Positions 1-64,000 of a DNA stretch of 64,000 nucleotides are shown piece after piece. Each line of letters opens with the position of its first letter. The stretch's first letter is position 1. The position numbers and the translations under genes are program-made. The notes under the pieces are model-generated. The model was not told where the DNA came from. It did not search any database and saw only the letters and a list, made by a program, of their open reading frames with translations. Source of the stretch: Gemmatimonadota bacterium (GTDB lineage Bacteria; Gemmatimonadota; Gemmatimonadetes; Gemmatimonadales; Gemmatimonadaceae); contig JAJPIS010000058.1 of assembly GCA_021324635.1 (NCBI GenBank), positions 62,001 through 126,000 on the forward strand, read 5' to 3'.

Positions 1-294
1 CAGCGACTGGTGAGCGCCGCCGGCTCCCCCGTGCTCGCCACCGGTGGGAGCGGCGACGTGCTCGCCGGGGTCGTCACCACCCTGCTGGCGCAGACGGGCG
101 ACCCGCTCGAGAGCGCTGCCTGTGGGGCATGGGTCCATGGCATGGCGGGCGAGCTCGCCGGCCGTCGGCGGGTGCGGGGGGTGCTACTCGACCAGGTCAT
201 CGACGCGCTGGCGGCGGCGTGGCGACCGACCGCGCGCCCGGCCCGATATCCGGTGCTGGCCGAGCTACGGGCCGTGGGCGAGGAGCGTCGGTGA
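1..294 (+). CDS. nnrD: NAD(P)H-hydrate dehydratase (NnrD/YjeF C-domain), 3' end only
   Basis: This is the C-terminal end of an ADP/ATP-dependent NAD(P)H-hydrate dehydratase, which repairs hydrated NADH and NADPH. The frame is open from the first base, so the N-terminus lies outside the window. The motif GGSGDVLAGV matches the family's GTGDVLAG nucleotide-binding loop, including the conserved Asp. The following helix-rich tail with HGMAGELA also fits. The stop overlaps the thiL GTG start as GTGA, which suggests translational coupling. In many bacteria the protein is fused to an N-terminal epimerase domain; whether that is so here cannot be seen. Confidence 0.9.
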   Translation, partial: QRLVSAAGSPVLATGGSGDVLAGVVTTLLAQTGDPLESAACGAWVHGMAGELAGRRRVRGVLLDQVIDALAAAWRPTARPARYPVLAELRAVGEERR

Positions 295-1256
295 CAGGTA
301 GGAACCACGCCGGGTCACCCAATCTCGCGCTCGCGCCCGGCCCGGAGTTCGACCTCGTGCGGGCGTTCCTGGCGCGGTGGGGGGAGAGCGCGCGGGGCGT
401 GGGCGGCGACTGCGCATCACTCGACCTACCGGACGGGGAGCGGCTCGTGGTCAGTATCGATACGAGCGTCGAAGGCGTCCACTTTCTCCGCCCCTGGCTC
501 ACGCCGCGAGAGATCGGGTACCGTGCCGCGGCAGCCGCTTGGAGTGACATTGCGGCCGTGGCCGCACGTCCGCTCGGCGCGCTCCTCGCCGTCACCGCAT
601 CCGCCGACTGGACGGCGGATCTGCCGGACGTCGCCGAGGGGATCGGTGACGCCGCCCGGGCCGTCGGTGCGCCGGTGGTCGGCGGAGACACGACCGCGGG
701 GCCGGCCCTCGTCATCACGCTCACGGTGCTCGGGAGCGCCGCGCACCCGCTCACGCGGGCAGGGGCGCGGGTGGGTGATCGTGTCTATCTGACCGGCACC
801 CTCGGCGGCCCGGCCGCCGCCGTGGGCGCCTGGCGCGCGGGTGCGTCGCCGGACGAGGCCGCGCGCGCACGCTTTGCCCACCCCACACCGCGCGTGCGTG
901 AGGCGCAGTGGCTCGCCGCGCGGGGCGCCACCGGCGCGATCGACCTGTCCGACGGCCTGCTCGCCGATGTGGGACAGCTCGCCGCGGCGAGCGGCGTGCG
1001 AGTGGTCGTCGATCTGGATCGGGTGCCGCGATGGCGCGGTCTCTCGGCGCTCGATGCGGCCGCCAGCGGGGAGGAATACGAGCTCGTCGTCACGGCACCC
1101 GTGGCCATCGACGGCGTGGCCTTCGCGCGCGAGCTCGCGCTTCCGCTGACCTACATCGGTGACGTCGTCGAGGGCGAAACCGGCGTGGACGCCCGGCTGG
1201 GCGGGCGGCGCGTTGACCCCGCGCCGGGGTACCAGCACTTTTCCGACCGTCGGTGA
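291..1256 (+). CDS. thiL: Thiamine-monophosphate kinase ThiL
   Basis: ThiL phosphorylates thiamine monophosphate to thiamine diphosphate using ATP. The 321-residue length is normal for the family. Recognisable motifs are GVGGDCASLD near the N-terminus (family consensus GDDAA, with the first Asp replaced by Gly and the second kept), DTSVEGVHF for substrate and metal binding, VVGGDTTAGP, and IDLSDGLLADV. The open frame extends upstream, but GTG 291 was chosen because the family begins shortly before the EFDLVRAFL segment and because this start overlaps the nnrD stop by 4 bases. The product feeds ThDP enzymes such as the one at 47959. Confidence 0.9.
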   Translation: MTGRNHAGSPNLALAPGPEFDLVRAFLARWGESARGVGGDCASLDLPDGERLVVSIDTSVEGVHFLRPWLTPREIGYRAAAAAWSDIAAVAARPLGALLAVTASADWTADLPDVAEGIGDAARAVGAPVVGGDTTAGPALVITLTVLGSAAHPLTRAGARVGDRVYLTGTLGGPAAAVGAWRAGASPDEAARARFAHPTPRVREAQWLAARGATGAIDLSDGLLADVGQLAAASGVRVVVDLDRVPRWRGLSALDAAASGEEYELVVTAPVAIDGVAFARELALPLTYIGDVVEGETGVDARLGGRRVDPAPGYQHFSDRR

Positions 1257-1307
1257 GCGGCGACCCGCGCCTGCATCGCCCAGCGCCGGCCGCCCCCACC
1301 GATCGAG

Positions 1308-2057
1308 ATGCGTTCGCTGCTCGTTGCCCTGACCGCCGTGTTCCTCACGCCGCCGCTGGCCACCCTCGTGGCGCTGGCGGCGCTCTTGCGTCGGCCTGAC
1401 CGTCCGGGCGGGGTATACTGGTGGGCCCCCCGGCTCTGGTCGCGCGCCATGCTCCGGGCGGCCGGGGTCCGAGTCCGCGTGCATGGTGCCGAGCGACTCG
1501 GCGACGGGCGCGACGGCCGCATCTTCGCCTCCAATCACGTGAGCTGGTACGACGTCTTCGCGCTGGCCGGCACGCTGCCGCGGTACTCGTTCGTGGCCAA
1601 GGCCGAGCTGATGCGGATCCCGGTCTTCGGCCGGGGAGCCCGGGCGGTGGGAACGATCCCGATCGAGCGCGAGAACCGGAAGTCGGCTTTCGCGAGCTAC
1701 GACGCGGCGGCGGCTCTCGTCCGTGCCGGACGTCCGGTGATTGTCTTCCCGGAGGGCACGCGTGGCCGCTCGTACGCCCTTCGGCCCTTCAAGAAGGGGC
1801 CGTTCGTGCTCGCGATCGCTGCCGGTGTGCCGGTCTACCCGGTCGTCATTCACGGCACGATGGACATCATGCCCAAAGGATCCTGGCGCGTCCGCGCCGG
1901 GACGATCGATCTGCACGTCCTCGAGCCGGTGCCCACCGCGGGCCTCACCTACGACGATCGGGACGCGCTGTCGGCGCGGGTGCATGCCTGCATGGCCGAG
2001 GTGCTCTCGCGCCGCTACGGCGTGGCGCGCGCCGAGGTGGCGCAGACCCGGGTCTAG
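1308..2057 (+). CDS. plsC: 1-acyl-sn-glycerol-3-phosphate acyltransferase
   Basis: This is a membrane-associated acyltransferase that makes phosphatidic acid from lysophosphatidic acid. The N-terminus has a hydrophobic segment (about residues 3-27) typical of PlsC. The catalytic HX4D motif is seen as NHVSWYD, the substrate motif FPEGTRGR follows about 75 residues later, and VPVYPVVIHG matches motif IV. The length of 249 residues is usual. It supplies precursor to the phospholipid genes pssA and psd in this same window. ATG 1308 follows a short 50-base gap after thiL. Confidence 0.9.
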   Translation: MRSLLVALTAVFLTPPLATLVALAALLRRPDRPGGVYWWAPRLWSRAMLRAAGVRVRVHGAERLGDGRDGRIFASNHVSWYDVFALAGTLPRYSFVAKAELMRIPVFGRGARAVGTIPIERENRKSAFASYDAAAALVRAGRPVIVFPEGTRGRSYALRPFKKGPFVLAIAAGVPVYPVVIHGTMDIMPKGSWRVRAGTIDLHVLEPVPTAGLTYDDRDALSARVHACMAEVLSRRYGVARAEVAQTRV

Positions 2058-3446
<1,389 letters not shown>

Positions 3447-3490
3447 TCGGCGAGTCGCTGGCCTCGTGACCGACCGCGCCCGGCGGTCGC

Positions 3491-3817
3491 GTGCTCGCCC
3501 CTAGGCGCATCGGGCTCGCGATCGCGGCGATCGCGGTGGCGCTGTTCGCGGTGCAGGGGGGAGAGTACGGCACGATCGACCTGCTGCGCCAGCGCACCCG
3601 GCGCGTGCGGCTCCGCGCCCAGATCGATTCGCTACAGCGGCAGGTGGACTCCCTGTCGCGACTCGTTCACGCCGTCGAGACCGACCCGGCGCTCCAGGAG
3701 CGGATCGCTCGCGAGGAGTTCGGCATGGTGCGCGGGTCCAAGGAATTGCTGTACCGCTTCGGCCCGTCCGCGCCGGCCCAGGTCCCGGCGCGCCGAGCGT
3801 CCCCGCCGCCTCACTGA
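3491..3817 (+). CDS. FtsB/DivIC-like septum formation initiator
   Basis: This 108-residue protein has one N-terminal transmembrane helix (about residues 8-24), then a coiled coil rich in Arg, Leu and Gln (about 30-65), and the LYRF-ending segment typical of the FtsB/DivIC family of divisome proteins. These proteins link early and late division factors at the membrane. A position just after eno is common for ftsB in many bacteria. The start used is GTG 3491. The last 7 bases overlap the convergent 3' end of ppdK. Confidence 0.75.
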   Translation: MLAPRRIGLAIAAIAVALFAVQGGEYGTIDLLRQRTRRVRLRAQIDSLQRQVDSLSRLVHAVETDPALQERIAREEFGMVRGSKELLYRFGPSAPAQVPARRASPPPH

Positions 3818-6492
3818 GCGAGCGCCGCCTGCGCCGCGGCGAGGCGCGCGATCGGCACCCGGTACGGCGAGCACGACACGTAGTCCAGCCCGATCCTGTG
3901 GCAGAACGCCACCGAGCGCGGCTCACCCCCATGCTCGCCGCAGATGCCGACCTTGAGCGCGGGCCGTACCCGCCGGCCAGCCTGAACGGCCATCTCGATC
4001 AGCGCCCCGACCCCGCGCTCGTCGAGAACCTGGAACGGGTCATCCGTCAGGATCCCTCGCTCGAGGTAGGTGGGGAGGAAACGACCGGCGTCGTCGCGAC
4101 TGAGCCCGAAGACCGTCTGCGTGAGGTCGTTCGTGCCGAACGAGAAGAACTCGGCTCGTTCCGCGATCTGGTCGGCCGTCACCGCCGCCCGGGGCAGCTC
4201 GATCATCGTCCCGGTCAGATAGGGCACGTGCACGCCCATCGGAGCGAGCACCTGCTCGGCCACCTCGGTGATGATCGCCTCCTGGTCCGCCAGCTCGCGA
4301 TCCATCGCCACCAGCGGGATCATGATCTCGGGTCGCACGTCGATGCCGCGCCGTGATGCGCGCACCGCCGCCTCGAAGATCGCCCGCGCCTGCATCTGCG
4401 TGATCTCGGGGTAGGTGACGCCGAGGCGGCACCCCCGGTGCCCGAGCATCGGGTTGACCTCGCGGAGACCGTCGACGATCCGCGCCAGCTCGTCCCGCGA
4501 GAGCCGCAGGGTCTCCGCCAGGTGGCGGCTCTCCTCCCCGCCGTGCGGGAGGAACTCGTGCAACGGGGGATCGAGCAGCCGGATCGTCACCGGGTAGCCG
4601 TCCATCGCCTCGAAGATCCCCTCGAAGTCGGCTCGCTGCATGGGCAGCAGCTTGGCCAGGGCCCGACGCCGGCCGGCGACATCGCGCGCCACGATCATCT
4701 CCCGCATCGCCGTGATGCGGTCCCCCTCGAAGAACATGTGCTCCGTCCGGCAGAGGCCGATGCCCTCTGCCCCGAAGCCGCGGGCGACGCGGGCGTCTCG
4801 CGGCGTATCGGCGTTCGCGCGGACCCGTAGCCGGCGGACCTCGTCCGCCCACCCGAGCACGCGCGCGAACGCCTGGTAGAGCGGTGCTTCGGCCGACCGC
4901 AGCGTGCCGCCGATGACGCGCATCACCTCGCTCGGCACGGTCGGCAGCTCGCCGCCGTATACGGCACCGCTCGCCCCGTCGACCGTGAGCCACTCGCCTT
5001 CCTGCACCGTCGTGCCGTCGACGTGGAATCGGCGGTGCGCGCCATCGATCCGCAGGTCCTTGCATCCGACGACCGCGCACTTGCCCATCCCGCGGGCGAC
5101 CACCGCGGCGTGGCTGGTCATCCCGCCGCGGGCGGTGACGACCGCCCGCGCCGCGACGATGCCATGGAAGTCCTCGGGGGTGGTCTCCTCGCGCACCAGC
5201 ACGACCGCGTCTCCGCTTCCGGCCCGGCGCTCGGCGACATCCGGGTCGAAGACGGCGATCCCGCTCGCCGCTCCGGGACTCGCCGGCAGTCCTCGGCAGA
5301 GCGGCGTCGCACGGACCGCGCTGTCGATCACCGGGTGCAGCAGTTGATCGATCTGCTGGGGCGGGACGCGCGTCACCGCCTCCCGCTCCGTGATCAATCC
5401 CTCGGCCACCATCTCGGTCGCGATCCGGAGCGCCGCCGCCGCGGTCCGCTTCCCCGTCCGCGTCTGGAGCAGATACAGCCGCCCGCGCTCGACGGTGAAC
5501 TCGAGGTCCTGCATGTCGCGGAAGTGCCGCTCCAGGCGCTGTTGGGTCTCCTCGAGCTCGGCGTACGCGCCCGGCAGGCGAGCCGCCATCTCCTCGATCG
5601 GGAGTGGCGTCCGGATGCCCGCGACCACGTCCTCACCCTGGGCATTGACGAGGAACTCGCCGTAGAAGCGCCGCTCGCCGGTCGACGGGTTCCGCGTGAA
5701 CGCGACGCCCGTCCCGGAGTCGTTGCCCAGGTTGCCGAACACCATCGCGACCACGTTGACCCCGGTTCCGAGCGTGTCCGGGATGCCGTTCACCCGCCGG
5801 TAATCCACCGCCTTCTTGAGTCGCCACGACTGCCAGACGGCGGCGATCGCGCCCCAGAGCTGCGTCACCGGATCCATCGGGAACTGCGCGCCCGTCGCCT
5901 GGCGCACCAGGCCCTTGTATTCCTCCACGAGATTGCGCAGTGCCTCCTCGTCGAGGTCGGCGTCGGTGGCCGCACCAGCCAGCAGGCGCTTGGCCGTGAG
6001 CAGGGCCTCGAAGTGATGGATCGGCACGCCGAGCACGACATCGCTGTACATCTGGAGAAACCGGCGGTACGAGTCGTACGCGAAGCGGGCATTGCCGCTC
6101 ACACTGGCGAGTCCCAACACCGTCCGGTCGTTGAGGCCGAGGTTGAGGATCGTCTCCATCATCCCCGGCATCGAGACGGGCGCGCCGGAGCGAACGGAGA
6201 CGAGGAGCGGATCGGCCGCGTCCCCGAACCGCTTGCCGGTTGCCCCCTCGAGCTCCGCCAGCGCGCGCTCGACGGCCGGTCGCACGGCCGCCGGCGGCTC
6301 TCCGTGCTCGAGGAAGTGGACGCACGCCGAGCAGGCGATGGTGAAGCCTGGGGGCACCGGCACACCGAGATTGGTCATCTCGGCCAGGTTCGCGCCCTTG
6401 CCCCCGAGCACGTCGCGCATGTCGCGCGTCCCCTCGGCCCGGCCATTGCCGAACGAGTAGACCAGACGATCGCGGGCGGGGAGAGCAGTCAT
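3811..6492 (-). CDS. ppdK: Pyruvate, phosphate dikinase
   Basis: The enzyme interconverts pyruvate, ATP and phosphate with phosphoenolpyruvate, AMP and pyrophosphate. The 893-residue length is normal. The N-terminal ATP-grasp domain begins with LGGKGANLAEM, the central phosphohistidine domain contains GGMTSHAAVVARGMGKCAVVG with the phosphorylated His, and the C-terminal PEP/pyruvate TIM barrel has FGTNDLTQ and the catalytic Cys in GICGEHGGEP. It is the last gene of the minus-strand array that begins with truA, 72 bases after purF. With enolase next door it can support reversible flux between pyruvate and PEP. Confidence 0.97.
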   Translation of the reverse strand: MTALPARDRLVYSFGNGRAEGTRDMRDVLGGKGANLAEMTNLGVPVPPGFTIACSACVHFLEHGEPPAAVRPAVERALAELEGATGKRFGDAADPLLVSVRSGAPVSMPGMMETILNLGLNDRTVLGLASVSGNARFAYDSYRRFLQMYSDVVLGVPIHHFEALLTAKRLLAGAATDADLDEEALRNLVEEYKGLVRQATGAQFPMDPVTQLWGAIAAVWQSWRLKKAVDYRRVNGIPDTLGTGVNVVAMVFGNLGNDSGTGVAFTRNPSTGERRFYGEFLVNAQGEDVVAGIRTPLPIEEMAARLPGAYAELEETQQRLERHFRDMQDLEFTVERGRLYLLQTRTGKRTAAAALRIATEMVAEGLITEREAVTRVPPQQIDQLLHPVIDSAVRATPLCRGLPASPGAASGIAVFDPDVAERRAGSGDAVVLVREETTPEDFHGIVAARAVVTARGGMTSHAAVVARGMGKCAVVGCKDLRIDGAHRRFHVDGTTVQEGEWLTVDGASGAVYGGELPTVPSEVMRVIGGTLRSAEAPLYQAFARVLGWADEVRRLRVRANADTPRDARVARGFGAEGIGLCRTEHMFFEGDRITAMREMIVARDVAGRRRALAKLLPMQRADFEGIFEAMDGYPVTIRLLDPPLHEFLPHGGEESRHLAETLRLSRDELARIVDGLREVNPMLGHRGCRLGVTYPEITQMQARAIFEAAVRASRRGIDVRPEIMIPLVAMDRELADQEAIITEVAEQVLAPMGVHVPYLTGTMIELPRAAVTADQIAERAEFFSFGTNDLTQTVFGLSRDDAGRFLPTYLERGILTDDPFQVLDERGVGALIEMAVQAGRRVRPALKVGICGEHGGEPRSVAFCHRIGLDYVSCSPYRVPIARLAAAQAALAQ

Positions 6493-6564
6493 GAGGCGGA
6501 GGGTCGTGGCGAGACGCAGCCCGGCGCGCGGTGCGCGCCGCTCCGATGCAAGGAGTGGGCTACC

Positions 6565-7947
6565 TCAGCAGCCACACCCGAACCGGAGCTTGTCGGGATC
6601 GGTCGGCGGCGGCGTGGGATAGTCACCGGAGAAACACGCGTGGCAGAATCCCGCCGGCCCGCCGGGCACCGACGCCAGCATGCCGTCGAGCGAGAGGTAC
6701 CCGAGCGAGTCGACCCCCAGGTCGGCCGCGATCTGGTCGACGGTGAGATTCGCCGCGATCAGCTCTTCCCGGTTGGGCGTGTCGATGCCGTAGTAGCAGG
6801 GGCCCGTGATCGGCGCGGAGCTGACGCGCATGTGCACTTCCCGCGCGCCCGCCGCCCGGACCATGGTCACGAGGCCGCGCGTCGTCGTCCCGCGCACGAT
6901 CGAGTCGTCCACCATGACGACACTCTTTCCGTCGAGCAGCTCGCGGACGGCGTTGTACTTGACCTTGACCTTGGCATCGCGGCCGGCCTGCGTCGGCTGG
7001 ATGAACGTCCGCCCGACGTAGTGGTTGCGGATGAGCGCGAACTCGAACGGCAGCCCCGACTCCTGGGCGAACCCCAGCGCGGCGGAGTTCGAGGAGTCCG
7101 GGACGCTGAACACCAGCTCCGCGCCCGGGGCCGGGCATTCGCGCGCCAGTTGGCGCCCGAGCGCCCGCCGGGCGGCCTCCACCGACCCGCCGAACACGAT
7201 GCTGTCCGGCCGTGAGAAGTACACGTGCTCGAAGACGCAGCGGTGGAGCGCCCGGCGGGGGAGCGGGAACGTCGAGCGCACCTCGGACGGTCCGATGGCG
7301 AGGATCTCGCCCGGCTGGACCTCCCGCTCGTACCGCGCGCCCATGATGTCGAGCGCACAGGTCTCCGACGCGACGACGCTCGCCCCGTCGAGCGTGCCGA
7401 TCACGAGCGGGCGCCAGCCGCGCGGGTCGCGGGCTGCGAGCAGCGTGTCCCCGAGGACCACCAACAGGCAGTACGCTCCCTCGACGCCGTCGAGGGCGTC
7501 GGCGAGCTTGTCGGCCGGCTGCTCCGCGGACGAGATCGCGAGCCGGTGCACGAGGACCTCGGAGTCCATGGTCGAGCTGAAGATCGACCCACGGTCCTCG
7601 AGCGCGATCCGCAGCTCGCTCGCGTTCGTCAGATTACCGTTGTGGGCGAGCGCGATATGGCCGCCGCGGAATTGCGCCAGCGCGGGCTGTGCGTTCTCGA
7701 TCGTCGTCGAGCCGGTCGTGCTGTAGCGGGTGTGCCCGATCGCCATCCGCCCGGCGATCTCGGTCAGCGCCCCCTCATCGAGCCCATCCGAGATCAGGCC
7801 GAGGACGCGCTTCGCGCGCGCACGCCCGGTGTCATCCACGACCACCACGCCGGCGGACTCCTGGCCGCGGTGCTGGAGGGAGTAGAGTCCCAATCGCGTG
7901 AGCTCCGCGGCCTGGGGGTGTCCGCGAACGCCGACTATGCCGCACAT
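6565..7947 (-). CDS. purF: Amidophosphoribosyltransferase PurF, Fe-S type
   Basis: PurF catalyses the first committed step of purine synthesis, PRPP plus glutamine to phosphoribosylamine. The frame continues far upstream, but the true start is ATG 7947: it gives MCGIVGVRG with the nucleophilic Cys at position 2, exposed once Met is removed, with no propeptide. The PRPP loop is seen as VVMVDDSIVRGTT. Cysteines in RCVFEHVYFSRPDS, GPCYYGID and FCHACFSG match the four ligands of the [4Fe-4S] cluster in Bacillus-type PurF. The product has 460 residues and ends in an unusual FGCGC. It follows purL by 43 bases. Confidence 0.96.
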   Translation of the reverse strand: MCGIVGVRGHPQAAELTRLGLYSLQHRGQESAGVVVVDDTGRARAKRVLGLISDGLDEGALTEIAGRMAIGHTRYSTTGSTTIENAQPALAQFRGGHIALAHNGNLTNASELRIALEDRGSIFSSTMDSEVLVHRLAISSAEQPADKLADALDGVEGAYCLLVVLGDTLLAARDPRGWRPLVIGTLDGASVVASETCALDIMGARYEREVQPGEILAIGPSEVRSTFPLPRRALHRCVFEHVYFSRPDSIVFGGSVEAARRALGRQLARECPAPGAELVFSVPDSSNSAALGFAQESGLPFEFALIRNHYVGRTFIQPTQAGRDAKVKVKYNAVRELLDGKSVVMVDDSIVRGTTTRGLVTMVRAAGAREVHMRVSSAPITGPCYYGIDTPNREELIAANLTVDQIAADLGVDSLGYLSLDGMLASVPGGPAGFCHACFSGDYPTPPPTDPDKLRFGCGC

Positions 7948-7990
7948 GTGTCCGAAACCGTCGAAAGGAGAAACGTAGCGTGTCCCGCCT

Positions 7991-10321
7991 CTACACGAGT
8001 GATCCCGCGGCCGTCGGCTCTTCCTGCGCCCGGATGATCGCCGGCGACCCGGCCATGATCCGAGGGATCGCGCCGTAGTAGCGGTCGGCCAGGCGGTCGA
8101 GCCGCGCGCGGACGTGTGTCGTCCCCACACTGATCCGCAGGTCGCGGCCACCCGGGTCGGTGGTGCCGATCTGCCGCGCCGGCACGCCGCGCTCGCGCGC
8201 AGCCTGGATGACGGCCGCCGGCTCGGACGTGGCGACGAGCACCCGCCCTTGCGCCTCACCGAACAGGAGCGCGCGCAGTGGCAGCGTCTCCCACGCCGAG
8301 AGATCGACCGCGGCCCCGACCATGTGCTCGCGGTCGCCGATGCAGCACTCCGCGAGCGCGACGGCGAGTCCGCCGTCGCTCGCGTCATGGGCGGAGCGCA
8401 CGACGCCGGCGCGGATCGCGGACAGGAGGGCGTCGATGACCCCCCGCTCCCGCGCCAGGTCGCACGCCGGCGGAGCGCCGGCCACCAGGGCGTGGATGTG
8501 CGCCAGGTACTCGCTGCCGCCCAGCTCGGCCGTCGGGCTGCCGAGGAGCACGATCGCCGCCGCGGCGTCGGCGGGGAAGGCCGAGCGGGTCACGTGATCG
8601 AGCGTCTCGACCAGGCCCACCATCCCGATCACCGGCGTCGGATACACCGACCCCGACGGGCTCTCGTTGTACAGCGAGACGTTCCCGCCGGTGACCGGCG
8701 TGCCGAGGGCGCGGCAGGCCTCTCCGATGCCGGCGATCACCTCGCGCAACTGGTGATAGACCTCGGGCCGGGTCGGATTGCCGAAGTTGAGGCAGTTGGT
8801 GATCGCCATCGGCCGCGCACCCACGCAGGCGACATTGCGGGCCGCCTCGGCGACGGCGATCCGGCCGCCCGTCCGCGGGTCGAGATAGGCGTAGCGGCCG
8901 TTTCCGTCCGTCTTGAGCCCGAGCGCTCGGTGGCTGCCGCGCAGGCGCACCACGGCCGCGTCGCCGGCTCCGGGGCCGACGACGGTGCTCGTCCGGACCG
9001 ACGTATCGTACTGCCGCGTGACCCATGCCTTGCTCGCGATCGTCGGCGAGGCCAGCAGCGTCTCGAGCGTCCACGCCGGGTCGCGCTCCTCCGGCTTGGG
9101 CGGGACCGTCGAGACGTCGCGCTCGCGAGCGGCCCGGATCGCGGGGTCCTCGCGTGCCGCGGGTGTATAGGTCGGGCAGTCGGTGACCAGTCGGGACCCG
9201 GGAAACTCGGCGACCACCCGATCCCCCTCGGTCACGCGGTAGACCGGCTCGGCGATGACTTCGCCCACGACGGCCGCCGTCAGATCCCACTTCTCCAGGA
9301 TCGCCCGCACGTCGTCCTCGCGCCCGCGGCGCGCCACGACGAGCATCCGCTCCTGGGACTCACTGAGCAGGATCTCGTAGGGAGTCATGCCGACCTCCCG
9401 CACGGGAACCCTGGTCACGTCGATGGTGACGCCCACGTCGCCCCTGGCCGCCATCTCCGCCGACGACGACGTCAGTCCCGCCGCTCCCATGTCCTGGATC
9501 GCGACAATGTGCCCGCTTCGGATGAGCTCCAGGCTCGCTTCCAGGAGCAGCTTCTCGGTAAACGGGTCCCCCACCTGAACGCGCGGCCGCTTGGCATCGC
9601 TCGCCGCGGACAGATCCTCGGAGGCGAACGACGCCCCGTGGATGCCGTCGCGGCCGGTGCGGGCCCCGACGGCGATGATCGGGTTCCCGATCCCCTCGGC
9701 GCGGGCGCGGATCAGCTCGTCCTCCCGCATGACCCCGACGCACATGGCGTTGACGAGCGGATTGCCGGTGTACGCAGGATCGAAGACGACCTCGCCCGCC
9801 ACGGTCGGGATCCCGACGCAGTTGCCGTAGTCACCGACGCCGCGCACCACGCCGGCGAACAGGTAGCGCACGCGAGCGCTGTCGAGCGAGCCGAAGCGGA
9901 GCGAGTCGAGCGTCGCGATCGGCCGTGCGCCCATGGTGAAGACGTCCCGCAGGATGCCGCCGACGCCGGTCGCCGCGCCCTGGTAGGGCTCGACCGCGGA
10001 CGGATGGTTGTGGGACTCGATCTTGAACGCGACCGCGAGCCCGTCACCGACGGCGATCACCCCGGCGTTCTCGCCCGGTCCCTGGAGCACGTACGGCGCG
10101 GTCGTCGGGAGCGTCCGGAGGAGCGGCCGCGAGTGCTTGTACGAGCAGTGCTCGTTCCAGAGCGCGCTCACGATCCCGAGCTCGGTGAACGTCGGCTCGC
10201 GGCCGAGCATGGCCACCAGTCGGGCGTACTCCTCCGGCGTGAGTCCGTGCTCGGCGACGAGCGCCGGCGTGATGCTCGGATCGCCGGGCCGCGGGACGAC
10301 CGTGGTGGACCGCGTCGTCAC
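7991..10321 (-). CDS. purL: Phosphoribosylformylglycinamidine synthase large subunit PurL
   Basis: PurL is the synthetase subunit of the three-part FGAM synthase; PurQ (glutaminase) and PurS (adaptor) are encoded just upstream. The 776-residue size is that of the small PurL type. Visible motifs include [13 protein letters not shown] near the N-terminus, [11 protein letters not shown] (read here as [10 protein letters not shown]), [24 protein letters not shown], and the second-half [11 protein letters not shown]. The start ATG 10321 overlaps the stop of the BamE-like gene by 4 bases. The stop lies 43 bases before purF. Confidence 0.97.
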
Positions 10322-10875
10322 CGTCGGTGGGGGGCGGCCGCCGAGTCGGCCGGCGCCGGCGCCGCGTGCCCCGCGGCGAGCCGGGCCGAATCGGCACGAT
10401 TGGGCACGATCCGCTCATAACGCGGCGGGCGGCGCGGTGCGCGCGGCTCCATGAACACGATGCCGCCGCGGTGCGCGCTATCGTCGGCCGAGGCGGCGCG
10501 GATCGGTGCGGGCGCGAAGCGGGCCGTCGAGACCGGGGCCAGCGCCTCCGGCGCGGCGCTCGTGCCGGTGAATGTGCGCTTGGGCGAGCGGAAGATCGCG
10601 TCGGTGACGGTGTTCCGCTCGAGCACGACCACGTCGTCGGTGCCGCACGTCGGGCCGCACCCGTTGTCGTAGAACAGGTACGTGAACGAGCCGCGGTGAC
10701 TCTCGGCGCTCGGCTCGCCCAGGCGCGCGACGACCTGCTCGCGGGTCATCCCGGGGTCGATCGAGGCCACGCTCTGCGCCCGCCCCGATGTCGGGGTCGC
10801 CACCGACGCCAGTGCCACGAGCGCCAGCCCCCCGAGTGGTGCGGCGCCGATCCGTGCCCATGTCGCCTTCGTCAT
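10318..10875 (-). CDS. Secreted BamE/SmpA-like small protein
   Basis: This 185-residue protein has an N-terminal signal-like hydrophobic segment (about residues 8-32) ending near SGRAQ. It is followed by [17 protein letters not shown], the helix that marks the SmpA/OmlA (BamE-like) fold, and a short beta region with two close Cys (CGPTCG). The C-terminal half is low-complexity, rich in Ala, Pro and Arg. It could be a periplasmic or outer-membrane-associated protein; the exact role is unknown. It sits inside the pur array between purQ and purL and overlaps purL by 4 bases, so it is translated with purine genes although it looks like an envelope protein. Confidence 0.7.
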
Positions 10876-10899
10876 CGCTCGCCTCCCCTGTGGCGCGCG

Positions 10900-11592
10900 T
10901 CAGGCAGCGACGCGCGCGACCAAAGACTCGAACAGCGCCAGGCCATCGACCCCGCCGACGGTCGCGTCGACGGCACGCTCCGGATGCGGCATGATCCCCA
11001 GGACGTTGCCCGCCGCGTTGATGATGCCCGCAATGTTCCGAGCGGCTCCGTTCGGATTGCCGTCGGCCGTCGGCTCTCCGGCGGCATTCACGTAGCGGAA
11101 GACGACTCGCTCCGCATCCTCGAGCGCGTCCAGCTCGGCGGGGCTCGCGACGTAGCGACCCTCGCCGTGCGCGATCGGGATGCGAACCACCTGGCCCCGC
11201 GCATACGCATTCGTGAACGCCGTCTCCGTCGTCTCGACTCGCAGGGGGACCGGCTCGCAGATGAACGACTGGCTGACGTTGCGCACGAACGCGCCGGGCA
11301 GCAGCCCGGCCTCGCACGCGATCTGGAAGCCGTTGCAGATGGCGAGGACCCGCCCGCCCCGCTGGGCGTAGGCCACGACCTCGCGCATGATCGGGCTGAA
11401 GCGGGCGATCGCCCCCGCGCGCAGATAGTCGCCGTAGGCGAACCCTCCGGGCAGGATCACGACGTCCACGCCCGCGAGATCATGCGACTTGTGCCAGAGC
11501 ATGACCGCCTCTTCTCCGAGCGCGTCGGCGACCGCGTGGTACGCGTCGGTGTCGCAGTTGGAGCCGGGGAAGGACACGATGCCGAATCGCAT
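10900..11592 (-). CDS. purQ: Phosphoribosylformylglycinamidine synthase subunit PurQ
   Basis: PurQ is the class I glutaminase subunit that feeds ammonia to PurL. The N-terminus GIVSFPGSNCDTD is typical. The catalytic triad is visible as Cys86 in LAICNGFQ and the His/Glu of GIMPHPERA near the C-terminus. The length of 230 residues is normal. It lies 10 bases after purS and 24 bases before the BamE-like gene. Confidence 0.96.
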   Translation of the reverse strand: MRFGIVSFPGSNCDTDAYHAVADALGEEAVMLWHKSHDLAGVDVVILPGGFAYGDYLRAGAIARFSPIMREVVAYAQRGGRVLAICNGFQIACEAGLLPGAFVRNVSQSFICEPVPLRVETTETAFTNAYARGQVVRIPIAHGEGRYVASPAELDALEDAERVVFRYVNAAGEPTADGNPNGAARNIAGIINAAGNVLGIMPHPERAVDATVGGVDGLALFESLVARVAA

Positions 11593-11602
11593 GGCTGTCG
11601 GA

Positions 11603-11860
11603 TCAGGATCGGGTGATGGAGGCGATCTCGAAATCTTCGATCACCGGGTTGGCCAGGAGCCGCTCGCACATGGCCCGCGTCTCCGTGCGGGCTGCCTCGG
11701 CGGTGTCCGCGTCGGTCTCGACAACCACGTGACGGCCGACCCGCACATCCTGCACGCCCGGGAATCCGAGCGTCCGCAGGGCGTCGGCGACGGCGTGCCC
11801 CTGGGGATCCAGGATGCCCTCGCGCGGGATGATGTGAACCGCAACGCGATACCGACTCAT
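11603..11860 (-). CDS. purS: Phosphoribosylformylglycinamidine synthase subunit PurS
   Basis: PurS is the small adaptor that bridges PurQ and PurL. The 85-residue protein has the family pattern: an N-terminal beta strand YRVAVHIIPREGILDPQG, then the helix VADALRTLGF, the strand VQDVRVGRHVVVE and a C-terminal helix CERLLANPVIEDFEI. It precedes purQ by 10 bases, as in most organisms with the three-subunit enzyme. Confidence 0.93.
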   Translation of the reverse strand: MSRYRVAVHIIPREGILDPQGHAVADALRTLGFPGVQDVRVGRHVVVETDADTAEAARTETRAMCERLLANPVIEDFEIASITRS

Positions 11861-11920
11861 CGATCCCTCACCGGCCGCACCACGCGGGGCGACACGCGAC
11901 CACGCGCCTGGCGCCGGGCC

Positions 11921-12847
11921 TCACCCGCCGCGCGGGTCCTCGCCACCCACGGGCCGAATGCCGGCGCCGGGGGTCGGGTTCGCCCGGTGGCGCCGCCGCT
12001 GACGACGCCGGCGGCCGACCACCAGGTCTCGGCCGCGGCGAGTGGCGAGCGTATCCTCCTCCTCGTCACCGCGCTCGTCGTCCATCCCGGCCCCGGTAGG
12101 GATGCGGTCGATGAGGCCGAGCACGAAGGTCTTGGTGAGGCCGTACAACACGTACGCCATGCCGGCAGGGAAGAAGAACTCGCGGCCATAGAGGAATATA
12201 CCGCAAATCGAGCCCAGGACGACTATCAGGCCCCCGATACCGCTCCAGTTCCGGATCCCGATCTTCGGGAACGCCGGGTAGCGCACGTTGGAGATCATGA
12301 GGATCGCCAACGCCCCCATGAGCACCTTCATCATGTCCGGCCAGGGCAGATCGGCGACCGCGGCCTGGTTGTAGAAGCGGCTCTGGCTGAACCAGTAGTA
12401 GGTCGCCAGGGTGCCCCCGGCGGCCGGGCTGGGCAACCCCTGGAAGAACCGCTTGGCGACGCCGCCCTGGGTGACGTTGAAGCGTGCGAGCCGGATCACG
12501 GCGCAGGCCGTGAAGAGGAAGACCAGGAGCCACCACGCGCCGCCCTCCCGGTCGAGCACCGAGTAGTAGATGATCATGGCCGGCGCCAGGCCGAACGAGA
12601 TCGCGTCGACGAGCGAGTCCAGCTCGATCCCGAATCGGCTGCCGGTCCCGGTGGCGCGAGCGATCCGGCCGTCGAAGCTGTCGCAGACGCCGCCCAGCAC
12701 GATGTACAGCACGGCGTTCGCGAACTGTCCGCGGGACGCCGACACGATCGCGAAGATACCGAAGAACAGGTTCCCCAGGGTAAACCCGTTGGGGAGCGCG
12801 GGCGCCGCCCGGCGGACGTCCGAGTGTCGCAGGCGCCGGGCGATCAT
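11921..12847 (-). CDS. pssA: CDP-diacylglycerol--serine O-phosphatidyltransferase
   Basis: PssA makes phosphatidylserine from CDP-diacylglycerol and serine at the membrane. The CDP-alcohol phosphotransferase signature is complete: DG-x2-AR-x8-G-x3-D-x3-D, seen from DGRIARATG to ELDSLVD. Several hydrophobic helices follow. The last 50 or so residues are charged and Arg-rich, a C-terminal extension of unknown use. The open frame continues upstream, but ATG 12847 overlaps the psd stop by 4 bases and places the catalytic motif at the usual distance from the N-terminus. The 308-residue product works with Psd, encoded just upstream. Confidence 0.93.
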   Translation of the reverse strand: MIARRLRHSDVRRAAPALPNGFTLGNLFFGIFAIVSASRGQFANAVLYIVLGGVCDSFDGRIARATGTGSRFGIELDSLVDAISFGLAPAMIIYYSVLDREGGAWWLLVFLFTACAVIRLARFNVTQGGVAKRFFQGLPSPAAGGTLATYYWFSQSRFYNQAAVADLPWPDMMKVLMGALAILMISNVRYPAFPKIGIRNWSGIGGLIVVLGSICGIFLYGREFFFPAGMAYVLYGLTKTFVLGLIDRIPTGAGMDDERGDEEEDTLATRRGRDLVVGRRRRQRRRHRANPTPGAGIRPVGGEDPRGG

Positions 12848-13494
12848 GCCGGCAGCTCGGCGAGCACCGTCACGCCCGCCTGCACGCGCTGCCCCACCGC
12901 GACGCGCACCCGCGACGCCGGATCGAGGAAGACGTCGACCCGGGAGCCGAAGCGAATGAGCCCCATCCGCTCGCCCTGGTCCACCGGGTCTTCCAGTCGG
13001 CTGTAAGTCACGATCCGTCGCGCGATGAGCCCCGCGATCTGCCGCACCAGCACCCGCTGGGATCCCGTGTCCACGCCCACCGATCGCTGCTCGTTCTCGA
13101 GGCTCGACTTCTCCACCGCGGCGTTGAGAAACTTGCCCGGATTGTAGTGCAGGTAGCGGACGACGCCGGCGACCGGGTACCGGTTCACGTGCACATCGAA
13201 GACGTTCATGAAGATCGAGATCCGGCAGGCGGCGCCGCGGAGGAACGCGGGCTCCTCTACCTGGGCGATCATGACGATCCGCCCGTCGGCCGGTGCGATC
13301 ACGAGCCGGCCGCCCCGCTCGCCGATCCGCTCCGGGTCCCGAAAGAAGTACGCGATCCAGAGCGTCAGGAGCGCGAGCGCGAACGCGGCCACCCAGAGCG
13401 GCCACGATCGCCGCGCCAACGCGGTCGCCATCACCGCCGCCGTGAGGACGACGGCGCTGACGATGAACACGTATCCCTCGCGCGCGAAGCTCAC
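12844..13494 (-). CDS. psd: Phosphatidylserine decarboxylase proenzyme
   Basis: Psd converts phosphatidylserine to phosphatidylethanolamine using a pyruvoyl group made by self-cleavage. The cleavage site is visible as FGSRVDVF (cut before Ser). IAPADGRIV and [18 protein letters not shown] with its conserved His residues are also typical of the short psd-B type. Two hydrophobic segments lie near the N-terminus. GTG 13494 is chosen because it overlaps the purC stop by 4 bases and gives a 216-residue protein, the normal size; the longer upstream reading is low-complexity. Confidence 0.92.
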
Positions 13495-14468
13495 AGGCGC
13501 TCGGGCCCGCCGTGCGCGGGGTCGAGGGCCGCGCCCGTGAGCCGCCGGTAGGCGTCGAGGTAGCGGGCGCTGGTCGCCGCCACCACCGCCGGCGGAAGGG
13601 GCGGCGCCGGCGCATCGCCGTTCCAACGCCGCGCCCGCCGTTCAGCATCGAGGTAGTCGCGGAGCGGCTGCTTGTCGAAGCTCTGCTGCGCACGGCCGGG
13701 CGCGTACCCGTCGGCCGGCCAGAAGCGCGAGCTGTCCGGCGTCAGGACCTCGTCGGCGAGCAGGATCTCCCCGCTCCCGGCGACCGTCCCGAACTCGAGC
13801 TTCGTGTCGGCGATCAGAATGCCCCGCGCGGCGGCCAGCTCCCGACCGCGCCCGTACACCAGCTTCGTCAGCCGCTCCAGCTCGGCCGCCGGCCGCGCGC
13901 CGATCCGGGCTGCCATCTCCCCGACGGTGATGTTCTCGTCATGACCCTGCTCGGCCTTGGTCGCCGGCGTGAAGAGTGGCGGATCGAGGCGGCTGCTCTC
14001 CTGGAGCCCCGCCGGGAGCCGGTGCCCCGCGACCGGAAGCCCCGCCTGGTACTCCTTCCAGGCCGAGCCGGAGAGGTACCCGCGGACCACGCATTCGATC
14101 GGGAACACGCTCGTGCGCCGAACGAGCATGGCCCGACCGACCAGGAGCGCACGCGCCGGGGCGAGTGCCGGCACCGCCGCCACGATCGCGTCCGGATCCG
14201 CCGTGATGAGGTGGTGCGCGACGTCGCGCTCGAGCTGACGGAGCCACCACACGGTGAGCTGGGTCAGTACGGCGCCCTTGTAGGGCACCGGCTCGCGCAT
14301 CACCACGTCGAACGCACTCACCCGGTCGCTGGCGACGAGGAGCAACCGCTCGCCGTCCACGTCGTAGACGTCCCGTACTTTCCCCTGGCGAACGCGGGGC
14401 AGCGGCAGATGTGTCTCCCGAATGCCGCCCGCGACTGCCCCGGCGGCCGTGCCTCCCGTCGCCGTCAT
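13491..14468 (-). CDS. purC: Phosphoribosylaminoimidazole-succinocarboxamide synthase PurC
   Basis: PurC joins aspartate to CAIR to form SAICAR in purine synthesis. Typical features are the N-terminal [27 protein letters not shown], the signature [16 protein letters not shown], and the second signature region ADTKLEFG. The 325-residue length fits the eukaryote/actinobacteria-like longer PurC form. ATG 14468 overlaps the purB stop by 4 bases. It directly precedes psd, the switch point from purine to phospholipid genes. Confidence 0.96.
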
Positions 14469-15952
14469 ACGCGCACCCCCGCCCGCGCGTCGATCATCGG
14501 CTCCTCGCGGGTGGCGAGGATCGGCGCGACGACTTCGTCGAGGAACTCGTCCACTTGCTCCGCCGCGCGCCCGATGAACCGCGACGGCTCGAGCGTCCGC
14601 CGGATCGCGGCGGCGTCGGCCGGAAAGTCGGGGTCGGCCGCGAGGCGGTCCAGCAGGTCGTTCCGCGCGGCGCCATCCTTGAGCGCCCGGGCCGCAGCGA
14701 TGCTGTGGCGGCGGATCGTCTCGTGCGCTGCCTGTCGGTCGCCACCCGCCCGGACGGCCTCCACGATCAGCTCCTCGGTCGCCATGAACGGCAGCTCCGC
14801 GTCGATGCGCTGACGAATGCGTGCCGGGTGCACCTCGAGCCCGCCGGCGATGTTGGCCATGAGGAGGAGGATGGCGTCGGCCGCCAGAAAGCTCTCCGGC
14901 AGGACGAGCCGCCGGTTGGCGCTGTCGTCCAGGGTGCGCTCGAAATACTGCACGCTGTGCGTCTGGTTGGCATTGGGCTCGAGCGACTGGGTGAACCGGG
15001 CGAGCGCGGCGATCCGCTCGGCCCGCATGGGGTTCCGCTTGTAGGCCATCGCCGACGACCCGACCTGCTCCTCCTCGAACGGCTCCTCCATCTCCCCGAA
15101 CGCCTGGAGGAGGCGGATGTCGCCGCTGAACTTGGCCGCGCTGGCCGTGATCCCGGCGACCACCGCCAGCACGCGGGCGTCGGTCTTCCGCGAGTACGTC
15201 TGCCCGGTCACCGGCTGGCTGGTGTCGAAGCCCATCGCCTGCGTGACCCGACGATCGAGCTCGCGTACGCGCGCGTGGTCCCCCCGGAACAGCGCCAGAT
15301 AGCTGCCCTGTGTGCCGGTCGTTCCCTTGATGCCGCGGAAGGGCAGGGTCGCGACACAATGGTCCAGGTCCCCGAGATCGATGAGCAGGTCCTGCATCCA
15401 GAGCGTCGCCCGCTTCCCGACGGTCGTGAGCTGCGCCGGTTGGAGGTGCGTGTAGGCGAGCGCCGGCTCGGCGCGCCACTGATGGGCGAACCTCGCCAGG
15501 AGGCGGAGAACGTGCACGATCTCCCGGCGCAGGATCCCGAGCGCGTCGCGCATCTGGACGAGGTCGGCGTTGTCGGTGATGTCGGCGCTCGTCGCCCCCA
15601 GGTGAATCACCCGGCGCGCGGCCGGGGCCGCGTCGGCGAACGCGTGCACGTGGGCCATCACATCGTGGCGAAACCGCCGCTCGTACCGTCGTACCGCCGC
15701 AAAGTCGATGTCGTCCACGTGCGCGCGCATGGCCTCGACCGCGTCCGCCGGGACGTCGGCGCCGAGCGCGCGCTCCGCCTCGGCGAGCGCCAGCCAGATG
15801 CGCCGCCAGAGGCCGTGGCGGGTCCGCGGCGACCAGAGCGCGAGCATCTCCTCCGACGCGTACCGCTCCGCCAACGGCGAGGCATAGCGGCCGAGCGGAT
15901 CGGTCGAGCGATCGCTCGGCTGGTCCGCCTCGGTCCCGCCCTGCGGTGTCAT
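14465..15952 (-). CDS. purB: Adenylosuccinate lyase PurB
   Basis: PurB cleaves both SAICAR and adenylosuccinate, releasing fumarate. The fumarase/aspartase superfamily motifs are clear: [21 protein letters not shown], and the flexible signature loop [15 protein letters not shown] with the catalytic Ser (consensus has Pro where Ala stands here). ATG 15952 gives 495 residues, and its start overlaps the htrA stop by 4 bases. The product acts directly after PurC, which is encoded next. Confidence 0.96.
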
Positions 15953-17484
15953 TGAACGCTGAAGTCCGTCGTGAAGACCTGCCCGTTGTGCTCGAAGTAC
16001 ATCCGGATGGTCCCACGGTTGGCATAGTAGTTCAGCGCCCGCGCCGCCTGATCGGCGGAGGTGATCGGCGTGCGGTTGACCTGGAGGATCACGTCGCCGG
16101 CGCGGATCCCGAGGTCGTCGGAGACGCGCGGCGTCACGCTGTAGATCACCGCCCCGTGAGTGCTCCGGATGCCGCGCTCGGCGCGGATCGCCGGCGTCAC
16201 CGTCACGAGTTGCAGCTCCTTGAGGACCTCCACCTTGGGCGCCGTGACGTCCGGCAGATCGGCCACCTGCACGGTGTCGGTGAAGGTGCGCGCACCGCGC
16301 TTGACGACCAGAGGGACCGATTCCCCGACCCGGAGGTCGAGCAGCTCGGCTTCCCAGTCGTATGGGTTGTGCAGCGGGCGACCGCGGGACTGGAGGATCA
16401 CGTCCCCCGGGTGGACGCCGGCACGCGCGGCCGGCGAGCCCGGCACCACGGTCCGAACGACCACCCCGCCAGTCAGCATGTCGCGCGGATTGGGCGTGTC
16501 CGGCAGCTTGAGCTGCACACCGATCCACGGCCGGCGCACGGCGCCGTGGGCGAGCAGATCCTCGATCACTCGCTTCACCCGGTTCACCGGGATGGCGAAC
16601 CCGAGACCCACCGAGCCGCCCGACGGCGTGTAGATGGAGCTGTTGACGCCGATCACCTCGCCGAGCGCGTTGACCAGCGGCCCACCCGAGTTGCCGGGGT
16701 TGATCGAGGCGTCGGTCTGAATCATGTCCACGTACACGCCGCCGCCCTCGGCCTGGCCCACGAGATTCCGTCCCGTGCCGCTGATCACGCCGGCGGTGAC
16801 GCTCGGCTCCGTGTTGCCGAGGAAGAAGCCGTAGGGGTTGCCGATGGCGATCGCCCATTCGCCGATCAGCAGATCATCCGAGTTCCCGAGTGGTGCCACC
16901 GGCAGGTGCTGGGCGTTGATCCGGAGCACCGCCAGATCGTTGACTTCGTCGACGCCGACGATCTTCGCGGGGTACGTCGTGCCGTCACGCGACGCGACAT
17001 TGACGGTCGTCGCGCCGCTCACGACGTGCGCGTTGGTGACGATGACCCCGTCCGCCCGCACGATGAAGCCGGACCCGAGTCCCTGCGTCGTCCGGTCGCT
17101 GCGGCCGCCGAAGAACGAGTCGAAAGGGTCGGACGGAGCCACCGCTTCGGTCTGCACGGTGACGACGGCCGGGGAGACCCGCGCCACCGCCTCCGTGATC
17201 CGTGTCCGCCGGAGGCCCAGCCCGGCACGCGCGGCCGCGCCGCTCCGGGTCGCCACCGTGTCCGGTTGCGAGACGGCCCGCGAGACCGGCTGTGGGACGG
17301 CCTGCGGGAGGATCGTGTCCGCGGTCTGGCCGGCATCGGCCGCGGTGGCGCCGGCCGCCTCGACCGCCGCCGTCTCGGCTGCCGAGGCCACGGGCGCCCC
17401 GGAGCGGCCACCGCAGGCGACGACCGATCCCGCGATGGTCGCCGCCACGAGCACCTCGATCAGCGATCGGACCTGTCTCTGCAT
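15949..17484 (-). CDS. DegP/HtrA-type serine protease, putative lipoprotein
   Basis: This is an envelope quality-control protease. From ATG 17484 the protein has a signal peptide ending in SVVACGG, so Cys24 could carry lipid. An Ala/Thr-rich linker follows. The trypsin-like domain holds the triad: His in TNAHVVSGA, Asp in NDLAVLRI, Ser in NPGNSGGPL. Two PDZ domains follow, the first around [18 protein letters not shown] and the second with [15 protein letters not shown]. The 511-residue length is normal for DegP/DegQ relatives. It sits 8 bases downstream of the FSA-like gene and is coupled to purB, so envelope proteolysis and purine genes share a transcript. Confidence 0.93.
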
Positions 17485-17492
17485 ACGTGGAA

Positions 17493-18158
17493 TTAAACGG
17501 CCTGCCGTGGGCGGCGGTGGGCACTGAGCTCCCGCAGGAACTGGTCGACGCCGCGGTCGGTGAGCGGATGGAGGAGGAGGCTCTTGAGCACCGGGAGCGT
17601 CACGACGGCGCCGTCGGCGCCGCCCCGCGCCGCGCGCGCGAACTGTACCGGGTTGCTCGGCAGGGCGGCGAGCACGTCGCACTCCATCGCCTGTCCGAGC
17701 AGCACGGCGCTGATGTCGCGGACCGTCTCGCCCCCGTCCAGCCCGACGGCGTCAAGATGGCTGACGGGGATCTGCACCATGAAGGCCCCGGCCTTGGCCG
17801 CGAGCAGCGCCTGTGCCGCCGTGTACACGAGGGTCGCGGCCACCCGCACGCCATCGGCACGCAGTCGCCGGACGGCCGTGACCGCTTCCTCGAGCAGCGG
17901 CACCTGCACGACGATCTGATCGGAGATCCTCGCCAGCTCCCGGCCGTCGCGGTAGATGTCCTCCGAGGTGACCGACGCCACCGACGCGCACACCGGCAGT
18001 GGGGTCGCGCGGCAGATGCGCTCCAGCACGTCGCGCTCGTCGCCATCCTCGCCCGCGGACTGGAGCGACGTCGGAGTCGTGACGACGCCGTCGATCAGGC
18101 CGGTCTCGGTTCCCCACACGACGTCGTCGACGGAACCGGTCGTCAAGAAGATCTTCAT
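17493..18158 (-). CDS. Transaldolase/fructose-6-phosphate aldolase-like protein without the catalytic lysine
   Basis: The 221-residue sequence aligns without gaps over its first 90 residues with the FSA/TalC family, which uses a Schiff-base lysine for aldol chemistry. Family features such as GLIDGV, TLVYTAAQALLAAKAGA and VTLPV are present. However, the active-site residues known from E. coli FSA are changed: Asp6 is Thr, Asn28 is Thr (DGVVTTPTS) and Lys85 is Gln (IVVQVP). The conserved Tyr of the VY-AAQ motif remains. The fold is therefore confident, but ordinary aldolase or transaldolase activity is unlikely. It lies between truA and htrA on the minus strand. Confidence 0.8.
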   Translation of the reverse strand: MKIFLTTGSVDDVVWGTETGLIDGVVTTPTSLQSAGEDGDERDVLERICRATPLPVCASVASVTSEDIYRDGRELARISDQIVVQVPLLEEAVTAVRRLRADGVRVAATLVYTAAQALLAAKAGAFMVQIPVSHLDAVGLDGGETVRDISAVLLGQAMECDVLAALPSNPVQFARAARGGADGAVVTLPVLKSLLLHPLTDRGVDQFLRELSAHRRPRQAV

Positions 18159-18308
18159 TGCGTCCGCCCGAAGGTTAGGCGCGTCACTCGTGAACAGCGC
18201 CGTCGCACAGCCGCGAGGAAGCCTCGGAGCCGAACGCCGGCGTCTCGGAAATGCCCGAAGCTACACACCCCGGGCGCCGCGCGCCTCCGGGCGCCACCGG
18301 GTCGTCAG

Positions 18309-18350
18309 GCCTGCCCCCGGGCCTGCCCTCGGGCCTGCCCTCGGGCCTGT
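18309..18350. repeat. 12-bp tandem repeat downstream of truA
   Basis: Units reading gcctgccctcgg occur three times with one variant, followed by a decaying fourth copy that runs to the truA stop codon. The unit is G+C-rich and lies in the 191-base gap between truA and the FSA-like gene. No other feature is seen in that gap. It may be a slippage product or an mRNA structure element. Confidence 0.6.
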
Positions 18351-19126
18351 CACGCGGCCGACAGATACAGCTCGGGCGGATACCGGACGGCCTCGAGCAC
18401 CAGTCCGTGTGCCGGCGCTGGCGGCGACACCTCGCTGTTGTCCGGCGCGTCGAGCAGCCGCATGACGGTGCACGGGTCCCGCTTGCCCGCCGCGACCTCC
18501 ACCATCGTGCCCACCAGGAAGCGCACCATGTGGTGCAGGAACCGATTCGCCTCGATCTCGAAGGTCAATCCGCCCGCCCGATCATCCCAGCGGGCGGCGA
18601 TCACCGTGCATCGGTGCGGATCATCGCTTGGCGCGGTCCCGCGCACGGCGTAGGCGCGGAAACAGTGGTCTCCCGGGAGCGCGCTGGCGGACCGGTCGAG
18701 GAGCGCTCGGTCGAGCCCATGCCGCACGGCCCACTCCCACGGGGCGCGGAAGGGCGAGTGTGCGGCGTCATCGGTGCCGACGCGGTAGCTGTATCGACGG
18801 GAGAGCGCGCTGTAGCGGGCGTGAAACTCTGGCCGCATCTCATAGGTGGCCGCCACCCAGATGTCCTCCGGGAGCAACGCATTCACCGCTCGGCGCAGCT
18901 TCTCGGGCGTCCACTTCTCGGGGACGACCGCGCCCACGGCCTGTCCGCGCGCGTGAACCCCTGCATCCGTCCGTCCGGCACCGACCGCCCGCGTCGGCCC
19001 GGCGAACAGCCGACCCAGCGTCTCCTCGACGACGCCCTGCACGGTGCGCGCATCGGGCTGTCGCTGCCACCCGGCAAACCCGCCCCCGTCATAGTGAAGG
19101 ACGAGCTGGACCGTGCGCTCCGGCAT
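18350..19126 (-). CDS. truA: tRNA pseudouridine synthase A
   Basis: TruA converts uridines 38-40 of tRNA anticodon stems to pseudouridine. The catalytic Asp is in GAGRTDAGVHA. LHYDGGGFAGWQRQP at the N-terminus and FLHHMVRFLVGT near the C-terminus are diagnostic. The open frame extends further upstream, but ATG 19126 gives the standard 258-residue protein. A promoter-like TTGACA and TAGTTT pair ends 7 bases before this ATG, so the transcript may be leaderless. This gene heads the minus-strand array down to ppdK. Confidence 0.93.
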   Translation of the reverse strand: MPERTVQLVLHYDGGGFAGWQRQPDARTVQGVVEETLGRLFAGPTRAVGAGRTDAGVHARGQAVGAVVPEKWTPEKLRRAVNALLPEDIWVAATYEMRPEFHARYSALSRRYSYRVGTDDAAHSPFRAPWEWAVRHGLDRALLDRSASALPGDHCFRAYAVRGTAPSDDPHRCTVIAARWDDRAGGLTFEIEANRFLHHMVRFLVGTMVEVAAGKRDPCTVMRLLDAPDNSEVSPPAPAHGLVLEAVRYPPELYLSAA

Positions 19127-19133
19127 CACGCGG

Positions 19134-19161
19134 AAACTACCCGTCGCCGAAACGCTGTCAA
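19134..19161 (-). promoter_or_regulatory. Putative sigma-70-like promoter of the truA-ppdK array
   Basis: On the minus strand a perfect TTGACA (19161 to 19156) is followed after 16 bases by TAGTTT (19139 to 19134), which keeps the key T1, A2 and T6 of the -10 element. The first transcribed base would fall at or next to the truA ATG at 19126. This reading is inference from sequence alone. Confidence 0.45.
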
Positions 19162-19372
19162 GAATTGTGGCGGTTCGCCCGGTGCGGGAACTGGTTGGGA
19201 GAGCACGATGTACGACTCGGTGGTCGGATGTGGAGGCGCGCCGCGGCACGGCACGGGCCGGCTCCGCGTCACGCTGCGGAAGCACTCTCGTCTTTACCGG
19301 GAACCGGCACGCCCGTCCCTCGCCCCGGGCCTGCCTCACTTCGTCGCCTCCGACTGCTCCAGCTGGTCCCGC

Positions 19373-20695
19373 ATGCCCCCTCGGACCCTCGGCTCCCTCG
19401 CGCACGCGCTCGCCGCGGCCCCCACGTTCGACGCCGCGCTGGTCGCACTCGGCGAGGCACTGGCCGAGGTGGACCGGTCGGCCGTCATGGTCGTGCTGCG
19501 GTACGATGGTCGCCGGCAGATGCTCGTCGACCGGCTCACTCCCGCGGGCGGACGTGTGGTGCGGGCACCCGTGGAGACCACGTTCGATCACCTCCCGGGC
19601 CCGATTCGCCAGGCGGTCTCACGCGGCGGCCAGCTCGTCGACGTCGGCGACCAATCGGCCCAGTACGCCCGCCTGCTCGGGCTGCCGTCGATCCCCGACG
19701 GGCAGCTCGCGTTGCGCGGGCTACGCTTCGATGGGCACCTGGCGGCGATCATCGCGCTCTACGAGCCGAAGAAGATCTTTGGCACCCGCGCCGCCGAGCG
19801 GTTCGCGCCGTCCGCGGCCCTGTTCGAGCTCGGGTTCGCCCGGTTCGCCGAGCGCGAGGCACGCGAGGAGGCGGTCCGCACGCTCGAGGATGTGACGCAG
19901 CGGGTGCACGGCGAGTACGTGAAGAAGCTGGCCGCGCTCGAGCAACAACTGGTGCAGGCCCGAGGCGAAGTGGGTCCGCCGGGGCCGTCACGGCACGGCG
20001 GGGCGGACCCCGCGCAGATCGTGGCCCTCGAGCGGGAAGCGGCGCGCGCGGCCGAGGATGCGCGCCGGGCCCTCCGCCGTGCCGACGCCGTCGAGCAGCA
20101 GGTGACCGCCGCCGTCGGCCAGCTCCAACAGTCGCACGTCGAGCTGCACCGCCGGAGCGAGACGCTGCGGCAAAAGACACGGACGCTGTACCTCATCGAC
20201 AAGGTCCTGACCCTGGACGCCCAGGCGACCGACCCCCGTCAACTCGTCGACGGGCTGCTCGCGCTCGTCGGCAACGACATGCAGGCGCAGCGGTGTTCCC
20301 TTATGTTGCGGGCACCGGAGCCGGGGTACCTCTATCTGGCCGCCGCGCGGGGGCTTGCGCCGCACATTGTCGAGGGCTCGCGCATCGCGATCGGAGACGG
20401 GGTGTCGGGCCGGGTCGCGGCATCGCGCGAGCCGCTGTTGGTCCAGGACGTCGCCGACGCCCAGAGCCATCCCTTGCTGCGAGACCAGTATTTCACAACC
20501 GGCTCGTTCATCAGCTTTCCCCTGGTGTACCACAACGAGCTTGTCGGGGTCGTGAATCTCACCAACCGCGCCCAACGCGGCGTGTTCGTCGAGGAGGATG
20601 TCGAGCGCGTTCGCCTGCTCGGCCTCGTGATCTCGCTCGTCGTGTCGCACGCCGCGCTCGCCGACCGATTGCTCCTGCACATGCAAGCGGCGTGA
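19373..20695 (+). CDS. GAF-domain protein with central coiled coil
   Basis: The first 140 residues form a divergent GAF-like domain. A long Ala/Arg/Glu-rich coiled coil (about 155-265) follows, then a clear GAF domain (about 275-435) with the pattern LVGNDMQAQRCSLML, GDGVSGRVAASREPLLVQDV, SFISFPLVYHNELVGVVNLTN. No output domain such as a kinase or GGDEF is present, so it may bind a small ligand and act through protein contacts. ATG 19373 is preferred; the frame is open upstream to an ATG at 19208, but that stretch is low-complexity. Its stop overlaps the trpD start as GTGA, so it is translated with tryptophan synthesis. The 246 bases upstream hold the divergent truA promoter. Confidence 0.75.
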   Translation: MPPRTLGSLAHALAAAPTFDAALVALGEALAEVDRSAVMVVLRYDGRRQMLVDRLTPAGGRVVRAPVETTFDHLPGPIRQAVSRGGQLVDVGDQSAQYARLLGLPSIPDGQLALRGLRFDGHLAAIIALYEPKKIFGTRAAERFAPSAALFELGFARFAEREAREEAVRTLEDVTQRVHGEYVKKLAALEQQLVQARGEVGPPGPSRHGGADPAQIVALEREAARAAEDARRALRRADAVEQQVTAAVGQLQQSHVELHRRSETLRQKTRTLYLIDKVLTLDAQATDPRQLVDGLLALVGNDMQAQRCSLMLRAPEPGYLYLAAARGLAPHIVEGSRIAIGDGVSGRVAASREPLLVQDVADAQSHPLLRDQYFTTGSFISFPLVYHNELVGVVNLTNRAQRGVFVEEDVERVRLLGLVISLVVSHAALADRLLLHMQAA

Positions 20696-21744
20696 TCGGG
20701 CCGGCGCTTCGCCGGGCGCTCCAGGCCGTGGCCGATGGCGAGCGCCTCTCCGACGGCGAGGTCGGCGGCGCCTTCGACGCCATCATGCGCGGCGAGGCCA
20801 CGCCGGCGCAGGTCGGTGGACTTCTGCTCGGGCTCCGCGCCCGCGGCGAAACGGCCGACGAGCTGGCCGGCGTGGTGCGGGCGCTCCGCCGGGCCATGCG
20901 GCCGCTCCCCGCCGACCATCCCGAGGACCTGGTGGATACCTGCGGCACCGGCGGCGGCCGGGTTCCCACGTTCAACATCTCCACCGTCGCGGCCTTCGTC
21001 GCGGCCGGCGCCGGCGTGCGCATCGCCAAGCACGGCAACCGGTCGTACACGTCCCGATGCGGCAGCGCTGACGTGCTCGAGGCCCTTGGCGTCCCGCTCG
21101 ACGCTCCGGTACCGGTCCTCGCGCGCGTGCTCGCCGAGGCCGGCATCGTCTTCATGTTCGCGCCGCTCATGCATCCGGCCATGCGCCACGTTGCGCCGGT
21201 CCGCGGCGAGCTGGGCGTGCCCACGCTCATGAATCTCGTCGGGCCGCTCGCCAACCCGGCTGGCGCGAGCCGCCAGGTGATTGGCGTCGCCGATCCGGGG
21301 CGGCTGACGATCGTCGCGGCGGCGCTCCGCGAGCTCGGAGCCGTCCATGCGCTCGTCGTCCACGGCGAGCCCGGCATGGACGAGATTTCGCCGATCGGCC
21401 CGACGCAGGTCGTCGAGGTGCGGGCAGGGACGGCCCCCGGGGAGCAGCGATGGACGATCGATCCCGCCGCGGTGGGGCTGGCCGGGGCCACCGCCGATGA
21501 TCTCCAGTGCGGCGACCCGGCGACGAACGCACGGCTCGCGCTCGAGGTGCTCGGGGGCGGCGGGCCACCGGGTGCCCGGCACGCCGTCGGCCTCAATGCG
21601 GCGGCGGCGATCTACGTGTCGGGACGGGTGCCGACCTACGAGGCGGCGGTGCGGCTCGCCGTCGACGTGCTCGCCCGCGGTGACGGACTTGCCGCGCTCC
21701 GGCGGATGCAGGACGCCTACGCCGCGGCCCTGGTCGGCGGGTAG
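20692..21744 (+). CDS. trpD: Anthranilate phosphoribosyltransferase
   Basis: TrpD transfers phosphoribose from PRPP to anthranilate in tryptophan synthesis. The motif DTCGTGGGRVPTFNIST carries the PRPP-binding glycine loop (the usual Asp of GTGGD is Gly here), and KHGNRSYTSRCGSADVLEALG binds anthranilate and Mg. MNLVGPLANPA and VHGEPGMDEIS complete the family pattern. GTG 20692 overlaps the stop of the GAF gene and gives 350 residues. The other trp genes (C, F, B, A) start 4 kb downstream, beyond lexA and the mobile element. trpE and trpG are not in the window. Confidence 0.95.
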   Translation: MIGPALRRALQAVADGERLSDGEVGGAFDAIMRGEATPAQVGGLLLGLRARGETADELAGVVRALRRAMRPLPADHPEDLVDTCGTGGGRVPTFNISTVAAFVAAGAGVRIAKHGNRSYTSRCGSADVLEALGVPLDAPVPVLARVLAEAGIVFMFAPLMHPAMRHVAPVRGELGVPTLMNLVGPLANPAGASRQVIGVADPGRLTIVAAALRELGAVHALVVHGEPGMDEISPIGPTQVVEVRAGTAPGEQRWTIDPAAVGLAGATADDLQCGDPATNARLALEVLGGGGPPGARHAVGLNAAAAIYVSGRVPTYEAAVRLAVDVLARGDGLAALRRMQDAYAAALVGG

Positions 21745-21751
21745 CCGGCCG

Positions 21752-22360
21752 TCAGTACTTCCGCAACACCCCCACCACGACGCCCTGGATCGCCACATCC
21801 CGCTCGTGCACGTAGAGGGGAGCCATGGTCTCGTTTGCCGGTTGCAGCCGGATCCGGCCGTCGCGCTCGCGGTAGAGGCGCTTGACCGTCGCTCCGCTGC
21901 CGTTCAGGAGGGCGATCACCATCTCCCCGTTGTCGGCGGCCCGCCGCTCGTGCACGACGACGTAGTCGCCATCCCGGATCTGCTCATCGATCATCGAATT
22001 CCCGCGGACGCGCAGGACGTAGTGCCCGCCATCGCGGCGCACGAACTCCTCCGGCACCGTCACCGTCTCGTTGGACTCGACCGCCTCGATCGGCGCCCCG
22101 GCCGCCACAGTGCCGAACAACGGCAGCCCCACGGCGCGTGGGTACGCATCGGAGGGGAGGATCTCGATCGCCCGGCTCTCGTTGTAGCTTCGCCGGATGT
22201 ACCCCTTTCGCTCGAGGTTGGAGAGGTGCTCGTGCACCGTCGCCAGCGAGTTATAGTTGAACTGCGCGGCGATCTCCTCGAAGCTCGGCGCGTACCCGTT
22301 GGACTCGGTGTACGATCCGAGAAAGCTGAGGATCTCTCGTTGCCGCTTCGTGAGCGCCAT
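21752..22360 (-). CDS. lexA: SOS repressor LexA
   Basis: LexA represses DNA-damage genes until RecA triggers its self-cleavage. Residues 1-65 form the winged helix-turn-helix (LTKRQREILSFL, SFEEIAAQF). The cleavage site is Ala87-Gly88 in TVAAGAP, the nucleophile Ser122 in GNSMID, and the general base Lys160 in ATVKRL. All catalytic parts are present and the 202-residue length is standard. A GAGG Shine-Dalgarno-like sequence lies 7 bases before ATG 22360. The gene is convergent with trpD (7-base gap) and its upstream region abuts the mobile element. Confidence 0.96.
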   Translation of the reverse strand: MALTKRQREILSFLGSYTESNGYAPSFEEIAAQFNYNSLATVHEHLSNLERKGYIRRSYNESRAIEILPSDAYPRAVGLPLFGTVAAGAPIEAVESNETVTVPEEFVRRDGGHYVLRVRGNSMIDEQIRDGDYVVVHERRAADNGEMVIALLNGSGATVKRLYRERDGRIRLQPANETMAPLYVHERDVAIQGVVVGVLRKY

Positions 22361-22449
22361 GGCAGACCTCGGTACGTCGTCGGTCGGGGGCCGAACGGCC
22401 CGAAGAGCATCCGAAACCCCACGTTAGCCGAACAGGCCCCGAAGTGCAA
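22361..22449 (-). promoter_or_regulatory. lexA upstream region with weak promoter and dyad
   Basis: Reading toward lexA, TTGCAC (22449 to 22444) and TAACGT (22426 to 22421) are separated by 17 bases, each a 3-of-6 match to sigma-70 elements that keeps the most conserved positions. An inverted repeat gttagccgaac (22423-22433) overlaps the -10 and is a candidate LexA operator, although it does not match the Gram-positive (GAAC-N4-GTTC) or E. coli (CTG-N10-CAG) boxes. The same 89 bases originally also served as the leader of trpC on the plus strand. Confidence 0.3.
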
Positions 22450-22457
22450 GTAGCTGC
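22450..22457. repeat. Target-site duplication, left copy
   Basis: gtagctgc, identical to 25757-25764. One further base (c, at 22458 and 25765) also matches, so the flanking direct repeat can be read as 9 bp; the 8-bp reading leaves the two terminal inverted repeats perfectly symmetrical. Confidence 0.9.
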
Positions 22458-22482
22458 CGGAACTATGGACTTGGCGCACACG
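22458..22482. repeat. Left terminal inverted repeat (25 bp)
   Basis: Begins cggaactatggacttggcgc and is the exact reverse complement of 25732-25756. The transposase stop codon lies only 7 bases further in. Confidence 0.92.
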
Positions 22483-22489
22483 TCGCCTG

Positions 22490-23480
22490 TCACTTGGCCT
22501 TGCCCGTTTGCTCGCGATAGGTGAGGCGCCGGTGATCGGCAGACTGAATCGCGAGGACCGTTCGCGCGCCGTCATCCAGACCTCGCGTATTGTATTTGAA
22601 CTCAGCCTCGCTGACGTACCGGTGTAAGTGCTTCTTACTCACGACATGGTGGGTGCCGCGAATCTGCCGTTTCAGCCCTGCGAAGAAGCCCTCGATGGTG
22701 TTGGTCGTCACCTTCACGTCGGCTTCCTGACGGACGTACTCGCCGTCTTTGTGCCGCACGGTATTGTGGCTCGCGTAGGCCATTCCCAATGGGCTTGTAG
22801 GTCGGACGCTCGTCCGTCATCAAGTGGGCCGACCGGCTGACGATTTCCCGCACATGGTATGGCAGAATGTCGCCGGTGACGCGGTCGACCACCTTGCAGC
22901 GCACGTTGCCGCCCCGCTCGACGCCGGCCACGACGGGCGTCTTGCGCTTGCTGAAATCGTACGCGGGGCCTTTGGTGGCATCTCGCCCCGGAATGCGGCG
23001 GGGCCAGCCGCCAACGTAGGTCTCGTCGAACTCGACGATTCCGCCGTCCTGCCCCAATTTCTCGCGCTGTTCGTTCGCTGGGGCCATCGCCCAGCGGATG
23101 CGGTGCATCATGAACAGGGCTGACTTGTAGGTCAGTCCCGTCTCGCGTTGGATCTGCGCCGCGCTCACCCCCTTTTTGGAACTGCATGCACGATAGAACG
23201 CCAGGCACCAGTGACGCATCGGGATCGGGCTGTCCTCCATGATGGTGCCGACGCGCACGGTGTACTGTTGCTTGCAGCCCCGACAGCGCCAGAGGAACCG
23301 TGCGTTGCGCGAACCGTCCCGCGCCCTCAGAGCCACCACATCGGTATCGCCACAACGGGGGCAGTTCGGGGTATCGCCCCACCGTTGTTCCTCCATGAAG
23401 GAGACCGCAGCCGTCTCATCAGCACACGCGAGTGGAACGCGGGACTCTAGCTCTGTTCGCTTACCAGCAACCTTCGGCAT
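22490..23480 (-). pseudogene. IS1595-family transposase, disrupted by a +1 frameshift
   Basis: Starting at ATG 23480 the protein has an N-terminal zinc ribbon (CPRCGDTDVV then CRGCKQQYTVRVGT), a helix-turn-helix-like region, and the ISXO2/DDE domain with VEFDETYVGG (first Asp) and LMTDERPTYKPIG (second Asp). At minus-strand gggaatggcc (near 22782-22787) the frame breaks. The correct continuation, MAYASHNTVRHKDGEYVR through NTIEGFFAGLKRQIRG (third catalytic acid) to the stop at 22490, lies one frame over. Removing one A from that site restores KPIG-MAYASH at the spacing expected for the family. The uninterrupted product would be 281 residues and lack the last catalytic residue. A sequencing error or programmed frameshifting are alternatives. 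Confidence 0.88.
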
Positions 23481-23503
23481 AATGGCCTCGTGAGGACGAC
23501 ATT

Positions 23504-23532
23504 ATTATACTTAGCGCACTTGCGTGTGTCAA
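23504..23532 (-). promoter_or_regulatory. Consensus sigma-70 promoter of the transposase gene
   Basis: On the minus strand a perfect TTGACA (23532 to 23527) and a perfect TATAAT (23509 to 23504) are 17 bases apart. Transcription would start about 17 bases before the transposase ATG at 23480. The promoter lies inside an imperfect palindrome (23505-23538, outer arms ttatactt/aagtataa). On the opposite strand the same DNA offers a weaker pair, TTAGCG and TATAAA with 17-base spacing, facing the passenger genes. The two promoters therefore overlap and may compete. Confidence 0.65.
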
Positions 23533-23568
23533 GTATAAAATTCTGGGCGTGCGCGCAATTCCGAGAAG

Positions 23569-23615
23569 TGGTGAGCAGCGCACCGTTTGGTGAGCAGGAC
23601 TTGACTTGGTGAGCA
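23569..23615 (+). repeat. Three direct repeats tggtgagca at 19-base spacing before the passenger operon
   Basis: The 9-mer tggtgagca begins at 23569, 23588 and 23607, exactly 19 bases apart each time. The third copy ends 3 bases before ATG 23618 and supplies its GGTGAG ribosome-binding sequence. Even spacing near two helical turns is typical of operator arrays, so the XRE-type protein encoded by the second gene could bind here and regulate itself. That binding is inference. Confidence 0.5.
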
Positions 23616-23617
23616 AA

Positions 23618-24295
23618 ATGCCCGAAATTGTCGCGAACCCTTTAGGCGGACTCGGCAAAATGGCGACAGATTGGAACCCTTCGAGCGTTCACCCGGCGTT
23701 GTCGGCCAAATTCCTCACCCCGATCGCCGACCTCATCTGGAAGGTCCAGCGGAAGGTATCGAAGCACGTTCAACCCCAAGAGGGGGACGATAACTGGGTG
23801 GCCGGCTGTACCGCCTATAAGCGACGAGTCCATGCGCTGACCCAGATGAGCCTTGAGGAGGGATACCGTGATTGGCTCTGGGCCGGGCATCTGGACACCC
23901 AGTTCGGAATCAGGATTCACGGCTTCCCGATCCGTATTTATCGCTCGCTTGAGGAAGGCGGTATCCCCGAGAGATATGCGTTAGGCTCACCCGGCGAACT
24001 CAACCTCTTAGCGGATCTAAACCTGAAGTACGACGCCATCTACAGGCTGGAGGTCGTAACCAAGAAGCTCGGACGTCCGCTCGACATTCGGATCGTCGAG
24101 GTGAACGAGGGAACGGGCGACATTACGAACTCAGCGGCCATTCCGCGCTCGCGTGACGTCGATGCGCCTGTCGCGAAAGCCGACCTGTCTGTTCGCTCAA
24201 TCCGCAGAAAACCCGCAGTCGTCCTGCCCAAGCCGACGGTCAAGCCCAACGAGGAGAAGCGGGCGAATCCGAACGAGAAGGAGAAGCCGGCGTGA
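23618..24295 (+). CDS. Unrecognised passenger protein, partner of the XRE-ImmA/IrrE gene
   Basis: No family was recognised for this 225-residue protein. The central part (about residues 35-150) looks globular, with conserved-looking aromatic and charged stretches such as AYKRRVHAL, EEGYRDWLWAGHLDTQFGIRI and GFPIRIYRSLEEGGIPERYAL. The last 40 residues are Lys, Pro, Glu and Asn-rich and probably disordered. ATG 23618 is preferred because GGTGAG precedes it by 4 bases; GTG 23609 and TTG 23606 are also in frame. Its stop overlaps the next start as GTGA, so the two genes are coupled. Its A+T-richer composition matches the element. It could be the effector or substrate of the peptidase; this is speculation. 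Confidence 0.7.
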   Translation: MPEIVANPLGGLGKMATDWNPSSVHPALSAKFLTPIADLIWKVQRKVSKHVQPQEGDDNWVAGCTAYKRRVHALTQMSLEEGYRDWLWAGHLDTQFGIRIHGFPIRIYRSLEEGGIPERYALGSPGELNLLADLNLKYDAIYRLEVVTKKLGRPLDIRIVEVNEGTGDITNSAAIPRSRDVDAPVAKADLSVRSIRRKPAVVLPKPTVKPNEEKRANPNEKEKPA

Positions 24296-25398
24296 CCTTC
24301 AGTGGCGCGCGACTCCGCGTCGCACGAAGCTTCCACGGCCTAACCCAACGCGAGCTGGCGGATAAGGTAAGTGTGGCCAATAGCCTCATTGCTGCGTTCG
24401 AAAACGGAGTGAAACAGCCCAGCGATGAGATTCGTGAGGCGCTTTGCGCCACCCTCAGGGTGGAAGAGCCCTACTTCGATGTGGCGCACACGGATGAATT
24501 TCAGGAGGCCGAGTCGAATTTTCGAAGACGGATCACGGCGTCGGGAAAGACGAAGCGGCAGGTGCTGGCGCGCGCTACGATGTTCGGCATGGTCATAGAC
24601 CGGCTCCGAACTTTCGGAGAGTTTCCGCCGTTCAATTTCCCAAGTTTCCCGGCGAAAACCCTGGGTGATGTCGAAGGCATCGCTGAGAGGTGCCGTTACC
24701 ATTGGGGGCTGGGAATTGACGCCCCGATTGGTGACGTGGCGAGCGTTGCCGAGAATGCCGGCGCTGTCATCCTCAACGTCGATATTGGCACGGCCGAAAA
24801 GGTCGACGCGTTCTCGCGTTTCGGCCAGAACAGCGTAATTGTCCTGAATACGGAAAAGGACAGCCCGTCGCGGACGCTGTTTAGCCTGGCGCATGAGATC
24901 GGGCACGGGGTGTTACACCAACACGCTAGTGCCCGGTCCATGCCGCTCGATCTGAAAGAGACCGAGGCCGACTACTTCGCAGGAGCGTTCCTGCTCCCAC
25001 GGGACGCATTCGCCGCTGACTTTTTGGCGAATCGCGCGCTCGACTGGGAAGGGCTGCTGGACATGAAGCGTTACTGGCGGGTGAGCCTTCAGGCCATGCT
25101 TCACCGCGCCCATCAGCTCCGGCTCATCGACGCTGCCGAGTACCGGCTGCGGTTCAAGAAGCTCAGTGTTTGGGGTTGGCGAAAAGAGGAGCCAGAGGAA
25201 CCGGCGCCAGAGCAACCCGTTCTGTTTGGTGAGGCGATGCAACGCGCCTACGCTGACTACCGTAAGAGGCCCGCGGACTTGGCGAAGGAACTGGGCTGGA
25301 CACGGGACATTTTCGAATCCACGACCGGGGTGCTCATACCAGACGGAGGCGACACAAAGCTTTCACTCGTTGGGCGCAGGCCGCTCAGGATCAGCTAA
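24292..25398 (+). CDS. XRE-family HTH fused to ImmA/IrrE (M78) metallopeptidase
   Basis: The 368-residue protein starts with an XRE-type helix-turn-helix (about residues 6-58: LRVARSFHGLTQRELADK, then IAAFENGVKQPS). After a linker comes an ImmA/IrrE-type domain with the zinc-binding HEIGH (His201, Glu202, His205) and the downstream acidic ligand in KETEADYFAGAFLLP. ImmA-type peptidases are known to cleave repressors in mobile elements, and IrrE-type ones to cleave DdrO-type repressors after DNA damage; here the DNA-binding and protease modules are in one chain. The 90-residue C-terminal tail is unassigned. The GTG start overlaps the preceding stop. It may regulate or process its coupled partner. 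Confidence 0.9.
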   Translation: MTFSGARLRVARSFHGLTQRELADKVSVANSLIAAFENGVKQPSDEIREALCATLRVEEPYFDVAHTDEFQEAESNFRRRITASGKTKRQVLARATMFGMVIDRLRTFGEFPPFNFPSFPAKTLGDVEGIAERCRYHWGLGIDAPIGDVASVAENAGAVILNVDIGTAEKVDAFSRFGQNSVIVLNTEKDSPSRTLFSLAHEIGHGVLHQHASARSMPLDLKETEADYFAGAFLLPRDAFAADFLANRALDWEGLLDMKRYWRVSLQAMLHRAHQLRLIDAAEYRLRFKKLSVWGWRKEEPEEPAPEQPVLFGEAMQRAYADYRKRPADLAKELGWTRDIFESTTGVLIPDGGDTKLSLVGRRPLRIS

Positions 25399-25431
25399 AA
25401 GAAAAAAGCCCAACGTCGTGAGACGTCGGGC
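25397..25431 (-). terminator. Minus-strand intrinsic terminator between the ImmA gene and the tRNA
   Basis: Arms 25408-25417 and 25422-25431 pair over 9 of 10 positions around a 4-base loop. On the minus strand the hairpin is followed by TTTTTTCTTTT, a good terminator for transcripts coming from the trpC side. On the plus strand it has no U-run, so passenger-operon transcripts can read through into the tRNA, the small ORF and trpC. Confidence 0.7.
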
Positions 25432-25517
25432 GCGGTCGTGGCGGAACTGGTAGACGCGATAGACCTGGAATCTATTTCGCTGGCAGGCGAGTGCGGGTTC
25501 GAATCCCGCCGACCGCA
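25432..25517 (+). tRNA. Class II tRNA with leucine-type body, anticodon UGG, C at position 33
   Basis: All arms form: acceptor gcggtcg/cgaccgc (7 pairs), a D-arm gcggaactggtagacgc of the kind seen in bacterial tRNA-Leu, an anticodon stem ataga/tctat, a long variable arm (25476-25491) and a T-arm gcggg-ttcgaat-cccgc, with discriminator A and no encoded CCA. The 7-base anticodon loop reads ccuggaa, giving anticodon UGG (proline CCA codon) at 25466-25468 and C instead of the near-invariant U33. The body argues for leucine charging, the anticodon for proline decoding. It may be a non-decoding, mischarging or decayed tRNA. It lies inside the mobile element. Confidence 0.8.
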
Positions 25518-25546
25518 AATGACTCGAACCCTCGGAAATATACCTC

Positions 25547-25681
25547 ATGGGTAAGAAAAAGGTCACGTCCAAACGGAAGTCAGGGCCAAAGCCGGAAACG
25601 CTCAAAGTCGCCGGTAACTGGCGCGAAGCCGTCAAGACAGCAATGAGGCGCGGCAAGCCGCCTCGCTCGACGGCCAAGTAG
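25547..25681 (+). CDS. 44-residue basic small protein
   Basis: The ORF begins MGKKKVTSKRKSGPKPE and continues with TLKVAGNWREAVKTAMRRG, a short amphipathic helix, then a basic Pro-rich end. About a third of residues are Lys or Arg. It sits between the tRNA and the right end of the element. A weak ribosome-binding GGA lies 10 bases before ATG 25547. The helix plus basic tail suggests nucleic-acid binding, but no family is named here. It was judged real on its non-random, charged composition and single-helix pattern; coding status is moderate. Confidence 0.5.
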   Translation: MGKKKVTSKRKSGPKPETLKVAGNWREAVKTAMRRGKPPRSTAK

Positions 25682-25731
25682 CCCGCTCAATGCAGCGCCA
25701 TGCATAACGCAGATCCGCCGGAGCGGGGCGG

Positions 25732-25756
25732 CGTGTGCGCCAAGTCCATAGTTCCG
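25732..25756. repeat. Right terminal inverted repeat (25 bp)
   Basis: Exact reverse complement of 22458-22482, ending in ccatagttccg. It is read in frame at the start of the present trpC ORF. Confidence 0.92.
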
Positions 25757-26584
25757 GTAGCTGCCCGCTGGAGGCCGCCGACCGGTACCCTTGCCGCGCT
25801 GTTGACGGCGGCGCGCGCGCGGGCCGCCGAGCTGCGGGTGCGCCGTCTGGCACTGGAAGCGGCGGTCGCCGCGGCCGGACGGCCCCCATCCTTTGCGGAG
25901 GCCCTCCGGCGGTCCGACGTCGCGATCATCGCCGAGGTGAAACGGCGGTCGCCATCAAAGGGTGACATCAACCCCGGGCTCCGCGCCGACGATCGGGCGG
26001 CCGCCTACGCGGCCGGCGGCGCGGCGGCCATTTCGGTGCTGACGGAGCCGGCGCGCTTCGGTGGGACCGCCGACGACTTGCGCGCAGTCGCCGCGCGGGT
26101 CGCGGTCCCGGTCCTTCGAAAGGACTTCATCGTCGACCCGCTTCAGCTCGTGGAGGCGCGCAGCCTCGGAGCCGCCGCGGCCCTGCTCATTGCCCGGGCG
26201 CTCGAGCCCGCGCTGCTCGCCGAGATGGTGGCGGCGGCCCGGGGGCTCGTGCTCGAGCCGCTGGTGGAGGTGCGCGACGCCGGCGAGTTGGACCGCGCGC
26301 TCGCGGCCGGGGCGTCGGTGATCGGCGTCAACAACCGCGACCTGGAGACGCTCGTGATCGACGACGCCGTCGCGACCCGCCTCATCCCGCTCGTCCCGCC
26401 CGACGTCGTGGCGATCGCGGAAAGCGGCATGTCGATCCGCGCCGACGTCGAGGCGGCCGCGGTCGCCGGCGCGGACGCGGTGCTGGTCGGATCCGCGCTG
26501 TCGGCCACCGGGGACCCGACGGCTGCCGTCGGGGCACTCGCCGGCGTGCCGCGCCGACGCCGGGTCGACCCAGCACTCCGATGA
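25733..26584 (+). CDS. trpC: Indole-3-glycerol phosphate synthase with an element-derived start
   Basis: TrpC closes the indole ring from CdRP in tryptophan synthesis. The barrel motifs are intact: IAEVKRRSPSKGDI, VLTEPARFGG, VLRKDFIVDP, LEPLVEVRD, IGVNNRDLETL and AIAESGMS. The recognisable protein starts at TGTLAALL, about 17 codons in, and everything before codon 9 is mobile-element DNA. GTG 25733 is chosen because GGAGCGGGG lies 9 bases upstream; ATG 25700 is in frame but lacks such a site. Joining the chromosomal flanks at the target duplication would give a native GTG start at 22444 (MQVAARWRPPTGTL). The stop overlaps trpF by 4 bases. Confidence 0.9.
   Translation: MCAKSIVPVAARWRPPTGTLAALLTAARARAAELRVRRLALEAAVAAAGRPPSFAEALRRSDVAIIAEVKRRSPSKGDINPGLRADDRAAAYAAGGAAAISVLTEPARFGGTADDLRAVAARVAVPVLRKDFIVDPLQLVEARSLGAAAALLIARALEPALLAEMVAAARGLVLEPLVEVRDAGELDRALAAGASVIGVNNRDLETLVIDDAVATRLIPLVPPDVVAIAESGMSIRADVEAAAVAGADAVLVGSALSATGDPTAAVGALAGVPRRRRVDPALR
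25757..25764. repeat. Target-site duplication, right copy
   Basis: gtagctgc, identical to 22450-22457. It belongs to the original trpC 5' end. Confidence 0.9.
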
Positions 26585-27294
26585 CGGCGGTCAAGATCTG
26601 TGGCCTCACGCGGGCCGCGGACGCCGAGTGTGCGGCGTCGCTGGGCGCCGCGTACCTGGGATGCGTGTTTGCGGGTGGTCCGCGCACGCGAACGCCGGCC
26701 GACGCCGCCGTGATCTTCGCGGGGATCGGCCGCCCGCCCGGGCAGGCGGACCGCCCGCGACGGGTCGGAGTCTTCGGGGCGGGTGACGCGGCGACGGTGG
26801 TGGCGGCGGCCCGCACGGCAGCGCTCGACGTGCTCCAGCTTCACGGCCCCGCCGACCCGGGCGCGGTCGTCGCCCTGCGCGCGCGGATCGAGTGCGAGAT
26901 CTGGGCCGTCGTCCGGTGCACCGGGGGCACCCTGCCGCCGGAGACGTCACGGCTCTGGGGGGTCGCCGACGGGGTGCTGCTCGACGCCGTCCGTCCGGGG
27001 CGGCTCGGCGGGACCGGCGTCGTCCTTCCGTGGGCCGAGCTGGCGCCCCAGATCGCGGCGCTACGCGACCGACCGAGTCGGGCCACTCGGCTCGTCCTCG
27101 CTGGCGGGCTCACGCCCGAGAATGTCGGGACCGCCATCGCCGCGCTCCGTCCGGACGTCGTCGACGTCTCATCGGGTGTGGAGGTCGGGACGCCCGGAGT
27201 CAAGGACACCGGCCGCATGCGCGCCTTCATCGAAGCCGTCGGGATCGCGGATCGCGCGGTCGCTCGGCCATCACCTTTCGTCGCCCGTCCATGA
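26581..27294 (+). CDS. trpF: Phosphoribosylanthranilate isomerase
   Basis: TrpF performs the Amadori rearrangement before TrpC in the tryptophan pathway. The general base Cys7 lies in VKICGLT, and the general acid Asp is in the [14 protein letters not shown] segment. VLQLHG and [10 protein letters not shown] plus DVSSGVE form the phosphate-binding end of the barrel. The 237 residues are slightly longer than usual because of an Arg/Pro insertion around [11 protein letters not shown]. Starts and stops overlap trpC and trpB by 4 bases. Confidence 0.95.
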
Positions 27295-28547
27295 GCACCC
27301 TCGCGACCCACGATCGGTTCGGGATATTCGGCGGCCGCTACGTGCCCGAGACCCTGATCCCCGCGCTGGAGGCGCTCGACCAGGCGCTGACCCAGGCGCT
27401 CGCCGATCCCGCCTTCCGCAGCGAGATCGACGACCTCCTCGGCACGTACGTGGGGCGACCGTCCCCCCTGAGCACGGCGCCCCGACTGTCGGCCCTGGCC
27501 GGTGCCCCCGTCTATCTCAAGCGCGAGGACCTGAACCACACGGGCGCCCACAAGATCAACAACACCGTCGGGCAGGCGGTGCTCGCCCGGCGCATGGGGA
27601 AGCGGCGGATCATCGCCGAGACGGGGGCCGGGCAGCACGGCGTCGCGACGGCGACGATTTGTGCCCGTTTCGGCCTTCAGTGCGTCGTGTACATGGGCAC
27701 GGAAGACATGCGTCGCCAGGAGCTGAACGTCTACCGGATGCGGCTCATGGGAGCGACCGTGACTCCGGTCGACAGTGGCACGCGCACGCTGAAGGATGCT
27801 ACCACCGAGGCGATCCGCGATTGGGTCACCAACGTCAATGACAGCCACTACATCATCGGGTCGGTCGTTGGTCCGGCCCCGTATCCGCGGATGGTTCGGG
27901 AGTTCCAATCCGTCATCGGGCGGGAGGCGCGGCGCCAGATCCTGGAGCGCGCTGGACGCCTGCCGCACACCGTGGTCGCCTGCGTTGGCGGCGGCTCGAA
28001 CGCGATCGGCATCTTCTCGGGCTTCGTGGATGACCGCGCCGTGGAGCTGATCGGCGTGGAGGCGGGCGGGGAAGGACTCGACACCGATCGCCACGCGGCG
28101 TCGCTCACGCGGGGGACGCCCGGCGTGCTGCACGGGTCGCTCAGCTACCTGCTCCAGGATGCCGCCGGGCAGGTCCACCCCGCCCATTCGATCTCGGCGG
28201 GACTGGACTACCCCGGGGTCGGTCCCGAGCACGCGTACCTGAAGGACTCCGGCCGCGCGACCTACGTCGCGGTGAGCGACGCCGAGGCACTCGCCGCGTT
28301 CGAGCTCCTGAGCCGCAGCGAGGGGATCATCCCTGCGCTCGAGACGGCCCACGCGGTCGCCTGGGTCGCGGCCCAGGCGGGGCGGTGGCAGGCCGACCAG
28401 CCGGTGCTGCTCTGCGTCAGCGGGCGTGGCGACAAGGACGTCGGGCAAGTGAGCGCGCTGGGACTCGGCGCTGGTGAGGCGGCGGGCGGAGTGGGTCGGG
28501 CGGGCGCGGCGGGCGCGGCCCCGGTCGGGGAGACTTCCCGGCGGTGA
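27291..28547 (+). CDS. trpB: Tryptophan synthase beta chain
   Basis: TrpB condenses indole with serine using PLP. Lys88 in [10 protein letters not shown] binds [13 protein letters not shown] and the phosphate loop VGGGSNAIG follow, and [14 protein letters not shown] is the TrpB1-type signature. ATG 27291 overlaps the trpF stop; the open frame upstream is a shadow. The 418-residue protein has an extra Gly/Ala-rich C-terminal tail of about 25 residues. Its stop overlaps the HEAT-repeat gene, not trpA, which lies two genes further on. Confidence 0.97.
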
Positions 28548-30343
28548 ACGGGGCGAGTGTCGCGGTTGCGCCGCCCCGCGGCGTCGGGTCGGGTGGCGCA
28601 CCGGGTGGCGCAGCGGGTGGCGCAGCGGGCGCGACGTCGGCCGAGGCCGACGAGGAGGCGCCGACTCTTCCGTTCCCGAGCGCGCCGATCGAGGACATGC
28701 TCCGCCTCCTCCTCAAGGGTGTGCGCGCGCACCAGCTCTACCTGCACAACAATCCCACCTACGTCCGCGCGATCGACGTACTGCGTGCGTCGTTCGCGCC
28801 GATCTGGGAGTACACCGACGACTTCGCGCTCCAGGTCACCGAGGGCGAGCTGCTCTGGGAAGGCGTACCGGTGCTGCGCGAGCCGGGCAAGACGGCCGAC
28901 AGCCTGCCCTGGCTGTTTTACAAGGATGGCGTGCGCGAGCTGCGGATCCAGAAGGGCTTCGAGCAGGATGATCTCACCGGGTTCCTCGACATCATCCAGC
29001 GGGCGCGCCGCAACGCTCCCGACGACGACGACATGCTCGTCATGCTCTGGGAGCGGGACCTGCTCTACCTCCGCTACAAGTACGTGGAGCTGGCCGACGA
29101 GGGGACGGTCGGCGCCGCCGAGATCACGTCGCACTTCGAGCCGCACCACGTCGAGCCACCGGGACCGAACGATGCCCCCCGGCCCGAGGAGCAGCTCTCC
29201 GAGTCCCGACCGGGACTCGTGAACCTCGCCGACTTCGACAGCACGCTCTACTTCCTCGACGACGCGGAGATCGCCTATCTCCGGGACGCGGTGGAGCGCG
29301 AGTACGCGAGCGACCTCCGGCAGAACGTGCTGGCGATCCTGCTCGACATCGTCGAGACGCAGGACGAGCCGGCCGTCCGCGACGAGGTCGCGGGCATCCT
29401 CGACCTGCTCGTCGTGCACTTCCTGTCCGCCCGCGAGCTGCGGGCTGTCGCCTTCCTGCTCCAGGAAGTGGGGGTCGCCACGCGCCGGGCGGCGAAGCTG
29501 ACGCCGGCCCAGCGCGACCGGCTGGCCCAACTCCCCGATCGCCTGAGTCAGCCCGATGCGCTCTCGCAGCTCCTCGAGTCCCTCGACAGCTCCGTCGAGC
29601 TGCCGCCGGAGTCGGACCTCGCGGCCCTCTTCGCCGAGCTTCGGCCGCGTGCCCTCGAGACCGTGTTCGGGTGGATCTCGCGGCTCCAGGATCCGCGGGT
29701 GCGCGATCTGCTCCAGGCGGCCGCGGCCCGACTCACGTCGACCAACAGCGCGGAGCTCGTCCGCCTCATCGGCAGCGGCAATCCGACCGTCGCGCGCGAG
29801 GCGATCCAGCGCGCCGCTGCCGTCCGGAGCACGGCGGCGGTCACCCCGATCATTCGGCGTCTCGCCGATCCGCATCCGGTCATGCGGCTCGCCGCGGTCC
29901 AGGCCCTGGCGGAGATCGGGTCCGCCGGCGCCCTCCAGGGGCTGGAGCGGGCGATCGATGACGCGGACCGCGACGTGCGCATCGCCGCCGTCCGTGCGCT
30001 CACGGCCCGCGCGTATCGGCCGGCCCTCCCGCGGGTCGAGGCCACGGTCAAGGGCAAATCGCTGCGCGACGCGGACCTGACCGAGAAGATGGCGATGTTC
30101 GAGCTCTACGGCGCGCTGTGCGGCGAGGCCGGCATTCCGCTGCTCGACGGGATCCTGAATGCCCGAGGGTTCCTTGGCCGGCGCGAGGACGCCGAGGCCC
30201 GGGCCTGCGCCGCGATGGCGCTCGGTCGGGTCGCGACCGAGCGCGCGATGGTCTCGCTCCAGCGCGCCGCCAAGGAACTGAAGGAGAAGGACGTGATCGT
30301 CCGCAACGCGGTGAACAAAGCCCTCCGCGGAGCCGCCCCGTGA
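28544..30343 (+). CDS. HEAT-repeat scaffold protein between trpB and trpA
   Basis: The 599-residue protein has a low-complexity N-terminus encoded by 12-bp repeats, a conserved-looking N-terminal domain (about 45-190: [29 protein letters not shown]) and C-terminal HEAT-type repeats (about 400-590), for example [19 protein letters not shown] and [17 protein letters not shown]. No enzyme motif was seen. Its N-terminal segment resembles that of the next gene (both have RA-H-LY-N-P / [10 protein letters not shown]), so the two proteins may act together in signalling. GTG 28544 overlaps the trpB stop, and its stop overlaps the HD-GYP gene. Confidence 0.75.
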
Positions 30344-31860
30344 GCGCCGCACCGGCCGCACCGGCCGCACCGGCCGCACCGGCGGCCGCCCGCGAGCCCG
30401 ACACCAACCCGCACCGCAACGAGGCGGGCTCCGACGCCGCCGTCCGCCGCCTCGGCCGAACGTTCATGCTGGCGTTCCATGCCGCGATGCGCGCGATCAA
30501 GCTCTATCCGGTCGAGAACGCGGCCGTGGTCAAGGCGCTCGATGAGCTGACCGCCGCGACGCGTGCCCTGATCCGGCAGGAGCACGAGCTCGAGTTTCGG
30601 ACCGGCGGCGAGTTCATCTTCGTCAATGCCACGCGGCTCCGGCTCGATCTCGACAACTACTCCAGCTTCAGCCACCTCCTGACCCTCTTCCGGAGCGCCG
30701 GGGTCGGATCGCTGCGCGTCGGCGAGCAGGCGGCGTCGCGCGACTGGCTCGTGTTCCTGTCGCTGGTGCAGGCGCCGGGAGCTGGCGAGCCGGCCGAGCG
30801 CTTCCAGCAGCTCACCGGGAAGCTCGCCGCGGCGGCGGTCACGGCGTTCGAGCTCGGACCGCCCGTTGCCGGCGACCAGGCCGAAGGGAACGACCGCGAG
30901 CAGGCGAAGGAGGGCGCGAAGCGCACCTACGCCCAGTCCGTCGCCGTGTCCAAGGAAGTGATCCATTCGGTCCGGATGGGCCGGGCGCCGAACATCAAGC
31001 GCATCAAACGCGTCGTGCAGGCCATCGTCGACCAGATCCTCAACGAGGAGACGTCGCTCTTCGGGCTGACCACGCTCCGCGACTACGACGAGTACACCTT
31101 CACGCACAGCGTGAACGTCTGCATCTTCTCGGTCGCGCTCGGCCGGCGGCTGGGCCTCAGCAAGCTCCAACTGTACGACCTCGGGCTGGCCGCGCTGTTC
31201 CACGACATCGGCAAGGCGCGGGTCCCGGTCGACGTGCTGAACAAGCCGACGACGCTCTCCGACAGCGAGTGGCGCGCGATCGCCAACCACCCCTGGCTCG
31301 GCGTCCTGTCGCTGTTCGGCGTGCGCAACACGCAGGACCTCCCGTACCGGGCCATGGTCGTCGCCTACGAGCACCACATGAAGACGGACTTGAGCGGCTA
31401 TCCGCGCCCCGTGCGGGAGCGGGCGATGAGCATCTTCAGCAAGATCGTGGCGGTGGCCGATGCCTTCGACGCGGCGACGACCCGGCGAGCGTACCAGACC
31501 AACCCCCTGACACCGGCGGCCGTCCTCCAGGAGATGCGCGACAATCCCAAGCGTGGGATGGACCCGGTCGTCGTCAAGGCGTTCATCAACCTCGTCGGGC
31601 TCTACCCGGTCGGCACGCTCGTCGTGCTCGACACCTTCGAGCTCGGGATCGTCCACGCCGTCAACCCGAGTCCCGAGATGATCTCGCGCCCGATCGTTCG
31701 GGTCGTGAGCGATGCGCAGGGGAACGTGCTCTTCCCGGGAACGCTCGTGGATCTGGCCGAGCCGGCGCCCGACGGTCGCCCGGGGGCGTTTGCGCGCACG
31801 GTCATCAAGACGGCCGATCCGGATCGCTACGGGATCCGCGTCGCGGACTACTTCGCGTGA
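30340..31860 (+). CDS. HD-GYP domain protein, candidate cyclic-di-GMP phosphodiesterase
   Basis: The C-terminal half (about residues 235-450) is an HD-GYP domain: [15 protein letters not shown], the metal-binding [30 protein letters not shown] with the GYP variant SGYP, and [14 protein letters not shown]. These match phosphodiesterases that degrade cyclic-di-GMP. The N-terminal 200 residues are an uncharacterised sensor region resembling the preceding HEAT gene's start. An AAP-repeat at residues 3-17 is encoded by four 9-bp repeats. GTG 30340 is used because of the 4-base overlap; the upstream open frame is a shadow. Its stop overlaps trpA, so a second-messenger enzyme is embedded in the trp operon. 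Confidence 0.88.
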
Positions 31861-32708
31861 GCGCCGGCGCGCTCGCTTCGCGCTTCACGGCCCTGCGCCA
31901 GGCCCGCCGCCGGGCGCTCGTGTGCTACGTGACGGCGGGTTTTCCGGACGCGGCCGCGACGGTGACGCTCGTCCAGGGGCTCGCCGCCGCCGGCGCCGAC
32001 GTCATCGAGCTCGGGATTCCCTTCTCCGACCCGCTCGCCGATGGGCCGGTCATTCAGGGCAGCTCGCAGCGCGCGCTCGACAATGGCATGACGTACGAGG
32101 GAGCGCTGGCCCTCATCGGCCGCGCACGGGTCGACGTCCCGATCATCCTCTTCACGTACCTGAATCCCCTCCTCGCCGCCGGACCCGACGCCCTGCGCCG
32201 CGCCGTCGACGCCGGGGCGGCCGGCGTGCTCGTCACGGACCTTCCGGTTGGCGCCGACCCGCCGCGAGAGGAGTGGCTCGGGTCGAGCGGGCTCGCCTTC
32301 GTCCGGCTCGTCGCGCCGACGACGCCGCCGGCGCGCATGGCCGAGATCGCGCGACACGGGAGTGGGTTCGTGTATCTGATCAGCCGCCTCGGCGTGACCG
32401 GCGAGCGGGCCGACCTGCCGCCGGAGCTCCCGCTGACCGTCCAGCGCCTGCGCTCGGCCACCGACCTGCCGGTCTGCGTCGGGTTCGGGATCGCCCGGCG
32501 CGATCAGGCGACGGCGGTCGGCCGGCTGGCCGACGGGATCGTGGTGGGGAGTGCGCTGGTCGCGGCGGCCGGGCGCAGCATCGATGGCGCGATCGATCTG
32601 GCCCGCGAGTTACGGCGCGGGCTCGATGCCGCCGGCGGAGAGCTCCCGGGCGCCGGGGCGCCCACCCGGGCGGCGGGCGAGGCCAGCCGAGCGACACCGC
32701 CCGCATGA
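31857..32708 (+). CDS. trpA: Tryptophan synthase alpha chain
   Basis: TrpA cleaves indole-3-glycerol phosphate and channels indole to TrpB. The catalytic Glu51 and Asp62 are in [39 protein letters not shown] and [11 protein letters not shown] follow the barrel order. GTG 31857 overlaps the HD-GYP stop. The last 30 residues are a Gly/Ala/Pro-rich extension of the 283-residue protein. It is separated from trpB by the two signalling genes, an uncommon arrangement. Confidence 0.96.
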
Positions 32709-34774
32709 GCGGACTGCTCCACCGCTACGCGCGCGCGGTCGGGGTGGCGGGCACGGCCGTGCTCGTGGCCGCCCTCATCACCGATCCGCAGTGGGTGCGG
32801 CAGCCGCTCACGATGCTGGCCCTCATCGTCGCGACGGCGGCGCTCCGGTCGGCGCAGATCCCGCTCACCAAGTACTCGGCGCTCAATCTGGTCGGCGCGG
32901 TGGCGACCACGGCAGCCCTCATCGTCGGCGCGCCGGTCACCCTCGCGGCGCTGTTCATCGGGTTCCTGGTCGCCGACGGGGTGGTCCTCCGCAAGTCGGT
33001 CGAGTTCGCGTGGATCAACGCCGGGCGCGAGGTGCTGGCTTTGGCGGCCGCCTACGGGCTGTACGCGGGGGCGCTCCACATCAGCGGCGCGACCGAGCTG
33101 GACGCCGACGCCACGTTCGCGGTCGCCGTGTTCGTGGTCGCCTACTACGGGCTCACGCGGGCGATGCTCTATTTCACGCTCCTCGTCCGTGACAAGCTCC
33201 GTCCCGAGGAGCGCGGGCTCATTCTCCGCTACGAGCTCGTCGCCGCAGGCTCGGGCACGGCCGCCATGTGCGCGACCACGCTCGCGGTGGTGACGTTCGG
33301 CTGGGGGGCGTGGCCCATCCTCGTCATCCTCGCCGGCGCCGGCTACGTCCTCAAGCGGATCCTCGAGGACTCGATCGCCGCCGAAGAGCAGAACATCATC
33401 CACGCGATGGAGGACGTGGTCATCGCCGACGTGGCGCTGGGCGAGGCGTGTGCCCTCATCGAGCGGCTGGCGCACCGCCTGATCGACTGGACGGACTTCC
33501 GGATCTGGGTGCTCCGCGCCGATGGGCCGTATCTCGCCTACCGGACCGGCGAGGGCGTCCTCGCCACCATGCGCCCGCAAACCCAGGACGGCGCGGTCCT
33601 GCGCAAGTTGGCACTGGAGTCGGGGCGGCCGGTCGTCGTGCTCGACTCGACGCGCGACCGCCGCATCGAGCAGGCGCGGACGTCGGCCCGCAGCGTGGTC
33701 GTGACGCCGCTGCGGTTCGGGGAGCGCAACGTCGGGCTCCTGGAGCTGGAGCATCATAAGCGCGCGACCTACGGAGCCAAGGAGCTCGGCCTCATCCAGC
33801 GCGTCGCCGCCCAGTTGGCGACGACACTGCACATCCACGAGCTCCGCCAGCCACTCCTGGACGCGGTCTCGCGCATGGGAGCGCAGGTGGAGACGCTCGG
33901 GCAGTCGGCCCGTGCGCTCCGCGGCGGCGGCGAGAGCGTCGCCCGGACGGTGGGGGACATCTCCCGCGCGATCGTGGAAGAGGCCGACCAGCTCTCGCGC
34001 AGCCTGGACGTGACCCGCGGGCTGCATACCGCCACGACCGGCGTGGTGCGCGACGGCAGCGCGGCCGCCGAGGCGAGTCGCCGCGCCACCGAGATCGCCT
34101 CCGAGCACCGGGGCACGATCGCCACGGCCATCGATCGACTCGTGAGCGCGAAGGGATTCGTCAGCGAGAGCTCGACCCAGATCGACCGGCTCGCCCGGAC
34201 GGCCGCCGAGCTCACGCAGTTCATCACCGTGATCAAGGAAGTCGCCGAGCAGACGGATCTCCTCGCGCTCAACGCGGCGATCGAGGCCGCCCGCGCGGGC
34301 GCCGAGGGGCGCGGGTTCGCCGTCGTCGCCGACGAGGTACGCAAGCTCGCCGAGCAGAGCGCACGCGCGTCGGCGCAGGCCGCGGATATCATCCTCGGAT
34401 TCGAGGACCAGACTCGGCGCATCGCCACCCAGATGGAACGCGGCCGCTCCATCGTGGGAGACGCCGAAGGGCTGTCCGAAGCGGCGCTGCAGGCACTCGA
34501 CGTGATCCTCGACGCCACCGCCCAGAGCGCGCAGCACGCGCGCCGCATCGCCCAGGTGTCACGTGACCAGGAGCAGGAGTGCGCCCGGCTCCAGGAGCGG
34601 GTCGCGCGGATCGCCGGGATCTCGGACCGCAATCGGTCCGGCGCCGAGGCGGTGACGGCGTCGGCGAAGGAACAGGCCGTCGCGCTCGCCGGATTGGAGA
34701 CGGCGACCCGCGAGCTGCATGGCGTCGCGACGTACCTGGACGACCTCACACGGCGGATCACGACCGCGCGCTAG
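32705..34774 (+). CDS. Membrane sensor: multi-helix domain, GAF domain, MCP signalling domain
   Basis: The 689-residue protein begins with six or seven transmembrane helices (about 10-215), a MASE-like module without a large periplasmic loop. A GAF domain follows (about 240-375, ending [23 protein letters not shown]). The C-terminal half is the coiled-coil signalling domain of methyl-accepting chemotaxis proteins, with the hairpin [20 protein letters not shown] and [17 protein letters not shown] that binds CheA/CheW. No HAMP domain is evident. It could sense an intracellular or membrane-derived signal rather than an external ligand. ATG 32705 overlaps the trpA stop. It is the last gene of the trpC operon. 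Confidence 0.88.
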
Positions 34775-34814
34775 CAGGGCAGGCGCTCTTCGGACGCTCG
34801 CAGGGCGTTCGCAG

Positions 34815-34869
34815 ATGCTCCCGGAATGCTCCCGGAATGGTCCCGGAATGCTCGCGGGATGCTCGCTGC
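34815..34869. repeat. 11-bp tandem repeat, five copies
   Basis: The unit atgctcccgga occurs twice exactly (34815-34836) and then in three variants (atggtcccgga, atgctcgcggg, atgctcgctgc). The period of 11 is about one helical turn. It lies in the 171-base gap between the MCP-like gene and folB. The remainder of the gap holds only the candidate folB promoter. Confidence 0.75.
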
Positions 34870-34909
34870 CCTCGCCGGACGTGGCACCGCACGGCGTCCG
34901 GTGCGCCCT

Positions 34910-34939
34910 CTGACCGCCGGCGCTCTGTCCCTGTAACTT
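34910..34939 (+). promoter_or_regulatory. Putative leaderless promoter of folB
   Basis: CTGACC (34910-34915) and TAACTT (34934-34939) are 18 bases apart. Only 6 bases separate TAACTT from the GTG start of folB, so transcription would begin at the start codon. The same TAACTT-N6-start arrangement occurs before the U32 gene at 61338. Inferred from sequence. Confidence 0.4.
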
Positions 34940-34945
34940 TCCATC

Positions 34946-35323
34946 GTGCGCACGCGCCAGATCGTCTCCCTGCACCGCATGGCCTTCCACGCCCGCATTG
35001 GCGTGCTGCCGCACGAGAGCGAGTTGCCGCAGCCGGTGGAGATCGACCTGAGTGTCTGGCCGAGCGCGGCGACGCCGACCGTGATCGACTACCGGGCGCT
35101 CTACGCCGTGGCGGCCGAGTCCGTCGGGTCCCAGCACACGGCGTACCTCGAGGACCTGGCCGAGCGCGTGGTCACGCGCGCCCTCCGACTGCCGGGCGTC
35201 AGCGCCGCCCGGGCAGCCGTCCGGAAACCTCACGTCGCCCTTCCCGGGCCGCTCGCCTACGCCGAAGTGGTGCTCGAGCGGACGGCCGAGGCCCCGCATC
35301 CAGACGAGACGCATGCCCGCTGA
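34946..35323 (+). CDS. folB: Dihydroneopterin aldolase
   Basis: FolB splits dihydroneopterin in folate synthesis. The short protein (125 residues) shows LHRMAFHARIGVLPHE with the catalytic Glu24, the DYRALY strand and the lysine segment VRKPHVALPG. It overlaps folK by 11 bases, which is the common order. GTG 34946 is the earliest start before the conserved region and has no Shine-Dalgarno sequence, consistent with a leaderless transcript. Confidence 0.92.
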   Translation: MRTRQIVSLHRMAFHARIGVLPHESELPQPVEIDLSVWPSAATPTVIDYRALYAVAAESVGSQHTAYLEDLAERVVTRALRLPGVSAARAAVRKPHVALPGPLAYAEVVLERTAEAPHPDETHAR

Positions 35324-35774
35324 TCGCGGTCCATCGCCTGCCGAGGAGACCGCCTATGTGGCCCTCGGGTCCAACCTCGGTGATCGGGCGGCGCATCTCG
35401 CGGCCGCTCGCGAGGCGCTGGGAGCGCTGCCGGGCACACGACTCCTCGCCGAGTCCGACGTCGAGGAGACGGCGCCGATCGGGCCACCGGGGCAGGGGGC
35501 GTACCTCAATCAGATGGTCGCGCTCGCGACCACGCTCGACCCCGCGGCGCTGCTCGACCGGCTGCACGACATCGAGCGTTCGCGTGGCCGTGAGCGCCGG
35601 GAACGGTGGGGGCCGCGCACGCTCGACCTCGACATTGTGCGCTTTGGCGCCCGGCGGCTCACCGGGTCGGCGCTCACGATCCCGCACCCGGAGCTCCCGC
35701 ACCGGGACTTCTGGCGGCGCGAGCTGGCGCAGGTCCAGGCCCGGGTCAGCGACGCCCTCGCCTCGCGGCCGTGA
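35313..35774 (+). CDS. folK: 2-amino-4-hydroxy-6-hydroxymethyldihydropteridine diphosphokinase
   Basis: FolK transfers pyrophosphate from ATP to the pterin made by FolB. YVALGSNLGDRAAHL, AYLNQMVAL and the signature RERWGPRTLDLDIV with its metal-binding Asp pair are diagnostic. The 153-residue length is standard. The frame overlaps folB by 11 bases and the panB start by 4. Confidence 0.95.
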   Translation: MPADRGPSPAEETAYVALGSNLGDRAAHLAAAREALGALPGTRLLAESDVEETAPIGPPGQGAYLNQMVALATTLDPAALLDRLHDIERSRGRERRERWGPRTLDLDIVRFGARRLTGSALTIPHPELPHRDFWRRELAQVQARVSDALASRP

Positions 35775-36604
35775 CCACGCCCGCCGCGCGCGAGGGGCGC
35801 ACGCCGCGCCGCGCCTCGGTCGCCGACTGGCGCGAGCGGGGCGCCCGCGGGGAGCGACTGGTGGTCGTCACCGCCTACGATGCGACCTTCGCGCGGCTCG
35901 TCGCCGACGCCGGCGCCGACGCGATCCTCGTCGGTGACTCCGCCGGCAATGTCATTGCCGGACACGAGACGACGCTGCCGGTGACACTGGACCAGATGAT
36001 CTACCACGGGGCGGCTGTCCGCCGGGGGGCACCCGACGCCTGCGTCATCGTCGACATGCCGTTCCTCAGCTACCAGGTGAGCACCGAGCAGGCACTCCGG
36101 CACTGCGGCCGGGTCATGCAGGAGACGGGTGCGCAGGCGGTCAAGCTCGAGGGCAGTGCGCCCGGGCTCACGCGCACGATCGGCGCGGTCGTCGAGATCG
36201 GAGTGCCCGTGATGGGCCATCTCGGGTTCACGCCGCAGTCGGTGCACGCGCTCGGCGGCCCCCGCGTCCAGGGGCGCGGCGTCGAGGCCGCTGACCGGCT
36301 GCTCGACGCCGCCAGGCGTCTCGAGGATGCCGGCGTGTTCGCCGTCGTCCTGGAGCTCGTTCCGGCGGCACTGGCCGCGCGCATCACCGAGGCGCTGACG
36401 GTGCCGACGATCGGGATCGGGGCGGGGCCCCACTGCCGAGGCCAGGTGCTCGTCCTCTACGACCTGCTCGGACTCACCGATACCTTCACGCCGAAGTACC
36501 TGCGCCGGTATGCGGACCTCGCCGCCACGGTCCGGACGGCCGTACGCACCTTCGGCGACGACGTCCGTGCCGGCAGCTACCCGGACGCGACACACAGCTT
36601 CTGA
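35771..36604 (+). CDS. panB: 3-methyl-2-oxobutanoate hydroxymethyltransferase
   Basis: PanB makes ketopantoate for pantothenate and CoA synthesis. VTAYDATFARLVADAG, ILVGDSAGNVIAGHETTLPVT, the VKLEGS segment and MGHLGFTPQSVHALGG match the family, with metal-binding Asp residues in place. GTG 35771 overlaps folK by 4 bases and gives 277 residues; the open frame upstream is a shadow of folK. panC follows after 29 bases. Confidence 0.95.
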   Translation: MTTPAAREGRTPRRASVADWRERGARGERLVVVTAYDATFARLVADAGADAILVGDSAGNVIAGHETTLPVTLDQMIYHGAAVRRGAPDACVIVDMPFLSYQVSTEQALRHCGRVMQETGAQAVKLEGSAPGLTRTIGAVVEIGVPVMGHLGFTPQSVHALGGPRVQGRGVEAADRLLDAARRLEDAGVFAVVLELVPAALAARITEALTVPTIGIGAGPHCRGQVLVLYDLLGLTDTFTPKYLRRYADLAATVRTAVRTFGDDVRAGSYPDATHSF

Positions 36605-36633
36605 CGGACCCCTCTCCCCCCTGACGCCGCGCC

Positions 36634-37536
36634 GTGGAGACCGTTGCGTCGAAGGCCGCCCTTGGCGCCGCGCTGGCCGCCAGCCGCGCGCGCCGGGAGC
36701 GTATCGCGCTCGTGCCGACCATGGGAGCGCTCCACGAGGGGCACCTCGCCCTCGTCGATGCGGCGCGCCGCTGCGCCTCGCGCGTCGTGATGAGCATCTT
36801 CGTGAACCCGCTGCAATTCGCGCCCCACGAGGACTTCGCGGCGTATCCCCGGACGCTGGACCGCGACGCGGCGCTCGCGAGAGACCGCGGCGTCGACATC
36901 CTGTTCACGCCGTCCGTCGCCGAGATGTATCCGGCCGCGGCGCGCGTGGCCGTCACGCCGGTCCGTCGCGATGACGGCTCGGCGCTCGACGCGCGGTGGG
37001 AGGGCGCGGCCCGCCCCGGACACTTTGCCGGCGTGCTCACCGTCGTGGCCAAGCTGCTCCACCTGGCCTCCCCCGACGTCGCGCTCTTTGGCAGGAAAGA
37101 CCTCCAGCAGGTCACGCTCATTCGCGCCATGGCGCGCGACCTCGATTTTCCGGTCGAGATCGTGACCGTGCCGACTGTCCGGGCGCCGGACGGCCTCGCC
37201 CTCTCGAGTCGGAACGCCTACCTCTCGGCGGCCGAACGCGCCCAGGCGCTCGCGATTCCGCGTGCCCTGCGCGCCATGCACCGGGCCTGGACCGCCGACG
37301 GACGCGCCGACGCCGGACGGGTGACCGAGATCGGGCGCGCCGTGCTCGCCGAGGAGCCGGCGGTCGCGGTCGAGTATCTGGGCGTCGCCGACGCCGACAC
37401 GCTGGAGCCGATTGCGACCGTGGCCGAGGGCGCCGTCGCCATGATCGCCGCCCGCGTCGGTCGCACGCGGCTCATCGACAACATCGTCTTCGAGCGGGCG
37501 GAGGCGCCCGGACCCGATCCGAGGATGAATCGGTGA
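36634..37536 (+). CDS. panC: Pantothenate synthetase
   Basis: PanC joins pantoate and beta-alanine using ATP. The HIGH-like motif is PTMGALHEGH, followed by IFVNPLQFAPHEDF, DVALFGRKDLQQ (consensus has Glu where Arg stands) and the KMSKS-like SSRNAYLS. The 300-residue size is slightly above average. The start is GTG 36634. The stop overlaps the next gene, an HD-domain hydrolase, by 4 bases. Confidence 0.95.
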   Translation: METVASKAALGAALAASRARRERIALVPTMGALHEGHLALVDAARRCASRVVMSIFVNPLQFAPHEDFAAYPRTLDRDAALARDRGVDILFTPSVAEMYPAAARVAVTPVRRDDGSALDARWEGAARPGHFAGVLTVVAKLLHLASPDVALFGRKDLQQVTLIRAMARDLDFPVEIVTVPTVRAPDGLALSSRNAYLSAAERAQALAIPRALRAMHRAWTADGRADAGRVTEIGRAVLAEEPAVAVEYLGVADADTLEPIATVAEGAVAMIAARVGRTRLIDNIVFERAEAPGPDPRMNR

Positions 37537-38117
37537 CCGGGCCGGCGACCGGGCCGACGACCGGGCCCGCCACGAGCGGTGTGGCCACGGTGGAGCTGCC
37601 GCCGTGGGCGATCGCATCGGAGAAGCGACGCGAGCACATCGCACGGGTGATGGCGCTGATCGACCACTGGGCCGCCGCCATGAGGGTCGCGCCCGCCGAG
37701 CGGGACGCGTGGCGCGATGCGGCCCGCTGGCACGACGCCCTTCGCGACGCTCCCGCCGAGATCCTCCGCGACCTCACGGGGGAGATGCGGCCGGACGCCG
37801 GTGTGCTCCATGGACCAGCCGCGGCCCTACGGCTGGCCACCGACGGGGAGCACCGAGCCGACGTGCTCGACGCGGTGCGCTGGCACACGCTCGGCTCGGC
37901 CGGCTGGGGCCGCACCGGACGCGCGCTGTACATGGCCGACTTCCTCGAGCCGGGCCGTGCCTTCGCGCACGCCGACCGCGCGTACCTCGCGCGGCAGGTG
38001 CCGGCGGACTTCGATGGCACCTTTCGCCAGGTGGTGCGCATCCGCCTCGAGTGGGCACTCCGCGACGGGAATCAACTCTTCTCCGAGACCGTGGCGCTCT
38101 GGAACGCCGTGCGATGA
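37533..38117 (+). CDS. HD-domain hydrolase resembling YqeK
   Basis: The 194-residue protein carries the HD superfamily pattern in order: REHIARVMALIDHWA, AARWHDALRD (the HD pair), GVLHGPAAALR, DAVRWHTLG and LYMADFLEP. This order fits the YqeK-type group, which hydrolyses diadenosine tetraphosphate, but specificity cannot be read from sequence. The first 15 residues are a TGPA repeat encoded by 12-bp units. GTG 37533 overlaps panC, and the stop overlaps the next start. In many bacteria YqeK is found beside nadD; that gene is not here. Confidence 0.75.
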   Translation: MTGPATGPTTGPATSGVATVELPPWAIASEKRREHIARVMALIDHWAAAMRVAPAERDAWRDAARWHDALRDAPAEILRDLTGEMRPDAGVLHGPAAALRLATDGEHRADVLDAVRWHTLGSAGWGRTGRALYMADFLEPGRAFAHADRAYLARQVPADFDGTFRQVVRIRLEWALRDGNQLFSETVALWNAVR

Positions 38118-38647
38118 CCGCGCCGCCGACCGCTCGGTCGCCCGCGCCGGCGACCCCGCTCCCGCGCCGGGGCGGACCGACCCGCCGCCGTTCGTCGTCC
38201 GGGCGCGCGCGGCGCAGGTGGCTGGCGGCCGCGCTCGCCGCGCTCGCGCTCGCCGCCGCGGCCGGAGGCCTGGCGTCGACGCGGCGGCACGCGGCGCCGG
38301 TGGCGCCGGCCGGCCCACGCTTTCACGGCAGCGATGCGCGCGCGCCGGTCGGCGTGCGGGTCACGGTCGAGATCCTCAACGCGACCCCGATCCGCGGGCT
38401 GGGCCGCCGGGCCATGATGTTCCTGCGGGATCGCGGGTTCGATGTCGTCGCGCTCGGCACCGATCCGTCGAGGCACGACACGACGCTCGTCATCGACCGG
38501 TCCGGCCACCCGGAGTGGGCGCGCCTCGTCGCCCACGCCCTGGGCGACGCACGCGTCGAGGAGGGCGCCGACGCATCACGCTACGTGGATGTCAGCGTGC
38601 TCCTCGGGGCGACCTGGCGCCCGCCGGCCCAACCGTTCTACCCGTAA
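38114..38647 (+). CDS. Membrane-anchored LytR_C-domain protein
   Basis: The protein (177 residues) has a short Arg/Pro-rich cytoplasmic start, one transmembrane helix (about residues 37-58) and an extracytoplasmic LytR C-terminal-like domain, marked by VTVEILNATPIRGLGRRAMMFLRDRGFDVV. Such domains are found in cell-wall-linked LytR/CpsA proteins and alone; a catalytic LCP domain is absent. ATG 38114 overlaps the HD gene. The last 72 bases overlap the convergent 3' end of rlmN. Confidence 0.75.
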   Translation: MTAPPTARSPAPATPLPRRGGPTRRRSSSGRARRRWLAAALAALALAAAAGGLASTRRHAAPVAPAGPRFHGSDARAPVGVRVTVEILNATPIRGLGRRAMMFLRDRGFDVVALGTDPSRHDTTLVIDRSGHPEWARLVAHALGDARVEEGADASRYVDVSVLLGATWRPPAQPFYP

Positions 38648-39658
38648 CTGCCCGCAGGCAGCGCTGATATCCATGCCCCGGCTCTTCCGGAGCGCGACCT
38701 CGACTCCGCGTGCCCGCAACGATCGCGCGAATGCCGCCGTCGCGCTCGGCGTGCTCGGCGTGAACCCGCCGGTCCCCCCGGGGTGCAGCGGAATGAGGTT
38801 CACGAACGCGCCACACTGCCGCGCCAGGGCGGCGAGCGCGGTGGCGTCCCCGCCGCGGTCGTTCACGCCGCCGAGCAGCACGTACTCGAACGTGACCCGC
38901 CGCACGAACGTCCGGGCGGCGTCGATGACGGCCGCCAGCGGGTACTTCGTATTGATCGGCATCAAGCGCTGCCGGAGCGCGTCACTCGGGGCGTGCACCG
39001 AGATCGCGAGGCGAAACTGCTCCGGACGGGCGGCGAGCGCCTGAATGCCCGGAAGCACGCCGACCGTCGAGACCGTGATGTGCCGCGCACCGATGCCGAT
39101 CCCCGCCGGGTCGTTGAGCGTCGTGAGCGCCACGTCGACCGCTCGCCAGTTCATGAGCGGCTCACCCATCCCCATGAACACGATGTTCGTCGGCATGATC
39201 GGCGGGTCGAGCAGCATGACCTCGCGCACCTGGCCGGCGATCTCCCACGGCGCGAGGTTCCGGCCGAACCCCATCGCCCCGGTGGCGCAGAACGCGCACT
39301 GGAGCGCGCACCCGGCCTGCGACGAGATGCAGAGCGTGAGCCGGCCACCATCGGGGATGGCCACCGTCTCGATCGCCTCGCCGTCGGCGAGGCGGAACAG
39401 GAATTTCTCGGTGCCGTCGACCGACCGCTGCCGCGCCGCGACGGTGAGCCGCGGCAGCGTGAACTCCGCCTCGAGCGCGCCGCGCAGCGCGAGCGGCAGG
39501 TCGGTCAGCGCCGCCAGGCTCGGCGCCGGGGACCGCCACAGCCGCCGCGCCACCTGCCGCGCGCGATACGGCGCCTCACGGGACGCCGCCATGAACTCCC
39601 GGAGACGAGCCTCGGCGTCGGCCGGCCCGAGGTCGAGCAGGTTGATGCGATCAGCCAT
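38576..39658 (-). CDS. rlmN: Dual-specificity 23S rRNA/tRNA adenine-C2 methyltransferase RlmN
   Basis: RlmN is a radical-SAM enzyme that methylates A2503 of 23S rRNA and A37 of some tRNAs. The Fe-S cluster motif CALQCAFC, the GMGEPLMN loop, and the second catalytic Cys in MDISAACGQL are all present. The 360-residue protein begins at ATG 39658. Its last 24 codons run over the LytR_C-domain gene on the other strand; the conserved catalytic region ends just before that overlap. The 152 bases to aspS hold no clear element beyond weak A/T patches. Confidence 0.95.
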   Translation of the reverse strand: MADRINLLDLGPADAEARLREFMAASREAPYRARQVARRLWRSPAPSLAALTDLPLALRGALEAEFTLPRLTVAARQRSVDGTEKFLFRLADGEAIETVAIPDGGRLTLCISSQAGCALQCAFCATGAMGFGRNLAPWEIAGQVREVMLLDPPIMPTNIVFMGMGEPLMNWRAVDVALTTLNDPAGIGIGARHITVSTVGVLPGIQALAARPEQFRLAISVHAPSDALRQRLMPINTKYPLAAVIDAARTFVRRVTFEYVLLGGVNDRGGDATALAALARQCGAFVNLIPLHPGGTGGFTPSTPSATAAFARSLRARGVEVALRKSRGMDISAACGQLRVERLGRRAPGRPEEHADIHVA

Positions 39659-39810
39659 GATGTGGGGCGCGAGGTCGTTTTCGTATCACGTTGTGCGTCA
39701 AGGCTTTATGATCACGGACCTCACGCGTTGCATCGGGCTCGCCGCCTACCGGCCGCCGACGGCGCGGATTACATTGCGAGGAACTCAATGAACAGTAATC
39801 GGCTGGTGGC

Positions 39811-41646
39811 GTGTCGTTCGTGACGGGCGCGACGGTCGACGGCTCGCTGTTGGCGACGTCGCTCCGCACGCGGATGTGTGGCTCACTCCGCACCGCCGAC
39901 GCGGGCACGAGAGTTCGGATCGGCGGCTGGGTGCATCGTCGCCGCGACCTCGGGGGGATTGTCTTCCTCGACGTGCGCGACCGCGAAGGCATCGTCCAGG
40001 TGTCCTTCGACCCACGGTGGACGCCGGCCGAGGTGCTGCGGGGTGCCGCGGCCGTCGGCGTGGAGAGCGTGGTGCTCGTCGAAGGCGAGGTCGGCGCGCG
40101 GCCGGCCGAGGCGCGGAACGCCGATCTGGCGACGGGTGAGGTCGAGGTCCGTGCGGCCACGCTCATGACGCTCGGACCCGCGGCCACGCCGGCGATCCCG
40201 GTCGCGCGCACGCGGGGCGAGGAGCCGGCCGCCGAGGAGCTCCGACTCCGGCACCGCGTCCTCGACCTGCGCCGCCCCGAGCTCCAGGCCAATCTCGTGC
40301 TCCGGCACCGCCTCCTTCAGGCGACGCGCCGGCATCTGAGCGACCGCGGCTTTCTGGAGATCGAAACGCCGATCCTGACCAAGCCCACGCCCGAGGGGGC
40401 GCGGGACTACCTGGTCCCCAGCCGAGTGCACCCCGGGGAGTTCTACGCCCTGCCGCAGTCGCCGCAGCTCTACAAGCAGTTGCTGATGGTCTCGGGATTC
40501 GATCGGTACTTCCAGCTCGCTCGGTGCTTCCGCGACGAGGATCTCCGGGCCGACCGGCAGCCGGAGTTCACGCAGATCGACATCGAGGCGTCGTTCGTCC
40601 AGCGGGAGGACATCGTCACGCTGGCGGAAGGGCTGATCGTTGCGCTCTTCGCCGAAGCCGGTCTCGCGGTCGCGACGCCCTTCCCGCGCCTCGCCTACGC
40701 CGACGCGATGGAACGCTACGGCGTCGACCGGCCCGATCTCCGCTACGGACTCGAGCTCTTCGATGCGAGCGATGTCTTTCGCGGCGCCGACTTCGGCATC
40801 ACACGGGCCGCGCTCGCCGCGGGGGGACGCGTCCGGGGGCTCCGACTCCCCGGCGGCGCGCGGTTCTCGCGCAAGCAGGTCGACGAGCTCGAGGCGATCG
40901 CGAAGAGCGCCGGGGCGGCCGGGTTGATCCGACTGCGCTCGGCCGGTGGTGCGCTCGAGGGACCGGTCACCCGCTTCCTCGGGCCGGACGCGGCCGCGCG
41001 GCTCGGGATGGCCGACGGCGATCTCGCGCTCTTCGTCGCCGGGCCCGACCACGTGAGCAACCCGGCGCTCGACCGGGTGCGCCAGGAGGCGGCGCGCCGG
41101 CTCGAGCTGATTCCGCCCGGCGCGCTGGCGTTCGTCTGGGTGCTCGACTTCCCGCTCGTCGAGCGGGATGCCGAGGCCGGTCGCTTCACCGCCGTCCATC
41201 ACCCGTTCACGGCGCCGCACCCGGACGACCTCGCGCTGCTCGCGAGTGACCCGGCGCGGGCGCGGGCCGTCGCCTATGATGTCGTGCTGAACGGCACCGA
41301 GCTCGGGGGAGGCAGCATCCGGATCCACGCACCCGACGTGCAGGAGCGGGTCTTCCGACTGCTCGGGATCACCGCGGAGGAGGCACGGGCTCGATTCGGG
41401 TTCTTGCTGGAAGGGTTGCGGGCAGGGGCGCCGCCGCACGGGGGGATCGCGTTCGGCTTCGATCGCCTCGCCATGTTGCTGGCCGGCGCGTCGTCGCTCC
41501 GCGACGTCATCGCCTATCCCAAGACCACCGCCGCCCGGGCGTTGTTCGAGGGAGCGCCGGCCGCGGTGCCCCCGGAGGAGCTGAGCGCCCTGCACCTGCG
41601 GACCGACACGTCGGACGAAGCGGCCGGAGCGGCTGCCGGTGACTGA
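39811..41646 (+). CDS. aspS: Aspartyl-tRNA synthetase
   Basis: This is a bacterial-type AspRS. The N-terminal anticodon-binding OB fold contains CGSLRTADAG and GWVHRRRDLGGIVFLDVRDREG. The catalytic core has the class II motifs: PIPVARTR, RHRVLDLRRPELQ (motif 1 area), FYALPQSPQLYKQLLM, FRDEDLRADRQPEFTQID (motif 2) and GIAFGFDRLAMLL (motif 3). The bacterial GAD insertion lies between. GTG 39811 gives 611 residues; ATG 39874 is an alternative, but it starts right at the conserved CGSLR. The stop overlaps phoH by 8 bases. Confidence 0.95.
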   Translation: MSFVTGATVDGSLLATSLRTRMCGSLRTADAGTRVRIGGWVHRRRDLGGIVFLDVRDREGIVQVSFDPRWTPAEVLRGAAAVGVESVVLVEGEVGARPAEARNADLATGEVEVRAATLMTLGPAATPAIPVARTRGEEPAAEELRLRHRVLDLRRPELQANLVLRHRLLQATRRHLSDRGFLEIETPILTKPTPEGARDYLVPSRVHPGEFYALPQSPQLYKQLLMVSGFDRYFQLARCFRDEDLRADRQPEFTQIDIEASFVQREDIVTLAEGLIVALFAEAGLAVATPFPRLAYADAMERYGVDRPDLRYGLELFDASDVFRGADFGITRAALAAGGRVRGLRLPGGARFSRKQVDELEAIAKSAGAAGLIRLRSAGGALEGPVTRFLGPDAAARLGMADGDLALFVAGPDHVSNPALDRVRQEAARRLELIPPGALAFVWVLDFPLVERDAEAGRFTAVHHPFTAPHPDDLALLASDPARARAVAYDVVLNGTELGGGSIRIHAPDVQERVFRLLGITAEEARARFGFLLEGLRAGAPPHGGIAFGFDRLAMLLAGASSLRDVIAYPKTTAARALFEGAPAAVPPEELSALHLRTDTSDEAAGAAAGD

Positions 41647-42601
41647 GACGGCAGTGACCCACCGGATCTCGACGGAAGGCGCCGATCTGCTCACCCTCGC
41701 CGGCGTCAACGATGCCAACCTCGTCGAGTTGACCCGGCTCTCCGGGGCGCGGGTCGCGCTGCGCGGGGATCAGCTCTCCGTGAGCGGATCGGCGGACGCG
41801 GTGGACCGGGCGGTCGCCGTCGCCCAGCGCATGGTCGATCTCGCCCGGCAGCGCGAGCCGGTGACGCCGGACGACGTCCTGCGCCTGCACGACGACGAAC
41901 TGCGCGACGGGACGGGCGGCGCACCGGCCAGCGAAGGCCCGCGCATCGTGTTGCCCGGCGTCCGCAAGATCATCACCGCCAAGACGCCCGGGCAGGCGGA
42001 GTACCTGGCGAAGATCACGGACCACGACATCGTCATCGGGATCGGCCCGGCCGGCACGGGGAAGACGTACCTCGCGGTGGCGGCCGGCGTGGACGCGCTG
42101 GCCCGCAAGCGGGTGCGCCGCATCGTCCTTGCCCGTCCCGCCGTCGAGGCCGGCGAGAGCCTCGGCTTCCTGCCCGGCGACATGCAGGCCAAGGTCGATC
42201 CCTACCTCCGCCCGCTCTACGACGCCCTCGATGCGATGATGCCGCCGGAGCGCATCCAACGGGCGCTCGAGACCCGCACGATCGAGATCGCGCCGCTCGC
42301 CTTCATGCGCGGCCGCACGCTCGCCGATGCCTTCGTCATCCTCGACGAGGCGCAGAACGCGACCAATCTCCAGATGAAGATGTTCCTCACTCGGCTCGGC
42401 GTGAACTCCAAGATCGTGATCACGGGTGACAAGACGCAGATCGATCTGCCGCGGCGGGAGGAATCGGGGCTGATGCAGATCGAGCGCATCCTGCCGGGGG
42501 TGGACGGCATCGCGTTCCACTACTTCGACGAGACCGACGTGGTGCGGCACCGCCTCGTGCGGGACATCATCCGGGCCTATGCCTACGATGCCGGCGCCTG
42601 A
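41639..42601 (+). CDS. PhoH-family ATPase
   Basis: The 320-residue protein has a KH-like N-terminal region (about 15-75) and a PhoH ATPase domain with Walker A GPAGTGKTYLA, the LARPAVEAGESLGFLPGD segment and Walker B FVILDEAQN. It belongs to the bacterial YbeZ-like group, which works with YbeY in rRNA maturation; ybeY lies two genes downstream, supporting that role. GTG 41639 overlaps aspS by 8 bases; the stop overlaps the PgpH-like gene. Confidence 0.92.
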   Translation: MTETAVTHRISTEGADLLTLAGVNDANLVELTRLSGARVALRGDQLSVSGSADAVDRAVAVAQRMVDLARQREPVTPDDVLRLHDDELRDGTGGAPASEGPRIVLPGVRKIITAKTPGQAEYLAKITDHDIVIGIGPAGTGKTYLAVAAGVDALARKRVRRIVLARPAVEAGESLGFLPGDMQAKVDPYLRPLYDALDAMMPPERIQRALETRTIEIAPLAFMRGRTLADAFVILDEAQNATNLQMKMFLTRLGVNSKIVITGDKTQIDLPRREESGLMQIERILPGVDGIAFHYFDETDVVRHRLVRDIIRAYAYDAGA

Positions 42602-44078
42602 GCCGCCCACCGGCCCCGCCGGCGTGGGGGCCGTCAACCTGTGGCGGCAGCTCGACCGGCTGGATCCGACCGCGACGGTCGGGCCGATGGTCGGCCACGT
42701 CGCGCGGTGGGTGATCCTCATCGGGGTCGCGGTCGTCGGGGCGATCCTCTTCGGGGCGCGGCGAAGCGGGGTCGAGGCGTGGCTCGGCGCCGCACTCGCC
42801 AACGCGCTCCTGGTCTCGATCTGCGGCCTCACGCTCGCCTTCTTCCGGCCCACCGTCTATCGGTCACTCCGGGCCGTCGTGCTCGTGGCCGCCGTGTACT
42901 GCGTCGTGCTGGCGATCGCCGCCGCAGCTGCCCGCGGCCCGGCTCCCCGCGCCGAGCTGGTGCCGATCGCCCTCGCGGCGGTTCTGTTCAGCATCCTCTT
43001 CGATTCGCGGGTCAGCGTCTTCGCCTCGCTCGTGCTCGCCGCTCTCGTCGGGATCCAGCCGCCGTTCCTCGGCACGCCGGCGCTGTTCCTCCTGCTCGTG
43101 ACCGGTGTGGCCGCATCCTTCAGCGTCCGCGTCATCCGCCGGCGCGATCAGGCGTACTACTCCATCCTCGTGACGGCGGCCGCGTACGCTCTCGCGGAAG
43201 CGGCCATCGGCCTGTCCACGGGACTCCCCGCGGAGACCGTCTGGCGCCTCATCGGGTACGGGGCCGCCAACTCGGTCGTGTCGGTCGCACTCGCCCTCAT
43301 GCTGCTCCCGCCACTCGAGGAGTTCACGGGCATCGACACGTACCTCAAGCTGCTCGAGTGGTCCGATCTCAACCGGCCTCTCATGCGCCGTCTGAGCGTC
43401 GAAGCGCCGGGCACATTCGCGCACACGATGCGCATCGCCAATCTGGCCGAAGCCGCCTGTGACGCGATCGGCGCCAACGGCCTGCTCGCCCGCGTCGGCG
43501 CCTACTACCACGACGTGGGGAAGCTCAAGAAGCCCGAATATTTCGTCGAGAACCAGCCCCGGGGCCGCAATCCGCACGACAAGCTCAAGCCGGCGACGAG
43601 CGCGGCGATCATTCGGAACCATGTCCGGGAGGGGACGGAACTGGCGGAGGAGGCCGGGCTGCCGACCGCACTCCGCGCGTTCATCACCGAGCATCACGGG
43701 ACCGGGCAGATCACCTACTTCCTCGAGAAGGCCAAGGAGCGGGACGGCCCGCTCGTCAATCCGGCGGAGTTCATCTATCCGGGCCCGGTCCCGCAGACGG
43801 CCGAGACCGCGATCTGCATGCTCGCCGACGGGGTCGAAGCCTCGGCGCACGTGCTGCACGATCCGACCCCGCAGAAGATCCGCGACGTGATCGATCACAT
43901 CGTGCGGCAACGAATCGAGCAGGGACAGCTGCGCCAGGCGCCACTGACACTCAAACAGCTCGAGGTCGTGAAGGAGCAGTTCGCCCGGGTTCTGATCGGC
44001 ATGTACCACCACCGGATCGACTACCCCTCCGCCAGCGGCGGCGTCACGGCCGAATTCGCGTCCGCGACGCCGGCGTGA
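42579..44078 (+). CDS. PgpH-like membrane HD phosphodiesterase lacking the extracellular domain
   Basis: Seven hydrophobic helices (about residues 45-240) precede a cytoplasmic HD domain with EAPGTFAHTMRIANLAEAA, YYHDVGKLKKPEYF, ITEHHGTG and a late ADGVEA. This is the transmembrane and HD part of the 7TMR-HD family, whose members such as Listeria PgpH hydrolyse cyclic-di-AMP. The usual large N-terminal extracellular domain is absent, so the 499-residue protein cannot sense through it. ATG 42579 overlaps phoH; ATG 42588 is an alternative. The phoH-HD-ybeY order is typical. Confidence 0.88.
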   Translation: MPTMPAPEPPTGPAGVGAVNLWRQLDRLDPTATVGPMVGHVARWVILIGVAVVGAILFGARRSGVEAWLGAALANALLVSICGLTLAFFRPTVYRSLRAVVLVAAVYCVVLAIAAAAARGPAPRAELVPIALAAVLFSILFDSRVSVFASLVLAALVGIQPPFLGTPALFLLLVTGVAASFSVRVIRRRDQAYYSILVTAAAYALAEAAIGLSTGLPAETVWRLIGYGAANSVVSVALALMLLPPLEEFTGIDTYLKLLEWSDLNRPLMRRLSVEAPGTFAHTMRIANLAEAACDAIGANGLLARVGAYYHDVGKLKKPEYFVENQPRGRNPHDKLKPATSAAIIRNHVREGTELAEEAGLPTALRAFITEHHGTGQITYFLEKAKERDGPLVNPAEFIYPGPVPQTAETAICMLADGVEASAHVLHDPTPQKIRDVIDHIVRQRIEQGQLRQAPLTLKQLEVVKEQFARVLIGMYHHRIDYPSASGGVTAEFASATPA

Positions 44079-44109
44079 TCCGACCGATGCCCGCACGCCG
44101 GAGTCGGTC

Positions 44110-44709
44110 GTGACGTCCGCCGTCGCGTCGGGGGGCACGTCCCCCGCGCCCCGCACGGTCCCGAGCGGCCCGGCGCGCGCGGCCCTCGCGGTCGCGGTCG
44201 CGAGCGACGGGGTCCGCGTGCCGCTCGGCCTCGACCGCGTCCGGGGACTCGCGCAGGCGGTGCTCCGCGCCGAGCGCGTGCGCCAGGCGCTGGTGTCGAT
44301 CGCGTTCGTGACGCCCGCCGCCATCGCGCGGCTCAACCGCCGGCACCTGGACCGTCGCGGATCGACCGACGTGATCGCGTTCGCGTTCGTCGCGCCGGGC
44401 GCCCACACGACCGGCCGCGCCAGCGGCCGCACCGCGGCGTCGCCCGCGGCCCGATCCGCCGGTCGGCGGCATCCGGGCGCCCCGCTCGTCGGCGACATCT
44501 ACATCGCCCCCGACGTCGCGCGCCGCAATGCGCACCGGCTCGGCGTCGGAGTCCGCGAGGAGCTGGCGCGGCTGGTCGTGCATGGCGTGCTGCACGTGAC
44601 CGGGCATGACCACCCCGAGAGCGCGGCGCGCGTGCACGCGCCGATGTGGCGGCGGCAGGAGCACCTCCTCCAGCGGTTCCTGCCCGCTGTCGGCGGGAGC
44701 CGCACATGA
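44110..44709 (+). CDS. ybeY: Endoribonuclease YbeY
   Basis: YbeY is a metal-dependent RNase for 16S rRNA 3'-end maturation and quality control. The zinc motif HGVLHVTGHDHP is intact, and RLNRRHLDRRGSTDVIAF is the usual preceding core. Between DVIAF and GDIYIAPDVA lies an Ala/Arg/Gly-rich insertion of about 25 residues not seen in typical members, and the first 25 residues are low-complexity. The start is GTG 44110. Its stop overlaps meaB by 4 bases. Confidence 0.92.
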   Translation: MTSAVASGGTSPAPRTVPSGPARAALAVAVASDGVRVPLGLDRVRGLAQAVLRAERVRQALVSIAFVTPAAIARLNRRHLDRRGSTDVIAFAFVAPGAHTTGRASGRTAASPAARSAGRRHPGAPLVGDIYIAPDVARRNAHRLGVGVREELARLVVHGVLHVTGHDHPESAARVHAPMWRRQEHLLQRFLPAVGGSRT

Positions 44710-45947
44710 GCTCGTCGCCGTCGTCGCCGTCGTCGTCATCGTCGCCATCCCCGCCGCCCGCGTCGTCGGCTCCGATGTCGAGTGGCCCGCGCCCGCCCGC
44801 GATCGAGCGTCTCCTGGCGGACTTCACGGCGGGACGGCCAGCGGCGTTGGCGCGCGCCATTTCCATCGTCGAAAACCACCGGCCCGGCTTCGACGCCGTC
44901 CTCGCCGCCCTGCACGGCCGGACCGGTCACGCGCGTCGGATCGGGCTCACCGGCCCGCCGGGCGCCGGCAAGAGCACGCTGACGACGCAACTCACGCATG
45001 CCTACCGCGCCCAGGGACTCACCGTCGGCGTGATCGCCGTCGATCCGACGTCGCCCTTCACCGGCGGCGCCCTTCTGGGCGACCGGATCCGCATGGAGGC
45101 AGTCGCCCTCGACCCCGGCGTCTACATCCGGTCGCTCGCGACCCGCGGCGCGCTCGGTGGACTCTCCGCCGCCACCCGCGAGATCGCCGACGTGCTCGAT
45201 GCGTTCGGGTTCGACCGCGTCATCGTCGAGACGGTGGGCGTCGGACAGAGCGAGCTCGATGTCGCGCGCACCGTCGACACGTGCGTGGTCGTGCTGGTGC
45301 CGGAGTCCGGCGACTCGATCCAGACGCTCAAGGCGGGGCTCATGGAGATCGCCGACGTCTTCGTGATCAACAAGGCGGATCGACCCGGGGCCGACCGTCT
45401 GCGCACCGAGGTGCAGCTCATGCTGAAGCTGCGCGTGCGGGCAGCCGCGGTGACGCCGCCCGGGCGCGATGCGGCCGCCGGTCGGACCCGGATCGGCGCC
45501 GGTGGCAGCGCGGGTGTCGGCGCCAGTGGCGGGGCCGCGCAGGGCGCGAGTGCCCGGGCGCACGCCCTCGATGCCGCCGCCCGCCGGGGACCCGTCGACG
45601 GCGACGACGGCGCCGGCCACTGGATCCCGCCCGTCGTGACGGCGGTCGCGTCCGAGGGACGAGGGGTGGCCGATGTCCTCGGGGCGCTCGATCGGCATGC
45701 GGCATATCTTTCCGCCAGCGGTCAGCTCGCGGATCGGCGTCGGGCACGGCTACGCGAGCGAGTGGCGGATGTCGTGGACCAGAAGCTGCGCGCGCGCCTC
45801 TGGGGGAATGCGGGGACGGCGGCCTGGCTCGAGAGCCGGCTCGGCGGGATGGAGTCGGGACTCGCGACGCCGTTCGATGTGGCCGACGAGCTGCTCGCGC
45901 GGAGTGGGGCGCTGCTAACAGGGAGAGGGCATGACCTCGATCGGTGA
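44706..45947 (+). CDS. meaB: MeaB/ArgK-type G3E GTPase, mutase chaperone
   Basis: MeaB-type GTPases protect and load the B12 cofactor of methylmalonyl-CoA mutase. Walker A is [14 protein letters not shown], the switch region has [19 protein letters not shown], followed by ETVGVGQSE and the base motif NKAD. After VTPPGRDAA there is a Gly/Ala-rich insertion of about 50 residues, and the first 25 residues are a Ser/Pro run from (tcg)n repeats. ATG 44706 overlaps the ybeY stop; the 413-residue product ends with a 17-base overlap onto the mutase large-subunit gene, its partner. Confidence 0.93.
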
Positions 45948-47640
45948 TATCCCGGGAACGAGAGGAGCTGCCGGCAACGGCAGGGAAGCGCAGGAGGAGC
46001 TCGCGCGGCTGAGGGCCGAAGTGGCTGCTTGGCGCGCCCGGTATGCGGCGGGTGAGACGCGGCCGATCGCGTTCGCCAATTCCGTTGGCGAGGTCGAGCC
46101 CCTCTACACGGCGCTCGACGCCGCGCCGGGGATCGCGGAGCTCGGCGTCCCGGGCGCGTTCCCGTACACGCGCGGGGTCCACCCGACCGGATACCGGGGA
46201 CGCCTCTGGACGATGCGCCAGTTCGCCGGGTTCGGCAGCGCCCGCGACACGAACGCGCGCTACAAGTTCCTCCTCGCCAACGGGCAGACCGGCCTGTCCG
46301 TCGCGTTCGACTTCCCGACGCTCATGGGCTACGACTCCGACCATCCCCGCTCGGAGGGTGAGGTCGGCAAGTGCGGCGTGGCGATCTCGAGCCTCGCCGA
46401 CATGGAGACGCTCTTCGACGGCATCCCGCTCGGCAACGTCTCCACGTCGATGACCATCAACGGCCCGGCAATCATCCTGTTCGCCTTCTATGTCGCCGCC
46501 GCCGAGAAGCAGGGGGTCGCGTCCGAGCAGCTCCGCGGGACGATCCAGAACGACATCCTCAAGGAGTACATGGCCCAGCACGCGTGGATCTATCCGGTGG
46601 AACCCGCGCTGCGCCTCATCGTCGACATCTTCGCCTGGGCCGCCGATCACGCTCCCAAGTGGAACACGATCTCGATCTCGGGCTACCACATCCGGGAAGC
46701 AGGCGCGACGGCCGCCCAGGAGCTGGCCTTCACGCTCGCCGACGGGTTCACCTACGTCGAGCGCGGGATCGCGCGTGGCCTGCCGGTCGATGTCTTCGCG
46801 CCGCAGCTCTCCTTCTTCTGGGACATCCACAACGATTTCTTCGAGGAGGTCGCCAAGCTCCGGGCGGCGCGGCGCATCTGGGCGCGGCATCTCCGCGACC
46901 GGTACGGGGCGAAGGACCCGCGCTCCTGGATGATGCGCTTTCACTCGCAGACGGCCGGCGTGACGCTCACCGCGCAGCAGCCGATGAACAACGTCGCACG
47001 GGTCGCCTATCAGGCGCTGGCCGCGGTGCTCGGCGGCACGCAGTCGCTGCACACGAACTCGATGGACGAGACGCTGGCATTGCCGACCGAGGCGGCGGTG
47101 CAGGTCGCGCTGCGGACTCAACAGATCCTCGCGTACGAGACCGGTGTGGCCAACGTGATCGACCCGCTCGGCGGCTCGTACTACGTCGAAGCGCTGACCG
47201 ACCGGCTGGAACAGGACGCCGAGGCGCTGTTCGCCGAGATCGACCGGCAGGGCGGGGTGGTCACCGCCCTCCAGAAGGGGTGGCTCCAGCGCCAGATCGC
47301 CGACGCGGCGGCCCGGCAACAGTGGGAGCAGGAGCAGGAGCGGCGGATCACGGTCGGGGTCAACGCCTTCACGACCGAGGACGAGGGCACGCAGATCCCG
47401 CTCCTCAGGGTCGGTGAGGAGGCTGCCGAGGAGCAGCGCCGCCGTCTGGCCGAGCTCCGCGCGGGACGCGACGGAGCGCGGTGCGAGGCCGCGCTCGCTC
47501 GCCTGCGTGAGGTGGCGGCCTCGAGCCGCAACGTCTTCCCGGCGCTCCTCGATGCCGCGCGCGCGTACTGCACGCTGCACGAGATCCGCGCGGCGATGGA
47601 GTCCGTCTTCGGCGCATACCGGGAGCCGGTCTTCTTCTGA
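45931..47640 (+). CDS. Methylmalonyl-CoA mutase large (catalytic) subunit
   Basis: This is the substrate-binding barrel of a B12-dependent acyl-CoA mutase. It shows [70 protein letters not shown] and the [11 protein letters not shown] segment. At 569 residues it lacks the C-terminal B12-binding domain, which is encoded separately at 57233, 9.6 kb downstream. It interconverts methylmalonyl-CoA and succinyl-CoA or a related pair; exact substrate is not certain from sequence. It follows meaB with a 17-base overlap. Confidence 0.92.
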
Positions 47641-47746
47641 CCGCTCGGCGCGCCGCCGCCGCCCAGCTCTGCAACGGGCGCGGCGCCAGCGCGATGACGA
47701 TCCGGCGGCCGCCCGGGGTCGACATCGACCGCCGGGAGCATGTCTC

Positions 47747-47962
47747 TTGCGACACGAGAGGGGCGGCAGCCATCCCGGCGTTCCCGGCGGTCCCGGCCGT
47801 GCCGCCACCGCGCTCGACTGGCGCGCGGCGGTGCGCGGGGCCATCGCGTCGGGTGCCAGCGACGGTGCCGGTGACGGCACCGATGGGGTGACGTCGACGG
47901 TGCCGCCGGCGCCCGGATCGCACTCGCACCACCACCCGCAGTCGAGCAGGGCGACCACATGA
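47747..47962 (+). CDS. Possible 71-residue ORF in the gap after the mutase gene
   Basis: The 318-base gap between the mutase and the ThDP enzyme has no clear gene. One frame starting at TTG 47747, 9 bases after GGGAG, ends with a TGA overlapping the next ATG by 4 bases, the junction style used throughout this window. It encodes ATALDWRAAVRGAIASGA, a Gly/Asp stretch and HSHHH near the end. The composition is biased and a shadow of high G+C DNA is a serious alternative. An overlapping 65-residue ATG frame (47694-47891) looked less likely. Confidence 0.25.
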   Translation: MRHERGGSHPGVPGGPGRAATALDWRAAVRGAIASGASDGAGDGTDGVTSTVPPAPGSHSHHHPQSSRATT

Positions 47963-49755
47963 GCCGGACCGCAGCAGACTTCCTGATCGAGCGCCTCGGC
48001 GCATGGGGCGTTCACCGCATTTTCGGCTACCCGGGCGACGGCATCAACGGGATCGTTGCGGCCATCGCACGAACCGACGGCCGGATGGACTTCATCCAGG
48101 TCCGGCACGAGGAGCAGGCCGCGTTCATGGCCTGCGCACACGCCAAGTACACGGGCGAGCTGGGCGTCTGTCTCGCCACCTCCGGGCCCGGCGCGATCCA
48201 TCTCCTCAACGGGCTCTACGACGCCAAGATGGATCATCGGCCCGTCGTCGCCATCGTCGGCCAGGCCGCCACCGCCGCGATCGGTGGCAACTATCAGCAG
48301 GAGGTCGACCTCAACGCCCTGTTCAAGGATGTGGCGAGCGAGTACTGCTACACGATCGCCAGCCCGATCGCCGTGCGGCAGGTCGTGGATCGGGCGGTGC
48401 GGATCGCCAAGGCGACGCGCTCGGTGACGTGCATGATCGTGCCCAAGGACGTGGCCGAGATGGATGCCGTGACCACGCCGCCGCACGCGCACAATACGGT
48501 CCATACCGGCCTGGGCTTCACCGAGCCGCGCGTCGTCCCGTCGGACGTGGATCTCCGCCGCGCCGCCGACGTGCTGAATGCCGGTGAGCGCGTCGCGATG
48601 CTGGTGGGCGCCGGAGCGCTCGACGCGACGGATGAGGTCATCGCCGTCGCCGACCGCCTCGGCGCCGGCTGCGCCAAGGCGCTGCTCGGCAAGGCGGCGC
48701 TCCCCGACGACTTGCCCTGGGTCACCGGCACCATCGGATTGCTCGGCACCCGCCCCAGCAACGATCTCATGCGCGAATGCGATACGCTGCTCATGGTGGG
48801 ATCCACGTTCCCGTATGGCGAGTTCCTCCCCAAGGAGGGGCACGCGCGCGGCGTGCAGATCGACATCGATGGCAAGAACCTCGGCCTCCGCTATCCGATG
48901 GAGGTCAATCTCACCGGCGATGCCGCCGAGACGCTCCGGGCGCTCCTGCCGCTGCTCACCCCCAGGCGCGACCACGGCTGGCGCGATCGCATCGCCGAGC
49001 ATCGGCGCGCCTGGGACCGGAGCAACGCGCGCACGGCGCGCGTGCGCGCCCACCCGATCAACCCCGAGCTGGTGTTCACCGAGCTGTCCTCCCGGCTGCC
49101 GGACAACTGCATCCTGAGCGGTGACGCCGGCACGGCGACGAACTGGCTCGCCCGGCACCTGGTGATGCGCCGGGGGATGAAGTTCTCACTCTCGGGGAGT
49201 CTCGCGACGATGGGCGCCGCGGTCCCGTATGCGATTGCCGCCAAGTTCGCGTTCCCCGACCGCGTCGCCATCGCCCTCACGGGGGACGGTGCGATGCAGA
49301 TGAACGGCATCAACGAGCTGATCACGGTCGCGAAATACTGGCGGCGGTGGGCCGACCCGCGGGTCATCTTCCTGGTGCTCAACAACCGGGACCTCAACCA
49401 GGTCTCCTGGGAGATGCGCATCGAGAGCGGCGACCCCAAGTTCGACGCCTCGCAGGACTTGCCGGACTTCCCGTACGCCCGCTACGCCGAGCTCCTCGGG
49501 TTCCAGGGCATCCGGGTCGAACGCCCGGACGACGTCGGCTCGGCATGGGATGCCGCGCTGGCGTCCGATCGGCCGGTGGTCTACGAGGCTTGCACGGACC
49601 CCAACGTGTCCATCCTGCCGCCGCACATCACGTTCGAGGAGGCCAAGAACTTCGTCTCGGCGGTGGTGAAGGGAGACCCGGACTCGCGCGGGATCATCGT
49701 CGAGTCGGCCAAGGAGCTGCTCGCCGGAGTGTTGCCGGGGCGGTCCCACGAGTAG
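47959..49755 (+). CDS. Thiamine diphosphate-dependent enzyme, pyruvate oxidase/acetolactate synthase type
   Basis: The three ThDP domains are present: the N-terminal Pyr domain with FGYPGDGINGIVAA and the cofactor-activating Glu in VRHEEQAAFMA, a central domain around VAMLVGAGALDATDE, and the C-terminal PP domain with LTGDGAMQMNGINELITVAKYW and NNRDLN that binds ThDP and Mg. The overall pattern is nearest to PoxB-like and decarboxylase-like members, but the substrate is unassigned. The 598-residue protein lacks a membrane-binding C-terminal helix. A GCAGGG sequence lies 8 bases before ATG 47959. The enolase-superfamily gene follows by 16 bases. Confidence 0.85.
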   Translation: MSRTAADFLIERLGAWGVHRIFGYPGDGINGIVAAIARTDGRMDFIQVRHEEQAAFMACAHAKYTGELGVCLATSGPGAIHLLNGLYDAKMDHRPVVAIVGQAATAAIGGNYQQEVDLNALFKDVASEYCYTIASPIAVRQVVDRAVRIAKATRSVTCMIVPKDVAEMDAVTTPPHAHNTVHTGLGFTEPRVVPSDVDLRRAADVLNAGERVAMLVGAGALDATDEVIAVADRLGAGCAKALLGKAALPDDLPWVTGTIGLLGTRPSNDLMRECDTLLMVGSTFPYGEFLPKEGHARGVQIDIDGKNLGLRYPMEVNLTGDAAETLRALLPLLTPRRDHGWRDRIAEHRRAWDRSNARTARVRAHPINPELVFTELSSRLPDNCILSGDAGTATNWLARHLVMRRGMKFSLSGSLATMGAAVPYAIAAKFAFPDRVAIALTGDGAMQMNGINELITVAKYWRRWADPRVIFLVLNNRDLNQVSWEMRIESGDPKFDASQDLPDFPYARYAELLGFQGIRVERPDDVGSAWDAALASDRPVVYEACTDPNVSILPPHITFEEAKNFVSAVVKGDPDSRGIIVESAKELLAGVLPGRSHE

Positions 49756-49771
49756 CGATCCGGCGCTGGCC

Positions 49772-50899
49772 ATGCTACGCGCGCCCGACTGGCCGCGGGA
49801 GGTGTCCGAGGGCCCGACCGTCGAGCACCTCGCCGTGTCGGCGTACCGGATCCCGACCGATACGCCAGTCGAGTCCGACGGCACGTTCGAGTGGAACGCC
49901 ACCACGCTCGTGCTGGTCGAGCTCACGGCCGGCGGTATCACGGGCGTGGGGTATACCTACGCCGACACGGCGACCGCGCACCTGATTCGAGACTCGCTCG
50001 CCGAAGTGGTCGAAGGGGAGGATGTCTTCGCGACCGGCCGGCTCTGGACACGCCTCGTGGGGCGCATCCGCAACCTCGGTCGCCCCGGCATCGCCTCGAT
50101 GGCGATCGCTGCCGTCGATGCCGCCCTCTGGGATGCGAAGGCGAAGCTCCTGGGCGTGCCGGTCGTGACGTTGCTGGGCGCGACCCGCGACGCCGCCCCC
50201 GTGTACGGCAGCGGCGGGTTCACCTCGTACTCGGAGGCGCAGCTCCAGGCGCAGCTCGCCGGGTGGGTCGCCATGGGCATCCCCCGTGTGAAGATGAAGA
50301 TCGGACGCGATCCGGCCGCCGATGTGGGACGTGTGGCGGCCGCTCGGGCGGCGATCGGCCCGGACGCGGAGCTGTACGTGGACGCCAACGGCGGCTACGA
50401 CCGGAAGCTGGCGCTGGCTCAGGCTCGCCGATTCGTCGACGCCGGCGTGTCCTGGTTCGAGGAGCCGGTGTACCACCTCGACCTCGAGGGGCTCCGACTC
50501 TGCCGCGATCACGCGCCCGCCGGGATGGACGTCGCCGTCGGCGAGTACGGCTACGACCCGGCCGCGTTCACCCGGATTCTGGACGCCGGCGCGGTCGATG
50601 TGCTCCAGGCCGACGCATCCCGGTGCGAGGGCATCACGGGGTTCCTGGTCGTCGACGCGTTGTGTGAGGCACGGATGATCCCACTCTCGGCGCACTGCGC
50701 GCCGTCCCTCCACGCGCACCCCGCCTGCGCCGCCAAGCGGCTCCGCCACATCGAGTACTTCCACGATCACGTGCGGATCGAGCACATGCTGTTCGATGGC
50801 GCCCTGACGCCGGCCGACGGCGCGCTCCATCCGGATCTCGGACGTCCCGGTCTCGGACTGGAGTTCAAGCACGCCGACGCCCGGCGCTATGCGCTCTAG
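49772..50899 (+). CDS. Enolase-superfamily (mandelate racemase/dehydratase-like) enzyme
   Basis: The 375-residue protein has the N-terminal capping domain and a C-terminal modified barrel. The catalytic KxK is VKMKIG, metal ligands are in YVDANGGY, WFEEPV and VGEYGYD, and the C-terminal base region is LSAHCAPSLH. KxK plus His on the other face fits the mandelate racemase subgroup, which contains many sugar-acid dehydratases; the exact substrate is unknown. It overlaps the FAD/Fe-S gene by 11 bases, so it may feed oxidation of a hydroxy or sugar acid. Confidence 0.85.
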   Translation: MLRAPDWPREVSEGPTVEHLAVSAYRIPTDTPVESDGTFEWNATTLVLVELTAGGITGVGYTYADTATAHLIRDSLAEVVEGEDVFATGRLWTRLVGRIRNLGRPGIASMAIAAVDAALWDAKAKLLGVPVVTLLGATRDAAPVYGSGGFTSYSEAQLQAQLAGWVAMGIPRVKMKIGRDPAADVGRVAAARAAIGPDAELYVDANGGYDRKLALAQARRFVDAGVSWFEEPVYHLDLEGLRLCRDHAPAGMDVAVGEYGYDPAAFTRILDAGAVDVLQADASRCEGITGFLVVDALCEARMIPLSAHCAPSLHAHPACAAKRLRHIEYFHDHVRIEHMLFDGALTPADGALHPDLGRPGLGLEFKHADARRYAL

Positions 50900-53800
50900 T
50901 GGGACGCCGGAGGTGTCCGATCGGGGGCCGGCCCCGACCGGCGAGACGCGCGCGGCCGAGCTGACGTCGATCCGGCGCGCCCCCACCCGCCGCGGTAACC
51001 GCCCGCCCGCGCCGCCCCGTCCCGACGCCGTCAGCGGCGATCGGATCGGCATCGACGTCTCGCGCCTCGCCGCGGCACTCCGGGCGCGCGTGCGCGGCGA
51101 GGTGCGGTTCGACGATGGCGATCGGGCGCTGTACTCGACCGATGCCTCGAACTATCGGCAGGTGCCGATCGGGGTCGTCCTGCCCCGCGACGCCGACGAC
51201 GTGGTCGCGACGGTCTCGGTCTGCCGCGAGTACGGAGCCCCCATCGTCGCCCGCGGCGGCGGCACCGACCTCGCCGGCTCCACGTGCAACGCGGCCGTCG
51301 TGCTCGACATGAGCAAGTACATGAACCACGTGCTCGAGATCGACTGGGACGGTAAATGGGCACGAGTCGAGCCGGGCACCGTGCTGGATGACCTCCGGCA
51401 TCGGGCCGAGACGCGGCAGTTGACGTTCGGACCGGACCCGGCGACGCACAACCGGAACACGCTGGGTGGAATGATCGGTAACAACTCCTGCGGCATGCAC
51501 GCCCAGATGGCGGGCAAGGTCGAGGAGAACACGCTCGAGCTCGAGATCCTGACCTACGACGGGGTCCGCATGTGGGTCGGTCCCACCTCGGATGTCGACT
51601 TCGACAGGATCGTGGCGGAGGGCGGCCGACGCGGCGAGATCTACGCCCGGCTCCGGGCGCTGCGGGACCGCTACGCGGATGCGATCCGCCGGCGCTTCCC
51701 GCACATCCCCCGCCTCGTGTCGGGCTACCCGCTGCACGAGTTGCTCCCGGAGCATGGCTGCAACGTCGCCCGCGCGCTCGTCGGTACCGAGAACACGTGC
51801 GTCACGGTGCTCCAGGCAAAGCTCCGGCTCGTCCACAGTCCACCCCAGCGGGCGCTCGTCGTCGTCGGCTTCCCGGACATCTTCACCGCCGGGGATCAGG
51901 TCACGTTCTGCAACAGCCACGGCCCGATCGCCCTCGAGGGGCTCGACGCCAGCATGTTCACCTACATGCACGACAAGGGCATGTCGACCGCCGGCCGAGC
52001 GCTGCTGCCGGACGGGAACGCGTGGCTCATCGTCGAGTTCGGCGCCGACACCCGGGCCGAGGTGGATGCGCGGGCGCGTGGGCTCATGGAGGCGTTCCAG
52101 GCCACGCCGCACCCGCCGGCCATCAAGCGAATCGACGACCCCAAGGAGGAGGCGCGGCTCTGGGAGATCCGCGAGTCGGGCCTCGGGGCGACGTCGAAGA
52201 TCCCTGGCCTCCCGGATTTCTACCCCGGGTGGGAAGACTCGGCCGTCGCGCCCGCTGACGTCGGCCGATACTTGCGCGGGCTCTATGCGCTCATGGGGCG
52301 CTACGGCTACACCGCGTCCCTCTACGGCCACTTCGGTCAGGGGTGCGTGCATTGTAGCATCGACTTCGATCTCTTCACCGCCGCCGGGATCGCGCGGTGG
52401 AAGCAATTCCTCCACGATGCGGCGCATCTCGTGACATCCTTCGGCGGCTCGCTGTCGGGCGAGCACGGGGATGGCCAGGCGCGCGGCGAGCTGCTCCCGA
52501 TCATGTTCGGCGACGAGATCATGGGCGCCTTCCGGGAGTTCAAGGCGATCTGGGACCCTGCCGGGAAGATGAATCCGGGGAAGGTGATCGAGGCCTACCC
52601 CGTCGATGAGAACCTGCGCTGGGGCACGCACTACGCGCCCTGGGACCCGCCCACGCACTTCCACTTCCCGCAGGACCGCGGCAGCTTCGCCTACGCCGCG
52701 AACCGCTGCGTCGGGACCGGGAAGTGCCGGCGGCACGACGGCGGCACGATGTGTCCCAGCTACATGGCGACGCGGGACGAGAAGCACTCGACGCGCGGCC
52801 GCTCGCGGCTCCTGTTCGAGATGCTGGAGGGCAACCCGCTCCGGGACGGCTGGCGCGACGAGGCGGTCAAGAGCGCGCTCGATCTCTGCCTCGCGTGCAA
52901 GGGATGCCGCGCCGAATGCCCGGTCAGCGTCGACATGGCGACGTACAAGGCCGAGTTCCTCTCGCACTACTATCACGGACGAGTGCGGCCGGTTCGGGCG
53001 TATGCCTTTGGCCTCATGGACCGGTGGGCGCGCGTGGCCGCGCGCATGCCGCGGATCGCCAACGCCGTGACCCAGACGCCGGGACTGCGCGATCTCGCCA
53101 AGGCGATCGTCGGCATCGCGCCGGAACGTCACATCCCGCGCTTCGCCCAGCAGACCTTCAAGGCGTGGTTCGCGAGCCGGCCACCTCGCAACGTCGGCGG
53201 AACGCCGGTCATCCTGTGGGCCGACACGTGGAACAATCACTTCCACCCGACGACCGCTCAGGCGGCCGTCGAGGTGCTCGAGGCAGCCGGGTTCCGGGTC
53301 GTCGTCCCCCCGCAACCGCTGTGCTGTGGACGTCCGCTCTACGACTTCGGCATGATGGGGCGGGCGAAACGCCTGCTGCTCGACATTCTCGACGTGCTGC
53401 GGCCGCAGATTCAGGCCGGCGTCCCGGTCGTGGGGCTCGAGCCGAGCTGCATCTCGGTCTTCCGCGACGAGCTGCCGAATCTCCTCCACGGGGATGAGGA
53501 CGCCGCGCGCCTGAGCAGTCAGAGCTACCTGCTGAGCGAGTTCCTGGTCGCCAAAGCGCCCGACTTCCGGCCCCCGCATCTCGCCGCGCGCGCGGTGGTC
53601 CACGGGCATTGCCACCAGAAATCCGTCCTTCGGTTCCAGGACGAGGTCACACTGCTCGATCGGGTGGGCGTCGACTACTCGGTGCTCGACTCCGGGTGTT
53701 GCGGCATGGCCGGCGCCTTTGGCTTCGAGAAGGGAGAGCACTACCGGGTCTCGATCACCTGCGGCGAGCGGGTCCTGCTCCCGCGGGTCCGCGAGGCGGC

Positions 53801-53960
53801 GCCCGAGACGCTGATCGTCACGAACGGGTTCAGCTGTCGAGAGCAGATCGCCCAGACGACGGACCGCCGCGCCGTGCATCTGGCGCAGGTCCTCAAGATG
53901 GCGCTCGACGGCGACGGGTCCGCGCCCCGCGGAGGTGCCGCGCCCGGCGTCGGGCAGTGA
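50889..53960 (+). CDS. FAD-linked oxidoreductase fused to Fe-S/CCG domains
   Basis: The 1023-residue protein joins two halves. The first is a GlcD-like FAD domain of the VAO family, with VARGGGTDLAGSTCNA, LGGMIGNNSCGMHA and YGHFGQGCVHCS. The second is a GlpC/GlcF-like part with two cysteine clusters (CVGTGKCRRHDGGTMC and CLACKGCRAECP) for Fe-S centres and two CCG modules (PLCCGRPLYD and SGCCGMAGAFG). Such fusions act as membrane-associated D-lactate or hydroxy-acid dehydrogenases; the electron acceptor is probably quinone. ATG 50889 lies inside the preceding gene's end. The stop overlaps the next start. Confidence 0.9.
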   Translation: MRSSGTPEVSDRGPAPTGETRAAELTSIRRAPTRRGNRPPAPPRPDAVSGDRIGIDVSRLAAALRARVRGEVRFDDGDRALYSTDASNYRQVPIGVVLPRDADDVVATVSVCREYGAPIVARGGGTDLAGSTCNAAVVLDMSKYMNHVLEIDWDGKWARVEPGTVLDDLRHRAETRQLTFGPDPATHNRNTLGGMIGNNSCGMHAQMAGKVEENTLELEILTYDGVRMWVGPTSDVDFDRIVAEGGRRGEIYARLRALRDRYADAIRRRFPHIPRLVSGYPLHELLPEHGCNVARALVGTENTCVTVLQAKLRLVHSPPQRALVVVGFPDIFTAGDQVTFCNSHGPIALEGLDASMFTYMHDKGMSTAGRALLPDGNAWLIVEFGADTRAEVDARARGLMEAFQATPHPPAIKRIDDPKEEARLWEIRESGLGATSKIPGLPDFYPGWEDSAVAPADVGRYLRGLYALMGRYGYTASLYGHFGQGCVHCSIDFDLFTAAGIARWKQFLHDAAHLVTSFGGSLSGEHGDGQARGELLPIMFGDEIMGAFREFKAIWDPAGKMNPGKVIEAYPVDENLRWGTHYAPWDPPTHFHFPQDRGSFAYAANRCVGTGKCRRHDGGTMCPSYMATRDEKHSTRGRSRLLFEMLEGNPLRDGWRDEAVKSALDLCLACKGCRAECPVSVDMATYKAEFLSHYYHGRVRPVRAYAFGLMDRWARVAARMPRIANAVTQTPGLRDLAKAIVGIAPERHIPRFAQQTFKAWFASRPPRNVGGTPVILWADTWNNHFHPTTAQAAVEVLEAAGFRVVVPPQPLCCGRPLYDFGMMGRAKRLLLDILDVLRPQIQAGVPVVGLEPSCISVFRDELPNLLHGDEDAARLSSQSYLLSEFLVAKAPDFRPPHLAARAVVHGHCHQKSVLRFQDEVTLLDRVGVDYSVLDSGCCGMAGAFGFEKGEHYRVSITCGERVLLPRVREAAPETLIVTNGFSCREQIAQTTDRRAVHLAQVLKMALDGDGSAPRGGAAPGVGQ

Positions 53961-56224
53961 TGGCGCCGAAGAGCCGGCGGCACGCCGGCGGCGGCGCCCG
54001 GAGCCGCTCGGATCGGACACCCGGCGAGCCCCGGCATCGGGTCCTCAACAAGGGTCGCGTCTCGCTCACGCGGAACATCGCGCACGCGGTCGTCGTGAAG
54101 GATCGCGACGTGTACTTCATCGTCGGGCGCGACGGGCTCGTCCCCCTGAATGGGAAGCACGGACTCGGCCTCTACTACCACGACTGCCGATTCCTCGATG
54201 GCTACGAGGTCACCATCGCCGGGGAGGAGTTCGAGGAGCTGGCGGCGGGGGCCGCGCGCGGGTTCATGGCGCGGTTCGAGCTCACCAACCCGGACCTTCG
54301 CGTGCCGGGCGGACCGCTCATCCAGAAGGAGGAGATCGGGTGCACCTGGGACCGCGTCATCGATGGCGATCACCTGCGCCTGTGCGACGTGCTCACGATC
54401 GAGAACTTCACCCTGCGCCGCATCGCGTTCCCCGTCGTGCTCGCCTTTCGCGCTGCCTTCGAGGACGTGTTTCAGGTGCGGGGTCTGGTCGTCCGGCAAA
54501 CCGGCAAGCGCGCGCGGCCGGCCTGGGCCGGTGGTGCGCTCCGATTCGCCTATGACGGCGCCGACGGGGTCCGACGCACGCTCGCCGTGACCTGCTCGCC
54601 CGCTCCGACGCGTGTGCGAGCCACGCGGGCCACCTACGACCTCCGGCTCGAGCCCAAGTCCCGCATCCGCCTCACGGTCACGCTCCAGGTGGCAGAGTCC
54701 CGGTCGCGCACGCGGGCGCCGGTCACGGCCCGGCGGGTCGATGCCGAACGGGTGGTACGATCCCGGCGCGAGGAGGTCGAGGCCCGGATGGCACAGTGGA
54801 CGCGGGTCGAGACCGACAGCGGCATCCTCGAGCGCCTGCTCGACCGCTCGGTGCGTGACGTGCTGACGCTCCGCTCGACGTACCAGGGCCAGGCCTACCT
54901 GGCGGCCGGGGTGCCGTGGTATGTCGCCCTGTTCGGTCGTGACAGCCTGATCGCCGCGCTCGAGATGTTGCCCTTCAACCCCGATCTCGCCGCGCAGACG
55001 CTCCGGCTGCTCGCCCGCTACCAGGGCCAGCGCGTCGATCCCTGGCGCGACGAGGAGCCGGGCAAGATCCTCCACGAGCTGCGTGTCGGGGAGCTGGCGG
55101 GGACGAACGAGATCCCGCAGACGCCGTACTACGGATCGATCGATTCGACGCCGCTCTTCCTCATCCTGCTCGGGCGGCACGCGTGCTGGACCGGGGATAC
55201 GGCGCTGTTCACCGAGCTCCGCGACCACGTGGAGCGCGCGCTCGACTGGATCCGGTCCTCGGTGGGCCGCACGGCGCACGGCTACCTCTCCTACGAGAGC
55301 GCGTCGACCAAGGGACTCAGCAATCAGGGATGGAAGGACTCGGGCGACTCGATCGTCAACACGAGCGGGAAGCTCGCGACCCCGCCGATCGCCCTCGTCG
55401 AAGTGCAGGGCTACGTCTACATGGCGTGGTGCGCGATGGCTGATCTCTACCGCCGGGTGGGCGATGCGCCCCGCGCCGACGAGCTCACGCGCGACGCCGT
55501 CGCGCTGCGCACACGCTTCAATCGGGACTTCTGGGTCGGACAGGGTCGCGGCTTCGCGCTGGCGCTCCAGGCCGGCGGCCGGCCGGCGGCGGTGGTCTCG
55601 TCCAATCCGGGGCAGGCGCTGTGGACCGGGATCGTGGCCCCGGAGCGCGGCGCGGCGGCCATCGCGCGTCTCATGGCCGAGGACATGTTCAGCGGGTGGG
55701 GGATCCGGACGCTGGCATCATCCGAGCGCGCGTACAACCCGATCGGCTATCACGTCGGGACGGTGTGGCCGCACGACAACGCCCTCATCGCCGCCGGGTG
55801 CCGTCGCTACGGGGGCGACGCCGCATTCATGCGCATCTACGATGGGATCACGGGGGCCGCGGGCGACTTCCCGGGCGGCCGGCTGCCGGAGCTGTTCTGC
55901 GGCTTCCCGCGGGTCGACGAGAGCGGACCGGTCCGATACCCTGTCGCCTGCCACCCACAGGCGTGGGCGGCTGCATCGGTCCCGTGCATGCTCGGCGAGG
56001 CGCTGGGCCTCCGCCCCGAGGCGTTCGACCGCCGGCTCCGGATCGTTCGGCCGCTGCTCCCGCGTCAGGTGCGTCTGTCCCTGACGTTGCGGCGCCTCCG
56101 CCTCGGCCAGGCGCGCGTCGATCTCTGCTTCGAGCGCACGCCGCGCGGCGGCGTGCGGGTGGAGGTCGTGGGCCGCGAGGGGGACATGGCGGTGGTCGTC
56201 GGCGAGGGGACCGCCGCCGGCTGA
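53960..56224 (+). CDS. Amylo-alpha-1,6-glucosidase-like (glycogen debranching) protein
   Basis: The N-terminal half (about residues 30-270) is the beta-rich domain common in bacterial debranching-like proteins (LNKGRVSLTRNIAHAVVVKDRD, GLGLYYHDCRFLDGYEV). The C-terminal half is an alpha/alpha barrel with GVPWYVALFGRDSLIAALEMLPF, ILHELR, TPYYGSIDSTPLFL, NQGWKDSGDSI, VWPHDNALIAAG and PVACHPQAWAAAS. This pattern is typical of the GH15-like group that hydrolyses branch-point glucosides. ATG 53960 overlaps the preceding stop; the longer open frame is a shadow. The product has 754 residues. Confidence 0.88.
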   Translation: MAPKSRRHAGGGARSRSDRTPGEPRHRVLNKGRVSLTRNIAHAVVVKDRDVYFIVGRDGLVPLNGKHGLGLYYHDCRFLDGYEVTIAGEEFEELAAGAARGFMARFELTNPDLRVPGGPLIQKEEIGCTWDRVIDGDHLRLCDVLTIENFTLRRIAFPVVLAFRAAFEDVFQVRGLVVRQTGKRARPAWAGGALRFAYDGADGVRRTLAVTCSPAPTRVRATRATYDLRLEPKSRIRLTVTLQVAESRSRTRAPVTARRVDAERVVRSRREEVEARMAQWTRVETDSGILERLLDRSVRDVLTLRSTYQGQAYLAAGVPWYVALFGRDSLIAALEMLPFNPDLAAQTLRLLARYQGQRVDPWRDEEPGKILHELRVGELAGTNEIPQTPYYGSIDSTPLFLILLGRHACWTGDTALFTELRDHVERALDWIRSSVGRTAHGYLSYESASTKGLSNQGWKDSGDSIVNTSGKLATPPIALVEVQGYVYMAWCAMADLYRRVGDAPRADELTRDAVALRTRFNRDFWVGQGRGFALALQAGGRPAAVVSSNPGQALWTGIVAPERGAAAIARLMAEDMFSGWGIRTLASSERAYNPIGYHVGTVWPHDNALIAAGCRRYGGDAAFMRIYDGITGAAGDFPGGRLPELFCGFPRVDESGPVRYPVACHPQAWAAASVPCMLGEALGLRPEAFDRRLRIVRPLLPRQVRLSLTLRRLRLGQARVDLCFERTPRGGVRVEVVGREGDMAVVVGEGTAAG

Positions 56225-56254
56225 CGCGCGGGCGCCCCGGTGCCATCTTGACGG

Positions 56255-57079
56255 GTGCCCAGGACGGCTTCGATCGCACACACCAACGAATGGTGGGCCT
56301 CGTACTTCGATGCCCACTACCTCAAGGAGTACGAGCCGCTCTTCACGTCGGCGCAGGATCGGCGCGACGTGGCGCGGCTCATCGAGGTGCTCCAGTTGCC
56401 GGTCGGCGCCCGCGTGCTGGATGTGCCGTGCGGGCAGGGCCGGCACGCGCGGCTGCTCGCGGAGGCCGGCCTGGTGGTCGAAGGGCTCGACTACTCGCCC
56501 GTCCTGCTCCGGGCGGCGCGGGCGGCTGCCCGGCACGCACCACCCCACGCGCGACCCCGATACCACCGCGGCGACATGCGGACACTGCCGCCCGCGTGGG
56601 CGGGACGCTTCGACGCGGTCGTCAATCTCTTCACGTCGTTCGGCGTCTTCCGCTACCCGGCCGACGATGCGCGCGTGATCCGCGAGCTCGCGCGAGTGCT
56701 CGCGGACGATGGGGTCCTGGTCTGGCACGGCGGAAGCCGCGACGGGGTCATGGCGCGGTTCATCGCGCGCGACTGGTGGCGCACGGCCGACGGCACGCTC
56801 ATCGCCCACGACCGGCGCTTCGATCCACTCTCCGGGGTTCTCACCGTCGAGGCGACCTGGGAAGGCCCCGCCGGGCGCGGCACCCGATCGTACCACCTAC
56901 GCCTGTACACGGCCACCCGCCTGGCCGAGCTGATGGCGGACGCCGGACTGATCGTCGAAGAGGCGTACGACGGCTGGACACGCCGGCCGCTCGGCAGGCG
57001 GTCCGGTGAGATGCTCCTGGTCGCCCGGAAGCCGGGGCGGGGAGCGCGCGGGCGTGGGGAGATCGTGCGCCGAGCATGA
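56255..57079 (+). CDS. SAM-dependent class I methyltransferase
   Basis: The 274-residue protein has SAM motif I, RVLDVPCGQGRHARLLAEAG, then VEGLDYSPVLLRAAR, the HRGDMRTLPP acidic loop, FDAVVNLFTSFGVF and a long C-terminal beta region. Substrate is unknown; the LYTATRLAELMADAGLIVEE ending fits the small-molecule methyltransferase group. GTG 56255 is 5 bases after CATCTT, with CTGACG 17 bases further upstream, so a leaderless start is possible but weak. The 153 bases after it contain the next promoter. Confidence 0.85.
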   Translation: MPRTASIAHTNEWWASYFDAHYLKEYEPLFTSAQDRRDVARLIEVLQLPVGARVLDVPCGQGRHARLLAEAGLVVEGLDYSPVLLRAARAAARHAPPHARPRYHRGDMRTLPPAWAGRFDAVVNLFTSFGVFRYPADDARVIRELARVLADDGVLVWHGGSRDGVMARFIARDWWRTADGTLIAHDRRFDPLSGVLTVEATWEGPAGRGTRSYHLRLYTATRLAELMADAGLIVEEAYDGWTRRPLGRRSGEMLLVARKPGRGARGRGEIVRRA

Positions 57080-57141
57080 TCCGCGCGGCGGGCCGAGGCC
57101 ATCGGCGGGCCCCGGCGGGCATCGGCGCCGGCCGTCGTGAG

Positions 57142-57171
57142 TTGCCGGCAGTGCGGCCCAGCGGGTAAAAT
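57142..57171 (+). promoter_or_regulatory. Putative promoter of the mutase-small-subunit operon
   Basis: TTGCCG (57142-57147) and TAAAAT (57166-57171) are 18 bases apart, matching sigma-70 elements at 4 and 5 of 6 positions. Transcription would start about 55 bases before ATG 57233. It is the clearest A/T-rich patch in the gap after the methyltransferase gene. Confidence 0.5.
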
Positions 57172-57232
57172 CCTAGGCTGTGCCAGGGTTCATTGCCTCC
57201 GCGTCCGTCTCTCGGCCCGCTGACCCGCGCCC

Positions 57233-57652
57233 ATGAGCGATCCCCGTCCGATCCGCGTCCTCGTCGCCAAGCCCGGGCTCGACGGGCACGACCGCGGCGC
57301 CAAGGTGGTCGCGGCCGCACTGCGCGACGCCGGCATGGAGGTCATCTACACGGGGCTCCATCAAACCCCGGAGATGATCGCGACGGCCGCCGTGCAGGAA
57401 GACGCCGACGTCGTCGGGCTGTCGATCCTGAGCGGGGCCCACATGACGCTCTTCCCGCGCGTGCTCCAGTTGCTGCGGGAGCAGGGTCGCGATGACGTGC
57501 TTCTCACGGGCGGCGGGATCATCCCGGAGGAGGACATGGAGCGGCTCCACGCACAGGGAGTCGGGAAGCTGTTCGGGCCGGGCACGCCGACCTCCGACCT
57601 GGTGCGCTACATCCAGGAGTGGTTCGCCCAGCGGCAACGGCAGGAGGCGTGA
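57233..57652 (+). CDS. Methylmalonyl-CoA mutase small, B12-binding subunit
   Basis: This 139-residue protein is a stand-alone cobalamin-binding domain. The His that coordinates cobalt lies in [13 protein letters not shown] (DxHxxG), SILSGAHM and [12 protein letters not shown] complete the Rossmann-like B12 pocket. It is the missing half of the catalytic subunit encoded at 45931. It is coupled by a GTGA overlap to an acyl-CoA carboxyltransferase gene, which fits a propionyl- or branched acyl-CoA route. Confidence 0.93.
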
Positions 57653-59373
57653 GACCTCCCGCCTCCCACGGGCCGGCCCGCGCCGATAGCCGGCGCCCGG
57701 CCGCCGACGAGCCAGCCAGCGAGTCTCGCTCGCGACTCGGCCGCTCGAGCGAGGAGGTGCGAACGCTCGAGGCACGCCTCCGGCTCGGGGGCGGCGCGGA
57801 GCGGGCGGCGCGCCAGCATGCGCAGGGGAAGATGACGGCCCGCGAGCGGGTGGCCGCGCTCTGCGATCCGGGCGCGCGGTTCCTCGAGGTGGGACTGCTC
57901 GTCGCCTACGATCAGTACGACGGACAGGCACCCGCGGCCGGCGTGGTGACCGGCGTGGGGCTGGTCGAGGGTCGCGAGGTCGTCGTGGTCGCGAACGATG
58001 CCACCGTCAAGGCCGGCTCCTGGTGGCCCGAGACGATCAGGAAGATTCTCCGCGCGCAGGAGATCGCGATGCGGTGCCATGTGCCGATCGTGTATCTCGT
58101 CGACTCCGCCGGCGTCAACCTCCCGTACCAGGGCGGGGTCTTCCCGGGTCAGTACGGCGCGGCGCGGATCTTCTACTACAACTCGATCATGCGGCGCTAC
58201 CTGCGGGTCCCGCAGCTGGCCGCGGTGATGGGTCAGTGCATCGCGGGTGGCGCCTACTTGCCGGCGCTCTCGGACGTGATCGTGATGGTGAAGGGCACGT
58301 CCTTCATGGGCCTCGGCGGACCCAATCTCGTCAAGGGCGCGACCGGGCAGAGCGTCGACGCGGAGTCGCTGGGCGGCGCCCGGATGCACACCGAGGTGAG
58401 TGGCGTCGCCCACTACGCGGTCGACGACGACGCCGCCTGTCTGGCCAAGCTTCGCGCGCTAGTCGGGCGTCTGCCCCGGCGGGCCGGCGGCGCGACCGGA
58501 CGCCACACCCCTGGACCGGGCGCCGACAGGCTCGAGGACGTGCTGCCCGGCGACCACCGCATGTCGTACGACATGCACGCGGTGTTGCGCGCGATCGTCG
58601 ACGGCGGACACATCGACGAGTTCCAGGAGCACCGGGCCCGCGAGATCATCTGCGGCGACGCCGCCATCGAGGGTCAGCCGATCGGCGTCATCGCCAATCA
58701 GCGAGGTCTGATCAAGGGTCAGCCCGGCGAGAAGCCTCGCTTCGGCGGGATCATCTACCCCGAGAGCGCCGACAAGGTGGCATACTACATCGACCGCTGC
58801 GATCGACAGGGTATCCCGTTGCTCTTCGTGCAGGACGTGTCCGGGTTCATGGTGGGACCGGACGCCGAGCAGGCAGGGATCATCCGGGCCGGCGCGCGCT
58901 GGGTGGAGGCGATGGCCACGGCCCGCGTCCCCAAGCTGGTGCTGACGGTGAATCACGCCTCGGGCGCCGGCTACTATGCGATGGCCGGTCAGGGGTTCGA
59001 CCCGGACTTCATCTTTTCCTGGCCCACGGGCCGGATGGGTGTCATGGAGGGCGAGTCCGCGGTGCAGGCCGTGCACGGCCCGGCGCTCGACGCGGCGCGC
59101 GCGGCCAAACGGCCGGTCGCGCCGGATGTCGCCGCCGCCGTCGAGGCGATGCGCGGCGAGTACGAGTCGCAGCTCGACGCACGCTACGCGGCGGCCCGGG
59201 GGTTCGTCGACGCGATCGTCTACCCGGACGAGACGCGCGAGGTCCTGGCCATGGCGCTGCGCACGGCCGCCCACAATCCCGGGCCGCACGTGGGGGCGTT
59301 CGTGCTCCCGCCGCTCCCCGACTTCGCGGCTGCGCCCGCCGCGACGCCTGTCGGCGCGTCGTCGCCGTCGTGA
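57649..59373 (+). CDS. Acyl-CoA carboxylase beta (carboxyltransferase) subunit
   Basis: The carboxyltransferase transfers CO2 from biotin to an acyl-CoA. Both crotonase-like halves are visible: [16 protein letters not shown], the oxyanion region [30 protein letters not shown], then [23 protein letters not shown], and [21 protein letters not shown]. Its pattern resembles methylcrotonyl/geranyl-type as much as propionyl-type subunits, so the substrate is open. A biotin carboxylase alpha subunit is not in the window. GTG 57649 overlaps the mutase subunit; the first 35 residues are low-complexity. 574 residues. The next gene is AtuA-like. Confidence 0.9.
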
Positions 59374-60770
59374 GTCCGCCGCGCGAAGGCACCCCGCCGA
59401 GCGGGGAAGGGCGGGTCGTGCGTGTCGCCAGTGGCCAGGGGTTCTGGGGCGACTGGCTGGAGGCGCCGCGACGCCAGGTGGAGGGCGGGCCGATCGACTA
59501 CCTCATGCTCGACTACCTGGCCGAGGTGACGATGTCGATCCTCCAGAAGCAGAAGGAGCGCGACCCGTCGCTCGGGTACGCCCGCGATTTCCTCGGCGCG
59601 ATCGACAGCATTCTTCCGGCGATCACGGGCCGCGGCGTGCGCGTCGTGGCCAACGCCGGTGGCGTGAACCCGCGCGGATGCGCTGCCGCCGTGCGCGCCC
59701 TGGCGGCGGATCGCGGCGGCGCCGCCGGGGCGCTCCGGATCGGAGTCGTCACCGGCGACGACCTGCTCCCCCGCCTCGACACGCTGCTGGCCGGCGGGCA
59801 CGCCCTCGCCAACATGGAGACCGGTGAGCCGCTCGCGAGCATCCGCGATCGGGTCCTCTCGGCGAACGCGTACATCGGCTCGACGCCGATCGTCGAAGCG
59901 CTCCAGCGTGGCACGCAGATCGTGATCACCGGCCGGTCGACCGACACCGCGCTCACCATGGCGCCGCTGCGCCACGAGTTCGGGTGGGCCGCCGACGCCT
60001 ACGATCGACTCGCCGCCGGGATCGTCGCCGGCCACATCATCGAGTGCGGGGCCCAATGCTCGGGCGGCAATTGCCTCTACGACTGGCGGGAGATTCCCGA
60101 CCTGGGCGACGTCGGGTATCCCATCGTCCAGGGGCAGGCCGACGGCACGTTCGTCGTGACGAAGCATCCGGGCACGGGCGGCGTCGTCTCGACGCAATCG
60201 GTCGCCGAGCAGCTCGTGTACGAGATGGGTGATCCCGCCTCGTACATCACGCCCGATGTCATCGCCGACTTCACCTCCATCCGCCTGGCGCCCGATGGAC
60301 CGGACCGCGTGCGGGTGTTCGGGATCGTCGGACGCCCGCCGACGCCGAGCCTCAAGGTCTCGATCGCGTACCGCGCCGGGTACAAGGCCGTGGGCACGCT
60401 CGTCTACGCCTGGCCGGATGCGTACGACAAGGCGCGCGCGGCCGACCAGGTCATCCGGGAGCGCCTGGATCGGCTCGGGCTGCGCTTCGACAGGGTGCTC
60501 ACCGAGTTCGTCGGCGCTTCCGCCACGCACGGACATCTCGCGGGGCCGCCGTCACCCGATCTGCCCGAGGTGCAGCTCCGGATCGGCGTGCGAGGGACGC
60601 GCCGCCAGGATGTCGAGCGCTTCACCCGCGAGCTGGCGCCGCTCGTGCTCAACGGGCCACCGAGCGTCACCGGCTTCGCCGGCGGCCGACCCAAGGTCGA
60701 AGAGGTGGTCGCGTACTGGCCGGCTCTGATCGACAAACAGGTCGTCACGACCGCGGTGGAGATCCAGTGA
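59370..60770 (+). CDS. AtuA-family (DUF1446) protein
   Basis: The 466-residue protein is the large domain of the acyclic terpene utilisation AtuA family: [62 protein letters not shown] and [11 protein letters not shown] are characteristic. In Pseudomonas, AtuA is needed for growth on citronellol, although its reaction is not established. Here it is coupled by GTGA to the carboxyltransferase. In longer AtuA proteins the C-terminal domain is fused; here it is a separate gene at 60829. Confidence 0.88.
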
Positions 60771-60828
60771 GTGCAGCTCTCGTGAGCGGAGATCCCATGC
60801 GGACAGATGCCATGCGCACGGGCCGCTG

Positions 60829-61182
60829 ATGCGTGTGCGCCTGCTGGACATTGCCCACGCCCGCTCCGGTGACAAGGGCGACACCGCCAATGTCGGCCTC
60901 CTCGCCCGCCGGCCGGAATGGTACGAGGTCCTCGAGCGCTACGTGACCCGGGACCGGGTCGCGGCGCACTTCGGCGATCTCATCACCGGGCCGGTCGAGC
61001 GCTTCGAGCTGCCGAACCTCGCCGCCCTGAACTTTCTCCTGCACGGGGCGCTCGACGGGGGCGGAACGCTCTCGCTCAAGACCGATGCCCAGGGGAAGGT
61101 GGTCTCGACCGCGCTCCTGCGGATGGTGCTCGATGTGCCGGACGAGCTGGCCCGGCGGCTCCGCCTACCAGAGGGAAGCTGA
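60829..61182 (+). CDS. AtuA C-terminal-domain-like partner protein
   Basis: The 117-residue protein starts VRLLDIAHARSGDKGDTANVGLLAR, the conserved opening of the AtuA-like C-terminal domain, and ends in a helix with MVLDVPDELARRL. The GDKGDTAN segment may bind a nucleotide or phosphate group. It follows AtuA by 58 bases and probably forms a complex with it. Its stop codon overlaps the next small ORF. Confidence 0.85.
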   Translation: MRVRLLDIAHARSGDKGDTANVGLLARRPEWYEVLERYVTRDRVAAHFGDLITGPVERFELPNLAALNFLLHGALDGGGTLSLKTDAQGKVVSTALLRMVLDVPDELARRLRLPEGS

Positions 61183-61340
61183 CCCGGCTCGCCACCGCCA
61201 AGGTCATCCTGGCGCTTGCCGGTCTCCTCCTCTTCGGCGCCGGGATCCGCGCGGACGCGCCGCCGCTCCGGTGGAGTGGGGTCGCGCTCCTCGGCGCCGC
61301 CTTTCTCCTGCGCTTCATCGGGCCGCCCAAGCGGCGTTAA
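61179..61340 (+). CDS. 53-residue two-helix membrane protein, apparent CTG start
   Basis: After the stop of the AtuA partner gene an open frame encodes KVILALAGLLLFGAGI and WSGVALLGAAFLLRFI, two hydrophobic helices with a short loop and a basic tail (GPPKRR). No ATG, GTG or TTG lies at the start of this frame, but a CTG at 61179 overlaps the preceding TGA as CTGA, the same geometry as the many GTGA/ATGA junctions here. CTG starts are rare but known. Function unknown; it may be a small inner-membrane protein. Confidence 0.55.
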   Translation: MTRLATAKVILALAGLLLFGAGIRADAPPLRWSGVALLGAAFLLRFIGPPKRR

Positions 61341-61343
61341 CTT
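61338..61343 (+). promoter_or_regulatory. TAACTT -10-like element directly before the U32 gene
   Basis: TAACTT is followed by 6 bases and then ATG 61350, the same arrangement seen before folB. A weak TTCATC at 61314-61319 is 18 bases upstream. Transcription starting at the ATG would give a leaderless mRNA. Confidence 0.35.
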
Positions 61344-61349
61344 GTTAGG

Positions 61350-64000
61350 ATGACGTCGGTTTCCTCTCCGCCCCGGTCGTCTCACCGGGGGCAGGATCAT
61401 CGGAGGAGCCGGCCCGAGCCTGCCCGCCGGTCGCGCGACGGACAGGGGCGGGCCGTCCCGGAGCTGCTCGCCCCCGCGGGATCGCTCGACGCCGTCCGCG
61501 CGGCCGTGGCGAACGGCGCCGACGCGATCTACCTGGGCGCCGGCGGCTTCAACGCGAGGGACGACGGTGCGCAGCTCTCGATGGACGAGCTCGCGAGCGC
61601 CTGTCGACTCGCCCACGCCCACGGCGCGCGCATCTACTTCACGCTCAACGTGCTCGTCAAGCCGGCGGAGCTCGTCCCCGCATTGACGCTGTTGGATGAT
61701 GCGGTGCAGTGCGGGATCGATGCCGTCATCGTGCAGGACGCGGGCCTGATCCGGCTGATCCGCACACTCCATCCGACACTCGAGATCCATGGCTCGACCC
61801 AACTGACCGCACACGACCCTGCCGGCGCGGCGTTCGTGCGGGAGCTGGGCGCCTCACGCCTCGTGCTGGCGCGCGAGAATACGCTGGACGACCTGCGCGC
61901 GATCCACGCGGCCGTGCCGGACCTCGGCCTCGAGGCGTTCGTGCACGGCGCGCTCTGCATCTCGTACTCCGGCCAGTGCTTCATGTCCGGGATGATCTCG
62001 GAGCGGAGCGCGAACCGGGGTGCCTGCGCGCAGTCGTGCCGAAAGGACTACGAGCTTCGGGACGGGATCTCGGGCGAGGTCCTCGACCGCGGGTACCTCA
62101 TCTCGGCGCACGATCTGGCGGCGCACGCCGAGCTCGCCGGACTGGCCGCCGCCGGGATCCGGTGCCTCAAGATCGAGGGGCGCAAGAAGCGGCCGGAGTA
62201 CGTGGCGACGGTCACCAGGCACTATCGCGAATGGCTGGATCGGCTGGCAGACGGTGATGATCGCGCGCCGGAGCCGGAGGAGATCGAGCCGCTGGTGCAG
62301 ATCTACAGTCGGGGCTTCACGCCCGGGATGCTGCACGGCCGCGTCGGGCGGCAGTACGTCACCCGCGACTTCCCGGACAGCCGGGGCGCCGAGCTTGGCA
62401 CCGTCGTCGGGGTCGGGCGCGGCGAGATCACCGTGCAGGTCGCGCGCGAGATTCGCCCCGGCGACGGTGTCGCCTTCGCGGCGCACGGTGAGCTCGGCCC
62501 CGCCCGCCCCGCTCGGAGCGGCGGGATCGTTCGCGCCGTGCACGGCTCCGCCCGGGTCGCCGGCGGCTTCCGCCAGCGCCTCGTCGTGTCGGAGCTGTCG
62601 GGGCACCCGGCGCTCGCCCCGCCGGTCGGCGCGACCGTCTTTCGGACAGCCGACGGGGCGCTGCTCGCGGCGAGCCGTGGCAGCTTCGCCCATGTCGATG
62701 TGCCGGCCGCCCCGCGGCTCGCCGTCGACGTCCGGCTCTTCGGCGCGGCCGGCACGCCCCTCAAGGCCGTCTTCAGCGCCGGCGCCGGCGAGCGTGCGAC
62801 GTCGGCCACCGTCCAGTCGACCGCGCCGCTCGCGCCCGCGGCTCGCCATCCGCTCGACGCCGCCACGCTGCGGGCGCAGCTCGGGCGGCTGGGGGAGACG
62901 CCGTTCACGCTCGGCGCGATCGACTGCCGCGGACTCGGGGACGGTCTGTTCCTCCCCGTCAGCGAGCTCAATCGGTTGCGTCAGGACGCCGTCGCCGCGC
63001 TGCTCGACCAGCACGAGTGGATCGCCGCCGCGGAACGGAGCGCGCGCCCTGAGCCGACGGCGCTCGCCGAGCGGATGGCGCGGATCGAGGCGGCGGTCGG
63101 CGCGCTGCCCCGCGTCGCGCGAATCGCCGAGCGGACGAGCGGGCGCGCCTATCTACTGTCCGCGTCCGTCTACACGCTGGAGGACGCCCGCGCGGCCGCG
63201 GCGGCGGGCGCGTCCGAGGTCATCGTCGATCCGTTCCTCCGTCACCCGGTGCCACCGGCCGCGCACGTCGCCCGACTCGCCGAGGAGCTCTCCGCGAGCG
63301 GGACGGAGGTGTGGCTCCGGGCGCCGTCGATCATCCGCCCGCCCGAGCGCCGCGCGCTCACGAAGTGGCTCGACCTCGGGCTCCCGGTGCTGACCGGCCA
63401 CCTGGGCCTGGCCCGCGAGCTCGCGCGGGCGGGCCGACGTGTCGCCGCCGACTACGCCGCCAACTGCTTCAATCCGCACACGGCGGCCGCGCTCTTCGGG
63501 CTCGGCGTCGCGCGCGTGGTGTTGTCGGTCGAGCTCACCAGCGCCGAGATCGGGGCCCTGGTCGCGCCATGGTCAGGGGCCGGCTTCGGGGTCCTGATCT
63601 ACGGCCGGCCGGAGGGCATGACGATCGAGCACTGCGTGCTCTCCGCCGCGTTCGACCGCGAGCCGACGACCTGCCGCGATCTCTGCGTCGAGGCGCACCG
63701 GCACGTCGAGTTGACCGACCCGGCCGGCTACACCTTCGCCGTGGCGACCGACAGTGCCTGCCGGAACCGTCTGCTGCACTCGCGGCCGATCGAGGCGTCG
63801 GAGTTCCTCCCGGCGCTCTGGCGTTCGGGGCTCCGCGCCTTCCACCTCGTCTTCAACGTGCCGGGCGATCCCGTCGGCGGGCTCATGGCCGGCTATCGTG
63901 CCGCCCTGGATGCGATCGCCCGTCGGGCCGACCAGCCGGCCGCAGCCGACGCCTCCATGGACGGCTCCGATGTGCGCGCGCTCGTCGGCACGGCCTTCAC
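61350..64000 (+). CDS. U32 peptidase-family protein (RlhA/YegQ-like), 3' end missing
   Basis: The frame runs from ATG 61350 through the end of the window without a stop, about 884 residues so far. ELLAPAGSLDAVRAAVANGADAIYLG opens the U32 barrel. The signature region FVHGALCISYSGQCFMSG and ERSANRGACAQSCRKDYEL carry the conserved cysteines. A beta-rich DUF3656-like middle (about 335-500) and a second barrel-like part follow, as in long RlhA-type proteins that hydroxylate a 23S rRNA cytidine with prephenate. Peptidase activity is unproven in this group. The first 45 residues are low-complexity and Arg-rich. Confidence 0.9.
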   Translation, partial: MTSVSSPPRSSHRGQDHRRSRPEPARRSRDGQGRAVPELLAPAGSLDAVRAAVANGADAIYLGAGGFNARDDGAQLSMDELASACRLAHAHGARIYFTLNVLVKPAELVPALTLLDDAVQCGIDAVIVQDAGLIRLIRTLHPTLEIHGSTQLTAHDPAGAAFVRELGASRLVLARENTLDDLRAIHAAVPDLGLEAFVHGALCISYSGQCFMSGMISERSANRGACAQSCRKDYELRDGISGEVLDRGYLISAHDLAAHAELAGLAAAGIRCLKIEGRKKRPEYVATVTRHYREWLDRLADGDDRAPEPEEIEPLVQIYSRGFTPGMLHGRVGRQYVTRDFPDSRGAELGTVVGVGRGEITVQVAREIRPGDGVAFAAHGELGPARPARSGGIVRAVHGSARVAGGFRQRLVVSELSGHPALAPPVGATVFRTADGALLAASRGSFAHVDVPAAPRLAVDVRLFGAAGTPLKAVFSAGAGERATSATVQSTAPLAPAARHPLDAATLRAQLGRLGETPFTLGAIDCRGLGDGLFLPVSELNRLRQDAVAALLDQHEWIAAAERSARPEPTALAERMARIEAAVGALPRVARIAERTSGRAYLLSASVYTLEDARAAAAAGASEVIVDPFLRHPVPPAAHVARLAEELSASGTEVWLRAPSIIRPPERRALTKWLDLGLPVLTGHLGLARELARAGRRVAADYAANCFNPHTAAALFGLGVARVVLSVELTSAEIGALVAPWSGAGFGVLIYGRPEGMTIEHCVLSAAFDREPTTCRDLCVEAHRHVELTDPAGYTFAVATDSACRNRLLHSRPIEASEFLPALWRSGLRAFHLVFNVPGDPVGGLMAGYRAALDAIARRADQPAAADASMDGSDVRALVGTAF

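Follow-up and report, generated by a model that had tools for sequence, protein, structure and literature searches.

An IS1595-family transposon in the window, that is, in the whole 64,000-nucleotide stretch of DNA analysed, carries an intact class-II tRNA gene that joins a leucine-type body to the proline anticodon UGG. Related elements from several phyla carry class-II tRNAs whose anticodon is likewise wrong for the body, and the anticodon is associated with specially placed matching codons in the transposase gene of the same element. From these comparisons it is proposed, with a probability of roughly 0.55, that a self-encoded leucine tRNA would recode chosen codons of the element's own transposase.

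The tRNA-bearing transposon of the window

IS1595-family elements encode ISXO2-like transposases, and some members carry passenger genes. The window element belongs to the family by its ISXO2-like DDE and zinc-ribbon domains (Pfam PF12762, 2.3e-11; PF12760, 1.7e-10), its terminal inverted repeats and its 8-bp target duplication; it and its kin differ in carrying a recurrent passenger tRNA whose anticodon is tied to codons of the transposase. The inverted repeats (36 nt, 94% complementary), trimmed to the ends CGGAACTATGG and CCATAGTTCCG, delimit an element of 3299 bp, and the 8-bp duplication outside these ends is perfect. In two congeneric genomes the lexA-trpC junction lacks the element, the GC content of which is about 0.60 as compared with 0.71. 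An earlier note on this DNA had assigned the tRNA to a mobile element, and the gene is now placed exactly, in the transposon at 22458-25756, with the following features.

22450..22457, unstranded: left copy of the 8-bp target duplication GTAGCTGC
22458..25756, unstranded: whole IS1595-family transposon, 3299 bp, between lexA and trpC (repeats, duplication, empty sites in congeners)
22458..22487, plus strand: left terminal inverted repeat, starting CGGAACTATGGACTTGGCGCACACG (36-nt arms, 94% complementary)
22490..23480, minus strand: IS1595-family transposase gene (zinc ribbon and DDE, by Pfam), with a one-base frameshift near 22780
23079..23081, minus strand: CCA at site S2 of the transposase (RWAMA[P]AN)
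23433..23435, minus strand: CCA at site S1 of the transposase (SRV[P]LAC)
23606..24295, plus strand: RosmerTA toxin, RmrT-like, with TTG as the listed start (PADLOC RmrT, 3.6e-10)
24292..25398, plus strand: RmrA antitoxin, HTH and ImmA/IrrE metallopeptidase (PADLOC RmrA, 4.1e-70; PF06114, 1e-17)
25408..25431, unstranded: hairpin touching the 5' end of the tRNA, with an A-run on the 5' side of the hairpin (sequence)
25432..25517, plus strand: class-II leucine-type tRNA with anticodon UGG, C33, A37 and A73 (sequence, ARAGORN, Rfam, family covariation)
25466..25468, plus strand: anticodon TGG, C33 being position 25465 (sequence, ARAGORN)
25547..25681, plus strand: small ORF MGKKKVTSKRKSGPKPETLKVAGNWREAVKTAMRRGKPPRSTAK, 44 aa, with a GPKPE motif (GPKPE..LK..G.W..AV), recurring in related elements
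25727..25756, minus strand: right terminal inverted repeat
25757..25764, unstranded: right copy of the 8-bp target duplication GTAGCTGC

The transposase gene of the window lies in two frames, whereas most homologues are intact; this bears on activity and not on family membership, and the window copy may therefore be dead. A programmed frameshift served by the tRNA was considered here and rejected, since a single extra base is the best reading of the shift and most relatives are unshifted at that place.

The adjoining toxin and antitoxin genes (23606-25398) resemble RosmerTA, the RmrT/RmrA anti-phage toxin-antitoxin system, of which the pair in Gordonia phage Kita is reported to be membrane-depolarising (PMC10440598). 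RosmerTA is not common to all tRNA-bearing elements, however, and explains the passengers rather than the tRNA; it was ruled out as a required partner because passengers vary between elements (AlbA-like, RosmerTA and others) while the tRNA stays. Elsewhere in the phylum, two more RosmerTA-like pairs had no tRNA within the stretch fetched. A SocA/Panacea-domain gene (L125 6758-7375; PF13274, 3.4e-18) is also found in the second RosmerTA/tRNA element.

The hairpin at 25408-25431 may serve as a terminator of minus-strand transcripts or in processing. A GC-rich hairpin stands immediately 5' of the tRNA in the window, L125, L008 and L015, and that of L125 is very similar to the window's. The window copy of the small ORF at 25547-25681 has no Pfam match; a small protein with GPKPE..LKI.G.W..AV..AL..GKP recurs there and in L125 (7804-7935), L038, L144, L152, L165, L329, L423 and L424.

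The tRNA gene

A single tRNA was called in the window by ARAGORN, at 25432-25517 on the plus strand with anticodon TGG. It matches the Rfam tRNA family RF00005 over its full length at 58.2 bits (gathering threshold 29; E 5.6e-10), with all cloverleaf arms present and no broken pairs, as expected from the earlier note, which had described an intact class-II tRNA with fully paired stems. The gene is 86 nt long and has G1-C72, a 7-bp acceptor stem (GCGGTCG/CGACCGC), a 5-bp anticodon stem (ATAGA/TCTAT), a 5-bp T stem, a long variable arm and A at position 73; the CCA end is not encoded. Its loop, CCTGGAA, reads C32, C33, U34-G35-G36, A37, A38, and the proline anticodon with C33 that had been remarked upon is thus upheld.

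The gene has the class-II body, A73 and leucine-type D arm of a tRNA-Leu but, with UGG, not an anticodon for a leucine codon. It lacks the class-I body of about 74–77 nt, the C1-G72 pair and the G37 of a tRNA-Pro; the host tRNA-Pro(UGG) is 74 nt long with C1 and G37. Identity is 71–72% to four of the five host tRNA-Leu genes and 65% to the fifth, as against 63% to the host tRNA-Pro(UGG), which agrees with the leucine-like body that had been claimed. The host sets themselves are ordinary (Leu: TAA, CAA, TAG, CAG, GAG; Pro: GGG, TGG, CGG), and the closest sequence is the tRNA of a second transposon, from another genus, at 90% identity. Judged from its sequence, the most likely activity of the window tRNA would be the insertion of leucine at CCA codons.

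A family of tRNA-bearing IS1595 elements

A first search of genome and viral contigs combined a leucine-type D arm with a preselected TGG anticodon. It returned complete class-II tRNAs, with an IS1595 transposase close by at five loci, and repeats delimit each of these five elements. Several matches fell on viral contigs, yet L036, L038 and L052 (viral) as well as L008 and L015 (genomes) adjoin an IS1595 transposase, and a phage tRNA was rejected as the explanation. As the pattern had fixed TGG, IS1595 transposase loci were then fetched regardless of tRNAs. Among 80 such loci from IMG/VR, the class-II tRNAs in or beside elements had the anticodons UGG (9), UGC (2) and AGG (1), and no anticodon for Leu or Ser was among them; where ordinary tRNAs occur, they are located outside the repeats. 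Terminal repeats were sought at L153, L158 and L165 and not recovered. Searching the window's phylum and two other phyla brought further UGG elements as well as two with UGC, one with UUA and one with CUA.

Altogether, 31 further IS1595-type elements from several phyla carry a class-II tRNA with an anticodon wrong for its body: UGG in 23 (24 with the window element), UGC in 4, AGG in 2, UUA in 1 and CUA in 1. The loop of the window tRNA was sought in other copies, as had been suggested; UGG is kept, C33 is shared by no fewer than five other UGG copies (L125, L036/L157, L165, L294 and L424), and no normal Leu or Ser loop was found. A one-off local mutation of a tRNA-Leu is thereby ruled out. 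In L125, from another genus of the same family, the layout is transposase, toxin, RmrA, hairpin, tRNA and small ORF, again with C33. Across the family the fold is maintained by covariation, with 97.3% of cells paired (37–45% in slid controls) and 23 of 25 pairs changed on both sides.

In a tree of the transposases, tRNA-bearing and tRNA-less elements are interleaved and anticodons switch between relatives; the labels change 17 times, compared with at least 26 for shuffled labels, a sign that inheritance accounts for part of the distribution of the trait, and gain or loss for the rest. A viral scan for the toxin, a tblastn search of plasmids with the toxin and, for the tRNA, a DNA similarity search of plasmids and phages returned either no match or ordinary tRNA-Leu. 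A 23-base pattern gave mostly chance matches in the phylum, and among 29 fetched loci scanned a tRNA was found only in L086.

Other unusual tRNA genes were seen along the way. Class-II UGG tRNAs with no recognised IS1595 transposase nearby occur at L018 5483-5569, L019 863-949, L027 4863-4949 and L059 11930-12012, those of L018 and L019 being identical copies in one Prevotella genome. The IS1595 element of L422 has two tandem tRNA-like genes (5224-5294 and 5298-5382), a class-II UUA tRNA and a short tRNA-like sequence. Odd tRNA genes of about 72–75 nt without a long variable arm lie in or near the IS1595 elements of L345 (1491-1563), L336 (2871-2945), L356 (1134-1205), L437 (3797-3870) and L170 (6125-6199), with ARAGORN anticodons TGA, GTC, CGC, GCA and GGA, respectively.

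Codons of the transposase match the anticodon of the tRNA

In elements with a UGG tRNA, CCA is concentrated at four columns of the transposase: one at S1, near the N-terminus ([IVL]P.AC), two in S2, after HRIR.AM, and one at S3, two residues past [KR]RL.Y. At these columns, most of which were defined by exploration on a first set and reappeared in elements that were fetched or recognised subsequently, UGG elements use CCA in 14/14, 9/11, 8/9 and 7/9 cases (38/43 in total), as compared with 4/8, 1/10, 2/17 and 1/19 in other elements with proline there (p = 0.0096, 0.0016, 0.00023 and 0.00022). The elements fetched later include L326, L327, L328, L329, L421, L423 and L424, all with CCA at S1, and in L150 the CCA sites were noticed first and the UGG tRNA afterwards. 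UGG elements avoid CCA at another 13 shared proline columns (9/133), as would be expected at structural prolines if the element's tRNA misreads this codon; three further proline columns, with small counts, show intermediate use.

When proline codons were shuffled within UGG elements, the clustering of CCA in shared columns stood out at z 6.8 (0/1000 shuffles). CCA is the most strongly clustering of all codons in this group, and its z in tRNA-less elements is -1.1. Four-fold codons neighbouring the CCA sites have ordinary third bases (A in about 11%), which argues against an overlapping DNA motif as the cause of the conserved CCA and led to the rejection of that explanation. In UGC elements, GCA occupies one conserved alanine (FW[RK]A.SSKKG) in 4/4 cases as compared with 3/20 elsewhere (p = 0.0033, the lowest value among the 12 columns tested). 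There is, then, an association between the anticodon and matching codons at special places in the transposase gene of the same element. Counter-cases exist: CCA also stands at S1 in four elements without a tRNA, and L165, L333 and L294 carry UGG with no CCA at the four sites, L165 and L294 being partial.

Amber and ochre variants and the 3' end of the transposase

The element of L434 (repeats 1220-4991) carries, inside its repeats, a leucine-type tRNA with anticodon CUA (2803-2884). In its transposase the codon at S3 is TAG, and the same frame continues beyond it with IERNKTWKAIKAQAAAELAERRGKRRIRNRP; at the equivalent place in L199 it is the +1 frame that encodes LIERNKVWKAINAAARAERDRRRAQW. 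The protein sequence IERNKTWKAIKAQAAAELAERR after the TAG is homologous to the +1-frame tail L-IERNKVWKAINAAARAERDRR of L199 (score 75, 0/2000 shuffles), and the TAG aligns with the leucine of that tail. Most members of the L434 clade in the transposase tree seem to gain a tail of this kind through a +1 frameshift. Although the TAG could be a plain stop, this one element provides the clearest single hint that an element's tRNA may give leucine to its own transposase. In the single ochre (UUA) element, L422, no convincing in-frame TAA was found in the transposase.

A candidate programmed +1 frameshift at the 3' end of IS1595 transposases was observed in L168, L169, L170, L173, L181, L199, L244, L436 and about 30 more. 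After [KR]RL.Y comes, in nearly every case, an NCT or NTT codon. The 0 frame stops within about 8 codons, and the +1 frame runs on as a basic tail, often L[TV]KP...K(Q)KARRF.RW.

Possible roles of the element-borne tRNA

Bacterial LeuRS is not known to depend on the anticodon, and leucylation of the window tRNA is predicted from its body, A73 and D arm. In the proposed mechanism, a leucine-type tRNA with a changed anticodon would read the matching codon (mostly CCA; in variants, GCA or the stop TAG) at a small number of fixed sites in the transposase gene of its own element. Leucine, expected on account of the leucine-type body, would be inserted there, and the transposase product would come to depend on the private tRNA, with recoding that may complete or tune transposase activity. 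In the window, tRNA-Leu(UGG) would compete with the host tRNA-Pro(UGG) at the two CCA codons of S1 and S2, probably at a low level since C33 would weaken decoding, and the effect of leucine at these sites could be regulatory, tolerant or inhibitory. A more general form of this reading is tentative and falls somewhat short of an even chance: that IS1595 elements have made a private change to the code, in which an element's own tRNA-Leu, its anticodon switched to UGG, UGC, AGG or the stop-reading CUA or UUA, gives a new meaning to selected sense or stop codons in the transposase gene, anticodon and codon co-evolving so that transposition is tied to its own decoder.

The residues found in homologues bear on what leucine would do. 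At S1 and S2 homologues have Pro, Ser, Thr, Asp or Glu, and leucine fits them only at S3 and at the amber TAG; in a likelihood test over all CCA sites Pro ranked first and Leu far down, so a simple reassignment of CCA to leucine at leucine-conserved positions is unsupported. The foremost alternative, conceivable if unlikely, is that the tRNA misreads CCA as leucine but thereby acts as a poison or as a brake on copy number: a transposase containing leucine would be inactive or dominant negative, and transposition would fall as copies and tRNA accumulate. The retention of Pro, Ser or Thr rather than Leu at S1 and S2 in tRNA-less relatives would suit such a brake, as would the restriction of CCA to few sites. 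S3, however, is a leucine encoded directly in many relatives, and the TAG variant would gain a homologous tail by readthrough, which resembles completion and not poisoning.

The top rank of Pro in the same test, together with an anticodon that fits CCA and the low share of this codon (about 5% of Pro codons in nine host genes of the window), would equally suit a proline-charged tRNA, ProRS reading G35 and G36, that helps to translate a codon rare in GC-rich hosts. This ordinary supply role is nevertheless rather improbable, given the leucine-type body, A37 where G37 is usual, the avoidance of CCA at conserved proline positions and the existence of UGC, UUA and CUA versions; swapping CCA for CCG would also be simpler.

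The earlier note had left a choice between leucine insertion at CCA and a decoy or regulatory RNA. A function outside decoding, for instance as bait for tRNA-cutting toxins or as a toxin-antitoxin partner, would accord with RosmerTA in the window and L125 elements, with a C33 unfavourable to decoding, and with the link to transposons or toxin-antitoxin systems that a review suspects for untranslatable allo-tRNAs (PMC7609411). Such a function is improbable: passengers differ between elements while the tRNA stays, the amber variant points to decoding, and the match between the window tRNA's anticodon and conserved codons of the adjoining transposase favours a decoding role over a decoy. That a functionless tRNA gene was captured and carried by chance, as a few degenerate copies might suggest (e.g., L329, 70 nt, 22 bits), is very improbable in view of a fold conserved with compensatory changes, wrong anticodons that are kept, recurrence in several phyla, the codon shuffles and the four-column codon test.

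Relation to known systems and significance

Phages with reassigned stop codons carry suppressor tRNAs that decode their own genes. The recoding by a self-encoded leucine tRNA proposed here is alike in that a mobile element brings a tRNA for codons of its own genes, and the CUA element of L434 would act in the same way; it differs in that the carrier is a transposon and the codon mostly the sense codon CCA, at few fixed positions of one gene and not genome wide. Self-encoded suppressor tRNAs of phages are thus the nearest principle, and sense-codon recoding at selected sites by a transposon would be a considerable step beyond it. In the open literature, subscription papers being outside the scope of the search, no match was found for a tRNA as passenger or recoder of an insertion sequence.

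Allo-tRNAs are also class-II tRNAs and occur with many anticodons; as outlined in a review, they are serine-type with 12-bp 8/4 or 9/3 branches (Mukai et al., 2017, via PMC7609411), and one group (UAU) is suspected of a link to transposons or toxin-antitoxin systems (PMC7609411). So far as that outline describes them, the window tRNA shares their long variable arm and an anticodon unrelated to the body but, with a 7-bp acceptor stem, a 5-bp T stem, A73 and a leucine-type body, has neither the 8/4 or 9/3 structure nor serine identity.

If the proposed recoding is true, small transposons would use sense-codon recoding, beyond frameshifting and stop readthrough, and would bring the necessary tRNA themselves. 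Annotation pipelines would then be mislabelling such genes as tRNA-Pro or tRNA-Ala and misreading the transposases, and genetic-code engineering could draw on the family for leucine tRNAs bearing foreign anticodons. Such recoding would moreover represent a new layer of transposition control and a natural case of codon-anticodon co-evolution within one mobile element.
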